Shown here piece after piece: positions 1 to 34,562 of a stretch of DNA of 34,562 nucleotides. The stretch lies in the IMG/VR virus record IMGVR_UViG_3300046492_000083, positions 1 to 34,562 of that record; one strand, written 5' to 3'. This DNA comes from a virus. Position 1 is the stretch's first letter, and each line of letters begins with the position of its first letter. The position numbers and the translations under genes were made by a program. The notes beneath the pieces were generated by a model. That model worked only from the letters and a program-made list of their open reading frames with translations, had not been told where the DNA came from and did no database searches.

Positions 1-2
1 CC

Positions 3-1271
3 GTGACTGGCGTACTGCCAGCGGGTACGACTGAGGCTGACGCCGAATCGTGGCGCGTGTGGCAGATGAACGCCCTTGACGCTGATTCACAGCTTGGGTT
101 CCTGGGCGCTGTCAACGCTGGCCGTTCGTTCGTGCTGGTCTGGGGTAACCCGGATGACCCGGACACCCCGGAAGTCACTTTCGAGGATGCCTCACAGTGC
201 ATCGTGGTCTACTGCCCCGGTTCCCGCAGGCACCGACGCGCAGCGCTCAAGCGTTGGGAGGACGGTACAGACGACTACGCGACGCTGTACCTGCCTAACG
301 AGGTCTGGAAGTTCAAGCGCGGTCGACTCGGCATGTACCAGAAGACGCCGTACATGCAGGCGGTAGACGACGAGATGAACGGCTGGACCGTACGGGATAT
401 GGGTGATGAGCCCAACCCGCAGCCCAACCCGCTCGGCGTGGTCCCGATGGTGGAACTTCCCAACCGCCCAACGATGGTCAGCGACCCAATCGCCGACACG
501 TCCGGGGTCATTGCGCTACAGGACGCCGTAAACCTGCTCTGGGCACAGCTATTCACGGCCAGCGACTACGCATCGTTCCCGACCCGCATTGTGCTGGGCG
601 CTGAACGGCCGGTTGTCCCTGTCCTTGATGAGACTGGGCAGATCGTTGGTGAACGCCCGGTTGATATGGAGAAATTTGCCGTAGACCGGGTGCAGTTCTT
701 TTCCGGTGACGACGTGAGCGTTGCCGAGTGGACAGCGGCGAACCTGAATGCCTACACGGACATCATCGAAACCGCCGTTGGGCACATCGCAGCGCAGACC
801 CGTACGCCGCAGCACTACCTCATAGGCAAGATGTCGAACCTATCCGCTGACGCACTACTAGCCGCTGAGACTGGTCTAGTCAAGCGCGTCGAGGAAAAGC
901 AGATTTGGTTCGGCCAGGCCCTACGTGAGGTATTCCGGCTAATCGCCATGGCGCAGGGTGACAGCGCAAAGGCCCTGGCTGTTGCTGGTGGCCGAGTGCT
1001 CTGGGCTGAGGCCGAGTCCCGCAGTCAGTCACAGCTCACTGACTCGCTGGTCAAGCTCAAGTCCATCGGGTTCCCGTTCGAGTTCCTGGCACTCCGCTAC
1101 GGACTGACGCCGACCGAGCTAGCCGACCTAATGGCCATGAAGGAACGGGAACTACTCGCCGACCCAATGGGCGCGTTTTCTCAGATCATGGGCCAGAACA
1201 ACGGAGGCACACCGGATGGCCAACAGCCTGATAGCGCAGGAACACCAGGCGGAACGGTCCCGGGTAGCTGA
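3..1271 (+). CDS. Portal protein (5' end cut by window edge)
   Basis: This is the portal, the dodecameric ring at the capsid vertex through which DNA is packaged and the tail attaches. The 422 visible residues have the composition and order of SPP1 gp6-like portals: a mixed alpha/beta start, a long helical middle (about residues 165-330, including AAQTRTPQHYLIGKMSNLS) and a Gly/Pro/Gln-rich tail. The frame is open to the window edge, so the GTG at position 3 is probably internal and the true start lies outside. The 3' end overlaps the next gene by 56 bases, a common arrangement for portal and MuF genes. Position just before MuF, scaffold and capsid genes supports the call. The assignment rests on pattern and context, not on a search. 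Confidence 0.85.
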   Translation: MTGVLPAGTTEADAESWRVWQMNALDADSQLGFLGAVNAGRSFVLVWGNPDDPDTPEVTFEDASQCIVVYCPGSRRHRRAALKRWEDGTDDYATLYLPNEVWKFKRGRLGMYQKTPYMQAVDDEMNGWTVRDMGDEPNPQPNPLGVVPMVELPNRPTMVSDPIADTSGVIALQDAVNLLWAQLFTASDYASFPTRIVLGAERPVVPVLDETGQIVGERPVDMEKFAVDRVQFFSGDDVSVAEWTAANLNAYTDIIETAVGHIAAQTRTPQHYLIGKMSNLSADALLAAETGLVKRVEEKQIWFGQALREVFRLIAMAQGDSAKALAVAGGRVLWAEAESRSQSQLTDSLVKLKSIGFPFEFLALRYGLTPTELADLMAMKERELLADPMGAFSQIMGQNNGGTPDGQQPDSAGTPGGTVPGS

Positions 1272-2130
1272 GCTAACGTCCCGCGCGGTTCTCAGCCAGT
1301 GGGGCAAGGTCAACCCAATGACCGTGGCCAACGATTGGGGCAGGTTGCTCCCGATGGTCACGGCGATGACGCAGGGCGGGCAGCTACGAGTAGCGCAGGG
1401 CACAACGCCTTTCCTACTCTCGCTGCTCGGCCCCAGCGTGATGGAAGGTCAGCCGACCCTTTCCCCGTTGCAGTTCATAACGGCTGCGCCGGACGGCCGA
1501 GACCTTATGGGCATCCTGGCGCAGGCGATTCCCACCGTGATCCGCTTCATGTCGCAGGGCCAGAATCCCCGTGACGCCATGCTGCGCGGTGCGTCCCTGC
1601 TTGACCTCATAGTGCGTACGACCGTGGCCGACACGGGGCGACAGGCGGACCAGGCCGCAATGGTCAGTAACCGCCACATCACCTCTTACGTGCGGGTGGT
1701 CGAGTCCCCCGCGTGTGCCCGCTGCATTGTGCTGGCTGGCAAGGAATACGGCGTGTCCAAGGGCTTCCTACGGCATCCGCGCTGTGACTGCACCATGGAA
1801 CCGGTCACCAAGGACCACAAGCCCACCCCGGTAGACCCGCAGGACACGTTCAACAGCATGTCAGCGACCCAACAGCGCAAGGCTTTTGGGGACGCAGGCG
1901 CTAAGGCCATCAACGATGGTGCCGACATTGGCCGAGTGGTCAACTCGCGCAAGTCCATGGACACCATCGAAATGCACGGCCACAAGGTAGAGGTCACCCG
2001 CACGGGTACCAACACTGCCCGCGCAAAGAAGAATCCGCCCCGCCTCACTCCGGACGAGTGCTACAAGCAGGCGGACGGAAACCGGGATCACGCAATCAGG
2101 CTGCTGCGTAAAAACGGCTACATCTACTGA
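1216..2130 (+). CDS. MuF-like minor capsid / capsid maturation protein
   Basis: This 304-residue protein is probably the minor head protein of the MuF (SPP1 gp7-like) family, which binds the portal and is often called capsid maturation protein in actinophages. Near residues 158-197 it has the typical Cys/His cluster: SPACARCIVLAGKEY followed by LRHPRCDCTM, the metal-binding hallmark of this family. The C-terminal part (about 245-304) is basic and may contact DNA or the portal. The ATG at 1216 lies inside the portal gene, giving a 56-base overlap and probable translational coupling. An operator-like palindrome starts 8 bases after its stop. No protease catalytic set is evident, so the maturation label is by family only. 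Confidence 0.8.
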   Translation: MANSLIAQEHQAERSRVAELTSRAVLSQWGKVNPMTVANDWGRLLPMVTAMTQGGQLRVAQGTTPFLLSLLGPSVMEGQPTLSPLQFITAAPDGRDLMGILAQAIPTVIRFMSQGQNPRDAMLRGASLLDLIVRTTVADTGRQADQAAMVSNRHITSYVRVVESPACARCIVLAGKEYGVSKGFLRHPRCDCTMEPVTKDHKPTPVDPQDTFNSMSATQQRKAFGDAGAKAINDGADIGRVVNSRKSMDTIEMHGHKVEVTRTGTNTARAKKNPPRLTPDECYKQADGNRDHAIRLLRKNGYIY

Positions 2131-2138
2131 TCCCCACC

Positions 2139-2152
2139 TACCAAATTTGGTA
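2139..2152. repeat. Operator-like palindrome, site 1
   Basis: Perfect 14-bp palindrome TACCAAATTTGGTA flanked by CAC-C on the left and C-GTG on the right, so each half reads CACNTACCAA. It lies between the MuF stop and the scaffold start. Same family as the sites near 3736, 13658, 15764, 16253, 20767, 24025, 28414, 30259 and 31123. Inferred role: repressor operator or stoperator. Confidence 0.7.
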
Positions 2153-2197
2153 CGTGCTCGCACTGGGCCGTACCGCTCACCCCGCAATGGAGTAAGC

Positions 2198-2845
2198 ATG
2201 CCCGAGAGCACCGAGACCACCGTGTCTGACGAGACTGTCTCTGATGAGACCACCAGCGTAGAGACAGTGTCGCCGGATACGGAGACTGACGAAACCGACC
2301 CCGCAGGCGCAGAGGCGCTTGGGGATGCCGGTAAGAAGGCTCTCGATTCGATGAAGTCCAAGTGGCGCGAGGAACGCGACAAGCGTAGGGACCTTGAGTC
2401 CCGCCTATCCGCCCTGGAAACCGCCCCCAAGGGCGACCCTGAGACCCCTGACGCCGATTCCATCAAGGCGCAGGCAACGCGCGAGGCTATCGCCAAGGCC
2501 AACACGCGAATCGTGCGCTCTGAGATCAAGGCTGCTGCTGCGGGCAAGTTCACCGACCCCGCTGACGCACTGGCCTTTCTCGATCCGTCCAAGTTCGAGG
2601 TCAACGAGAACGGTGACGTTGATGAGGATGAGATCAAGGACGCACTTGAGGAACTACTGACCCGGAAGCCACACCTAGCCGCAACGGCCCGGCCGCGCTT
2701 TCAGGGTTCCGGCGATGGTGGCGCAGCGCGCAAGGCTGCTGGCCCCACTCAGCTAACCCGAGACGACCTAGCCAAGATGACCCCCGAGCAGATCGGCAAG
2801 GCCAAGGCTGAGGGACGTCTTAAGAACCTGCTAAGTGGCAAGTGA
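2198..2845 (+). CDS. Scaffolding protein
   Basis: This 215-residue protein should guide capsid assembly inside the procapsid and then leave. It is very rich in charged residues. An acidic Thr/Ser/Glu stretch fills about residues 1-45, a Lys/Arg/Glu coiled-coil-like segment follows (about 46-75, KSKWREERDKRRDLESRLS), then an acidic middle and a basic C-terminal tail that would bind the coat protein. The ATG at 2198 follows a GGAG motif at 2189-2192. The frame opens earlier, at a TTG inside the operator palindrome, but that has no ribosome site. It stands directly before the capsid gene, as scaffolds usually do. Composition and position carry the call. Confidence 0.8.
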   Translation: MPESTETTVSDETVSDETTSVETVSPDTETDETDPAGAEALGDAGKKALDSMKSKWREERDKRRDLESRLSALETAPKGDPETPDADSIKAQATREAIAKANTRIVRSEIKAAAAGKFTDPADALAFLDPSKFEVNENGDVDEDEIKDALEELLTRKPHLAATARPRFQGSGDGGAARKAAGPTQLTRDDLAKMTPEQIGKAKAEGRLKNLLSGK

Positions 2846-2891
2846 CTTGCTGCTGCACCCAAATAACCCACTCCCGTAAGGAAGATTCCGC

Positions 2892-3710
2892 ATGGCCGTT
2901 ACCTCTTTCATTCCAGAAATCTGGAATGCACAGCTACTACTCGACTTCCGGCAGCAGGCCGTAGCGGCTGCGCTGACTAACCGTGAGTACGAGGGCAACG
3001 CGACTGCTGGCAACAGCGTTCGTATCAACACCGCTGGCGCTATCCCGATCGCTGACTACAAGGCCGCTTCCCGTGTCACGGCAGCGAGCGCGGTTGCGTC
3101 GACTTCCCAGAGCCTCGCCATCGACCAGGAGAAGTCTTTTGACTTCTACGTTGACGACATCGACCGGGCGCAGGCTGCGGGTTCGATGGACGCCTACACT
3201 CAGTCGGCCGGTATGGGCCTGGCCGAGGATGCTGACAAGTTCATCCTTTCGACCGCGCTGACCGGTGCTGGCTCGGCGCTGACCGCTTCTGCCCCGGCTA
3301 CCGGTGACGCCGCTTTCGACCTGATCCGTGATGCGCGTAAGGCGCTGAACAAGGCCAAGGTCCCGGGCGGTAACCGTGTCCTGCTCTGCAACGCTGAGTT
3401 CGAGGCGCTTCTACTTGAGGCGTCCAGCAAGCTTGTTGCGGTCAACACCAGCGGTACGTCTGACGCGCTGCGCGAGGCTTCGCTAGGCCGCATCCTCGGG
3501 TTCGACATCTACACGACCGAGAACCTGCCGACCGTGGCCAAGCCTCAGTTCCTCGCGTTCTACAAGCCCGCCGTTGCGTACGTCTCTCAGATTGAGAAGA
3601 CCGAGGGCATGCGCGCGCAGGACAAGTTCGCTGACCGTCTGCGCGGTCTGCATGTCTACGGTGCCAAGGTCATTCGGCCTACCGCCGTTGTGTCCTGGAC
3701 CAACACCTAA
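2892..3710 (+). CDS. Major capsid protein
   Basis: This 272-residue protein is the main shell subunit, most likely with the HK97 fold. The start MAVTSFIPEIWNAQLLLDF and the pattern of an Ala-rich spine-helix region (about 85-150) and a C-terminal beta region ending in VIRPTAVVSWTNT are typical of short actinophage capsid proteins. It has no long N-terminal delta domain, which fits a separate scaffold gene upstream. The ATG follows a GTAAGGAAGA ribosome site. Its codon use is the most strongly biased in the window (GCT/GCC, GTT/GTC, AAG), as expected for a highly expressed gene. A palindromic operator-like site follows 25 bases after the stop. Confidence 0.9.
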   Translation: MAVTSFIPEIWNAQLLLDFRQQAVAAALTNREYEGNATAGNSVRINTAGAIPIADYKAASRVTAASAVASTSQSLAIDQEKSFDFYVDDIDRAQAAGSMDAYTQSAGMGLAEDADKFILSTALTGAGSALTASAPATGDAAFDLIRDARKALNKAKVPGGNRVLLCNAEFEALLLEASSKLVAVNTSGTSDALREASLGRILGFDIYTTENLPTVAKPQFLAFYKPAVAYVSQIEKTEGMRAQDKFADRLRGLHVYGAKVIRPTAVVSWTNT

Positions 3711-3735
3711 GAGACCCTGCCGACCGGGGGTCACC

Positions 3736-3749
3736 TACCAATTTAGGTA
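3736..3749. repeat. Operator-like palindrome, site 2
   Basis: TACCAATTTAGGTA, a near-perfect member of the family. The outer arms GGGGGTCACC and TGTGGCCCCC extend the symmetry to about 32 bp, with one T-G mismatch per arm. The same T-G mismatch recurs at the sites near 24025 and 28414. It lies between the capsid gene and a 54-residue gene. The long stem could also act in RNA as a terminator-like hairpin, but no T-run follows. Confidence 0.65.
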
Positions 3750-3788
3750 TGTGGCCCCCGTTGGCCTGACTGCGTTAGGGGGTGGCTA

Positions 3789-3953
3789 GTGGCGTACGTC
3801 ATTGGCCCCAACGGGATTCCGTCCGAGGTTCCCGACGAGATTGCACCGTGCCTAGTAGGCGACGGTAACCGTGGCTACTCGTTCCACACTCCGGAGCCAG
3901 AGCCAGAGCCCAAGCGTGCTCCCGTGCGCAGGGCATCCAAGACCGCTGAGTAG
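3789..3953 (+). CDS. Small acidic head-region protein, unknown function
   Basis: A 54-residue gene in the gap between capsid and connector. The GTG start at 3789 has a strong TTAGGGGGTGG ribosome site just upstream. The product begins MAYVIGPNGIPSEVPDEI, has a Pro-Glu repeat (TPEPEPEPK) near residue 38 and a basic end. Small genes with this make-up often follow capsid genes in actinophages, and some encode minor head proteins. I do not recognise a domain. A stop-free frame with a good ribosome site, gene-like codon use and an exact fit in the gap argue that it is real. Confidence 0.7.
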   Translation: MAYVIGPNGIPSEVPDEIAPCLVGDGNRGYSFHTPEPEPEPKRAPVRRASKTAE

Positions 3954-3967
3954 AAGGGTGACCCCGC

Positions 3968-4534
3968 ATGGCCCTAGATCCGCTGGCCACCATCGCTGAC
4001 CTTGAGGCGCGCGGGGTCACTGTCGCCGAATCTGAAACCAACGTCGTCAACACCTACCTAGACGTTGCGTCCGCCGTGATCCGGCAGGCTGCTGGTTCGC
4101 CGATCAGCGAGACAACGTCAACGGTCACCCTGGAAGGTCGAGGGGACCGCCTGTCACTGCCAGGGAAGCCCGTAACGGCCGTCTCTGCGGTTGCCGTAGA
4201 TGCCCTGGCAGTCACGGACTACAAGCTTCTGTCAGACGCTCTCACGCGCCCCTGTGGCTTTCATAGGGGCAGCCTGGTCACGGTGACCTACACGCATGGC
4301 CTACCGGTCGTTCCGGTCGACATCATCGACTTGGCTTGTCGCCTGGCTGGCCAAGCTCTCGCAGCCTTCCGCGCTGGTGACCCCATGCAGCGTGCCCTTA
4401 CGTCCGAGCGAATCGGCGACTACGCCGTTACCTACGCGGACACCGAAACCGGCACGATGACCCTGGCTGATCACCAGCGTAAGAGTCTGTCCGCGCGGTT
4501 CGGCAATGCCGGAACGGTGGTGCGCAGCCTATGA
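3968..4534 (+). CDS. Head-tail connector (adaptor) protein
   Basis: This 188-residue protein is probably the first connector ring below the portal (HK97 gp6 / SPP1 gp15 type). It begins MALDPLATIADLEARGV, the usual short helix of such adaptors, followed by a mixed region with VTYTHGLPVVPVDIIDLACRLA near residues 106-130, where the VTYTHG...P..I..a pattern is common in actinophage head-tail connectors. The last 30 residues form a flexible tail. Its stop overlaps the next ATG in ATGA, which couples translation. Family placement rests on pattern and position. Confidence 0.75.
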   Translation: MALDPLATIADLEARGVTVAESETNVVNTYLDVASAVIRQAAGSPISETTSTVTLEGRGDRLSLPGKPVTAVSAVAVDALAVTDYKLLSDALTRPCGFHRGSLVTVTYTHGLPVVPVDIIDLACRLAGQALAAFRAGDPMQRALTSERIGDYAVTYADTETGTMTLADHQRKSLSARFGNAGTVVRSL

Positions 4535-4854
4535 GCCTGGCCAAGATGCTGAATAGCAGCGTTGATGTCTGGCGGATATCCGCTGTACCCGATGGCGCAG
4601 GCGGAGAGACTACGTCCCTGGTTCAGGTTGGCTCAGCCCGCGCAATGGTGAGTCAGCCTTCCGCCTCAGAACGGATGCTCGCTGACCAAGGGCAGTCCAA
4701 GCACTCTCACACGGTGCACATGCCCCCGGGAACGGACGTGCGCAGGGGTGATGAGCTACGGCGGGGTACGCAGGCATTCCGCGTGCTGTCCGTGTTCGAG
4801 CCTTCCCGCCCTGTCTACGTCCGCGCTGACGTCGAGTTGTACCAGCATGGCTAG
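4531..4854 (+). CDS. Head closure (stopper) protein
   Basis: A 107-residue, mostly beta protein that fits the head-closure family (SPP1 gp16 / HK97 head-tail joining). Such proteins plug the connector after packaging. The order of features is typical: a short N-terminal strand (SSVDVWRIS), a polar loop with DGAGGETT, then strands ending in RRGTQAFRVLSVFEP and VRADVELYQHG. It overlaps the upstream gene by 4 bases and the downstream one by 8. Small size and slot in the connector block are the main support. Confidence 0.7.
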   Translation: MSLAKMLNSSVDVWRISAVPDGAGGETTSLVQVGSARAMVSQPSASERMLADQGQSKHSHTVHMPPGTDVRRGDELRRGTQAFRVLSVFEPSRPVYVRADVELYQHG

Positions 4855-5257
4855 AAACCGGCACCCCAGAGCAGCGGGCAGAAACTCAAGCGTGACTGTC
4901 TCCATCAACGGGCAAGAGGCCCTGCTACGGCAGATGGAACACGTCACTAGCCGTATGTACCAGGCCGTTCTAGCGGCTGTCGAGGCAGCGTCCAAGGACG
5001 TCGTTGACGCCACCAAGCGGCGCGTTCACGTCGACACCGGAAACCTAAAGACCTCGGTCAAGTACACCATTCGGGCCGGACCAAAGATCAAGTCCGAGAT
5101 TGGCTGGAAGGACCGAGACGACCAGTACGCCCTATGGCAGGAGTTCGGAACACGGTCCATGCCCGCACGTCCGGCCCTTGGCCCAGCGTTCGAGGCTGAA
5201 AAGCGCAAGATTTCCCGCCGCATCGGGGACGCAATCAACGGGGTGATCAACGGATGA
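4847..5257 (+). CDS. HK97 gp10-like tail completion protein
   Basis: A 136-residue protein of the HK97 gp10 family, a tail completion or neck component. The typical pattern is clear: an N-terminal helix (about 22-50, LLRQMEHVTSRMYQAVLAAVE), then KRRVHVDTGNLKTSVKY, the conserved DTGxLxxS motif, then QYALWQEFGTRSMPARPALGPAFE, matching the family's Y...EfGT..mpArPfl signature. The ATG at 4847 overlaps the previous stop by 8 bases; the frame extends upstream but that part is the previous gene read out of frame. A GTG at 4892 is a possible shorter start. Confidence 0.85.
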   Translation: MARNRHPRAAGRNSSVTVSINGQEALLRQMEHVTSRMYQAVLAAVEAASKDVVDATKRRVHVDTGNLKTSVKYTIRAGPKIKSEIGWKDRDDQYALWQEFGTRSMPARPALGPAFEAEKRKISRRIGDAINGVING

Positions 5258-5646
5258 TGCCAATGTTTGCGATTCAGTCCGCTGTCTACGCGACGCTGAA
5301 CGCTGACCCCATGCTTGCGGGCAAGGTCTACGACTACGTACCCGATGGCACGGCCTTTCCGTACATCCGGATCGGTGAGGCGTACGACACCCCTGACAAC
5401 TCGCTTGATAAGCGCGGGTGGTCAACGGTAATCGCGGTTCACGTCTGGACGCAGGCCCATGGGAATTCCCCTGGCCTGGCCCTGGGCAAGCGCGTGACAG
5501 AACTACTCGACCTTACGCCGCTGGCCGTCGAGGGTTACCACCACATCGCCACCCGCTACACGACTTCACAAGCCCTGGTCGATCCCCAGCCACCTGGGGA
5601 CATCCGGCACCTAGTAATCAACTTCACCGTTGTCACGGAGGAATAG
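5254..5646 (+). CDS. Tail terminator protein (DUF3168-like)
   Basis: A 130-residue protein that probably caps the tail tube and stops its growth (gpU / DUF3168 group). It begins MMPMFAIQSAVYATLNAD, the usual helix of this family, and contains VYDYVPDGTAFPYIRIGE near residues 27-45, a close match to the family's conserved turn. It then has the strand-rich core and a final VINFTVVTEE. Two adjacent ATG codons at 5254 and 5257 are both possible starts; the first overlaps the upstream stop. It stands just before the tail tube gene, where this function is usually found. Confidence 0.8.
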   Translation: MMPMFAIQSAVYATLNADPMLAGKVYDYVPDGTAFPYIRIGEAYDTPDNSLDKRGWSTVIAVHVWTQAHGNSPGLALGKRVTELLDLTPLAVEGYHHIATRYTTSQALVDPQPPGDIRHLVINFTVVTEE

Positions 5647-5649
5647 CCC

Positions 5650-6066
5650 ATGTCTGGAATCAATGCGTTCGGCACTCACCTACAGCGCGGTGACGGTGCA
5701 ACTACCGAGGTTTTCTCGACCATCGCTGACGTTACTTCCCTAAGCCCGCCCAAGATCAAGCGGGACACCCTTGACGTCACGTCCCATGACAGTGTCGACG
5801 GGTGGCAGCAGTTCGTAGGTGGCCTCAAGGACCCCGGTGAGGTGTCCGCTGACGTCAACTACCAGCCGGTTGAACATGACGTGCTGGTCGAGGATTTCGA
5901 GGACGCTGCTCCGCGCAACTACAAGATCGTGTTTCCGGACGGGACCATTTGGGCTTTCGGTGCGATCCTCACTGGCTTTGAGCCTGACGCCCCGTACGAC
6001 GACAAGCTAGCCGCAACCCTCACTTGGAAGGTCAGCGGTAAGCCGACCATCACCCCCGGAGTCTGA
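5650..6066 (+). CDS. Major tail tube protein
   Basis: A 138-residue tube subunit. It has the beta-sandwich pattern of siphovirus tail tube proteins: GDGATTEVFSTIADVTSLSP near residues 14-33, KIKRDTLDVTSHDSVDGWQQ at about 36-55, a middle with EHDVLVEDFEDA, and the late strands IVFPDGTIWAFGAILTGF. The start-of-sheet motif followed by DVTSHDS is very typical of actinophage tube proteins. Three bases separate it from the terminator gene. It has the strong codon bias of an abundant virion protein. Confidence 0.85.
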   Translation: MSGINAFGTHLQRGDGATTEVFSTIADVTSLSPPKIKRDTLDVTSHDSVDGWQQFVGGLKDPGEVSADVNYQPVEHDVLVEDFEDAAPRNYKIVFPDGTIWAFGAILTGFEPDAPYDDKLAATLTWKVSGKPTITPGV

Positions 6067-6072
6067 TCCCTG

Positions 6073-6471
6073 ATGCTGCTTAACCGTGACTCGATCCTCG
6101 CCGCTGAGGACAAGAACTATGAGGACGTCTACGTTCCCGAGTGGAACGGCACTGTCCGTGTCGCTGGCATGTCCGGCGCTGACCGGAACGCCTACCAGGC
6201 TTCCATGGTCGTTCTCGGCCCGAATGGCTCGGTCCAGCGTCTCAACATGGCCGACCAACTAGCCAAGCTGCTTTCTCGTTCCCTGGTGGACGACGAGGGC
6301 AACCGCCTGTTCTCCGACAAGGACGTCAAGGCGCTTTCCAGCAAGGATGGCGCTGTCCTTGACCGCCTGGGCGACGTGGCCATGCGGATTTCTGGCCTGC
6401 GCAAGGAAGACCTTGAGAGCGCAGCGGGAAAATCCGGGAAGACCCTGAGCGTCGATTCTACTTCCGACTAG
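6073..6471 (+). CDS. Tail assembly chaperone, short form (gpG-like)
   Basis: A 132-residue cytoplasmic chaperone that should coat the tape measure during tail assembly. The sequence has the usual acidic, helical pattern and ends in a Ser/Asp-rich tail after the slip site. The heptamer GGGAAAA at 6426-6432 is in the right phase (G GGA AAA) for a -1 shift near codon 120, 12 codons before the stop. The position, between tube protein and tape measure, is exactly where gpG/gpGT pairs lie. Confidence 0.85.
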   Translation: MLLNRDSILAAEDKNYEDVYVPEWNGTVRVAGMSGADRNAYQASMVVLGPNGSVQRLNMADQLAKLLSRSLVDDEGNRLFSDKDVKALSSKDGAVLDRLGDVAMRISGLRKEDLESAAGKSGKTLSVDSTSD

Positions 6472-6764
6472 CGGGTCATCTTGGGTACACGGTCCCGGAA
6501 CTACTAGCGCGCGTCTCGTCCGTGGAAATCACGGAATGGATGGCGTACGAGCAGGTTTCGGGACCGCTCGGCCCTGAACGCATGGATTCCCTGATAGCCA
6601 TGCTGACGGCGACTGTTGCCAACACTGCCCGTGGCAAGGGTTCAACGGCGTCGACCCCCAAGGACTTTATGCCTAAGTGGGATCGAGGCGCACGGCAGGA
6701 CTGGCGGGAAATGCTCTCCGCAGTCAAGGCGTACAACAGTCAGATCGGAGGCACGGAATCATGA
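6073..6764 (+). CDS. Tail assembly chaperone, -1 frameshift fusion (gpGT-like)
   Basis: Predicted fusion made when ribosomes slip back one base at GGGAAAA (6426-6432). The product reads the first 120 residues of the short form, then continues IREDPERRFYFRLAGHLGY and on to the TGA at 6762-6764. The downstream frame is stop-free from the slip to its end and has no convincing independent start: the nearest is a GTG at 6522 without a ribosome site, which would cut off the conserved FRLAGHLGY segment. That segment is a recognised hallmark of the second part of actinophage tail chaperones. The fusion's stop overlaps the tape measure ATG in ATGA. Confidence 0.85.
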
Positions 6765-8653
6765 CGCTAGACGACCTAATCGTTTCCATTGGCGTCGACA
6801 CCACTGAGCTAGAACATGGCACGGAAGAGGGCGTTCAGCAGGCAAACAGCAGGCTCGGCAATCTCGGTAAGGGGGTTGCTGGGCTTGCTGCTGGCGCGGG
6901 AGTTGCAAAGCTCTTTTCCGATGGCCTGAACGCAGGCGTAGACCTAGCGCAGGTTCACGCCACACTCAAGACTCAGTTCGGGCTAACCGAAAAGGAAGCC
7001 AAGACCGCTGGTGACGCCACTGGTTCTGTCTACGCAGCCGGGTTCGGCGACTCCATTGACGAGGTCGGCCAGGCAATCGGGCAGGTTCAGCAGGCCATAG
7101 GCGGAATGGGCAACGTCTCTCAGAAGACGCTGACCAGCATGACCGAGGACGCGCTAGCGCTGTCCAAGACGTACGGCGCTGACGTTGGCGACGTAACCAA
7201 GTCGGTCGGCCAGATGCTAAAGACCGGAATGGCCAAGGACGGTAAGCAGGCCCTAGACATCCTCGCCGCTGGTTTCCAGAAGGGTGTAGACAAGTCGGGT
7301 GACCTGCTAGATACGTTCAACGAGTACGGGACGCAATTCCGCAAGCTCGGCCTTGATGGCACTACCGCCATGGGGATTCTCTCGCAGGGTCTACAGGGCG
7401 GCGCGCGTGACGCTGACTTGGTCGCTGACTCCATTAAGGAATTCAGCATCCGTGCCGTTGACGGCAGCACCACAACCGCGCAGGGGTTCAAGGCAATCGG
7501 CCTGAACGCCAAGGACATGGCCACCAAGATTGGCAAGGGCGGTAAGGGTGCATCGCAGGCCCTAGACACCGTTCTGGACCGACTACGCGGGATCAAGGAC
7601 CCGGTTAAGCAGTCGCAAGCGGCTGTCGCGCTGTTTGGTACGCAGGCTGAGGACTTGGGCAAGGCCCTGTACAGCATTGACCCCAGCCAGGCAACCAAGT
7701 CCATTGGCGACGTTGCCGGAGCAGCGGACAAGGCTGCCGCAAGCACTACCGCAGCGCAGTCCCTTACGGTCATCTGGCGCACCATGGCCACGACCATTGG
7801 GGAGACGCTAGAACCGGTCCTACAGTGGCTCGGCACGTTCATGAGCGCGCACCCTGCCATCGTCAAGATTGTGGCTACCGCGCTGCTGGCCCTGGCCGTT
7901 GCGCTGGGCATTGCGGCTGCTGCTACCTGGGCGATGAATTCAGCCCTGCTAGCCAACCCGATCACCTACGTAATCCTGGCCATTGTTGCGCTGATCGCCA
8001 TTGGCGTTGCCCTGTACAAGAACTGGGACACGGTAAAGGCCAAGCTAGTGGCTGCATGGCGCGTGATCCTGGGCGCTGTGACTGCTAGCTGGAACTGGAT
8101 AAAGAGCAATTGGCCGCTGTTGCTTGGCATCCTGACTGGGCCTATCGGCCTGGCCGTGGTCTACGTGGTGAAGCACTGGGACCAGATCGTCTCGTACTTT
8201 TCCAAGCTGCCCGGCCGGATATCCAAGGTGACGGCAGGCATGTGGGACGGGTTGAAGTCCTCGTTTAGGTCCGCGATCAACTGGATTATCGGCGGATGGA
8301 ACAACCTAAGTTTCTCCATTCCGGGTGTCAACACGCACATTCCCGGTGTGGGCACCGTAGGCGGTTTCACCATGGGTACGCCGAACATCCCCTACCTAGC
8401 GTCCGGTGGTGTGACCACTGGTCCAACGCTGGCGATGATCGGTGAGGGCCGCGAGAACGAGGCAGTAATGCCGCTGTCCAAGCTAAACGGCATGCTGAAC
8501 GCTGCCCGCGTACAGGGCGTCAACGGCGCTGACAACGGTGGGCGAATCGTGTTCGACGTAACCGGCGCTGACGAGGACATGAAGCGGCTCATTCGCCGAA
8601 TCGTCAAGAACGATGGGCGAGGCAACGTCCAGACCGCATTTGGTAACCGATAA
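6761..8653 (+). CDS. Tape measure protein
   Basis: A 630-residue protein that sets tail length and is ejected with the DNA. The ATG at 6761 overlaps the chaperone stop; the frame extends upstream, but that is the chaperone read out of frame. The N-terminal half is helical and rich in Ala, Gly, Lys and Asp, with the family pattern around residues 75-320. Hydrophobic segments lie at about 367-391, 401-425 and 456-472. The C-terminal part contains SFSIPGVNTHIPGVGTVGG and a Gly-rich end, as in many short actinophage tape measures. By the usual rule of about 1.5 angstrom per residue this predicts a tail near 95 nm; that is inference. Confidence 0.9.
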   Translation: MTLDDLIVSIGVDTTELEHGTEEGVQQANSRLGNLGKGVAGLAAGAGVAKLFSDGLNAGVDLAQVHATLKTQFGLTEKEAKTAGDATGSVYAAGFGDSIDEVGQAIGQVQQAIGGMGNVSQKTLTSMTEDALALSKTYGADVGDVTKSVGQMLKTGMAKDGKQALDILAAGFQKGVDKSGDLLDTFNEYGTQFRKLGLDGTTAMGILSQGLQGGARDADLVADSIKEFSIRAVDGSTTTAQGFKAIGLNAKDMATKIGKGGKGASQALDTVLDRLRGIKDPVKQSQAAVALFGTQAEDLGKALYSIDPSQATKSIGDVAGAADKAAASTTAAQSLTVIWRTMATTIGETLEPVLQWLGTFMSAHPAIVKIVATALLALAVALGIAAAATWAMNSALLANPITYVILAIVALIAIGVALYKNWDTVKAKLVAAWRVILGAVTASWNWIKSNWPLLLGILTGPIGLAVVYVVKHWDQIVSYFSKLPGRISKVTAGMWDGLKSSFRSAINWIIGGWNNLSFSIPGVNTHIPGVGTVGGFTMGTPNIPYLASGGVTTGPTLAMIGEGRENEAVMPLSKLNGMLNAARVQGVNGADNGGRIVFDVTGADEDMKRLIRRIVKNDGRGNVQTAFGNR

Positions 8654-8668
8654 GAGAGGTGGTCAGCG

Positions 8669-11600
8669 GTGGAATTCCCGCTAGACATTCGCACGGAACT
8701 TAACCTTGGCGGCGCATGGGAGGACATCAGTTCTGACGTCTACCTGCGCGATACCAAGCAGATCACGCGCGGTGTCCGCGACCAGGGTTCCGCCGCTGAC
8801 CCCTCTACCCTGTCCTTTACCCTGAACAACCGATCGGGCAAGTATTCCCCGCGCAACGCCATGAGCCCGCTTTACGGGAAGATCGGCCGCAATACGCAGG
8901 TGCGCCTAAGCCTGCCCGGCATCGGGGATTCCTACCTACAGCTTGACGGATCGCCTACGGGCTTTGCGTCGACCGCTGACAAGTCTGCCCTTGACATAAC
9001 CAGCGACTTTGACTTGCGCGTTGAGGGTGAACTGAACTGGTTCGGCCCTGAAAACCAGATTCTCATAGGCAAGTGGGACGACCCCAACAACCAGTGTTCG
9101 TACCTGCTACAGATTTACCAGGGCGCTGTAAACGTCCGGTACTCGACCACTGGTGACCAGAGCGTTTCGCTTGTGTGGGGTTCGCAGCCGCTTCCTGGGA
9201 ACCTTCCGGCGCGTGCGGCCCTGCGGGCTACGGTCGACATCAACACGACTGCGCACACGTCAACGCTGTGTTTCTACTGGGCACCGGACATGGATTCCAC
9301 GTGGGTCCAGTTTGGTCAGCCGGTAGTAGTCGACATCGGCACTGGCTACGGCACCGTGTTTAGCGGCACCGCTCCCCTACAGATCGGCGTCACGGACTAC
9401 CGGCACAGCACTCTCAACGCCATCCCCCGATACCCCGTGGTGGGCCGTGTGTACCGCGCTGAGGTCCGCAACGGCATCAACGGGACCGTCGTTGCCAACC
9501 CTGATTTCCGGGCGCTGGCAGACCGAGCCACGGGAACCACGGACGCCACGGGGAACGTGTGGGCACTGAACGGCAACGCTGAGATTCGGGACCGCGCTGA
9601 CCGCTACGTTGGTGAGATTTCGTACTGGCCAGTGACCTGGACTCCCGATGCTGCCGACGTCTGGACCAGCGTTAAGGCTTCCGGCATCCTGCGCCGAATG
9701 GGCCAGGGCAACAAGCCGCTTGACTCGACCCTGCGCAGGCGCATCCCTTCCGCATTCCCGCTGGCCTACTGGCCCTGCGAGGAAGCCAAGGACTCAACAA
9801 AGGCGTATTCGCCGATTCCGGGCGTCCGGCCCATGACGCTTACAAACGTCGACTGGGCAGCGCAGGACTCCCTAGAATCCTCCGCCCCGCTACCGACGCT
9901 GCATGCGCTGTCAGTCCTGGACGCGCGGATTCCCGGTGCGTCGAATACCGGAGCGTGGCACGTCGAGTGTGTTTACAACGCATTCGGCAAGATTCCACCG
10001 TCTACCGGCGCTGAGGCTCCGCTACTCACCATCTACACCGCAGGCGGAAGCGCAATCGTCAAATGGCAGCTAACCGCCAAGCAGACGGTTGCCCACATCT
10101 ACGGGTACAACGACGTTGGAACAAAGGTCATTGACCAGCCGATCGGCGTTGGTGACGACATCTTCAACCTATGGAACCGCTTGCAGTTCTACGCCAACAA
10201 CAACAGCGATGGTACGTACAGCGCGCGTATCAACTGGCAGGACATTGGCGGCGAGGCAGGCGGATTCACGGTCACCGGTACCGGCACCGTTGGCTATGTG
10301 AACCACATCTACCAGCCGTTCACCGCGCTTAACGATGGCTGGGCCTTTGGCCACCTGTTCGTACTGCCGTACATCAACCAGTCCCTACTAACCGGCTCGG
10401 ATGATGCGTACGTAGGTGAGGACGCCTATACCCGGATGATGCGCCTTGCCTCTGAGGAAGGAATTAGCATCGCGCGGGTTCCTGGCGCACTGCCGGTGAC
10501 TCCCGTTGGCTACCAGCGCGCTGACGCTCTGCTGAACCTGTTTGAGGCTGCCGCTGAGGCTGACGGCGGACTACTGACCGAGTCTCCCGACCGGCTGAAC
10601 CTGCGCTACCGGGACCGATCGTCCATGTACAGCCAGACTCCAAAGCTGACGCTCGCTTACAACCAGCCTGGCCTAGGGCCGGACCTTGAGCCAGTGGACG
10701 ACGACACACACGTCTACAACGACGTGACGGTTACGCGGGACAGTGGTTCGTCCTTCCGGGCGTTCCTGGATTCCGGGTCCATGTCGATTGAGACTCCGCC
10801 CCTAGGCATCGGCCGCTATGACACGTCTTACACGCTGTCTCTGGCGGACGACGACCAGCCGCAGGCTATTGCTAACTGGCGGTTGCACCTGGGCACTTAC
10901 GACGGTGCACGCTGGCCGACCGTTTCCGTAATGCTTCACAAGCCTGGCGCTGAGGCGCTTATCCCGGACGTCCTTGGACTGCGGGAAGGCGACAAGTTGA
11001 AGATCACGGGGCTACCCCAGTGGGTCAGCAACGATGATGTTGAACTGATCGTGCACGGCTGGTCCGAGGAAATCGACCCGTACTCATGGACAGTCACGTT
11101 CAACTGTGTGCCCGCAGGCCCATGGAACGTGGCCACCCTGCCGGTTGATGCCATGTACGAGAGCTTTGAGGACGCCACCTATGAGCTGAACCTAGCCTTT
11201 GGCGGTGCGCAGCCTTGGGCACGTGCGACGGACCAGCGCTTGACCGGTAGCTACTCGCTAAAGTCGGGCGCGATCAGCGCTAGCCAGGATTCGACTGCGA
11301 TTCTCACGCTGCCCCCGGGCGCTGGAACGCTGGAATTCTGGTACAGGACCGATAGTCAGCCGACCGGCGATTACCTGTACGTGTGGCTTGATGGCGTCGA
11401 GGCGCTACGAGCGTCGGGGGCAACGCCCTGGACCAAGGCCAGCCTTGATGTCTCGGCTACCTCGGTCGTGACGTTCGGGTACCACAAGGACGCCACCACC
11501 AACACGGGCGCTGACGCTGTCTGGATCGACGCTGTACGGGTCGGGATTCCCCAGGAAAGCACCATGCGTGCTGACGCTGTCGGCAGCGTGCTCAGCAAGG

Positions 11601-11845
11601 ACGCAGGCCCTACGGACACGGTTGTCTACGTGCTGCCCGAGCCTTTCCACCTATGGACGACGGACCCGGATGACTTCCCGTTCGATGTGCGCATTGGTGG
11701 CGAGGTTATGACCGTTTCCGCTGTGTCCGGCACCGTGGCCGACCAGTTCGACCGAACCAAGGTCAATGGCTGGGGCACCACGGACACGGGCCAGACATGG
11801 ACGCTGACCGGTACTACCGCCAATTTCTCGATCAAGGGAGTCTAA
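8669..11845 (+). CDS. Large minor tail protein (distal tail / receptor-binding)
   Basis: A 1058-residue protein at the tail tip. The GTG at 8669 has GAGAGGTGG upstream. The first 100 residues (DIRTELNLGGAWEDISSDVY, then SFTLNNRSGKYSPRN) match the distal-tail start common in actinophages. A laminin-G/concanavalin-like fold follows at about 110-265, a second one at about 370-560, and a domain rich in LNLRYRDRS near 640-690 resembles baseplate hub proteins. Around 830-970 lies a carbohydrate-binding jelly-roll-like segment. The C-terminus stops in an odd place: FDRTKVNGWGTTDTGQTWT is the usual opening strand of yet another lectin-like domain, whose remainder seems to lie in the next gene after a hydrolase domain. 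Confidence 0.85.
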   Translation: MEFPLDIRTELNLGGAWEDISSDVYLRDTKQITRGVRDQGSAADPSTLSFTLNNRSGKYSPRNAMSPLYGKIGRNTQVRLSLPGIGDSYLQLDGSPTGFASTADKSALDITSDFDLRVEGELNWFGPENQILIGKWDDPNNQCSYLLQIYQGAVNVRYSTTGDQSVSLVWGSQPLPGNLPARAALRATVDINTTAHTSTLCFYWAPDMDSTWVQFGQPVVVDIGTGYGTVFSGTAPLQIGVTDYRHSTLNAIPRYPVVGRVYRAEVRNGINGTVVANPDFRALADRATGTTDATGNVWALNGNAEIRDRADRYVGEISYWPVTWTPDAADVWTSVKASGILRRMGQGNKPLDSTLRRRIPSAFPLAYWPCEEAKDSTKAYSPIPGVRPMTLTNVDWAAQDSLESSAPLPTLHALSVLDARIPGASNTGAWHVECVYNAFGKIPPSTGAEAPLLTIYTAGGSAIVKWQLTAKQTVAHIYGYNDVGTKVIDQPIGVGDDIFNLWNRLQFYANNNSDGTYSARINWQDIGGEAGGFTVTGTGTVGYVNHIYQPFTALNDGWAFGHLFVLPYINQSLLTGSDDAYVGEDAYTRMMRLASEEGISIARVPGALPVTPVGYQRADALLNLFEAAAEADGGLLTESPDRLNLRYRDRSSMYSQTPKLTLAYNQPGLGPDLEPVDDDTHVYNDVTVTRDSGSSFRAFLDSGSMSIETPPLGIGRYDTSYTLSLADDDQPQAIANWRLHLGTYDGARWPTVSVMLHKPGAEALIPDVLGLREGDKLKITGLPQWVSNDDVELIVHGWSEEIDPYSWTVTFNCVPAGPWNVATLPVDAMYESFEDATYELNLAFGGAQPWARATDQRLTGSYSLKSGAISASQDSTAILTLPPGAGTLEFWYRTDSQPTGDYLYVWLDGVEALRASGATPWTKASLDVSATSVVTFGYHKDATTNTGADAVWIDAVRVGIPQESTMRADAVGSVLSKDAGPTDTVVYVLPEPFHLWTTDPDDFPFDVRIGGEVMTVSAVSGTVADQFDRTKVNGWGTTDTGQTWTLTGTTANFSIKGV

Positions 11846-11847
11846 GA

Positions 11848-13077
11848 GTGACGGACACCTATACCTCATACACCGATCTTGCGGCGCATGAGACAGAGGG
11901 TGTCGATTACGAGCGCAGGTCGGTCCCGGTTTCCGGGGCCGCCTGGTGCTCAATCGCCATCCATGGCGGGGGCATTGAGGCTGGATCGGGCGAGGTAGCG
12001 CGGGCAATCGGCGCAGGCATCATGAACCACTACGAGTTTGCCGGAATCAAGTCCTCTGGCAACTCGGTCCTACACGTGACGTCGACCAACTTCAATGAGC
12101 CGATATGCACCGGCATTGTGACTTCCTCGCTGCGCTGCCTATCCGCGCACGGGTACACCGGTACCGATGGCCTGGCCCAAACGTCCATTGGTGGACTGGA
12201 CACGGCCACGATTGCCCGTATCCGAACCAACCTGCAACAGGCTGGATTCTCGGTAATCACTGCCGCCCAGGAAATCAACGGCAGCAATCCAGCGAACATC
12301 TGCAATCAGACCACCATCACCGCTGGCGTACAGCTTGAGATGAGCAATGCGCTTCGCGCGTCGTTCTTCCCTGACGGGGACTTGAGCCGTGCCATGCGGG
12401 ACAGCGGGCAGCGCACTGACGCTTTCTACGCCTACGTTGATGCGGTCCGCCGTGCCTATCAGGGGCGAGCGATGATGGCGCTAAACACCATCAACATCAG
12501 CCGATGGGCAACAATCCCATGGGGTTCGCCGGACTTTGACATCAAAGCGAGCATGACCACGGATGCTACGCCGTTGGGTGGTTCTCACTTCCTGCACCTA
12601 GGCGGCCGGTACACCGACCTGAACAACAACTACCTTGCCCGCCTTGAGTTCAGCACCACCAACACGCTAACGCTGACCCTGCGCAAGCGCGTTGCCGGAA
12701 CTGAGACGCTGCTAGCGACAGCCCACACGAACATCACGGGCGCGTACACGTTCACCCCCGGGACCATGTACTACCTGCGATTCAACGTCACCGGTTCGAC
12801 GCTGAGCGCCAAGATTTGGCAGTCCGGTGCCCCCGAGCCTGACGGTTGGGCTATTCAGGCAACCGACACCAGCATTACGGCGGTTGGGTCGGTCGGTATC
12901 CGTTCGATCCTTTCCAGCACGAACACAAACACGCTGCCTGTCACGTTCTCCTATGACGACTTCCAGCAGATTTCGCCGCAGAGCTTTACGGTTCAGCGCA
13001 GCGTCAATGGAGTGGTCAAGGCACAAACCGCAGGCACGCCCGTAACCGTAGACCCAACGCCCGTTATTGCTCTGTAG
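11848..13077 (+). CDS. Tail protein: poly-gamma-glutamate-hydrolase-like domain plus lectin-like domain
   Basis: A 409-residue two-domain protein. Residues 1-205 match the poly-gamma-glutamate hydrolase family (PghP/DUF867, a zinc peptidase): IAIHGGGIEAGSGEVA carries H39 and E44, and SAHGY carries H101, the same spacing as the known zinc ligands of PghP as I recall them. LHVTSTNF and VQLEMSNALR are further family motifs. Residues about 208-395 form a laminin-G/concanavalin-like sandwich (NYLARLEFSTTNTLTLTLRKR) that continues the domain begun at the end of the upstream protein. The GTG at 11848 has GGGAG upstream, and the gene is in the -1 frame of its neighbour. It would degrade a surface polymer during adsorption; the true substrate is unknown. 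Confidence 0.8.
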   Translation: MTDTYTSYTDLAAHETEGVDYERRSVPVSGAAWCSIAIHGGGIEAGSGEVARAIGAGIMNHYEFAGIKSSGNSVLHVTSTNFNEPICTGIVTSSLRCLSAHGYTGTDGLAQTSIGGLDTATIARIRTNLQQAGFSVITAAQEINGSNPANICNQTTITAGVQLEMSNALRASFFPDGDLSRAMRDSGQRTDAFYAYVDAVRRAYQGRAMMALNTINISRWATIPWGSPDFDIKASMTTDATPLGGSHFLHLGGRYTDLNNNYLARLEFSTTNTLTLTLRKRVAGTETLLATAHTNITGAYTFTPGTMYYLRFNVTGSTLSAKIWQSGAPEPDGWAIQATDTSITAVGSVGIRSILSSTNTNTLPVTFSYDDFQQISPQSFTVQRSVNGVVKAQTAGTPVTVDPTPVIAL

Positions 13078-13085
13078 GAGTTCCC

Positions 13086-13652
13086 TTGTCTCAGTACCCC
13101 GTGATCAATCCGGGTAGCACCGTCACGGCTGACCTGCTCAATACGATGATGCCCCAGTACATCTACAAGCCTGCGAGCACCGACCGCCTAAACACGAACG
13201 TACAGACGGACGACCCTGATCTAATCGTCCCCCTTGAGGCGAACGGGGTCTACATGGTCCGCATGAGCCTGTTTCACGCCGCACTACCGGCCGTCGGCTT
13301 TGCTACTACATGGCGCGTGCCCGCTGGGGCCACTGGTAACCGGTCCGCCATTGGTCCGTCTGGCACGGGCACCACCCGTGAGGCTGTCGACAACTCCGGT
13401 ATCGCCCAGGTGACCACCATCTCTGGGACCAGCGCAGCCACCAGGGTTGGCGTTCATGGCTACGCGACGGTGGCGCACTACGGCGGACGCCCCACGGCGG
13501 GCAACACGTGTTTCTCGTCTGAGGAAAGCGTCGTGTTCATGGGCACTACGGCCGGAACACTGGCGCTCCAGTGGGCGCAGTCAGTAGCGGACGCAGTCAA
13601 CTTCGCGCGCCTGGGCTCTGGCTCGTACATGGAAGTTCGCCGACTCGCCTAA
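13086..13652 (+). CDS. Minor tail / tip protein, unknown
   Basis: A 188-residue protein with a TTG start (13086) supported by TAGGAG directly overlapping the previous stop. It begins with an oligomerisation-type segment (VINPGSTVTADLLNTMMPQY) and then strands such as ANGVYMVRMSLFHAALP and GTLALQWAQSVADAVNFARL, ending SGSYMEVRRLA. This pattern, a short helix followed by a beta-sandwich with the A...G......L.lqWaQ..s...n motif, is common in the last tail gene of actinophages and is tumour-necrosis-factor- or C1q-like. It is probably a trimeric receptor-binding tip. A palindromic operator-like site follows its stop. Confidence 0.65.
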   Translation: MSQYPVINPGSTVTADLLNTMMPQYIYKPASTDRLNTNVQTDDPDLIVPLEANGVYMVRMSLFHAALPAVGFATTWRVPAGATGNRSAIGPSGTGTTREAVDNSGIAQVTTISGTSAATRVGVHGYATVAHYGGRPTAGNTCFSSEESVVFMGTTAGTLALQWAQSVADAVNFARLGSGSYMEVRRLA

Positions 13653-13657
13653 GCACA

Positions 13658-13671
13658 TACCAAATTTGGTA
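13658..13671. repeat. Operator-like palindrome, site 3
   Basis: Perfect TACCAAATTTGGTA with flanks CACA and GGTGGG, five bases after the tail-tip stop and 52 bases before the lysin start. The half-sites match CACNTACCAA, with A/G at the N position. No phage-type promoter motif is present here, so the site may work alone as a roadblock or operator between tail and lysis genes. Confidence 0.7.
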
Positions 13672-13722
13672 GGTGGGTAGCCCAGCGCTGCCCACCTGCC
13701 CCCCTTTCTGAGAGGAACCACC

Positions 13723-14613
13723 TTGGGAATCAAGGGTATTGACGTCAGCGGCTACCAGAGCGCTACCCCCAACCTGTCCGGCGCTGACTTCTGCTTCATC
13801 AAGGCCACCGAGGGCACCGGATACACCAACCCGCGCATGGTCGCCCAGGCCAAGGCTGCGCGTGCCGCTGGCGTAGTGGTCGGGTTCTATCACTACCTGC
13901 ACGCTGGCAACCTGACTGCCCAGGCTGCCTATTTCGTCAAGCAGGCTGCGAGCGTCGCTGGTGACATCCTTTGGGTTGACTGGGAGGAGTCGGGGGTTAG
14001 CTCTGCCGACAAGGACGCATTCGTAAGGGAGGTTCAGCGGCTACGCGGTAAGGATCATCGCGTTGGCCTGTACTGCAACACGTCGTACTGGACGACCCGC
14101 GACAAGTCCGGGTTCTACGGCGATGCGCTATGGATCGCTGTCTACAACGGCAAGCCTGGCAACCCTGGCATCAAGGCTGCATGGTCGTTCCACCAGTACA
14201 CCGACAAGCCCGTTGACACCAGCGTGAGCACGTTCACCAGCCGGGCCGCACTACGCGCCTGGGCTGGAAAGGTGCCCGCACCCGTCAAGCCTGCGCCCAA
14301 GCCTGCCCCAAAGCCTGCTAAGCCTTCCGTCAGCCTGCACAAGCTCATCACGGCAGCGCATGAGGACCCCAAGGCCAAGCAGGGCCACCAGACCTACGCC
14401 GCTGGCGTCAAGGTGGTCGAGGCTGCCCTACGCGCTGCCAAGCTGCTGCCCGCCGCTTACGCGGGTGATGGCTCGTACGGGTCCACCACGATTACGGCGT
14501 ACAAGAACTGGCAGCTAAAGCAGGGTTACCGAGGTAAGGACGCTGACGGAATCCCAGGAAAGGCCACGCTGACCAAGCTTGGGGCCAAGTACGGGTTCAC
14601 CGTGACTGCGTAA
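13723..14613 (+). CDS. Endolysin: GH25 muramidase with C-terminal wall-binding domain
   Basis: A 296-residue lysozyme that cuts the MurNAc-GlcNAc bond of peptidoglycan. The GH25 domain covers about residues 1-183: IDVSGYQ carries the conserved first Asp (D7), CFIKATEG and VGFYHYLH are family motifs, and ILWVDWEE carries the catalytic D86/E88 pair. A Pro/Lys/Ala linker (PAPVKPAPKPAPKPAKP) follows, then a helical domain that resembles PG_binding_1 and contains DGSYGSTTITAYKNWQ. The TTG start at 13723 has GAGAGGAACC upstream. It has no signal peptide, so release needs a holin. The two small membrane genes directly downstream complete a lysis cassette. Confidence 0.92.
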   Translation: MGIKGIDVSGYQSATPNLSGADFCFIKATEGTGYTNPRMVAQAKAARAAGVVVGFYHYLHAGNLTAQAAYFVKQAASVAGDILWVDWEESGVSSADKDAFVREVQRLRGKDHRVGLYCNTSYWTTRDKSGFYGDALWIAVYNGKPGNPGIKAAWSFHQYTDKPVDTSVSTFTSRAALRAWAGKVPAPVKPAPKPAPKPAKPSVSLHKLITAAHEDPKAKQGHQTYAAGVKVVEAALRAAKLLPAAYAGDGSYGSTTITAYKNWQLKQGYRGKDADGIPGKATLTKLGAKYGFTVTA

Positions 14614-14625
14614 CGGGGGCATGAC

Positions 14626-14871
14626 ATGACAGAGCCAGACCCGTTGGGGGTGACCATCTCCGCGCGCGAGATTTACGACCAGATCGTTGGTTTGCGCGAT
14701 GACGTTAGGTCGCTCGTTCAGTCCAACCATGAAGTCAGCAAGACGCTAGACGACCATGAGGAACGGCTACGCAGCGTTGAACGCTGGAAGAATGCCGTTC
14801 CCGTCGCTGCCGCTGGTGCCATTGCCAGCGCTGGCGTAACCATCTTCACTGCCCTGGGAGGCTTTCACTAA
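14626..14871 (+). CDS. Putative holin-associated protein (coiled coil plus one membrane segment)
   Basis: An 81-residue protein with an acidic coiled-coil region (about residues 12-52, QIVGLRDDVRSLVQSNHEV and DDHEERLRSVERWK) followed by one membrane segment (about 55-78, VPVAAAGAIASAGVTIFTAL). This layout resembles XhlA-type hemolysin/holin partners and many actinophage holin candidates. The ATG at 14626 has GGGGG upstream; an ATG at 14621 is out of frame. It overlaps the next gene by one base in TAATG. It probably takes part in the lysis pore, though which of the two small proteins is the holin cannot be decided here. Confidence 0.7.
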   Translation: MTEPDPLGVTISAREIYDQIVGLRDDVRSLVQSNHEVSKTLDDHEERLRSVERWKNAVPVAAAGAIASAGVTIFTALGGFH

Positions 14872-15095
14872 TGGGTGACCACTCGACCCCGCGACTAGGG
14901 GTGCTCTCGCGCCTCAAGGCTTCATACCGCTACGGCACCCTGCGCAAGCTACGCGCTGACGGTGTGTGGCTCTGGTCCCATCGGCGCAAGGTTGCTTCGC
15001 TAATCGTCATTGGGCTGCCGTTCGTCTCGCGCGTGCTGCCTGACTTCCCGGCTGCGGACATCCTTGCCTTTCTGCGGGTGTACTTCGGCGCGTAA
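14871..15095 (+). CDS. Putative holin (single membrane segment)
   Basis: A 74-residue basic protein. After a cationic N-terminus (SRLKASYRYGTLRKLRA), one membrane segment at about residues 41-58 (VASLIVIGLPFVSRVLP) is followed by a moderately hydrophobic tail ending FLRVYFGA. The size, charge pattern and place next to the lysin and the XhlA-like gene fit a small class III-type holin. Its ATG overlaps the upstream TAA by one base. The first phage-type promoter (15097) begins directly after its stop, so this gene ends the late region. Confidence 0.6.
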   Translation: MGDHSTPRLGVLSRLKASYRYGTLRKLRADGVWLWSHRRKVASLIVIGLPFVSRVLPDFPAADILAFLRVYFGA

Positions 15096-15096
15096 G

Positions 15097-15113
15097 TGCG
15101 ATCGGACCGCTAG
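15097..15113 (+). promoter_or_regulatory. Phage-type promoter motif, copy 1
   Basis: TGCGATCGGACCGCTAG, one mismatch to the shared 17-base motif, 33 bases before the dNMP kinase ATG. A 12-bp stem follows at once: 15115-15126 pairs with 15133-15144, and the 3' arm holds the GGGGAGGG ribosome site of the kinase. Assigned as a promoter because copies stand before early genes; it does not resemble a host -35/-10 pair. Confidence 0.65.
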
Positions 15114-15114
15114 A

Positions 15115-15144
15115 CCCTTCCCAGGTAACCCAACCTGGGGAGGG
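15115..15144 (+). promoter_or_regulatory. Leader hairpin covering the dNMP kinase ribosome site
   Basis: CCCTTCCCAGGT and ACCTGGGGAGGG form a 12-bp stem (one T-G pair) with a 6-base loop. It begins one base after the phage-type promoter motif and ends two bases before the ATG at 15147, so the only ribosome site is in the 3' arm. It could limit translation. Confidence 0.6.
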
Positions 15145-15146
15145 AC

Positions 15147-15704
15147 ATGCACAACATCGGCCTAATCGGCAAGGCACGGTCCGGCAAGGACACTGCCGCC
15201 CTGGCGCTGATCCGAGAGCGCCTGTACACCCGCGTAGCGTTCGCCGACGCACTCAAGGAAATGGCGATCAGCATTGATCCGCTGATACCTACAGCCGTTG
15301 ACTCGCACGGCCGGATCTACACGCGCCTGTCGTCACTCATCCGTGATGTTGGGTGGGAGTACGCCAAGGACCATTACCAAGAGGTTCGGCGCGTACTCCA
15401 GCACACCGGACAGACAGTCCGTGCCTACGATGATGAGTTCTGGATCAGGGCCGTTCGCCACAAGCTGAACAACGCTGAGCGCTGGAACCTTCCCGTGACT
15501 GTCACGGACGTTCGTTACCCGAATGAAGCAAACATGTTGCGCGCCCGTGGCTTCCGCCTGGTCCGCATCACCCGCGTACCTCCCCTGTCCGGTTACGGCA
15601 CTGAACACGACAGCGAGACAGCGCTAGATGACTACGCCGCTGACGTCACAATCGAGAACAACGGCACTGTAGAAGACCTCACCCGAGCGATCCTGGCCGT
15701 GTGA
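15147..15704 (+). CDS. Deoxynucleoside monophosphate kinase
   Basis: A 185-residue kinase that phosphorylates dNMPs for phage DNA synthesis. It has the P-loop GKARSGKDT at residues 8-16, the VAFADALKEMA substrate segment near 31-41, and late motifs TDVRYPNEANMLRARGF (about 113-130) and ITRV, typical of the phage dNMP kinase/adenylate-kinase-like family found also in phiC31-type phages. It is the first gene of the early block, directly under promoter copy 1, and a probable terminator follows its stop. It acts in the cytoplasm with the ThyX and dCMP deaminase encoded downstream. Confidence 0.85.
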   Translation: MHNIGLIGKARSGKDTAALALIRERLYTRVAFADALKEMAISIDPLIPTAVDSHGRIYTRLSSLIRDVGWEYAKDHYQEVRRVLQHTGQTVRAYDDEFWIRAVRHKLNNAERWNLPVTVTDVRYPNEANMLRARGFRLVRITRVPPLSGYGTEHDSETALDDYAADVTIENNGTVEDLTRAILAV

Positions 15705-15707
15705 GTT

Positions 15708-15747
15708 TGCCCCTGGCTTGCGGTAACCCCGCAGGTCGGGGGCATTT
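15708..15747 (+). terminator. Probable terminator after dNMP kinase
   Basis: Nested stem: TGCCCC (15708-15713) pairs with GGGGCA (15739-15744), and TGCGG (15719-15723) pairs with CCGCA (15729-15733). ATTT follows. GC-rich, with only a short T-run, as is common in Streptomyces. Confidence 0.55.
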
Positions 15748-15763
15748 CTGCGTTCAGGCCACA

Positions 15764-15777
15764 TACCAATTTTGGTA
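15764..15777. repeat. Operator-like palindrome, site 4
   Basis: TACCAATTTTGGTA with flanks GGCCACA and GGTGAC. It ends six bases before a TTGCAT hexamer that pairs with TAGGTT (18-base spacing), so a bound protein would touch the -35 region of a host-type promoter for the next gene. Compared with site 2, the outer arms are in the opposite orientation. Confidence 0.7.
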
Positions 15778-15783
15778 GGTGAC

Positions 15784-15813
15784 TTGCATCGGACTCGCGC
15801 CGTGCCGTAGGTT
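15784..15813 (+). promoter_or_regulatory. Host-type promoter next to operator site 4
   Basis: TTGCAT at 15784-15789, 18-base spacer, TAGGTT at 15808-15813. The -10 fits the actinobacterial TANNNT form. Predicted start near 15820, about 30 bases before the ATG at 15853. Confidence 0.45.
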
Positions 15814-15852
15814 GTTCCACGTAAGGTCAACGAACGGAAGGGCGGGGCAGCG

Positions 15853-16248
15853 ATGAGCACCACGGTTACGGCACACACCGGAAGCACCAAGTTCGGTACG
15901 TACAAGGTTGTGACCGGCCGCATCGTTGAGACCCGCTACCGGGACATCACCCCGTACCACTCGGTACGTGAGTTCGTCATTGAAGACGAGACGGGAGCGC
16001 AGTACGTGACCACTCAGAGTCGCATCATTGCGGAAGTCGCGCAGGTCGAGGACGGCGAGACTTTCGAATACAGCCGGTCCGGAGATCACAAGATTGTCAC
16101 CATCACCGCTGACGACATGCGGACCCGGATTGCGAACGCTCAGCGGTTCGGGTGTGACGTGACCGAGCGGCAGGGCACGGAACGGCGGTACATCCAGATC
16201 GGTCGGAACGGATCGGCGTACGGCCAGTATTTCCGCAAGGCCGCGTAG
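15853..16248 (+). CDS. Early protein of unknown function
   Basis: A 131-residue protein with no domain I can name. It is predicted to be mostly beta in its first 80 residues (FGTYKVVTGRIVETRY, REFVIEDETGAQYVTT, EDGETFEYSRSGDHKIVTIT), which looks like a small barrel, followed by a basic C-terminal helix region (MRTRIANAQRFGCDVTERQ) and RRYIQIGRNGSAYGQYFRK. A strong AAGGGCGGGG ribosome site precedes the ATG. It stands between two operator-like palindromes and has its own host-type promoter, so it is probably repressed in the prophage. Confidence 0.75.
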   Translation: MSTTVTAHTGSTKFGTYKVVTGRIVETRYRDITPYHSVREFVIEDETGAQYVTTQSRIIAEVAQVEDGETFEYSRSGDHKIVTITADDMRTRIANAQRFGCDVTERQGTERRYIQIGRNGSAYGQYFRKAA

Positions 16249-16252
16249 CAGG

Positions 16253-16266
16253 TACCAAAATTGGTA
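16253..16266. repeat. Operator-like palindrome, site 5
   Basis: TACCAAAATTGGTA, perfect 14-bp palindrome, five bases after the preceding stop. The right flank GGTGGCC fits the family; the left flank (GCAGG) is degenerate. It lies 14 bases upstream of the TTGCAA of a host-type promoter. Confidence 0.65.
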
Positions 16267-16280
16267 GGTGGCCTGGGGAT

Positions 16281-16309
16281 TTGCAACCCGGGCCGCCTAC
16301 CGCTAGAGT
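16281..16309 (+). promoter_or_regulatory. Host-type promoter downstream of operator site 5
   Basis: TTGCAA at 16281-16286, 17-base spacer, TAGAGT at 16304-16309. Best-scoring host-like promoter I found by eye. Transcription would begin near 16316, about 30 bases before the ATG at 16348, which has GGGGCAGGGG upstream. Confidence 0.5.
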
Positions 16310-16347
16310 TCTACTCGTACCAACAACGACAACGAGGGGCAGGGGTC

Positions 16348-17577
16348 ATGAACGTTCAGCTTCGTACCGGCAAGGTTCACTACGCTGGGGAGCCTGACGG
16401 TTTCATGCCTGCCCCCGTGTGTGGCGGTAACCGCGCTGTCGAGGGCTACCGAGCCGTGACAGCGGAAGTCAACTGCAAAAACTGTCTGGCCATCATGGCC
16501 AAGAGTGAGGAGACGCAGGAAATGACTGAGCGTAGCGAAGAGATCACGCAGGATGAGCAGCTTGCCCGCGACGTCGAGCAGGCACAGGCCAACATCGACC
16601 GCGCGGTTTCGCTGGCTGAGGCGGAGAACGTCGAGGGCCTGGCAGAGCTGTCCAAGGAACACGAGACGCTGGTTTCGTCCATGCCGTCCCGTGGCAAGAT
16701 CCCGACCGGTGACATGACCTGGGCTGCGTTCAAGAAAGCGTCTCGGGACGACTTCCGCAAGGCATCGCAGGCGCAGCCCAAGGCGGAGACCAAGCCCAAG
16801 GCCGAGGTCATCCCGGCCAAGGACTACACCGCGTACGAGGGTGTCTCAGAGCTTGTCACCATGGGTGCCGAAAAGGTCGCTGAGGGTGTGCGCATGCACA
16901 TCAAGACCAGCACCACGGCAAAGGAAATCGCCTCAATCATCCTGGACATGTGGCGGCGCATCCCCAACAAGGATGGTGACCCGGACATCACCGGTACGTC
17001 TGACCCCGCAAAGAAGTCGTCCGGTGCCATGTACCGCGCGGTTGGTGAGGCGCTGGCCAAGGACGGCCTTGACGCATACGACGTCGAGCAGGCCGTAAAG
17101 AAGCTCATGAGGGCCGTTCAGACGCAGCGCACGGACGTCCGGGCCGAGTACCTGCGCAGCCTGGACGCGGACACCGAGGAAGCGGCCGAGGAACGCCAGC
17201 ACTTTGCCAAGCTGCTTGAGACCAACACGGCCGGTGGCCCCGTCTCCGAGTTCCTGGCCGCTCACTATCAGGTGGGCCTCAAGGGTGAGATTGAGAAGGC
17301 GCGGGAGCGTTACCACGCTGCCAAGCTGGAAGGCCCCAAGGGTGGGGAGGCCATCACCACGGGTGGGGGCGCAGGCGACGACGAGAGCGACGACGACGCG
17401 CAGGGAACGAGCCCGGACGACGAGATCAGGGCCGTTGTCCGGCTGCTGCGCAAGGACGTTGCCAAGGCCAAGCCCGAGTCTTTCGAGGCTGCCAGCGACG
17501 AGACCAAGACCGAGGTCCGTGAGGAACTTGAGGCGCTGTACAAGGCCATCAAGGACATGATCACGGCCACCCTGTAG
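16348..17577 (+). CDS. Large early protein with N-terminal zinc ribbon, unknown function
   Basis: A 409-residue acidic protein. The ATG at 16348 is preferred over an upstream TTG because it has AGGGGCAGGGG before it and lies after the promoter. Residues 1-50 look like a stand-alone actinophage zinc ribbon (H11, C25, C43, C46 in VHYAG..., VCGGN, NCKNC). Residues 65-125 are helical and charged, and a Lys/Pro-rich linker follows near 145-165. The middle (about 170-300) is helical with TSTTAKEIASIILDMWRR. The segment around 340-365 is Gly/Asp-rich and disordered, followed by a final helix. It could be a DNA- or RNA-binding early protein. It is followed by the strongest terminator in the window. 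Confidence 0.8.
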   Translation: MNVQLRTGKVHYAGEPDGFMPAPVCGGNRAVEGYRAVTAEVNCKNCLAIMAKSEETQEMTERSEEITQDEQLARDVEQAQANIDRAVSLAEAENVEGLAELSKEHETLVSSMPSRGKIPTGDMTWAAFKKASRDDFRKASQAQPKAETKPKAEVIPAKDYTAYEGVSELVTMGAEKVAEGVRMHIKTSTTAKEIASIILDMWRRIPNKDGDPDITGTSDPAKKSSGAMYRAVGEALAKDGLDAYDVEQAVKKLMRAVQTQRTDVRAEYLRSLDADTEEAAEERQHFAKLLETNTAGGPVSEFLAAHYQVGLKGEIEKARERYHAAKLEGPKGGEAITTGGGAGDDESDDDAQGTSPDDEIRAVVRLLRKDVAKAKPESFEAASDETKTEVREELEALYKAIKDMITATL

Positions 17578-17596
17578 GCGCTCAGCGCGTCTCTCT

Positions 17597-17642
17597 GCCC
17601 CGTTGGGCGCTCCCCTGGTGGAGTTGCCCGGCGGGGCTTTTT
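17597..17642 (+). terminator. Strong Rho-independent terminator
   Basis: Layered stem GCCCCG/CGGGGC, then GGGC/GCCC, then CTCC/GGAG, followed by TTTTT (17638-17642). Begins 20 bases after the stop of the zinc-ribbon gene. A smaller GCCCG...CGGGC hairpin follows at 17646-17659. Confidence 0.85.
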
Positions 17643-17698
17643 CATGCCCGCAGACGGGCGTACAGGGCTTCGGCCCCTACAGCGGGGTAGGTCACCAG

Positions 17699-17792
17699 GG
17701 TGTAGAGGTGTAGAAAATTGACCTGAATCAGATATCCCTAAGAAGTCTCTAAGGGAATCCAGAACTGACCCTCATTTCTACACTTCTGCACC
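17699..17792. repeat. 94-bp hairpin repeat, copy A
   Basis: Same length and nearly the same sequence as 33775-33868, apart from a 15-base variable block (17720-17734) and three single changes. The ends GGTGTAGAGGTGTAGAAA (17699-17716) and TTTCTACACTTCTGCACC (17775-17792) pair over all 18 positions if two G-U pairs are allowed. A second short stem, TCCCT/AGGGA, lies in the conserved centre. The phage-type promoter motif begins at the very next base. Confidence 0.85.
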
Positions 17793-17809
17793 TGCGATCG
17801 AACCGCTAG
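17793..17809 (+). promoter_or_regulatory. Phage-type promoter motif, copy 2
   Basis: Exact TGCGATCGAACCGCTAG, directly abutting hairpin repeat A and 38 bases before the ATG of the RecB-like nuclease. An 11-position stem follows (17810-17820 with 17829-17839, one mismatch, one T-G pair), its 3' arm covering the GAGAGGG ribosome site. Confidence 0.7.
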
Positions 17810-17847
17810 CCCTTCCGTGTAAGCAACTACACGAGAGGGACAGCCTG

Positions 17848-18690
17848 ATGGGCATACGCACGATTCAGCGGTCTGGTGGCCGCTTCTACTTCAACGAGGA
17901 TTTCCCGGATATCAAGTACCCGGGCGTGACGTCCGTAATCGGCATGCTGCCCAAACCCTTCCTGACGTACTGGGCTGCGGGCATGGTCGCTGAACTTGCC
18001 GTTGACTCCCTTGAGTTCATCGAGCGCATGGCCGAGCGTGACCGCGCTGGTGCTGTCCAGTACCTCAAGGGTGCTGCGACCCGCTACACCAAGACGCGCG
18101 CCAACGTCGGCAGCGACGCACACGACCTGTTCGAGCGCATGATTCGCAACCAGCGCATCGGCCGAGTTCACCCGGACATGGTCCCGTATCAGCGCAACTT
18201 CGCTGCCTTCCTGGACCAGGTCCAGCCCGAGCTAGTGCGCGCTGAGGATGTCGCCTGGTCCGACACCCATGAGTACGCGGGAAGCTTTGACGGCATCCTG
18301 CGCCTGCGACTGGACGAGAACGGCAGCCCGGACCCGCAGGGCGAATCGGCGCTTGTGATGGCCGACTGGAAGACGTCCAAGGCCACTTACCCGGACGTGG
18401 CCCTACAGATGTCCGCCTACGCGCACGCTGACGTCATGATCGACCCGCAGGGCAACCGTGAGCCGATGCCTGCCTTTGACGGTGCTGTCGTGTTGCACAT
18501 CACCGAGGATCAGGCAGCGTTCAAGCCCGTGCGCATCGCCGAGGAGAACGGCAAGCCGGACGTGTTCGCTTACTTCCTGCACCTGCGCGAGACGTTCAAC
18601 TGGGTCAACGACGTCAGCAAGTCCGTGCTTGGCGATCCGATCTGGTCCACTGACGGCCGACTGATCACCGGGACTCAGCGCCGTGCGTAG
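17848..18690 (+). CDS. RecB/Cas4-like PD-(D/E)XK exonuclease
   Basis: A 280-residue nuclease of the RecB/lambda-exonuclease-like superfamily, probably used in phage recombination or end processing. The core motifs are in order: GSDAHDLFE (about 88-96, the GxxxHxxxE-like motif I), YAGSFDGILRL (about 144-154, motif II Asp), MADWKTSK with D173 and K175 (the D-x-K pair), and LQMSAYAHA (about 187-195, the QxxxY motif). No helicase part is attached. The ATG at 17848 follows GAGAGGGACAGCCTG. It lies directly under promoter copy 2 and next to the gp3-like gene. A single-strand annealing protein was not recognised in this window. Confidence 0.85.
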   Translation: MGIRTIQRSGGRFYFNEDFPDIKYPGVTSVIGMLPKPFLTYWAAGMVAELAVDSLEFIERMAERDRAGAVQYLKGAATRYTKTRANVGSDAHDLFERMIRNQRIGRVHPDMVPYQRNFAAFLDQVQPELVRAEDVAWSDTHEYAGSFDGILRLRLDENGSPDPQGESALVMADWKTSKATYPDVALQMSAYAHADVMIDPQGNREPMPAFDGAVVLHITEDQAAFKPVRIAEENGKPDVFAYFLHLRETFNWVNDVSKSVLGDPIWSTDGRLITGTQRRA

Positions 18691-18695
18691 CGAAG

Positions 18696-18712
18696 TGCGA
18701 TCGAACCTCTAG
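18696..18712 (+). promoter_or_regulatory. Phage-type promoter motif, copy 3
   Basis: TGCGATCGAACCTCTAG, one mismatch to the shared motif. It is followed by a strong hairpin (18723-18775) before the gp3-like gene at 18808, so this transcript may be attenuated. Confidence 0.6.
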
Positions 18713-18722
18713 CAACAACTCA

Positions 18723-18775
18723 GAGAGGGAGCGGGAAGCAGGAAGCGCCCAGCGCCAACCCTTCCCCTCCCTCTC
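18723..18775 (+). terminator. Strong leader hairpin (terminator or attenuator)
   Basis: GAGAGGGAG (18723-18731) pairs with CTCCCTCTC (18767-18775), and GGGAAG (18733-18738) pairs with CTTCCC (18761-18766): 15 bp with a single bulged C. The loop holds a small GCGC/GCGC stem. TCCTAG follows rather than a T-run. It lies between promoter copy 3 and the gene it should serve, whose GAGGAGAG ribosome site is downstream and free. Confidence 0.65.
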
Positions 18776-18807
18776 TCCTAGTCGCAGACATTCACAGAGG
18801 AGAGCGC

Positions 18808-19536
18808 ATGGCGCTTCGCATTTTCGACACCGACCCTGACGCCAAGCCCAAGCCGCGTAAGGCCAGCACCGAGTACGAGCGGCCCGTGTTCCAGTTCCGT
18901 TCCGGCATGCAGGTTTTCAACAAGCAGAAGCGCCGGAACGAGCCTGTCAGCCTGGCAGCCTGGCGCGTGCTCACTGACGACCCGGTTGTTGCTGAGAGCG
19001 TGGCCGAGTTGCTGGGTGGCAAGGTCGAGGAGTACGACCCCACCAAGGCCATGAACCTGCACGTTCTCACTGAGGCTGAGTCCGTCGAAATCGTCATCAA
19101 CGGCAGCAAGGCCGTAGAGGACAAGCTCATCACCTGGGGCCAGGGCGGACCGACGCACGAGTGTGACGGCGAGTTCTCGCTACTGCCGGACGACCGGGGC
19201 GAGCCCTGCGGTTGCCCGCGCACCATGGCAGCCCGTAAGGAAGCGTCCAAGGCGCGTCCGCCCAAGGGTCCGTCCCCGTCCATCAACGTCACGTTCCGTC
19301 TCGCTGGCCTGGGCTACGAGCTTGGCGCGGGAAGGCTGATCGCAACCGCCTGGTCCCTCGCTGAGGTCATTCACGAGGTCAAGGACGCCCTTGATCAGGT
19401 CGAGGGGGAAGCGCTCTGCCGCCTCACGCTGGAACACGTCCAGTACGTCAACAAGGCTGGCATTGACGTCAGCTACCGCAAGCCCGTGATTGAGGTTCTG
19501 GGCAGCTACAACGACGCGATCGGCGAGGATCGGTAG
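18808..19536 (+). CDS. phiC31 gp3-like early protein (RDF family homologue)
   Basis: A 242-residue protein that resembles phiC31 gp3, the recombination directionality factor that switches the phiC31 integrase to excision. Shared features, from memory: the start IFDTDPDAKPK, then FQFRSGMQ (about 32-39), AAWRVLTDDPVVAESVAELLGG, an ESVEIVINGSKAVEDKLITWGQ block (about 92-113), a Cys-rich middle here (CDGE...CGCP, about 119-138) and a late FRLA...LGAGR...SW.LA...EV.DAL pattern. Most homologues in other phages have unproven roles in early growth, and this integrase is not phiC31-like, so an RDF role here is open. The ATG follows GAGGAGAGCGC. Confidence 0.75.
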   Translation: MALRIFDTDPDAKPKPRKASTEYERPVFQFRSGMQVFNKQKRRNEPVSLAAWRVLTDDPVVAESVAELLGGKVEEYDPTKAMNLHVLTEAESVEIVINGSKAVEDKLITWGQGGPTHECDGEFSLLPDDRGEPCGCPRTMAARKEASKARPPKGPSPSINVTFRLAGLGYELGAGRLIATAWSLAEVIHEVKDALDQVEGEALCRLTLEHVQYVNKAGIDVSYRKPVIEVLGSYNDAIGEDR

Positions 19537-19540
19537 CACC

Positions 19541-19729
19541 GTGGCCAAACTCGACGCATCCGAGCCATACAACTGGCCCCGTGCGCTGAGCGAAGCACTT
19601 GACGAGACGGTTGGGTCTGGTCTCTGGAACTTCCCCCCAGAGGCCAGGCCCGCAGTCCTCAGCGAGCGACGCAAGCGCAACATCCTGCAAGGCGATCCCG
19701 AGCCGACCGGCGACCCCGAATTTAGCTGA
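19541..19729 (+). CDS. Small protein, unknown
   Basis: A 62-residue gene starting at GTG 19541, four bases after the gp3-like stop; GAGGAT at 19525-19530 is a weak ribosome site, so translation may be coupled. The product begins MAKLDASEPYNWPRALSEAL, has a Trp/Pro-rich centre (SGLWNFPPEARPAV) and a basic helix (LSERRKRNILQ). No domain recognised. The open frame extends upstream into the gp3-like gene without a better start. Confidence 0.6.
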   Translation: MAKLDASEPYNWPRALSEALDETVGSGLWNFPPEARPAVLSERRKRNILQGDPEPTGDPEFS

Positions 19730-19738
19730 GGAGACAGC

Positions 19739-19996
19739 ATGGCCCTTTATGAAGTTGCGCGCGTCGACACCGTCAAGCCTGGCGAGTTCGACAACGCCCT
19801 AGTCATCGCCCGTGGTGCTGCCAAGGCCCGTGCGGCTGTCGCTCACCTGCTGCCCGAGGGTGCCGAGGTAATGGCCCTTCCGGTCGACACCAACGGCGCT
19901 CATCAGTCGGTGCGACTCCTGTTCACCTACTTTGATGAGCGTCACCCGCTGGCCGAGGTTCCGGCCGGACAGCTCACCTTCCCTGACGCCGAGTAG
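19739..19996 (+). CDS. Small early protein, unknown
   Basis: An 85-residue protein with an alternating strand/helix pattern: MALYEVARVDTVKPGEFDNA, then a helix (ARGAAKARAAVAHLLP), strand VMALPVDTN and strand VRLLFTYFDE. It could be a small alpha/beta fold. The ATG follows GAGGAGACAGC. It belongs to the run of small early genes after the gp3-like gene and is followed by a long hairpin. Confidence 0.7.
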   Translation: MALYEVARVDTVKPGEFDNALVIARGAAKARAAVAHLLPEGAEVMALPVDTNGAHQSVRLLFTYFDERHPLAEVPAGQLTFPDAE

Positions 19997-20002
19997 CGCA
20001 AT

Positions 20003-20046
20003 GCCCTTCCCCGTTCTGGCCATGTGCCGGATCGGGGATTAAGGGC
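20003..20046 (+). terminator. Long intergenic hairpin, possible terminator
   Basis: Nested stems GCCCTT/AAGGGC (20003-20008 with 20041-20046), CCCCG/CGGGG (20009-20013 with 20033-20037) and CTGGC/GCCGG around loop CATGT. No T-run. It ends ten bases before the strong GGAGGAGAG ribosome site of the next gene, so it may end some transcripts or shield the message. Confidence 0.5.
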
Positions 20047-20064
20047 GTAGGGAGGAGAGACCCA

Positions 20065-20415
20065 ATGGCTTTCATCTTCACTGACGCAGGCGACCCGAGG
20101 AGACGAGAAATGGTGCTCAAGGCTGGCGACAAGGTCAAGTACGACCGCATGGTAATGCCCGCTGAGGTTCTGTCCGGTCCGCACAAGTCCCCCGGCCATG
20201 ACCGGTACCTGATCCGCAAGGCTGACGGAAACGTGACGCTCGCTTCCGTCTCTCAGCTTGAGCGCATCGTGCCCCGGGTAGACCTGGTGGCCGGAACCAT
20301 CGCCATGAACGTCTACGGCCGTTCGTTCACTTCGCTGACTTCCTCGCAGAAGCTTGCCGTAACGCGCCTGGCGCGCACGGTCCTGACCATCGCCGACACC
20401 AACCGAGGAGAGTAA
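20065..20415 (+). CDS. Early protein with SH3-like N-terminal part, unknown
   Basis: A 116-residue protein if the ATG at 20065 is used; 101 residues from the ATG at 20110. Both starts have strong ribosome sites (GGGAGGAGAGACCCA and GAGGAGACGAGAA). The shorter form begins MVLKAGDKVKYDRMVMPAEV, the usual opening of small SH3/KOW-like barrels that bind partners or nucleic acid, and continues DRYLIRKADGNVTLASVSQL. The C-terminal third is helical (SSQKLAVTRLARTVLTIAD). Function unknown. Confidence 0.7.
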   Translation: MAFIFTDAGDPRRREMVLKAGDKVKYDRMVMPAEVLSGPHKSPGHDRYLIRKADGNVTLASVSQLERIVPRVDLVAGTIAMNVYGRSFTSLTSSQKLAVTRLARTVLTIADTNRGE

Positions 20416-20417
20416 GC

Positions 20418-20708
20418 ATGGGCAAGCGCGGTGTTGTCACCGACTACGCAGGCGAGGAACTGTACGCGGGTGACCTGATCACCTACGCAGTACGCCACGG
20501 CAACCGGGTACGCATGACGGACGCCATAGTCACCGACGTGACGACCAAGAGTGTTGGTGGCCGACTGCTGCCGACGCTGGTTGTTCAGCCTACGGGCCTG
20601 GTCAGCGGTTGGGGCTTGGGTGCTCGCAAGACACTCCAGCCGGTAGAGATCAGCGCCGAACACGTGCGGCTGGTATCTCCGGACTTCATCAGTCAGCAGA
20701 CCACCTAG
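20418..20708 (+). CDS. Small beta-barrel-like early protein, unknown
   Basis: A 96-residue protein starting two bases after the previous stop, with GGAGAG before the ATG. The pattern YAGEELYAGDLITYAVR, then RMTDAIVTDVTTKSVGGRL and PTLVVQPTG, suggests a small barrel of the kind seen in its upstream neighbour, possibly a diverged paralogue. A Rho-independent terminator follows. No named family. Confidence 0.7.
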   Translation: MGKRGVVTDYAGEELYAGDLITYAVRHGNRVRMTDAIVTDVTTKSVGGRLLPTLVVQPTGLVSGWGLGARKTLQPVEISAEHVRLVSPDFISQQTT

Positions 20709-20721
20709 TAACCAAGGGGTT

Positions 20722-20756
20722 GGGGTCAGTGCCACGTGCGCTGGCCCCTTCTTTTG
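20722..20756 (+). terminator. Rho-independent terminator
   Basis: GGGGTCAG (20722-20729) pairs with CTGGCCCC (20741-20748), one T-G pair, followed by TTCTTTT. An outer AACCAA/TTGGTT pair adds stability. Ends the small-gene run that starts after the gp3-like gene. Confidence 0.8.
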
Positions 20757-20766
20757 GTTGACCACA

Positions 20767-20780
20767 TACCAATTTTGGAA
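20767..20780. repeat. Operator-like palindrome, site 6 (degenerate)
   Basis: TACCAATTTTGGAA: one base breaks the palindrome (GGTA to GGAA). The change creates GGAAGGTG, the ribosome site of the gene that starts at 20789. Flanks CCACA and GGTGACCC keep the family form. Confidence 0.6.
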
Positions 20781-20788
20781 GGTGACCC

Positions 20789-20968
20789 GTGATCATCTCG
20801 GCAAAGTACGCCCCTGCCATGGGGGACATTCGAGCGCTGGGAAAGGACAGCGTCATCCTGCTACGTCCAAGCGCCAAGTCCCGTGCAGATTGGGGCCGTT
20901 ACCAGGACGCCATAGCGCAGGCCATCGGTCGGGGCGCTTCCGTTCACTGGCTGGCTCAGGAGGAGTAG
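20789..20968 (+). CDS. Small protein, unknown
   Basis: A 59-residue gene with a GTG start at 20789, nine bases after the degenerate operator palindrome that supplies its GGAAGG ribosome site. The product reads MIISAKYAPAMGDIRALGKD, then a basic middle (LLRPSAKSRADWGRYQDAI) and ends VHWLAQEE. The Trp/Tyr-containing helix (ADWGRYQDAIAQAIGRG) is its most structured part. It ends two bases before the HNH gene. No family recognised. Confidence 0.6.
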   Translation: MIISAKYAPAMGDIRALGKDSVILLRPSAKSRADWGRYQDAIAQAIGRGASVHWLAQEE

Positions 20969-20970
20969 TC

Positions 20971-21375
20971 ATGAAGGTGTGCCGACTATGCGGGCGGGGG
21001 AAGCCCGCTGAGCAGTTCCTAGCAGGCAAGGCCAAGAAACCGTCAACGGCCTGCGCCACGTGTCGCCGGAAGGCGCAACAGAAGCACATCAAGAACTTTT
21101 ACCGGTCGCTGCCGCCCGACAAGCGCCATGAGCTGACCCACAAGCGCCGTGCCGAGACATACGGCGTCGAGCACGTTGCCTACTCGCGCACGGCCATCCT
21201 TGAGCGCTGGGGCCACATGTGCGCCTACTGCGATTCGCTGGCCACACACCTAGACCACGTACACCCGCTGTCCAAGGGAGGCACTGACACGGAATCCAAC
21301 ATCGTGCCCGCATGCCAGCGCTGCAATCTCACCAAGGGTGCCAAGACGCTGGCCGAGTGGGCGGAGGGCTTTTAG
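20971..21375 (+). CDS. HNH endonuclease with zinc ribbon
   Basis: A 134-residue protein. An N-terminal zinc ribbon (CRLCGRGKPAEQF, then CATCRRK) is joined by a basic helical linker to a C-terminal HNH domain: WGHMCAYCDSLATHLDHVHP gives the Cys pair and the HxDH metal site, NIVPACQRCNLTKGAKTL gives the Asn and second Cys pair. It is a small metal-dependent nuclease; in this setting it may be a free-standing homing nuclease or a DNA-metabolism accessory. The start MKVC follows GGAGGAGTAGTC. The pair of genes at 27450 and 27754 encodes the same two parts separately. Confidence 0.85.
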   Translation: MKVCRLCGRGKPAEQFLAGKAKKPSTACATCRRKAQQKHIKNFYRSLPPDKRHELTHKRRAETYGVEHVAYSRTAILERWGHMCAYCDSLATHLDHVHPLSKGGTDTESNIVPACQRCNLTKGAKTLAEWAEGF

Positions 21376-21521
21376 TGGCGCGCATGCTGCGCAAAAGCAA
21401 GCTACTGGGCTGGAAGGCATGCCCCTGCCGCAACTGCTACGACTCCAAGCGGGATAAGCGCGTGTGGCGACGCATTGCCAGGCGCAAGGAAGAACGTGCA
21501 TGGGTGCGTGAGTCCTGCTAA
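21375..21521 (+). CDS. Small basic Cys protein, unknown
   Basis: A 48-residue gene beginning at GTG 21375, which shares its first base with the TAG of the HNH gene, so it is probably translationally coupled. The product is strongly basic, with a compact Cys motif (WKACPCRNCYDSKRDKR) and an Arg/Lys-rich helix ending ERAWVRESC. I have the impression that similar mini-proteins (CxC..C followed by K/R-rich helix) recur next to primase genes in Streptomyces phages; this was not checked. It could bind nucleic acid. Promoter copy 4 starts two bases after its stop. Confidence 0.6.
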   Translation: MARMLRKSKLLGWKACPCRNCYDSKRDKRVWRRIARRKEERAWVRESC

Positions 21522-21522
21522 G

Positions 21523-21539
21523 TGCGATCGAACCGCTAG
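21523..21539 (+). promoter_or_regulatory. Phage-type promoter motif, copy 4
   Basis: Exact TGCGATCGAACCGCTAG, 24 bases before the primase-helicase ATG. The short leader holds CCTC/GAGG around TGA, a small stem that overlaps the GAGAGGAGAG ribosome site. Confidence 0.7.
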
Positions 21540-21563
21540 GCCCCCTCTGAGAGGAGAGACAAC

Positions 21564-23999
21564 ATGGATGCTTCACAGTTGCTCGGTCACTTTGAGGGGG
21601 TCAGCGAGCAGTCAGACGGTGGCTACCTCGCTTACTGCCCTGGCCACGGTGACAGTCGCCCGTCCCTGCGAATCTGGTTCGGCGAGGATGGCAAGGTACG
21701 CATCACTTGCCGTGCCGGTTGCAAGCCTGCCGACGTCGTCAAGGCCGCTGACCTCACCTGGGCGGACATGTTCGGCGTAGAGGGTGACGTGCCCACCGTG
21801 CGCGCTGCCAAGGCTGAACTTGTCGGCCCCAAGCACATAGCCGCACTGGCCATGTATGTAGACGACGCACGCGACCGACTGAACGAGCGGGACGAGTGGT
21901 CCATACGCGCCACCTGCTATCTCGCCGACCGGTTCGGCATGACCGCAGAAACCGCCGTTGCCCTTGGTGTGGGAGTGGACGACACCACGGTTAACCCGTT
22001 GTTCGGAGCGCTCAGCGACAGCTACAAGCGCTTCCCGCGCATCACGGTTCCGCTACTCGACTTCAACGGCAACCCGCGCGGTTTGCAGGGTCGGGACCTT
22101 ACCGGTCGGTGTCCCGGACGTTGGGTGTCGCTCAGCAACCCGGAAGGCTTCCGCTGGGCTCCCTACGGCGTGTTCAAGGGTGATGGTGGGTACGGGGTCA
22201 CCCTGGTCACGGAAGGCCCTGGGGACGGCCTTACAGGCGTTTCCGTTGGCTACGACGTGGTCATGGTCCGGGGCGCTTCCCTGGTGGCTTCCCCTGACCT
22301 ACTCGCCGAGCTTGCCGAGGGCATGCAGGGAACGCAGGTAATCGCCTGCGGAGACAACGACACGGCGGGACGTGAGTTCAACCGTCGCCTTGCCGATGGC
22401 CTGCGCCCGTTCGGAATCGACGTCTACTCGCTGCCCATTCCCAACCTTGGCCCCAAGTCGGACCTTACCGATTGGCGCGAGTCCAACCCGCAGGCGTTCG
22501 CGTCCGCTCTGCACTCGGCTGTCAAGTCGGCCAGGCCCGTAGCCAAGCCCGAGGAAGCACACCGAGCAGCCGTTACCGCTGAGCTTGCGGAAGCTACCGG
22601 CGCTGACGTCGTCTCGCGCGACCAGGGCACGGAAGCAGGCCGCATTCTCGCGTCGCTGATTGAGCGCTACGGCGAGTCTGACGCCATGAACGCGCATGCC
22701 TTGGTGGCTTGGACGGATGGCCGTATCAAGTTCGCGCCTGGCCTGGGGTTCTACGTGTGGAACGGTCGCGTATGGGAGCGCTCTGAGGTCAAGGTGCGCC
22801 AGGAAGTACACCGAATGGGCGCTGCCCTGGTGCTGGCTGGCAAGCTGCAAGAGTCCAAGGGCTTTACCATGACGACGCGCATTGACGCGCTACTGACTGA
22901 GCTTCGCAGCGTGCCCAGCGTGTACGTGGCCCCGGGTGATTTCGACAACCGGCCCGACCTGCTCAGCTTTGCCAACGGCACCGTTGAACTTCGCACCGGT
23001 CGTCTCCGCCCGCACGCGCAAGGCGACATGCTGACCTACTGCCTTGCGTTGAACTACGACCCGCAGGCCCAGTGTCCGCGCTGGGAACAGTTTCTCTACG
23101 AGATTTTCCCGGATAACCCGGACTTGGTCCCGTACATGCAACGGCTGATTGGCTACGGCGCTACCGGCTACACGGATGAGCAGTGCTTCGCTGTCCTCTG
23201 GGGCAAGGGTGCCAACGGTAAGAGCGTACTCACGGACACCCTGTCTACCGTGTTCGGCCGCATCACCAAGACAACGCCCTTTGCCACGTTCGAGGAAAAG
23301 CAGTCTGGCGGTATCCCGAACGACATTGCCTCGCTGCGCGGTGCGCGGTTCGTCATGGCATCTGAGGGCGAGTCAGGCAAGCCCATGAGTGAGGCAGTGC
23401 TCAAGCGGGTTACCGGCAAGGACATGGTCTCTGCGCGCTTCCTGCGTCAGGAGTTCTTTGAGTTCAAGCCGTCGTTCCTGCTCATGCTGGCCACAAACCA
23501 TAAGCCCAAGTTCAAGGGCCAGGACGATGGCCTTTGGCGTCGAGTCAAGATGATTCCGTTTAAGCGGTATTTCGCTCCGCATGAACGTGAACACGACCTT
23601 GACAAGAAACTCAGCGCTGAGGCCGAGGGCATAGCAGCGTGGGTAGTACGGGGTGCGCAAGCCTGGTTCACTGACGGGCTGTCCGACCCGGAGACCATCA
23701 CGCTTGCCACGCGGGAGTACAAGGAAACCAGCGATGCTCTCGCCGGATTCTTCCCGGGTGTGCTTGAGCCTGCCGCAGGACAGCGCATGGACGGTGCTGC
23801 CGCCTACATCGCCTACACCGAGTGGTGCGACGCCGAGGGGTTGCAGCGTAAGGAAGTGTGGTCGCGCCAGGCGTTCTACTCGGCCCTTGAGGAACGAGGG
23901 GTCATGAAGACGCGCGGTAAGAAGGGTACGGCGCTGATCGGCGTTCGAACCGCTAGCGCAGAAGTGAAAACGGGTCCGGGCATCTTCGCCAAGGACTGA
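21564..23999 (+). CDS. Primase-helicase (zinc finger, TOPRIM, D5-type SF3 helicase)
   Basis: An 811-residue replication protein that should unwind DNA at the fork and lay primers. Domains in order: CHCC zinc finger (C25, H28, C49, C53) at about 1-60; TOPRIM-like region at about 210-290 with VTLVTEGPGDGL and VIACGDNDTAGRE (acidic metal ligands); then a D5/NrS-1-like part (about 440-530, FDNRPDLLSFANGTVELRTG); and an SF3/D5 ATPase with Walker A GKGANGKS near 547, FVMASEGESGK and LMLATNHKPKF (sensor Asn). A winged-helix-like C-terminus follows. The ATG has GAGGAGAGACAAC upstream. It stands under promoter copy 4 and before DNA polymerase. A degenerate promoter-like string lies at 23940-23956 in its coding end. 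Confidence 0.92.
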   Translation: MDASQLLGHFEGVSEQSDGGYLAYCPGHGDSRPSLRIWFGEDGKVRITCRAGCKPADVVKAADLTWADMFGVEGDVPTVRAAKAELVGPKHIAALAMYVDDARDRLNERDEWSIRATCYLADRFGMTAETAVALGVGVDDTTVNPLFGALSDSYKRFPRITVPLLDFNGNPRGLQGRDLTGRCPGRWVSLSNPEGFRWAPYGVFKGDGGYGVTLVTEGPGDGLTGVSVGYDVVMVRGASLVASPDLLAELAEGMQGTQVIACGDNDTAGREFNRRLADGLRPFGIDVYSLPIPNLGPKSDLTDWRESNPQAFASALHSAVKSARPVAKPEEAHRAAVTAELAEATGADVVSRDQGTEAGRILASLIERYGESDAMNAHALVAWTDGRIKFAPGLGFYVWNGRVWERSEVKVRQEVHRMGAALVLAGKLQESKGFTMTTRIDALLTELRSVPSVYVAPGDFDNRPDLLSFANGTVELRTGRLRPHAQGDMLTYCLALNYDPQAQCPRWEQFLYEIFPDNPDLVPYMQRLIGYGATGYTDEQCFAVLWGKGANGKSVLTDTLSTVFGRITKTTPFATFEEKQSGGIPNDIASLRGARFVMASEGESGKPMSEAVLKRVTGKDMVSARFLRQEFFEFKPSFLLMLATNHKPKFKGQDDGLWRRVKMIPFKRYFAPHEREHDLDKKLSAEAEGIAAWVVRGAQAWFTDGLSDPETITLATREYKETSDALAGFFPGVLEPAAGQRMDGAAAYIAYTEWCDAEGLQRKEVWSRQAFYSALEERGVMKTRGKKGTALIGVRTASAEVKTGPGIFAKD

Positions 24000-24024
24000 C
24001 ACAAAGACACGTCGAGGGGTCACC

Positions 24025-24038
24025 TACCAATCTTGGTA
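24025..24038. repeat. Operator-like palindrome, site 7
   Basis: TACCAATCTTGGTA with long arms GGGGTCACC and CGTGGCCCC, so about 32 bp are nearly symmetric. It fills the 70-base gap between primase and polymerase genes and ends 31 bases before the polymerase ATG. Confidence 0.7.
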
Positions 24039-24069
24039 CGTGGCCCCTTTGCGTTGCAGAGGAGAGCGC

Positions 24070-25920
24070 ATGAAGGTGTACCCGTACGAGATTGCAGGCG
24101 ACCCGGTTACGGTCAAGGTGCCCGAGGACTCTCACGACCTGCGCGCGTTCTGGTACTGGTTCCAGGATGCCAACAAGCGTGGCCCTATTGCGCTGGACAC
24201 CGAGACGACAGGGCTTGACATCTACTCGCGCGGCTACGGCCTGCGTACGGTGCAGTTCGGCGACGCGCGTACAGGGTGGGTCCTGCTCTGGGAACTTGGC
24301 GGGCAGTTCGTTGAATACGCGCTGCGGGCACTGCGGGCCGGTCGCAAGTTCCAGATTCACAACGCCCCGTTCGACTGGGCCGTGTTGGACCGACACGCGG
24401 ACACGTCCATTGAGTCTCTGGCCCCGCGCACCATCGACACGCGCCTAAAGGCTGGCCTTGTCGACCCGCGACAGCCGCAGGAAGGTGGGCGAGGAACGGG
24501 CCTCAAGCCGCTCAGCGCGTACTACCTTGACCCCTCTGCCCCGGATACGCAGGGGGACCTTACGGCAGTCTTCCGGTCGCTCAAGCTGACCAAGGCAACC
24601 GGCTGGGCAGGTATCCCGCTGGATCACCCGACCTACCTTCTGTACGCGGGACTTGACGTCATCATGACCTCTCGCCTTGATGTGTGCCTTGACGCTGAGC
24701 TTGACGCGCTGGACGTCCGGCCCCGACTGGTCCAGTACGAACACGAGATTGCCCGTATCTGTTCGCTCATGCAGCGCAAGGGCATGGTCCTGGACGTCCC
24801 CTACACGGAAGCGCTCAGCGCTGAACTGCAAGATGAGGCACTGAAATTCGAGGCGCAGGCACTCCGCTACGGCGTCGAGAACATCAACGCTGCGCGTCAA
24901 GTAACTGAGGCCCTGCTAGCCATGGGTGAGACGCTGACGGACCGCACGGCATCCGGCGCGTACAAGGCTGACAAGGCTGTCCTTTGTGCCCTGGCAGACC
25001 TTGACCAGAACACGTGGGCACCACTCGGCCAGCGCAAGGCCAATCCACTGGCTGAGGCCATTCTCCGCAGCAAGCGGGCAGGCAAGTGGAACAGTTCCTA
25101 CGCCGAGACGTTCCTAGACGTGGTCGACCTTGAGGGACGCATTCACCCGTTCATCAACAGCATGCAGGCGCGCACTGGCCGTATGTCTGTCACTCGGCCT
25201 GCGCTTCAAACGCTGCCTAGCTCGGACCAGATGATTCGACGCGCGTTGCTGGCCGAGGAAGGACACGTCATGGTGTCCACCGACTTTGCAGCAGTCGAGT
25301 TGCGCGTGTTGGCTGCCCTGGCTGACGTCAAGAACATGAAGCGTGCCATCAGTGCGGGTGAGGACTTGCACAGCTTCACCGCGCGAATGGTGTTCGGCCC
25401 CGACTTCACCCCCAAGCACCGGAAGATCAGTAAGGGAATCGCGTTCGGCAAGGTCTACGGGGGTGGCGCTGCCACGATTCAGCGGCAGACCGGTGCACCC
25501 ATGGAAGAAGTCAGGCGCGCGCTTGCTGCGTATGACCGGGTGTACCCGGAGATCAAGCGCATGTCGAACCGCTGGCAGCGTGAGGCGTACGAAACGGGCA
25601 TGGTCCATGTGTCCGTGACCGGTCGCAGGCTTCCGCTGGACCGAGAGCGCACCTACGCCGTTGTGAACTACGCCTGCCAGAGTGCGGCCCGAGACTGCCT
25701 GGGACAGTCGCTCATCAACCTTGAGGAAGCGGGCCTCATGGACTACATGCGCCTGCCGATCCATGACGAGGTTCTGTGCTCGGTGCCGGAAGCGGAAGCC
25801 AAGGACTACGCCCGGGAAATAGAACGGTGCATGACGTTCGACCTGTACGGCGTCCCGATCGAGGCTGAGGCGGAGATTGGTAAGCGCTCATGGGGCAGCC
25901 TGTACGGCGCTGACGTGTAG
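24070..25920 (+). CDS. Family A DNA polymerase with 3'-5' exonuclease
   Basis: A 616-residue replicative polymerase of the PolA type. Residues about 35-220 are the proofreading exonuclease: IALDTETTGLDIYS carries D43/E45 and FQIHNAPFDWAVL carries the ExoII Asp. The polymerase palm/fingers follow: motif A DFAAVELRVLAAL (D405), motif B KHRKISKGIAFGKVYGGG with the template-binding helix, and motif C LPIHDEVLCSV (H565, D566, E567). No 5'-3' exonuclease is present, as usual in phages. The ATG at 24070 has GAGGAGAGCGC upstream, and a GTG 30 bases earlier is less likely. The operator palindrome at 24025 stands before it. It works with the upstream primase-helicase. Confidence 0.95.
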   Translation: MKVYPYEIAGDPVTVKVPEDSHDLRAFWYWFQDANKRGPIALDTETTGLDIYSRGYGLRTVQFGDARTGWVLLWELGGQFVEYALRALRAGRKFQIHNAPFDWAVLDRHADTSIESLAPRTIDTRLKAGLVDPRQPQEGGRGTGLKPLSAYYLDPSAPDTQGDLTAVFRSLKLTKATGWAGIPLDHPTYLLYAGLDVIMTSRLDVCLDAELDALDVRPRLVQYEHEIARICSLMQRKGMVLDVPYTEALSAELQDEALKFEAQALRYGVENINAARQVTEALLAMGETLTDRTASGAYKADKAVLCALADLDQNTWAPLGQRKANPLAEAILRSKRAGKWNSSYAETFLDVVDLEGRIHPFINSMQARTGRMSVTRPALQTLPSSDQMIRRALLAEEGHVMVSTDFAAVELRVLAALADVKNMKRAISAGEDLHSFTARMVFGPDFTPKHRKISKGIAFGKVYGGGAATIQRQTGAPMEEVRRALAAYDRVYPEIKRMSNRWQREAYETGMVHVSVTGRRLPLDRERTYAVVNYACQSAARDCLGQSLINLEEAGLMDYMRLPIHDEVLCSVPEAEAKDYAREIERCMTFDLYGVPIEAEAEIGKRSWGSLYGADV

Positions 25921-25944
25921 CGGGCAAACCGGATACGGACATCA

Positions 25945-25975
25945 GGGCGCATCTGCTGACAAGGCGGGTGCGCCC
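25945..25975 (+). terminator. Possible terminator after DNA polymerase
   Basis: GGGCGCA (25945-25951) and TGCGCCC (25969-25975) form a 7-bp stem with a 17-base loop, 24 bases after the polymerase stop. No T-run, so the call is tentative. Confidence 0.4.
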
Positions 25976-26144
25976 ATCGTCTGTGTGACGCACGCCACAC
26001 CGTGCCTAGATCAACTTTTGATTACCAGGTTGGCATATGCCACACACCCCGGGCGTACCTGTCGATCCCAGGGGGGAACCCCGGTTACGCCTTTGAATCC
26101 CTTACAACGATGCCCCTTAGTAGCTGGTCTAACGGGTCACCAGA

Positions 26145-26172
26145 TACCAAAGAGTCTTGACCCACCTACCAA
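26145..26172. repeat. Two tandem operator half-sites
   Basis: CAGATACCAA (TACCAA at 26145-26150) and CACCTACCAA (TACCAA at 26167-26172) are in the same orientation, 22 bp apart, about two helical turns. The second fills the spacer of a TTGACC promoter. Both halves lack the matching right arm seen at other sites. Confidence 0.5.
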
Positions 26173-26185
26173 AAAAGCGTCTAGT
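26157..26185 (+). promoter_or_regulatory. Possible host promoter under operator half-sites
   Basis: TTGACC at 26157-26162, 17-base spacer, TCTAGT at 26180-26185. The -35 is good and the -10 weak. A half-site CACCTACCAA lies in the spacer. It would feed the sigma-like gene about 170 bases downstream. Confidence 0.35.
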
Positions 26186-26306
26186 TGTGCCCAGCGACGA
26201 CGAGTCATCCGGCCGGAGGCTCGACGTAGCAGACAGCCCGCAGAGGGGTTGGTCTGTATGTCAGCGCTGCCCCCGTAGCCCTGATCCATCCGGCCGAATC
26301 CCTTCC

Positions 26307-26323
26307 TGCGATCGAACCGCTAG
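26307..26323 (+). promoter_or_regulatory. Phage-type promoter motif, copy 5
   Basis: Exact TGCGATCGAACCGCTAG, 35 bases before the sigma-like gene. It is enclosed by a perfect 10-bp inverted repeat: AATCCCTTCC at 26297-26306 and GGAAGGGATT at 26344-26353. The right arm contains the gene's ribosome site. Confidence 0.7.
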
Positions 26324-26358
26324 AGCTGCCTTGAGCGCTCACCGGAAGGGATTCACCA

Positions 26359-27453
26359 ATGATCACCATGGCCCAGATTCACGCTGCCCAGGACAACGAC
26401 CTTGACGGCATAACGGCCGTTCTCGCCGAGATGGACCAGCGCATAGCCAGGCTGGCAGCGCAGGCCGCACGCAGGATCGAGGGCGGACACCGCGAGGATT
26501 TCGAGCAGGACGCACGTGAGGCTCTGTTCCTGGCACTCCCTCGCGTGTCCGGCGAGAGCGTAGACAGCGCCATCGGTTTCCTGTACTCGACCATGGCGGA
26601 AGTCCTCAAGGACAAGGTCCGGTCCGAGCGGTACCAGGGCGTTGACCGTGACGCCGTAAAGACCTTCCTTGGTGCCCTGGTGGAATCGAACGGGGACGCC
26701 TACGCCGCAGAGCGGAAGGCGCGAGAGCTGCCCAAGGGTGAGCGTCTGAGCGCTGACCGTGCGGCTGCTGCCCGCCTGGCTTTCCAGGGTGCCGTGTCCA
26801 TCGACCGGCAGAACGGCGACGACGACGACTCGGCATCCATCGCTGACACGCTCGCTGTGGTCGACATTGAGCCCGTGGTGATCCGTCCCAAGGTGGGCGC
26901 TGGTGCGGCCCTGGAAGCCCTGGCGGTACTCCAGCGGTACTCGACCCGCTACGACGTGCTGAACGCCCTTCCTGCGGACGCTGAGGGAGTCGACGCGATT
27001 GAGGATGCTGTGACGCTTCCCCGTGACCCCGCTGAGCGCCGGTACGTGCTGGACGCTTGCGCCATCCTCCGTAGCTACGTCTCTACGGCCACGGATGGTG
27101 ACCTTTCTGACGACCTGCGGGTTGTGGCGGATGACCGCAAGGATGAGCGGGCCGCAAAGGTGGCGACCGTAAATCAGGTTCTCGACAGCATGCGCAGCCA
27201 GGACCAGGCTGAGGCCATCCGCCTTTCGTTCGGCATCGCTGACCGGTTCTGCTTCGGTACCGGTGCGGATGGTGACCTTGAGGGCCTGGCGGACGCCATG
27301 GGTGTTGACCCTAAGAAGGTGTCTGACGCTCGGTCGCGTGGCCTCAAGTCCTTTGCGAAGCGCTTCATTGCCCTGGTGGCCAAGACTGCGGAGCAGGCCA
27401 CGGAACTTGCTGAGGCTGCTGCCGCCAACCTTTCCCGGGGCGGACGTAAGTGA
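26359..27453 (+). CDS. Sigma-factor-like transcription protein
   Basis: A 364-residue protein with the layout of a divergent sigma-70-type factor. Residues about 40-90 look like region 2: REDFEQDAREALFLALPRV recalls the EDl.QE..laL..A pattern, followed by IGFLYSTMAEVLKDKVRSER, like the Y....I...i...iR segment. Residues about 270-345 look like region 4: QAEAIRLSFGIADRF, then DLEGLADAMGVDPKKVSDARSRGLKSFAKRF, a good helix-turn-helix with the usual Val-x-x-a-x-x-x-a-l recognition helix. The middle is acidic and unlike region 3. Its own gene sits behind a phage-type promoter, which suggests positive feedback. Alternatives are an anti-terminator or other HTH regulator. The ATG follows GGAAGGGATTCACCA. 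Confidence 0.65.
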   Translation: MITMAQIHAAQDNDLDGITAVLAEMDQRIARLAAQAARRIEGGHREDFEQDAREALFLALPRVSGESVDSAIGFLYSTMAEVLKDKVRSERYQGVDRDAVKTFLGALVESNGDAYAAERKARELPKGERLSADRAAAARLAFQGAVSIDRQNGDDDDSASIADTLAVVDIEPVVIRPKVGAGAALEALAVLQRYSTRYDVLNALPADAEGVDAIEDAVTLPRDPAERRYVLDACAILRSYVSTATDGDLSDDLRVVADDRKDERAAKVATVNQVLDSMRSQDQAEAIRLSFGIADRFCFGTGADGDLEGLADAMGVDPKKVSDARSRGLKSFAKRFIALVAKTAEQATELAEAAAANLSRGGRK

Positions 27454-27761
27454 GTGACAGCAAGGCTTGTCGGAAGTGTGGGGAGACCAAACCTCTCCCC
27501 ACTTTCAACCGGGATTCCCGCAGACTCGACGGACGGCGGGACGAGTGCCGAGATTGCACCCGCGCCCGTTCCGCAGCGTGGCGAGCAGCCAACCCGGACC
27601 ACGTCAAGGCCAAGTCCAAGGCAGACGCGCAGCGCCGTAGGGAGTACCAACGTGCGTGGCGTGCTGCCAACCCTGACAAGGTCCGCGCGTATCGCGCAGC
27701 GTATGACTCGCAGGCTGCCCGTACCGATTTCCTCACCCAATGGCGCAAGGTCAATGGCTGA
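27450..27761 (+). CDS. Zinc-ribbon protein, partner of the split HNH nuclease
   Basis: A 103-residue basic protein. The N-terminus SDSKACRKCGETKPLPTF and RDECRDCTRARSAAWRAAN form a four-Cys zinc ribbon. The rest is an Arg/Ala-rich helical repeat with AAWRAANPDHVKAK and RAWRAANPDKVRAYRAA, a pattern seen in HNH-associated proteins, where it probably binds DNA. The GTG start overlaps the sigma-like stop in GTGA. It overlaps the next gene by 8 bases. In the 20971 gene the same ribbon is joined directly to an HNH domain. Confidence 0.75.
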   Translation: MSDSKACRKCGETKPLPTFNRDSRRLDGRRDECRDCTRARSAAWRAANPDHVKAKSKADAQRRREYQRAWRAANPDKVRAYRAAYDSQAARTDFLTQWRKVNG

Positions 27762-28038
27762 CGTGGCTGCCTTGTACCTACGTGCTCGCAGGACCAGGAA
27801 GGCCCCGTACAGGCGGTCAGAGGTGTTCGCCCGATGGGGCCATGCCTGTTGCTACTGCGATGCGCCAGCGGAGCATCTAGACCACGTCACGCCCCTGTCA
27901 CGGGGTGGGCGGGACGTGCTGTCCAACGTCGTCCCTGCCTGCGCCCCCTGCAACCTGGGGAAAGCCGCTCTGACGCTGGCTGAGTGGGTAAGTGCGATCG
28001 AACCGCTAGGACCCAACCAAGCAACCGAAACACACTGA
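27754..28038 (+). CDS. HNH endonuclease (stand-alone domain)
   Basis: A 94-residue HNH nuclease. WGHACCYCDAPAEHLDHVTP gives the first Cys pair and HxDH site, and NVVPACAPCNLGKAALTLAE gives Asn and the second Cys pair, closely matching the 20971 protein. The ATG at 27754 overlaps the zinc-ribbon stop by 8 bases, so the two are probably translated together and may form one functional unit. Its last residues (SAIEPLGPNQATETH) are coded by promoter copy 6, so the C-terminus is longer than the relative's, which ends AEWAEGF. A frame split of an ancestral single gene or an original two-gene state are both possible. Confidence 0.8.
   Translation: MADVAALYLRARRTRKAPYRRSEVFARWGHACCYCDAPAEHLDHVTPLSRGGRDVLSNVVPACAPCNLGKAALTLAEWVSAIEPLGPNQATETH
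27993..28009 (+). promoter_or_regulatory. Phage-type promoter motif, copy 6 (inside HNH gene)
   Basis: Exact TGCGATCGAACCGCTAG, placed within the 3' coding end of the HNH gene and read there as SAIEPL. It stands 40 bases before the small gene at 28050. Confidence 0.65.
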
Positions 28039-28049
28039 GGAGAACGGCC

Positions 28050-28214
28050 GTGACCTACACCCTGCGCAACGGCTACAGCGTCCGCACCACCAAGGTTGAG
28101 GACGGTACGGAGTTCGTCACCATGAACGCCAGCGGCGAGACGATCAGCACGGTTCGGCTGGACTTCCTGAACGCCCGTGCGCTGGTCCTGGACCTGACCC
28201 GCAAGGCTGTCTGA
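28050..28214 (+). CDS. Small protein, unknown
   Basis: A 54-residue gene starting at GTG 28050 with GAGGAGAACGGCC upstream. The product is an antiparallel strand pattern (MTYTLRNGYSVRTTKVEDG, then TEFVTMNASGETISTVRLDF) followed by a short helix (NARALVLDLTRK). It is the first gene after promoter copy 6. Its TGA overlaps the next ATG by one base. No family recognised. Confidence 0.65.
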   Translation: MTYTLRNGYSVRTTKVEDGTEFVTMNASGETISTVRLDFLNARALVLDLTRKAV

Positions 28215-28399
28215 TGGCACAGCTTGATGCGTCGATAGCCGAGCCCAACGCGACTACGAGCCTGGCCTTTCGAGCCGATGCGTACCGCCTGGCCGTACTG
28301 CTGCTCAAAGAGGCTGGCCTACTCGGTGGGGAAGATGCACCGAGCGATGTTCTGTACGTGGCTCAGTTCCTAACAGCCGGAACCACGGAAACCGAGTAA
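28214..28399 (+). CDS. Small helical protein, unknown
   Basis: A 61-residue protein whose ATG overlaps the previous stop by one base (TGATG). It is mostly helical (TTSLAFRADAYRLAVLLLKE, then APSDVLYVAQFLTAG). There is no membrane segment of full length. Function unknown. It ends 14 bases before the operator palindrome at 28414. Confidence 0.65.
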   Translation: MAQLDASIAEPNATTSLAFRADAYRLAVLLLKEAGLLGGEDAPSDVLYVAQFLTAGTTETE

Positions 28400-28413
28400 C
28401 CGAGTGGGTCACC

Positions 28414-28427
28414 TACCAAATTTGGTA
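28414..28427. repeat. Operator-like palindrome, site 8
   Basis: Perfect TACCAAATTTGGTA with arms GGGTCACC and TGTGGCCCC. It fills the gap between a small gene and thyX and ends 29 bases before the thyX TTG start. No phage-type promoter is present in this gap. Confidence 0.7.
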
Positions 28428-28456
28428 TGTGGCCCCCTCCCGTAGGAGGAGAGACC

Positions 28457-29158
28457 TTGCGCGTAAGCATCCTGGCCACCACTGCACTTGATCAGCGCGT
28501 GCTACTCGACGCATACAACTACCGGGCATCCGGTGCGCAGTACAACGACCGACCCCCGACGCACGCTGACGGCCTGGCTGAGGCTGCGGGGCGCATCTGC
28601 TACAAGTCGTTCAGCAGACCCAATCCGGCTACGGCGTCGAACGCTGGCTACATGGCCAACATCCTGGCGCAGGGGCACTACAGCGTGCTTGAGCATGCGT
28701 CCGTGACGTTCCTGGTTCAGGGTGTCTCTCGCGCGCTGCTGGCCGAGCTGACCAGGCACCGGCACTTGTCGTTCAGTGTGGTGTCTCAGCGCTACGTGAA
28801 CTACGCCGAGACTGAGCCCGTGATTCCGCCTGCGCTCCGGTACACCGATGGTGAGCACCTGGTGAACGTGGCCTACGCGGAAGCGCTTGAGGTCTACGAG
28901 GAACTGACGGAACGGCTCATAGCCAACGGTGCCAAGCGCAAGGCAGCAAGGGAAGCCGCGCGGGCTGTACTGCCCAACGCTGCCCCCGTAGACATGGTGG
29001 TGACCGGCAACCTGCGGGCATGGCGTGACGTGCTGGGTAAGCGACACAGCAAGCACGCTGACGCTGAAATCCAGCGGTTCGCGCACAAGGTTCTGATACA
29101 CCTGCGCGAGGCTGCCCCCAATTCCTTCCAGGACATCACGGACGAGCCCAGCGAGTGA
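28457..29158 (+). CDS. thyX: Flavin-dependent thymidylate synthase ThyX
   Basis: A 233-residue enzyme that makes dTMP from dUMP with FAD, NADPH and methylene-tetrahydrofolate. The ThyX signature is clear at about residues 97-113: [17 protein letters not shown], with RHRxxSxxxxSxRY. [20 protein letters not shown] just before it is the usual His/Glu-containing segment. The late region has [20 protein letters not shown] and [20 protein letters not shown], which match the family's Arg-rich binding site. The TTG start at 28457 has TAGGAGGAGAGACC upstream. With dNMP kinase and dCMP deaminase it supplies dTTP. Confidence 0.93.
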
Positions 29159-29364
29159 ATACGTACGAGATCGTTGCCGGGGCCGCTGGTGGTTACGCAC
29201 TGGTGGCCCTGGCCCTTTGCTGGCTGCTGAGGAGAGATGATGACCGATCCACGCGAAAGCAAGCTCCCGAAATGGGTCCAAGAAACCCTGCATGGGCTAC
29301 GCCGAGAACTGGCCACCGAGCGAAAGCGCGTCGCCATGCTCAAGCACGACGTAGGCGAGACTGA
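29155..29364 (+). CDS. Possible small membrane protein
   Basis: A 69-residue open frame whose GTG overlaps the thyX TGA in GTGA. Residues 6-25 form one good membrane segment ([20 protein letters not shown]) followed by RRDDD. The remainder, from about residue 28, is Arg-rich and lies within the next gene's frame, a 128-base overlap that is longer than others here. Its frame position is plausible for coupled translation, but it may be an artefact, or a real short protein whose tail is carried over the next gene. Confidence 0.4.
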
Positions 29365-29581
29365 CACCCATATCCGGGACTACTCGAACCTGAAAGACCT
29401 TCCGCTACCGCGAGGCTCGGTCGTTGCTTTCGACATGCCGGAAGGGGAATACCGCACCCGTCACCAAGTGCAGGTCTACATAACCGACCGTGGCACGCTG
29501 CATGTCCAGGGTGACTACGCCCTGACGATTCACCCTCGCGCAAGCAACGCATTCGATATCGCGGTTGAGAGGTACAGATGA
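29237..29581 (+). CDS. Coiled-coil protein, unknown
   Basis: A 114-residue protein (two ATG codons, 29237 and 29240; GAGGAGAG upstream). Residues about 10-45 are a charged helix ([19 protein letters not shown]), probably a short coiled coil. The second half has strands (SVVAFDMPEGEYRTRHQVQ, TLHVQGDYALTIHPRA). Its stop overlaps the next ATG. The start of a coiled coil followed by a small beta part is seen in several actinophage proteins of unknown role; no function is claimed. Confidence 0.75.
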   Translation: MMTDPRESKLPKWVQETLHGLRRELATERKRVAMLKHDVGETDTHIRDYSNLKDLPLPRGSVVAFDMPEGEYRTRHQVQVYITDRGTLHVQGDYALTIHPRASNAFDIAVERYR

Positions 29582-29748
29582 CCAGGCAGGAAGCACTCAA
29601 ACTCGCGCAGGAACACGTCAAGGAAATGGCCACTAACAGCCGTGGCTACATGGATGGCGCGTCGTTCGAGACTCGCGTCAGGGCCGTCGAGACGTTCGCG
29701 CGCTTTCTGCTTGAGGGGGAATCGGCCGGTGATACCGACGCGGAATGA
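29578..29748 (+). CDS. Small helical protein, unknown
   Basis: A 56-residue gene between the coiled-coil protein and dCMP deaminase. The ATG at 29578 overlaps the previous stop in ATGA; the stop overlaps the deaminase start by 20 bases. The product is a single Lys/Glu/Arg-rich helical unit (TRQEALKLAQEHVKEMATN, then FETRVRAVETFARFLLEGE). Codon-level fit at both ends suggests a real gene. No domain recognised. Confidence 0.65.
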   Translation: MTRQEALKLAQEHVKEMATNSRGYMDGASFETRVRAVETFARFLLEGESAGDTDAE

Positions 29749-30256
29749 CCTACACAAGCTCACCGGTAGTGGCACCATTTCGGCCCGCATCCTGCGCCCG
29801 GATTGGGACACGTACTTTCTCGCTGGCGCTGAATGGGTGGCCACCCGCGCGGACTGCACCCGTAGCGCTGTCGGGGCAATCCTGGTCAACGCGCAGCGTG
29901 AGGTACGGGGCACGGGCTACAACGGCGCTCCCGCTGGCGTTCCTGGCTGCGCTTCATCCGGGGCGTGTCCACGTGGCGCGCACTACTGCGCAGGGATACG
30001 CGGGGTCTACGTCGAGTTCTGCGCGTGCGGGGAAGAGTGGCCGTGCCCGGATGCCGTGCCCCCGAACAGTGACTACAGCAACTGTGTTGCAGATCACGCG
30101 GAGCGCAACGCCCTGCGCCATGCCCCAGCAAGTGAGCTGCCAGGCAGCACCCTGTACACCACCCGCGCACCGTGCCCAGCGTGTTGGACCCTCATTCGCG
30201 CTGCCCGAATCGCCCGGGTTGTGTGCCCTTCCGCCCGATGGACGCTGAACTACTGA
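29729..30256 (+). CDS. dCMP deaminase (zinc-dependent)
   Basis: A 175-residue deaminase that turns dCMP into dUMP, the ThyX substrate. The zinc and catalytic motifs are HAERNAL (H123, E125) and APCPACWTLI (C149, C152). GTGYNGAPAGVPGC is the usual dCMP-binding loop. A Cys-rich insertion (CASSGACPRGAHYCAG and FCACGEEWPC, about residues 74-107) is unlike minimal deaminases and could bind another zinc. The GTG start at 29729 follows TTGAGGGGGAATC, and the open frame extends upstream within the small gene. A variant operator palindrome follows its stop. Confidence 0.9.
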   Translation: MIPTRNDLHKLTGSGTISARILRPDWDTYFLAGAEWVATRADCTRSAVGAILVNAQREVRGTGYNGAPAGVPGCASSGACPRGAHYCAGIRGVYVEFCACGEEWPCPDAVPPNSDYSNCVADHAERNALRHAPASELPGSTLYTTRAPCPACWTLIRAARIARVVCPSARWTLNY

Positions 30257-30258
30257 CC

Positions 30259-30280
30259 TACCAAGGCTTGCACTTTGGTA
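30259..30280. repeat. Operator-like palindrome, site 9 (wide variant)
   Basis: TACCAA (30259-30264) and TTTGGTA (30274-30280) are separated by GGCTTGCAC, eight bases more than in other sites. The right flank GGTGCCCC fits the family. A TTGCAC -35 hexamer lies in the middle, with TAGCGT 17 bases further on, so a bound protein would cover the promoter. Confidence 0.55.
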
Positions 30281-30296
30281 GGTGCCCCCGTAGCGT
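30268..30296 (+). promoter_or_regulatory. Host-type promoter inside operator site 9
   Basis: TTGCAC at 30268-30273, 17-base spacer, TAGCGT at 30291-30296. Start near 30303. The next gene begins at 30336 with CAGGGGAGACC. Confidence 0.45.
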
Positions 30297-30335
30297 CTCC
30301 CTTGTCAGCAACACAGCGAGCAGGGGAGACCGGAA

Positions 30336-30545
30336 ATGTTCAGCATCGTTCACCGTAACGGCAACTGGTACGTCGTGAGCCCGTACTTTGTGGTGTACAC
30401 GGGTACGGCCTACGGCACGGCGGATGCTGCCTGCGACGCTGCCGAGATGTTCGAGCGCACTTGGCACCACTGGGCCGAGCGTGTGCGCCCGAGTGACGCC
30501 CTGATCGCTTCCAACAAGACCAAGCTTGTGCACTTCATGAACTAG
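30336..30545 (+). CDS. Small protein, unknown
   Basis: A 69-residue protein. Its N-terminal half is strand-like (FSIVHRNGNWYVVSPYFVVY) and the middle has AYGTADAACDAAEMFERTWHH, a helix. It ends in a basic segment with KTKLVHFMN. The ATG follows CAGGGGAGACCGGAA. It is driven by the site-9 promoter and followed by the tRNA minihelix. No known family. Confidence 0.7.
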   Translation: MFSIVHRNGNWYVVSPYFVVYTGTAYGTADAACDAAEMFERTWHHWAERVRPSDALIASNKTKLVHFMN

Positions 30546-30552
30546 CAGTGCC

Positions 30553-30593
30553 GCCCGGGTTGGCGTAGGCAGGTTCGATCCCTGCCCCGGGCA
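30553..30593 (+). ncRNA. tRNA-like minihelix (acceptor and T arm only)
   Basis: GCCCGGG (30553-30559) pairs with CCCGGGC (30586-30592), and GCAGG-TTCGATC-CCTGC (30569-30585) is a canonical T arm with the B-box GGTTCGATCCC. A nine-base linker (30560-30568) replaces the D and anticodon arms; A30593 stands at the discriminator place, and no CCA follows. Seven plus five stacked pairs are the size of a tRNA top half. It lies between two small genes on the coding strand. Confidence 0.6.
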
Positions 30594-30626
30594 CGTAGTC
30601 ATCAACAAGTCTGAGGAGTGGTGGCA

Positions 30627-30866
30627 GTGAGCATCCGGCACGCAGAGAAGGTGTCCCGCGTAGGCGAAAGCCGCTCGGTCGAAACGGGCAGCTTCTACAC
30701 GCTGGAAGTGGACTACGTCACCATGGGTGGGGTACGCAAGACGCTGGTCCTGCCTCACTGCGTGGCCGAGTCTCTGCGCGCTGCCCTGGCGGACGAGTTC
30801 GAGACAATGCCCGAGGAACGGCGTAAGCGTTCGTTCTTCGCATCATTCAAGCGCAACAGGAGTTGA
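30627..30866 (+). CDS. Small protein, unknown
   Basis: A 79-residue protein, GTG 30627 with GAGGAG at 30613-30618. In-frame GTGs at 30618 and 30621 are too close to this ribosome site. It has the pattern SIRHAEKVSRVGESRSVETG, then strands YTLEVDYVTMGGVRKTLVLP, a helix (AESLRAALADEFETMP) and a strongly basic end (EERRKRSFFASFKRNRS). Possibly a small nucleic-acid-binding protein. One base separates it from the next start. Confidence 0.65.
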   Translation: MSIRHAEKVSRVGESRSVETGSFYTLEVDYVTMGGVRKTLVLPHCVAESLRAALADEFETMPEERRKRSFFASFKRNRS

Positions 30867-30867
30867 A

Positions 30868-31101
30868 ATGATCATTCTTGACGTCACCATTCTGGGCCGG
30901 ACCGAGGTGACCACCGAGGATGGAACGGTAATCGGCGGAGCAATGGGCGAGACAAGCCACCACGTTGGTTGGGAAGGGGAATGGGTCACGGATGGTGATT
31001 CGGCCACGCTAACCGCTCAGCGGAATGAGGTGATAGCGCTATTCCCTGGCGTTCAGGTCGATGAAATCACGATCACCCCTGCACCCGCTGAGCCTGCATA
31101 A
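30868..31101 (+). CDS. Small acidic protein, unknown
   Basis: A 77-residue protein, ATG 30868 after ACAGGAGTTGAA. The longer frame that opens at 30727 is the upstream gene read out of frame. The product has strands (MIILDVTILGRTEVTTEDG, then HHVGWEGEWVTDGDSATL) and an acidic, Pro-rich end (PAPAEPA). Function unknown. It ends 21 bases before the operator palindrome at 31123. Confidence 0.65.
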   Translation: MIILDVTILGRTEVTTEDGTVIGGAMGETSHHVGWEGEWVTDGDSATLTAQRNEVIALFPGVQVDEITITPAPAEPA

Positions 31102-31122
31102 TGACACCCCGTCTGGGTCACC

Positions 31123-31136
31123 TACCAATTTTGGTA
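31123..31136. repeat. Operator-like palindrome, site 10
   Basis: TACCAATTTTGGTA with arms GGGTCACC and TGTGGCC. It is the last family member before the integration module. TTTGGT in its right half with TACTTT 17 bases further (31151-31156) could also form a weak promoter. Confidence 0.7.
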
Positions 31137-31242
31137 TGTGGCCTGGGCGGGGTACTTTTATGGCAAAAACATGTTGTTTAGCCTAACTAAGTATCCTATC
31201 GTCACAGTTCTGTAACGGGGGGTTTGTTGAGTCCGCAAGCTC

Positions 31243-31271
31243 TTAACGGAATCGTGTCCTCCGCATACTAT
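31243..31271 (+). promoter_or_regulatory. Host-type promoter of the integration module
   Basis: TTAACG at 31243-31248, 17-base spacer, TACTAT at 31266-31271, in an AT-richer stretch (31150-31290) unlike its surroundings. Start near 31278, about 33 bases before GTG 31311. Confidence 0.5.
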
Positions 31272-31310
31272 GCGCGTAGATAACCTGTCCGATTGAGGGG
31301 GGATGCCCGC

Positions 31311-31751
31311 GTGATCACCTTTGTGGATCTTGGACCTGTGCCCACAGTTCACCTGTTTCTGCGTGTCCCCGTCCCCCTTCCCGCTGGCGGATGGACCTGG
31401 GGTGAAGTGCCGCAGTATCGCGGGTGCATGGTCCGTGAGTTCGCCTACAACGCGCGTGAGTGCCAGGCGGTAGTACACACCTACGGCCGGATAGTCCCGT
31501 ACAGCATCGGCCGTAAGACGCTGGGCGACCGGTTCAGCATCTACGCCAAAGGGCCGTTGACTGGGATGACGGTGGGCCTGCGTGAGTGGGCCTGGTCCCC
31601 AGCGCTACACGAGTACGAACCCGTTGGGGAGTACATGTGTGGTTGGCGGGCAGCCATCAAGGTCCATTGGGCGAACACGGGCGAGATGTTCGAGCGCCGA
31701 CGTTTCGACCCCAGCCCGTACCCACCCCTGATGCCGCCCAAGGCTGCCTAG
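31311..31751 (+). CDS. Integration-module protein, unknown
   Basis: A 146-residue protein. The GTG at 31311 follows GAGGGGGGATGCCCGC; a TTG at 31293 is less likely. It starts with hydrophobic strands (VDLGPVPTVHLFLRVPVPLP) and is Trp- and Pro-rich throughout (GGWTWGEVPQYRG, LREWAWSPALHEYEP). GEYMCGWRAAIKVHWANTG near residues 106-124 is its most distinctive segment, and the end is a Pro-rich tail. It does not look like a repressor, as no helix-turn-helix is evident. It lies first in the integrase operon. Confidence 0.65.
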   Translation: MITFVDLGPVPTVHLFLRVPVPLPAGGWTWGEVPQYRGCMVREFAYNARECQAVVHTYGRIVPYSIGRKTLGDRFSIYAKGPLTGMTVGLREWAWSPALHEYEPVGEYMCGWRAAIKVHWANTGEMFERRRFDPSPYPPLMPPKAA

Positions 31752-31754
31752 AGT
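31749..31754 (+). promoter_or_regulatory. -10-like box for leaderless gene at 31762
   Basis: TAGAGT at 31749-31754 overlaps the previous stop; seven bases separate it from ATG 31762. Only a weak GGGA lies before the ATG. Part of a set of three similar boxes (see 32004 and 32309). Confidence 0.4.
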
Positions 31755-31761
31755 GGGAATC

Positions 31762-32019
31762 ATGCAACTGACATGGGTAATCGAGGGATACGGCGCTGGT
31801 GAAACCACGGTGGCCGACGTAGACCAAGCGTCAACCGCCCTGGACGACGCGCTACGCGCCCGGTACGCCGACGCTGACCCAACGACCCTGGCCCACGTGC
31901 TCTGGGGCGTCCTGGGGCCTATCAGGATGGTCCTGGTGACCGAGGGTCGAGCGGCTGTACGTCGGGGCGAAACGTGGTCTATCCAGCGCGCTGGCCTGCT
32001 AGTTAGTCTTGCGCCATGA
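31762..32019 (+). CDS. Small acidic protein, unknown
   Basis: An 85-residue protein (88 if GTG 31753 is used). The ATG has no good ribosome site but a TAGAGT box seven bases upstream, so its message may be leaderless. The product has an N-terminal strand (QLTWVIEGYGAGETTVADVD), a helix (QASTALDDALRARYADAD) and a strand-rich end (GPIRMVLVTEGRAAVRRGET). It overlaps the next gene by 4 bases in ATGA. Position next to the 83-residue gene and integrase suggests a role in lysogeny control, but no family is recognised. Confidence 0.65.
   Translation: MQLTWVIEGYGAGETTVADVDQASTALDDALRARYADADPTTLAHVLWGVLGPIRMVLVTEGRAAVRRGETWSIQRAGLLVSLAP
32004..32009 (+). promoter_or_regulatory. -10-like box for leaderless gene at 32016
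   Basis: TAGTCT at 32004-32009, six bases before ATG 32016. No purine-rich ribosome site lies between or before. No good -35 hexamer is visible 17-18 bases upstream. Confidence 0.4.
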
Positions 32020-32267
32020 GACGTTACGTAGTCGCACAGCTCCCGGACCGGTCGGCATGGGCAATTCTCGACCGGTACCTGTACGGGTACTGCACCCTGC
32101 CGGATGGGAACGGCAACCTGCTGCCCCTTGAGTGGTCCATGAGGGAGGGTGCAGAAGCCTGGCTGTACCGGTGCCGAGTGGCCTGGGGCAAGGACTTGGT
32201 CCCCGCCCCGCAGGACTGGAACGAACCGCTACCCGAGCCGTCCCCCTGGGATACGGCGTACCACTAG
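32016..32267 (+). CDS. Candidate recombination directionality factor (83 residues)
   Basis: A small protein encoded directly before attP and the integrase. It is Trp/Tyr-rich and partly basic (VVAQLPDRSAWAILDRYLYG, then EWSMREGAEAWLYRCRVAWG) with an acidic Pro-rich tail (PLPEPSPWDTAYH). As I recall, the phiJoe RDF (gp52) is also a small protein (about 83 residues) next to its integrase and unrelated to phiC31 gp3; this is the main reason for the call and it is unverified here. The stop TAG lies six bases before the attP arm. The gene has no ribosome site but a TAGTCT box six bases before ATG. Confidence 0.55.
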   Translation: MRRYVVAQLPDRSAWAILDRYLYGYCTLPDGNGNLLPLEWSMREGAEAWLYRCRVAWGKDLVPAPQDWNEPLPEPSPWDTAYH

Positions 32268-32272
32268 GCCCG

Positions 32273-32322
32273 TGTACTCAAGGGTGTGCACATTCGGGCG
32301 AATGCGGGTAGCCTTGAGTACA
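32273..32322. other. attP site, 50 bp
   Basis: The site is symmetric at three levels around GG at 32297-32298. Outer arms TGTACTCAAGG (32273-32283) and CCTTGAGTACA (32312-32322) are perfect 11-bp inverted repeats. Inner arms CATTCG and CGAATG flank the central GG. Two 7-base spacers (GTGTGCA and CGGGTAG) lie between. The 50-bp length, short arms and non-palindromic central dinucleotide are as known for attP of large serine integrases. The site ends on the first base of the preferred integrase start codon. Confidence 0.85.
32309..32314 (+). promoter_or_regulatory. -10-like box for integrase, inside attP
   Basis: TAGCCT at 32309-32314, seven bases before ATG 32322. It lies in the right half of attP, so it stays linked to the integrase gene after integration. 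Confidence 0.4.
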
Positions 32323-33737
32323 TGAGCCTTCAACACAGCATCGCAGTAGCCAACGGGGACCGCCCGGCCATAGCCGCTTACATCCGGCTGAGCCGTGAGA
32401 ACGAGGACAGCGCCAGTATCGAGACTCAGCGTACGGCCGTGAAGCGCTGGGCTGAGGCCAACGGGTTTGACCCCGAGTCCCTGGTGTTCTACACCGATGC
32501 TGGCGTGTCCGGCGCAAAGCCGCTTGAGCAGCGTGAGCACATGCGTTTGCTCATGAAGCACCGTCCGGCCGTAGTCATCGCATGGAAGCTTGACAGGTTC
32601 GCTCGGAGCGTTACCGAGTTCCTGCGCCTGGTGGCCTGGGCCGAGTCTCACGGTGTGCGCCTGGCGACGACAGACAACACCATCAACACGGCTACACCTA
32701 CCGGGCGCATGGTGGCCGTTGTCCTGGCAGCGCTGGCCGAGTGGGAACGTTCGATGATCGCTGACCGCATCCGGGACGGCCACGCGACCCGCAGGGCTCA
32801 AGGCCGATGGGGTGCGGGTAGGGCACCGTACGGTTACCAGATCGTTCGCCGAGATGGTGCCGCTTACCTTGAGGTGCACCCGGAGCAGGCAGCCAAGATC
32901 GTTGCGGCAGTCAACACGCTGACCCATGGGAACGGCACGGTTGCCGGTACAGCGCGCATGGTGGACCTGTCAGAGCCCCAGTGGCGCAGGTTGCTCAAGT
33001 CCCCCACGCTCCGAGGACAGCGCAGTCACAAGGGCTCGCTAGTGCTGGCCGACGATGGCATTACCCCCGTGCAGTTCGCCGAACCGATCATCAGCGCTGC
33101 GGAGTACAAGGCCGTACGGGACAGGCTGCTTGCGCTGGCCACTGGCCAGGACCGTGCACCGAGTCACGCCGCGAACCAGTGCGCTGGCCTGGTCTGGTGC
33201 TACAAGTGCGCGGGTCCGCTGAACGGTGGCGGTAGTGGCAAGGGCGTCCGCCTGTACAAGTGCAAGGCGGGACACGTGACTATCTACGCCGAAACGCTAG
33301 ATGAGCGGGTAGAGACCGAGTTCCGTAAGCGCTGGGGCAATTTCGAGGAATACACCGTGCGGCTTGAGGGCGGTAACGACCTGTCTGACCAGATGATCGA
33401 GGCCCAGGAAGCGGCTGAGCGCCTGGCAGCGCAAATGGCTACGGCCGGTCCGCTCATGCTGTCCAAGCTCGGTGACATGGCCGAGCAGCTTGAGGCCACG
33501 TACGCCGCTCTAAGGGCCGCTCACGACCCGGACGTACGGGAAGTGCTTGAGCCCACTGGTAGGACGCTGGGGGAAGCCTGGGACGCCTCCCCGGGGGAAC
33601 GTGGCCGCTTGCTTGCCGATCTGGGTCTGTCGGTCACGCTGTACCCCAAGCAGCAGAAAGACCGGTTGTCCGTGCGCTGGGCCAGTGGCGGGGACGACGT
33701 TGCAGCCGCAGAGTGGTTGGGCGACCACGACGAGTAG
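32322..33737 (+). CDS. int: Large serine integrase
   Basis: A 471-residue recombinase (483 if GTG 32286 is used) that inserts the phage at a host attB. The resolvase-type catalytic domain has IAAYIRLSREN with S24 as nucleophile, then SIETQRTAV, YTDAGVSGAKP and AWKLDRFARSVTEF. Next are AALAEWERSMIADRI (long helix) and ARR..GRAPYGYQI. The recombinase domain covers about 165-280, followed by a zinc ribbon (CYKCAGPL ... LYKCKAGH; fourth ligand may be His) and a coiled-coil insertion at about 350-400. The ATG at 32322 is preferred because S24 is then near the N-terminus, and GTG 32286 lies inside attP, upstream of the crossover. It most resembles the phiJoe type. Confidence 0.92.
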   Translation: MSLQHSIAVANGDRPAIAAYIRLSRENEDSASIETQRTAVKRWAEANGFDPESLVFYTDAGVSGAKPLEQREHMRLLMKHRPAVVIAWKLDRFARSVTEFLRLVAWAESHGVRLATTDNTINTATPTGRMVAVVLAALAEWERSMIADRIRDGHATRRAQGRWGAGRAPYGYQIVRRDGAAYLEVHPEQAAKIVAAVNTLTHGNGTVAGTARMVDLSEPQWRRLLKSPTLRGQRSHKGSLVLADDGITPVQFAEPIISAAEYKAVRDRLLALATGQDRAPSHAANQCAGLVWCYKCAGPLNGGGSGKGVRLYKCKAGHVTIYAETLDERVETEFRKRWGNFEEYTVRLEGGNDLSDQMIEAQEAAERLAAQMATAGPLMLSKLGDMAEQLEATYAALRAAHDPDVREVLEPTGRTLGEAWDASPGERGRLLADLGLSVTLYPKQQKDRLSVRWASGGDDVAAAEWLGDHDE

Positions 33738-33774
33738 CCCTTTGGGCGTTCAGCGGATGGGTTGAACTGCCAAG

Positions 33775-33868
33775 GGTGTAGAGGTGTAGAAAATTAGGTA
33801 CTTCCAGTAATCCCTAAGAAGTCTCTAAGGGAATACAGAACTGACCCTCGTTTCTACACTTCTACACC
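33775..33868. repeat. 94-bp hairpin repeat, copy B
   Basis: Arms GGTGTAGAGGTGTAGAAA (33775-33792) and TTTCTACACTTCTACACC (33851-33868) pair over 18 positions with one G-U, and one more G-C on the outside. The centre TCCCTAAGAAGTCTCTAAGG is identical to copy A, and the 15-base variable block is at 33796-33810. It starts 37 bases after the integrase stop and stands 24 bases before promoter copy 7. Confidence 0.85.
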
Positions 33869-33892
33869 CCAGCGGGCTGACCGTTACAAAAG

Positions 33893-33909
33893 TGCGATCG
33901 AACCGCTAG
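33893..33909 (+). promoter_or_regulatory. Phage-type promoter motif, copy 7 (before tRNA cluster)
   Basis: Exact TGCGATCGAACCGCTAG, followed by ATATAGGGTAGGG. No gene follows on the + strand before tRNA-Asp at 34039, so it probably drives the tRNA cluster. Confidence 0.7.
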
Positions 33910-33916
33910 ATATAGG

Positions 33917-33981
33917 GTAGGGAAGGTTCATCCCGCGCACTAAGGTGACCGAATCCGGCGGACTGAGGTTACCTTCCCTAC
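33917..33981 (+). other. Structured leader of the tRNA cluster
   Basis: GTAGGGAAGGT (33917-33927) pairs perfectly with ACCTTCCCTAC (33971-33981), an 11-bp stem with a 43-base loop. A second stem, TCCCTGG with CCAGGGA, follows between 33983 and 34035, just before tRNA-Asp. These may be processing signals for the tRNA precursor. Confidence 0.5.
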
Positions 33982-34038
33982 ATCCCTGGTCGACTCCCGT
34001 TGCGTACTCTCCTCCGCACGGTTGATTCCCAGGGACCT

Positions 34039-34112
34039 GCTTCACTAGCTCAAGTGGTCAGAGCGTCCGCCTGTCGAGCGGGAGGCTACCGGTTCAAATC
34101 CGGTGTGAAGCG
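34039..34112 (+). tRNA. tRNA-Asp (GUC)
   Basis: 74 bases with all four arms. Acceptor GCTTCAC (34039-34045) pairs with GTGAAGC (34105-34111). D arm GCTC/GAGC, anticodon stem TCCGC/GCGGG with loop CTGTCGA (GTC at 34073-34075), T arm ACCGG-TTCAAAT-CCGGT. Discriminator G34112. No CCA encoded. Confidence 0.95.
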
Positions 34113-34116
34113 CGCG

Positions 34117-34158
34117 GGTGCAGACCGTAAGGCCGTGACTGGCATGTCTGTCTGCACC
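34117..34158 (+). other. Hairpin between tRNA-Asp and tRNA-Asn
   Basis: GGTGCAGAC (34117-34125) pairs with GTCTGCACC (34150-34158), a perfect 9-bp stem with TT following. Could be a processing or termination signal; no tRNA B-box is present. Confidence 0.5.
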
Positions 34159-34227
34159 TTGGGTGAAACCGGCCCTACCTCCCTGGCTAGTCCCCAGCGG
34201 AGCGGGCGGCGAGTAACCCTAAATCTT

Positions 34228-34301
34228 TGGCGGATAGCTCAGTTGGTGAGAGCGCCGGACTGTTAATCCGGATGTCGCAGGTTCGAGCCCTGCTCTGCCA
34301 G
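34228..34301 (+). tRNA. tRNA-Asn (GUU)
   Basis: 74 bases. Acceptor TGGCGGA (34228-34234) pairs with TCTGCCA (34294-34300) with one G-T. D arm GCTC/GAGC, anticodon stem CCGGA/TCCGG with loop CTGTTAA (GTT at 34262-34264), T arm GCAGG-TTCGAGC-CCTGC. Discriminator G34301. No CCA encoded. Confidence 0.95.
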
Positions 34302-34303
34302 CT

Positions 34304-34383
34304 TGGTACGTAGCTCAGTCGGCAGAGCGCCCCTACCCGGGCTTGTAACGGGGATGTCGCTGGTTCGAGTCCAGCCGTACCAA
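34304..34383 (+). tRNA. tRNA-Thr (UGU) with 7-base insertion in anticodon stem
   Basis: Acceptor TGGTACG (34304-34310) pairs with CGTACCA (34376-34382). D arm GCTC/GAGC, T arm GCTGG-TTCGAGT-CCAGC, anticodon loop CTTGTAA (TGT at 34344-34346), discriminator A34383. The 5' strand of the anticodon stem reads CCCC, then TACCCGG (34334-34340), then G; removing the seven extra bases gives a perfect CCCCG/CGGGG stem. Length is 80 rather than 73. May be non-functional, or tolerate a bulge. Confidence 0.75.
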
Positions 34384-34387
34384 CGGA

Positions 34388-34468
34388 GTCAGCGGCGATC
34401 CCCGAAAGCGCGGGACAACGGGGGCAGACACTCCCCTACAGGGTGGTTCTAGTCCTGTACCGCTGACA
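34388..34468 (+). ncRNA. tRNA-like cloverleaf of unknown identity
   Basis: Closing stem GTCAGCGG (34388-34395) with CCGCTGAC (34460-34467), 8 bp. Inside lie three arms: TCCC/GGGA (34399-34402 with 34412-34415), GGGGG/TCCCC with loop CAGACAC (34420-34436), and TACAGG/CCTGTA with an 11-base loop (34437-34459) that holds GGTTCTAGTCC, close to a B-box. The anticodon-like loop has no U33, and the 8 + 6 stacked pairs exceed the usual 7 + 5. It lies between tRNA-Thr and tRNA-Pro. Degenerate tRNA or new structured RNA. Confidence 0.5.
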
Positions 34469-34474
34469 GTTTGC

Positions 34475-34547
34475 AGGGTAGTGGCCCAGTGGCTAGGGCG
34501 TCCGGTTTGGGGCCGGAACATCGCGGGTTCGAGTCCCGCCTACCCGA
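34475..34547 (+). tRNA. tRNA-Pro (UGG)
   Basis: 73 bases. Acceptor AGGGTAG (34475-34481) pairs with CTACCCG (34540-34546) except for the first A-G. D arm GCCC/GGGC, anticodon stem TCCGG/CCGGA with loop TTTGGGG (TGG at 34508-34510), T arm GCGGG-TTCGAGT-CCCGC. Discriminator A34547. The unpaired first position is unusual for tRNA-Pro but mild. No CCA encoded. Confidence 0.9.
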
Positions 34548-34562
34548 CTGAGCACCGGTAGT

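Follow-up and report, generated by a model that had tools for sequence, protein, structure and literature searches.

The alpha protein of phage P4 binds the repeats of its origin by means of a winged helix (PMC4234260), and in the SaPI Rep and SCCmec Cch2 proteins the origin iterons are bound by C-terminal domains (PMC7581432). Phage SPP1 has two origins about 13 kb apart, and it has been proposed that a protein-bound origin stalls the fork and starts concatemer synthesis (PMC6316719). In this study, a 94-bp element found twice in a phiC31-like Streptomyces virus was compared across related phages. We conclude, with a probability of roughly 85%, that both elements are phage replication origins which bracket the early region and are bound via their iterons by the winged helix of the phage primase-helicase. 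The window, that is, the whole stretch of DNA analysed, is the IMG/VR record IMGVR_UViG_3300046492_000083 of 34,562 nucleotides (34.6 kb); among isolates, Streptomyces phage Rowa is the nearest to it by DNA. It encodes a phiC31-type repressor, a Gp3-like protein, a Toprim/D5 primase-helicase, a family A polymerase, a serine integrase and ThyX (Table 1). Homologues of its exonuclease in isolates carry the annotation "Cas4 family exonuclease". The primase-helicase contains a Toprim primase domain (PF13155, E 8.8e-6, over the family cut-off), a D5_N/SF3 helicase domain (PF08706, E 2.7e-27, and PF19263; PDB 7ola by sequence, E 2e-7) and a predicted C-terminal winged helix. Four tRNA genes (Asp, Asn, one unassigned, and Pro) are found at the right end, at bp 34039-34548, beyond copy 2 of the element.

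The initial annotation described two repeats of equal length, 94 bases, in the same orientation and differing by one 15-base block and three single bases, and the sequence agrees. It also described the 18-base arms as fully paired, which holds if G-U pairs are allowed but not otherwise, there being one G-T position in copy 2 and two in copy 1. The repeat structure of the arms was overlooked at that time: every arm is made up of two tandem 8-bp iterons (GTGTAGAG GTGTAGAA), and the element is built of two such pairs facing each other over a 58-bp centre. When the arm pattern GTGTAGAGGTGTAGAAA was searched with up to 3 mismatches, the window gave four occurrences, which are the four arms, as compared to none in 100 shuffles. 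The G+C content of the centre is 43.1% as compared to 62% for the window, and only 0.4% of the 58-bp stretches in the window are this low, so the centre is low in G+C relative to this genome but not AT-rich in absolute terms. As in iteron origins, tandem short repeats are present (8-bp units in both arms, and 7-9 bp in relatives), and beside them lies a low-GC region where unwinding is putative. GC skew at fourfold sites showed no clear turn at either element. Copy 2 begins 38 bases beyond the end of the integrase gene, ahead of the tRNA genes. An integrase attachment site was considered for the element and set aside, as the element is 94 bp in length (serine-integrase attP sites are approximately 45-50 bp; PMC5311408) and is present in two copies, one of them 16 kb from the integrase gene.

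Table 1. Positions of the two elements, their neighbouring genes, the primase-helicase and the promoter-like motif in the window.
Feature	Position (bp)	Strand	Basis or context
Repressor c gene	16261..17577	+	PF25746, E 4.8e-68; upstream of copy 1
Element copy 1, proposed origin 1	17699..17792	+	between repressor gene c and Cas4-type exonuclease gene
Left iteron pair of copy 1, GTGTAGAG GTGTAGAA	17700..17715	+	sequence
Centre of copy 1, low G+C, quasi-palindrome TCCCTAAGAAGTCTCTAAGGGA, candidate unwinding element	17717..17774	+	base composition
Right (inverted) iteron pair of copy 1, GTGCAGAA GTGTAGAA	17776..17791	-	sequence
Cas4/RecB-type exonuclease gene (phiC31 gp1 homologue)	17848..18690	+	phrog_298 exonuclease; downstream of copy 1
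Primase-helicase (phiC31 gp9a homologue), proposed iteron-binding initiator	21564..23999	+	PF13155, PF08706, PF19263; phrog_6088 DNA primase
Wing codons of the C-terminal winged helix, residues 781-796	23904..23951	+	R784 = 23913-23915, T789 = 23928-23930
Serine integrase gene	32286..33737	+	PF00239, phrog_95 integrase; upstream of copy 2
Element copy 2, proposed origin 2	33775..33868	+	just past serine integrase gene; same place in phiC31
Left iteron pair of copy 2	33776..33791	+	sequence
Centre of copy 2, 43.1% G+C	33793..33850	+	base composition
Right (inverted) iteron pair of copy 2, GTGTAGAA GTGTAGAA	33852..33867	-	sequence
GTGCGATCGAACCGCTAG copies	15096, 17792, 18695, 21522, 23939, 26306, 27992, 33892	+	motif count

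Neither a direct DNA search of a phage collection nor an exact pattern search of viral contigs found the element, because the iteron letters vary between phages. Relatives were gathered by anchoring on the exonuclease protein, which gave 45 and then 80 loci. Upstream of the exonuclease gene these carry the same architecture written in other letters (GTGACGAA, CTGACGAA, ATGACGGT, GTGCAGTA), and a scan of this region found it in most of the 20-kb loci and in none of 20 shuffled loci. The place and build of copy 1 are the same in phiC31 and most relatives; in phiC31 itself the element is located before gp1 and again past int, ahead of tRNA-Thr. Two copies were found in phiC31, phiBT1, Rowa, Vash, Nesbitt, Shawty, CallinAllBarbz, Janeemi, GardenState and Mysterium, and the pair is also present in some Arthrobacter, Microbacterium and Curtobacterium phages and in many IMG/VR contigs. 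The second copy is located 13-21 kb from the first, usually just beyond the integrase gene, and 13 of the 15 IMG/VR contigs that were read at the integrase gene have an element near it.

The iteron letters are TGACG, TGTAG, TGCAG or CTGACG depending on the phage, and all iterons within one genome switch jointly. In all 23 of the genomes compared, the two copies agreed in iteron class (p about 1e-5). The inter-iteron spacing of 7, 8 or 9 bp was the same in the two arms of 84 out of 91 elements, and in 19 of 22 cases the nearest match of copy 1 was copy 2 from the same genome. The centre of the element is likewise conserved between the two copies within a genome. Arthrobacter, Microbacterium and Curtobacterium phages (L166 to L170) carry longer elements, some with extra inner iterons.

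In order to find which protein follows the iteron letters, genomes were split by iteron core (TGACG versus TGTAG/TGCAG). Five conserved proteins, namely repressor, gp1, gp3, primase and polymerase, gave 2251 alignment columns, each of which was scored for association with class. Only two of these columns matched the class perfectly. They correspond to R784 and T789 of the window protein, and both belong to the primase-helicase, in which they fall within the beta-wing of its C-terminal winged helix. The four columns most closely tied to class all fall within residues 783-789, the third and fourth being 783 and 785. Residue 784 is K in 28 of 28 genomes of the first class and R in 14 of 14 of the second, and residue 789 is I or V as opposed to M, N or T. 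A tree built from gp1, polymerase and the primase minus its C-terminal domain requires eight class changes, eight changes at residue 784 and eight at residue 789. Residue 784 moved with class in all eight of the independent switches (sign test, p 0.0078), and even two near-sister genomes, L060 and L066, differ in iteron class and wing alike. This one-to-one correspondence between the site's letters and the primase-helicase wing speaks for a role in the initiation of replication.

Since this correlation was discovered on the initial genomes, wing-based predictions were tried on further isolates, and classes were predicted before the elements were looked up. The prediction was correct for nine of nine Streptomyces isolates having a definite call, in a test that is fair but not fully independent as some of the isolates are near lineages of the first set. 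Rowa, Sebastisaurus, Heather and RemusLoopin were correctly assigned to TGTAG/TGCAG, and Vash, phiBT1, TG1, Nesbitt and Shawty to TGACG. The two Arthrobacter phages with a definite call were also predicted correctly. Shaeky and Sycamore, in which the wing has R with Q and for which no prediction was made, carry TGTTG/TGTCG and represent a third class.

Several other relatives have different wings or different words. Honk (GGGACG) and Lahqtemish (AGGGCA) apparently have the same architecture with different words and wings. Dubu (L160) and phiSASD1 (L161), whose wings have D or N at residue 784 together with V at 789, yielded no element with iterons of the known classes. In the divergent relatives L083 and L091, no element could be recognised in its usual position before the exonuclease gene. 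Each has an inverted repeat just after that gene (bp 10864-10934 in both) and a differing wing (VIKRAGVA); this repeat is possibly a moved origin with another word.

The C-terminal domain of the window primase-helicase was modelled as a winged helix (pLDDT 60.6 overall, 70-82 within the winged helix), with residues 784 and 789 predicted to lie in the two strands of the wing. The model aligned with the P4 origin-binding domain 1ka8 (Z 8.1, 2.5 A over 78 residues) and with the RFX DNA-binding domain 1dp7 (Z 9.1), scores that are near the level of unrelated models, which typically reach Z 7-8 at best. VIA-align placed two RFX domains over 1ka8, a likeness of fold and not of family. Foldseek with this model gave no match under E 0.001, and a profile search of the domain against PDB sequences gave no match. 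RFX1 reads DNA chiefly through its wing, an analogy that would fit the wing role proposed for the primase-helicase. With a model of moderate confidence, the structural similarity supports the argument for iteron reading without carrying it.

A mechanism can be proposed in which the beta-wing is the part of the C-terminal winged helix that binds the 8-bp iterons. Being inverted, the iteron pairs would set two helicase assemblies face to face over the low-GC centre, the strands would open there, and the two hexamers so loaded would unwind the DNA and prime its synthesis. Both copies may fire in this manner, or one of them may instead arrest the fork and so set off the synthesis of concatemers, the role suggested for oriR of SPP1. 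A variant of the two-origin reading, not exclusive of it, follows the arrangement of P4, which requires both ori and crr: the initiator would bind both elements, one being the start site and the other an accessory site acting via looping. Two distant copies that are apparently read by one initiator favour this arrangement. The whole build, including the centre, is kept in both copies, which suggests equal function without being decisive, and we regard the variant as possible but rather unlikely.

The element could otherwise be a transcriptional operator, where the early promoter just downstream is controlled by some DNA-binding protein of the phage, which might be the primase-helicase. The promoter motif that had been noted after each copy was confirmed, as the early-type, 18-base promoter-like motif GTGCGATCGAACCGCTAG is located at bp 17792-17809 and bp 33892-33909, at 0 and about 24 bases from the respective copies; for this reason a role in transcription keeps a small share of probability. 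Eight copies of the motif were found in the window, all on the plus strand, as compared to 0.2 expected, and the element accompanies only two of them. The protein that tracks the letters is a replicative primase-helicase and no regulator, and the conserved low-GC centre is something an operator does not need. An operator is therefore improbable, and an operator for a second regulator or a site for early transcription, as suggested in the initial annotation, are not the best readings of the element. The element was also rejected as a part of the early promoter, since the motif is separate from it and six of the motif copies occur without it. A protein encoded at bp 26359-27453 matches the phage sigma-factor family phrog_15865 (E 2.4e-92) and may recognise GTGCGATCGAACCGCTAG.

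Another suggestion was a regulatory RNA, and more generally the transcribed element could work as a hairpin, whether as regulatory RNA, processing site or attenuator. The arms are complementary when G-U pairs are counted, and the covariation test that had been proposed gave a naive score of 0.392 as compared to 0.125 for shuffled data, with none of 500 shuffles reaching it. This score is nonetheless misleading as evidence for RNA. Mutual information between the iteron cores was 0.98 for inverted, direct and non-paired combinations alike, while the linker pairs between cores within the same stem showed no covariation (0.06-0.09). Across 62 elements, in which the matching of cores is partly built in by the design of the search, the linkers matched in 62% of cells and their mismatches were mostly not G-U. 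The stem thus has no compensatory change beyond that of a symmetric protein site, and an Rfam search matched no family apart from tRNAs. Equal covariation of the cores, including non-partners, together with silent linkers indicates a double-stranded protein site and not an RNA hairpin; the pairing of the arms is kept because one protein reads four copies of one word, and the cores follow a protein domain. The element was rejected as a regulatory RNA on these grounds, and a structured RNA is very improbable, whereas the suggestion of a protein-binding site is borne out. A plain covariation test may report a structured RNA where there is in fact a symmetric site for a protein, and caution is warranted in its use.

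An operator of repressor c, of the CIB type of phiC31, is suggested by the repressor gene adjoining copy 1 but is scarcely credible, as the recurrent CIB-like palindromes sit elsewhere and have another sequence (CCTACTCACGTGAGTAGG in phiC31, CCTACCAAATTTGGTAGG-like in the window) and no repressor column tracks iteron class well. The CCTACCAAATTTGGTAGG-like palindrome recurs at bp 2137-2154, 13656-13673, 15762-15779, 24023-24040, 28412-28429 and 31121-31138 of the window, and is likely the operator of the window repressor c and the counterpart of CCTACTCACGTGAGTAGG.

Returning to the two origins, it is tempting to extend them to the phiC31 group and its Arthrobacter, Microbacterium and Curtobacterium relatives as a conserved system around the early region, with specificity set by a small wing code: K784 with I/V789 for TGACG, R784 with M/N/T789 for TGTAG or TGCAG, and perhaps R with Q for TGTTG/TGTCG. 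The code would have undergone repeated switches, in each of which the iterons of the two copies all changed jointly, and related phages sharing a cell would be mutually incompatible at their origins. We offer this generalization tentatively, at a little short of even odds. The phages phiC31 and phiBT1 are among those most used in genetic engineering, and we know of no described replication origin for either. Among the papers searched, none described an origin for the phiC31 group, and an earlier account of these repeats may exist in the older phiC31 work. In phiC31 and in many relatives, two candidate origins can now be located with single-base precision, and a predicted binding protein and two predicted specificity residues can be named. 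The co-change of wing and iterons in step provides a direct handle on the start of replication in the phiC31 group.

Compared with known systems, the element resembles the CIB operators and early promoters of phiC31 in being a repeated intergenic element of the same phages, but the sequences differ and it contains neither. As in SaPI Rep and SCCmec Cch2, the initiator proposed here has a D5-type self-loading helicase and a C-terminal domain that would read short iterons, and the SCCmec iteron AAGTG also occurs within the iteron arrays of many relatives (GAAGTGACG, GAAGTGTAG). The SaPI and SCCmec origins are located just downstream of the helicase gene (PMC7581432), whereas here the two copies are several kb from it, one on either side. 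The SPP1 origins oriL and oriR differ in being served by gp38, a helicase loader and a DnaB-type helicase, where the window phage has a primase-helicase fusion. P4 alpha is like the window protein in combining a Toprim primase, an SF3 helicase and a C-terminal winged helix (the last predicted here) in one protein used with short iterons, and the modelled C-terminal domain resembles the P4 origin-binding domain 1ka8, with a Z near background. Unlike the P4 ori and crr, the sites described here have two inverted pairs around a low-GC centre, the same build in both copies and other iteron words, and their binding is putative. The sites of the P4 initiator are nevertheless found at two separate places, ori and crr, as are the two copies of the element here.

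Follow-up and report, generated by a model that had tools for sequence, protein, structure and literature searches.

In the stretch of DNA studied here, a gene for a sigma-like protein of 364 residues stands directly behind one copy of a 17-base string that recurs before other genes and before the tRNA cluster. The preliminary description of this locus had proposed that the protein reads the string, its own copy included, and the question raised is whether it does so. The window (the whole stretch analysed, an IMG/VR record of 34,562 bases) belongs to a phiC31-like Streptomyces phage. The most used serine integrase comes from phiC31, whose early promoters, mapped in the 1990s, constitute a novel, infection-dependent and highly conserved family. 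To our knowledge, the question of their activator has been open since that mapping, and in the literature that could be searched no text tied gp12 to these promoters as an early sigma factor.

We consider it highly probable that a sigma factor of the gp12 family takes the host core polymerase to eight phage promoters, the two halves of which would be read by two of its domains, with feedback on its own gene. Sequence comparison is the basis for the sigma fold, the motif family, its syntenic placement and the joint change of sigma domains and motif halves; promoter activity, feedback (self-amplification) and early timing are inferred.

Genomic Context of the Locus

The nearest named phage was Streptomyces phage Rowa, followed by phiBT1, phiC31, Vash and others. 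The gene order of phiC31 was kept, with repressor c, exonuclease, a Gp3-like directionality factor, primase, DNA polymerase A, ThyX, serine integrase and a tRNA cluster. Among cellular genomes, homologues were found only in four Streptomyces contigs. The coordinates of all features are detailed in Table 1.

Nine palindromes CCTACCAANNTTGGTAGG were observed in the window (2137, 3734, 13656, 15762, 16251, 20765, 24023, 28412 and 31121), against 0.08 expected, and are likely operators of the c repressor. Each clade has its own palindrome, CCTACTCACGTGAGTAGG in phiC31 and CACCTCCGAAAATCCGTAGGTG in Rowa; operators therefore diverge between clades as the sigma motifs do. Immediately before the motif copy at 17793, and again in the 70 bases preceding the copy at 33893, there is a near-duplicate of about 45 bp, CTCTAAGGGAATNCAGAACTGACCCTCNTTTCTACACTTCTNCACC, which thus precedes both the exonuclease promoter and the right-end promoter. 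Stretches similar to TTTCTACACTTCTACAC were also present before the exonuclease gene in Rowa and in the relatives L030 and L041. The CTCTAAGGGAATNCAGAACTGACCCTCNTTTCTACACTTCTNCACC stretch is possibly a host-type promoter or a regulator site. At 34304-34384 ARAGORN predicted a tRNA without an assigned identity, the anticodon of which was read as two bases (cc); this tRNA is odd or degenerate.

Table 1. Features of the window related to the sigma factor and its putative promoters.
Feature	Positions	Strand	Basis
Motif copy before dNMP kinase (15147)	15097..15114	+	One-mismatch match; DNMK Pfam
Repressor c homologue	16261..17577	+	Pfam Phage_Repressor_c, E 4.8e-68
Motif copy before exonuclease, gene 1 homologue (17848)	17793..17810	+	Exact match; phrog_298
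Motif copy before Gp3-like recombination directionality factor (18808)	18696..18713	+	One mismatch; PF18897
Motif copy before DNA primase (21564)	21523..21540	+	Exact match; phrog_6088
Eighth motif copy, inside primase 3' end, before DNA polymerase	23940..23957	+	Syntenic copies in relatives
Upstream arm GAATCCCTTCC of inverted repeat around sigma promoter	26296..26306	+	Read-through RNA fold
Motif copy before sigma gene, 18 columns	26307..26324	+	Exact match
YGAAR element at sigma promoter (columns 26-31), here TGAGCG; initiator or -10	26332..26337	+	Profile, position
Downstream arm GGAAGGGATTC, holding the Shine-Dalgarno of the sigma gene	26344..26354	+	Read-through RNA fold
Predicted sigma factor gene, 364 aa, phiC31 gp12 homologue	26359..27453	+	phrog_15865, identity, AlphaFold, Foldseek
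Sigma region 2, codons 15-91	26401..26631	+	Sigma70_r2 at 29-91; Foldseek to 4lup
Region 4 helix-turn-helix, codons 307-340	27277..27378	+	AlphaFold helices, hmmsearch, Foldseek
Residue 324, tracking motif columns 3 and 6	27328-27330	+	phi 0.96-1.0
Motif copy at HNH gene end, before small gene (GTG 28050)	27993..28010	+	Exact match
Motif copy before tRNA cluster and right end, followed by TATAGGGTAGGG	33893..33910	+	tRNA and probable late promoter

Characterization of the 364-Residue Protein

The protein matched PHROG 15865, 'RNA polymerase sigma factor' (E 2.4e-92), and was 43% identical to phiC31 gp12 and 45% to phiBT1 gp12. Both the full-length homology and the place between the DNA polymerase and the HNH/gp13 region that define the phiC31 gp12 family were present. 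Pfam Sigma70_r2 was matched weakly at residues 29-91 (E 0.04) and was found in 57 of 63 family members, with a best E of 1.8e-9. When the family profile was compared with the PDB by hmmsearch, SigB was recovered at 2e-6 and rpoD region 4 weakly (E 0.1-0.9). A region-3.2-like stretch, SLD..DD..LADTL, was read by eye, and in the family a variable linker of 22-121 residues separates regions 3 and 4.

The AlphaFold model had a pLDDT of 89.7 and a pTM of 0.44, so that the placement of the domains is uncertain; in region 4, helices were predicted at residues 307-314 and 318-340. In Foldseek searches, region 2 was superposed on region 2 of sigmaE (4lup) with an rmsd of 2.5 A over about 90 residues and a probability of 1.0, and region 4 matched that of SigA (6onu). 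The leading PDB matches were sigma factors or isolated regions 2 and 4; whole-chain E-values were poor (best 0.01) because of the uncertain domain placement. The region-2-like and region-4-like segments reported previously are thus borne out by Sigma70_r2 in the family and by the matches to 4lup and 6onu, and the comparison of the AlphaFold model with sigma regions 2 and 4, suggested at that time, returned sigma folds at the top. Sequence and predicted structure place the 364-residue protein among the phage sigma factors of the phiC31 gp12 family; its binding to core RNA polymerase and initiation at promoters are inferred. Given the matches to the PHROG sigma family, Pfam and fold, this annotation is not new (PHROG 15865); the new part is which sequence the sigma factor reads.

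Distribution of the Motif in the Window and in Related Phages

The string TGCGATCGAACCGCTAG had been described as occurring five times exactly and twice with one mismatch, always on the + strand and shortly before an early gene or the tRNA cluster. All seven copies were recovered, on the + strand only and at 33, 38, 95, 24, 35, 40 and 129 bases from the next start or tRNA, but an eighth, at 23940, had been overlooked. This copy (GGCGTTCGAACCGCTAG, two mismatches to TGCGATCGAACCGCTAG) lies in the last primase codons, just before the DNA polymerase, and is counted in the set because relatives carry their own motif at the same place (for example L027:7130, L030:7590, L041:7587 and Rowa 29547). 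With up to three mismatches, eight places were found against 0.12 expected from dinucleotide shuffles, and none of 100 such shuffles reached eight. A PWM built from the eight sites scored its members at 25-32 bits, the next + strand place at 6.3 and the best - strand place at 13.3.

No real site of the window type was found in phiC31, phiBT1 or Rowa at up to four mismatches, and motifs were therefore sought de novo in each phage. Own motifs were recognized in phiC31 (GGGTTGCCGACTCCCTT), phiBT1 (GTCACCGACTCCCTT) and Rowa (GGCATTCGACTC), and those of other relatives were intermediate. A further 79 virus loci were examined; the homologous loci considered number about 93. In about 77 of the 93, an 18-column motif stood 27-56 nt before the sigma gene and recurred at syntenic sites on one strand, typically 4-13 times per locus on the + strand and 0-3 times on the - strand. 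The motifs of 77 loci constitute a graded series that could be aligned without gaps over 18 columns. The search for the same motif-gene pair in related phages, which had been recommended, thus recovered it across about 77 phages.

The sigma gene had its own motif copy in nearly all relatives. In L044, six copies similar to GGTAACCGACTCGCTAG were found, none directly before the sigma gene (around 8131), where the upstream region looks replaced. In a deep clade of the Sebastisaurus type the motif, GGTGGGAATCCCCTCCGCTC, is one base longer, and this clade was excluded from the column statistics. In Shady and Sycamore, the repeat AGGGAACAAGCCCGA was first taken as the promoter motif and was set aside because it stands directly before ATG codons, downstream of AT-rich stretches, like start-associated sequences; the true motif is of the CTTAACCCACTCACTCAC type. 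We take AGGGAACAAGCCCGA to resemble the start-associated sequences of mycobacteriophages. In the right arms of L022 and L023, AGGGAACAAGCCCGA or ACGGAACACGCCGA was repeated directly before the ATG of many small genes.

Co-Variation of Sigma Factor and Motif

Across 58 phages, motif distance followed the sigma factor (partial rho 0.55 for sigma given polymerase, 0.19 for polymerase given sigma). The 5' half was correlated with region 4 (rho 0.48, given region 2 and polymerase) and not with region 2 (-0.10, given region 4), and the 3' half more with region 2 (0.48) than with region 4 (0.21). Column 6 required fewest changes on the region-4 tree (3, against 8, 9 and 7 on the region-2, polymerase and primase trees), and columns 14-16 on the region-2 tree (5, against 9, 9 and 7 on the others). 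The second helix of the region 4 helix-turn-helix contains residue 324, which was Ala exactly in those phages with C in column 3 (phi 1.0) and, with a single exception, in those with T in column 6 (phi 0.96); no other residue tracked these columns nearly as well.

Natural recombinants followed the same division. L041 and L043 share region 4 (82% identity) and not region 2 (32%); the 5' half of their motifs is common, while the 3' half reads CTAG in one and ACAG in the other. L030 and L043 share region 2 (77%) and not region 4 (37%); ACAG is common and the 5' half differs. Judged by their sequences, natural sigma chimeras carry chimeric motifs.

The clearest exchange was observed between L030 and L041. 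In their common segment of about 16 kb, genes were 87-100% identical (exonuclease, primase and polymerase 97-99%), and the sigma gene was the only clearly divergent one, at 48%. All six shared promoters differed at 6-8 of 15 motif positions, compared with mean differences of 0.7 and 2.3 positions among the copies within each of the two genomes. The flanks remained alike despite the motif switch and, at most sites, so did the element at columns 26-31. Seven real copies of the L041 motif were present in the L041 contig and none in L030; six copies of the L030 motif were present in L030 and none in L041. One weak match in the polymerase gene, common to both, was not a site. Strongly diverged promoters thus lie inside nearly identical flanks, and a single gene and 6-8 scattered sites change together; one idea is that selection against mismatched recombinants lies behind this.

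Mantel p-values are too optimistic, as the kinship of the sequences inflates them, and only 3 of the 9 column-6 changes fall on well-supported branches of the polymerase tree. The statistics use the motif copy adjoining the sigma gene, which could travel with it; switching of distant copies is directly seen only in L030/L041 and related pairs. The link between the 3' half and region 2 rests largely on a single region-2 clade, the ACAG phages. In L054 and L062 the sigma factors differ (62%) without a change in motif. An apparent link of columns 10-12 with region 3 (rho 0.37) is not claimed, since the numbers of changes on the four trees (6, 6, 7 and 5) lent it no support. Mutual information with APC was dominated by gaps and clades.

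The proposal that the sigma protein reads the 17-base motif is supported by its pairing across about 77 phages, the natural swap and the domain-wise co-variation, all of them comparative. Because protein and motif co-vary, gp12 very probably directs the host polymerase to the motif promoters, including its own, although no expression, 5'-end or binding data are available.

Promoter Architecture

Host-type spacing had been described earlier as absent. In a profile of 271 non-redundant sites from 58 phages, the information content was about zero between 35 and 3 bases upstream of the motif, with no host-type -35 there. Both motif halves fall within 17 bp and are therefore too close for a canonical -35/-10 pair. 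A second element, YGAAR, was found at columns 26-30, the same in all motif clades; it lies 16 bp past the motif core and could be either a -10 or the site of initiation.

Two layouts were considered. In the compact one, to which we give slightly better than an even chance, the 17-bp motif would be the whole recognition element, with region 2 reading columns 13-17 as the -10. Transcription would start at the Y/R step formed by columns 26/27, some 9 nt downstream of the 18-mer. Region 4 would contact columns 2-9 (about -25 to -18), nearer to the start than a normal -35 by one helical turn. Further upstream of the motif there is no conservation. Column 26 is C or T in 79% and column 27 A or G in 90% of the 271 sites, with depletion of T at column 27 and beyond; all motif clades show this pattern, which was retained at most of the six sites after the sigma swap. 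Strong Shine-Dalgarno sites start at column 27 or later, several exactly at 27-28, with one dubious exception, and the 3' half tracks region 2 more than region 4. Region 4 in known holoenzymes, however, sits on the beta flap near -35, the region-3.2-like stretch implies the usual sigma path, and the association of the 3' half with region 2 depends mainly on the ACAG phages.

The usual seat of region 4 favours a canonical layout, which we regard as possible and less probable than the compact one: the motif would be a long -35, YGAAR the -10, and the start would lie at columns 37-38. The recognition helix of region 4 does track columns 3 and 6, A is slightly enriched in columns 36-39, and the gap of 16 bp is a normal spacer, also that of the phage 7-11 promoters (PMC8948821). 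Nevertheless, YGAAR is unchanged when region 2 is swapped, whereas columns 14-16 change, and in many leaders this layout would place the Shine-Dalgarno at or before the 5' end. The compact layout is favoured because of the positions of the ribosome sites and this constancy of YGAAR.

Inverted Repeat and Right-End Copy

The sigma promoter is flanked by a perfect 11-bp inverted repeat (Table 1). The read-through RNA had an MFE of -29.3 kcal/mol (z -2.7), and RNA begun at either predicted start could not form the stem. Arms of at least 7 were found at 34% of the sigma-gene sites, where 8% would be expected (z 6.0). Before other genes, it was the motif itself that was complementary to the ribosome-site region, in 12% against 4% expected (z 6.3). 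From this a translation lock, conserved as a principle in relatives, is inferred, by which the ribosome site of the sigma gene would be sequestered in a hairpin of the read-through RNA; efficient translation would therefore need promoter-initiated transcripts.

The right-end copy has TATAGGGTAGGG in place of YGAAR, and a similar TA-rich stretch was present in phiC31, phiBT1, TG1 and other relatives. This variant, TATAGG-GTAGGG, directly follows the motif at the tRNA/right-end site of the window (33911-33924) and was also observed in phiC31 (near 12979 and 40569) and phiBT1 (near 12336 and 40851), including before a tail gene in both. It perhaps represents a separate, late promoter subclass. 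The phiC31 late promoter is located upstream of its tRNA and reads across cos; the right-end copy, at the tRNA site, may therefore drive late genes too and probably also serves the late operon.

Proposed Mechanism and Alternatives

In the proposed mechanism, the sigma factor encoded at 26359-27453 would bind the host core RNA polymerase, a step that is inferred, and bring it to eight target promoters: those of the dNMP kinase, exonuclease, directionality factor, primase, DNA polymerase, sigma factor and small gene, and that of the tRNA/right end. Region 4, with its recognition helix around residue 324, would read the 5' half of the motif and region 2 the 3' half. Sigma factor made from an initial transcript, arising at low level or by read-through, would act on its own promoter, an inferred positive feedback; in read-through RNA the hairpin would mask the ribosome site of the sigma gene, and efficient translation would come from promoter-begun transcripts. 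The right-end transcript is inferred to extend into late genes.

Since the motif adjoins regulated genes and promoter activity has not been measured, it might instead be the operator of another phage regulator, an activator or repressor, and merely travel with the sigma gene. This we judge improbable: the sigma gene is the sole clearly divergent gene of the 16 kb shared by L030 and L041, the motif halves track sigma domains separately, and the repressor has other, palindromic candidate sites. Still less credit is given to an action of the motif in RNA, as a leader element, terminator or antiterminator signal. Such a role would suit the coding-strand position of every copy and the complementarity to the downstream Shine-Dalgarno region, which exceeds chance (z 6.3), yet the motif co-varies with residues of regions 4 and 2, and the copies stand directly before transcription units, one of them inside the primase reading frame.

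Under the preferred reading by gp12, a broader proposal comes a little short of an even chance in our estimation: that a contiguous 17-bp promoter is read half by region 4 and half by region 2 and, in addition, that each sigma allele and its 6-8 promoters make up a transcriptional compatibility group. If so, region 4 would work nearer to the start site, by at least 10 bp, than it does in textbook holoenzymes, recombination would freely homogenise genes between groups (97-99% identity) while selection kept the sigma factor and all promoters matched, and intragenic sigma chimeras would be matched by chimeric promoters genome-wide.

Comparison with Known Systems

The window resembles phiC31, phiBT1 and TG1 in having a homologous sigma gene at the same place and a repeated directional motif at the same genes, including before gene 12 and before the tRNA. 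It differs from phiC31 in the motif itself (TGCGATCGAACCGCTAG against GGGTTGCCGACTCCCTT): the places are kept and the sequence is not. The phiC31 consensus is absent from the window, and graded intermediates exist among the relatives. A likely reader is thereby named for the long-puzzling phiC31 early promoters, together with a residue-level recognition code and a set of natural chimeras. The mutually different sigma-promoter pairs could serve as independent expression systems for Streptomyces, and they offer a clear example of a single regulator changing in step with its many scattered sites.

Group 3 sigma factors (SigB, FliA) gave the best sequence and fold matches and share regions 2 and 4 and a probable region 3, but identity is low and the gp12 family has the variable linker of 22-121 residues between regions 3 and 4. 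We know of no host promoter resembling the motif. At T4 late promoters of the gene e type, read-through RNA hides the ribosome site by pairing with promoter sequence; the likeness lies in this hiding, which in the window is only predicted.

Phage sigma factors that redirect the host core polymerase are known in phiEco32 (gp36) and phage 7-11 (gp47), where promoter places are kept and sequences are not among related phages with different sigma factors; phiEco32 has a single-element promoter, and the phage 7-11 promoters read GTAAtg-(16)-aCTA (PMC8948821). The window is similar in the redirection of the core polymerase, here inferred, and in promoter places outlasting sequences when the sigma factor differs. 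However, those sigma factors are independent acquisitions with about 15% identity, and region 4 is missing from gp36, whereas the gp12 proteins constitute one orthologous family with both regions, which drifts and recombines and whose motif halves follow the domains. A phage sigma factor with its own promoters is thus a known kind of system, and what is new here is a modular, possibly compact promoter.
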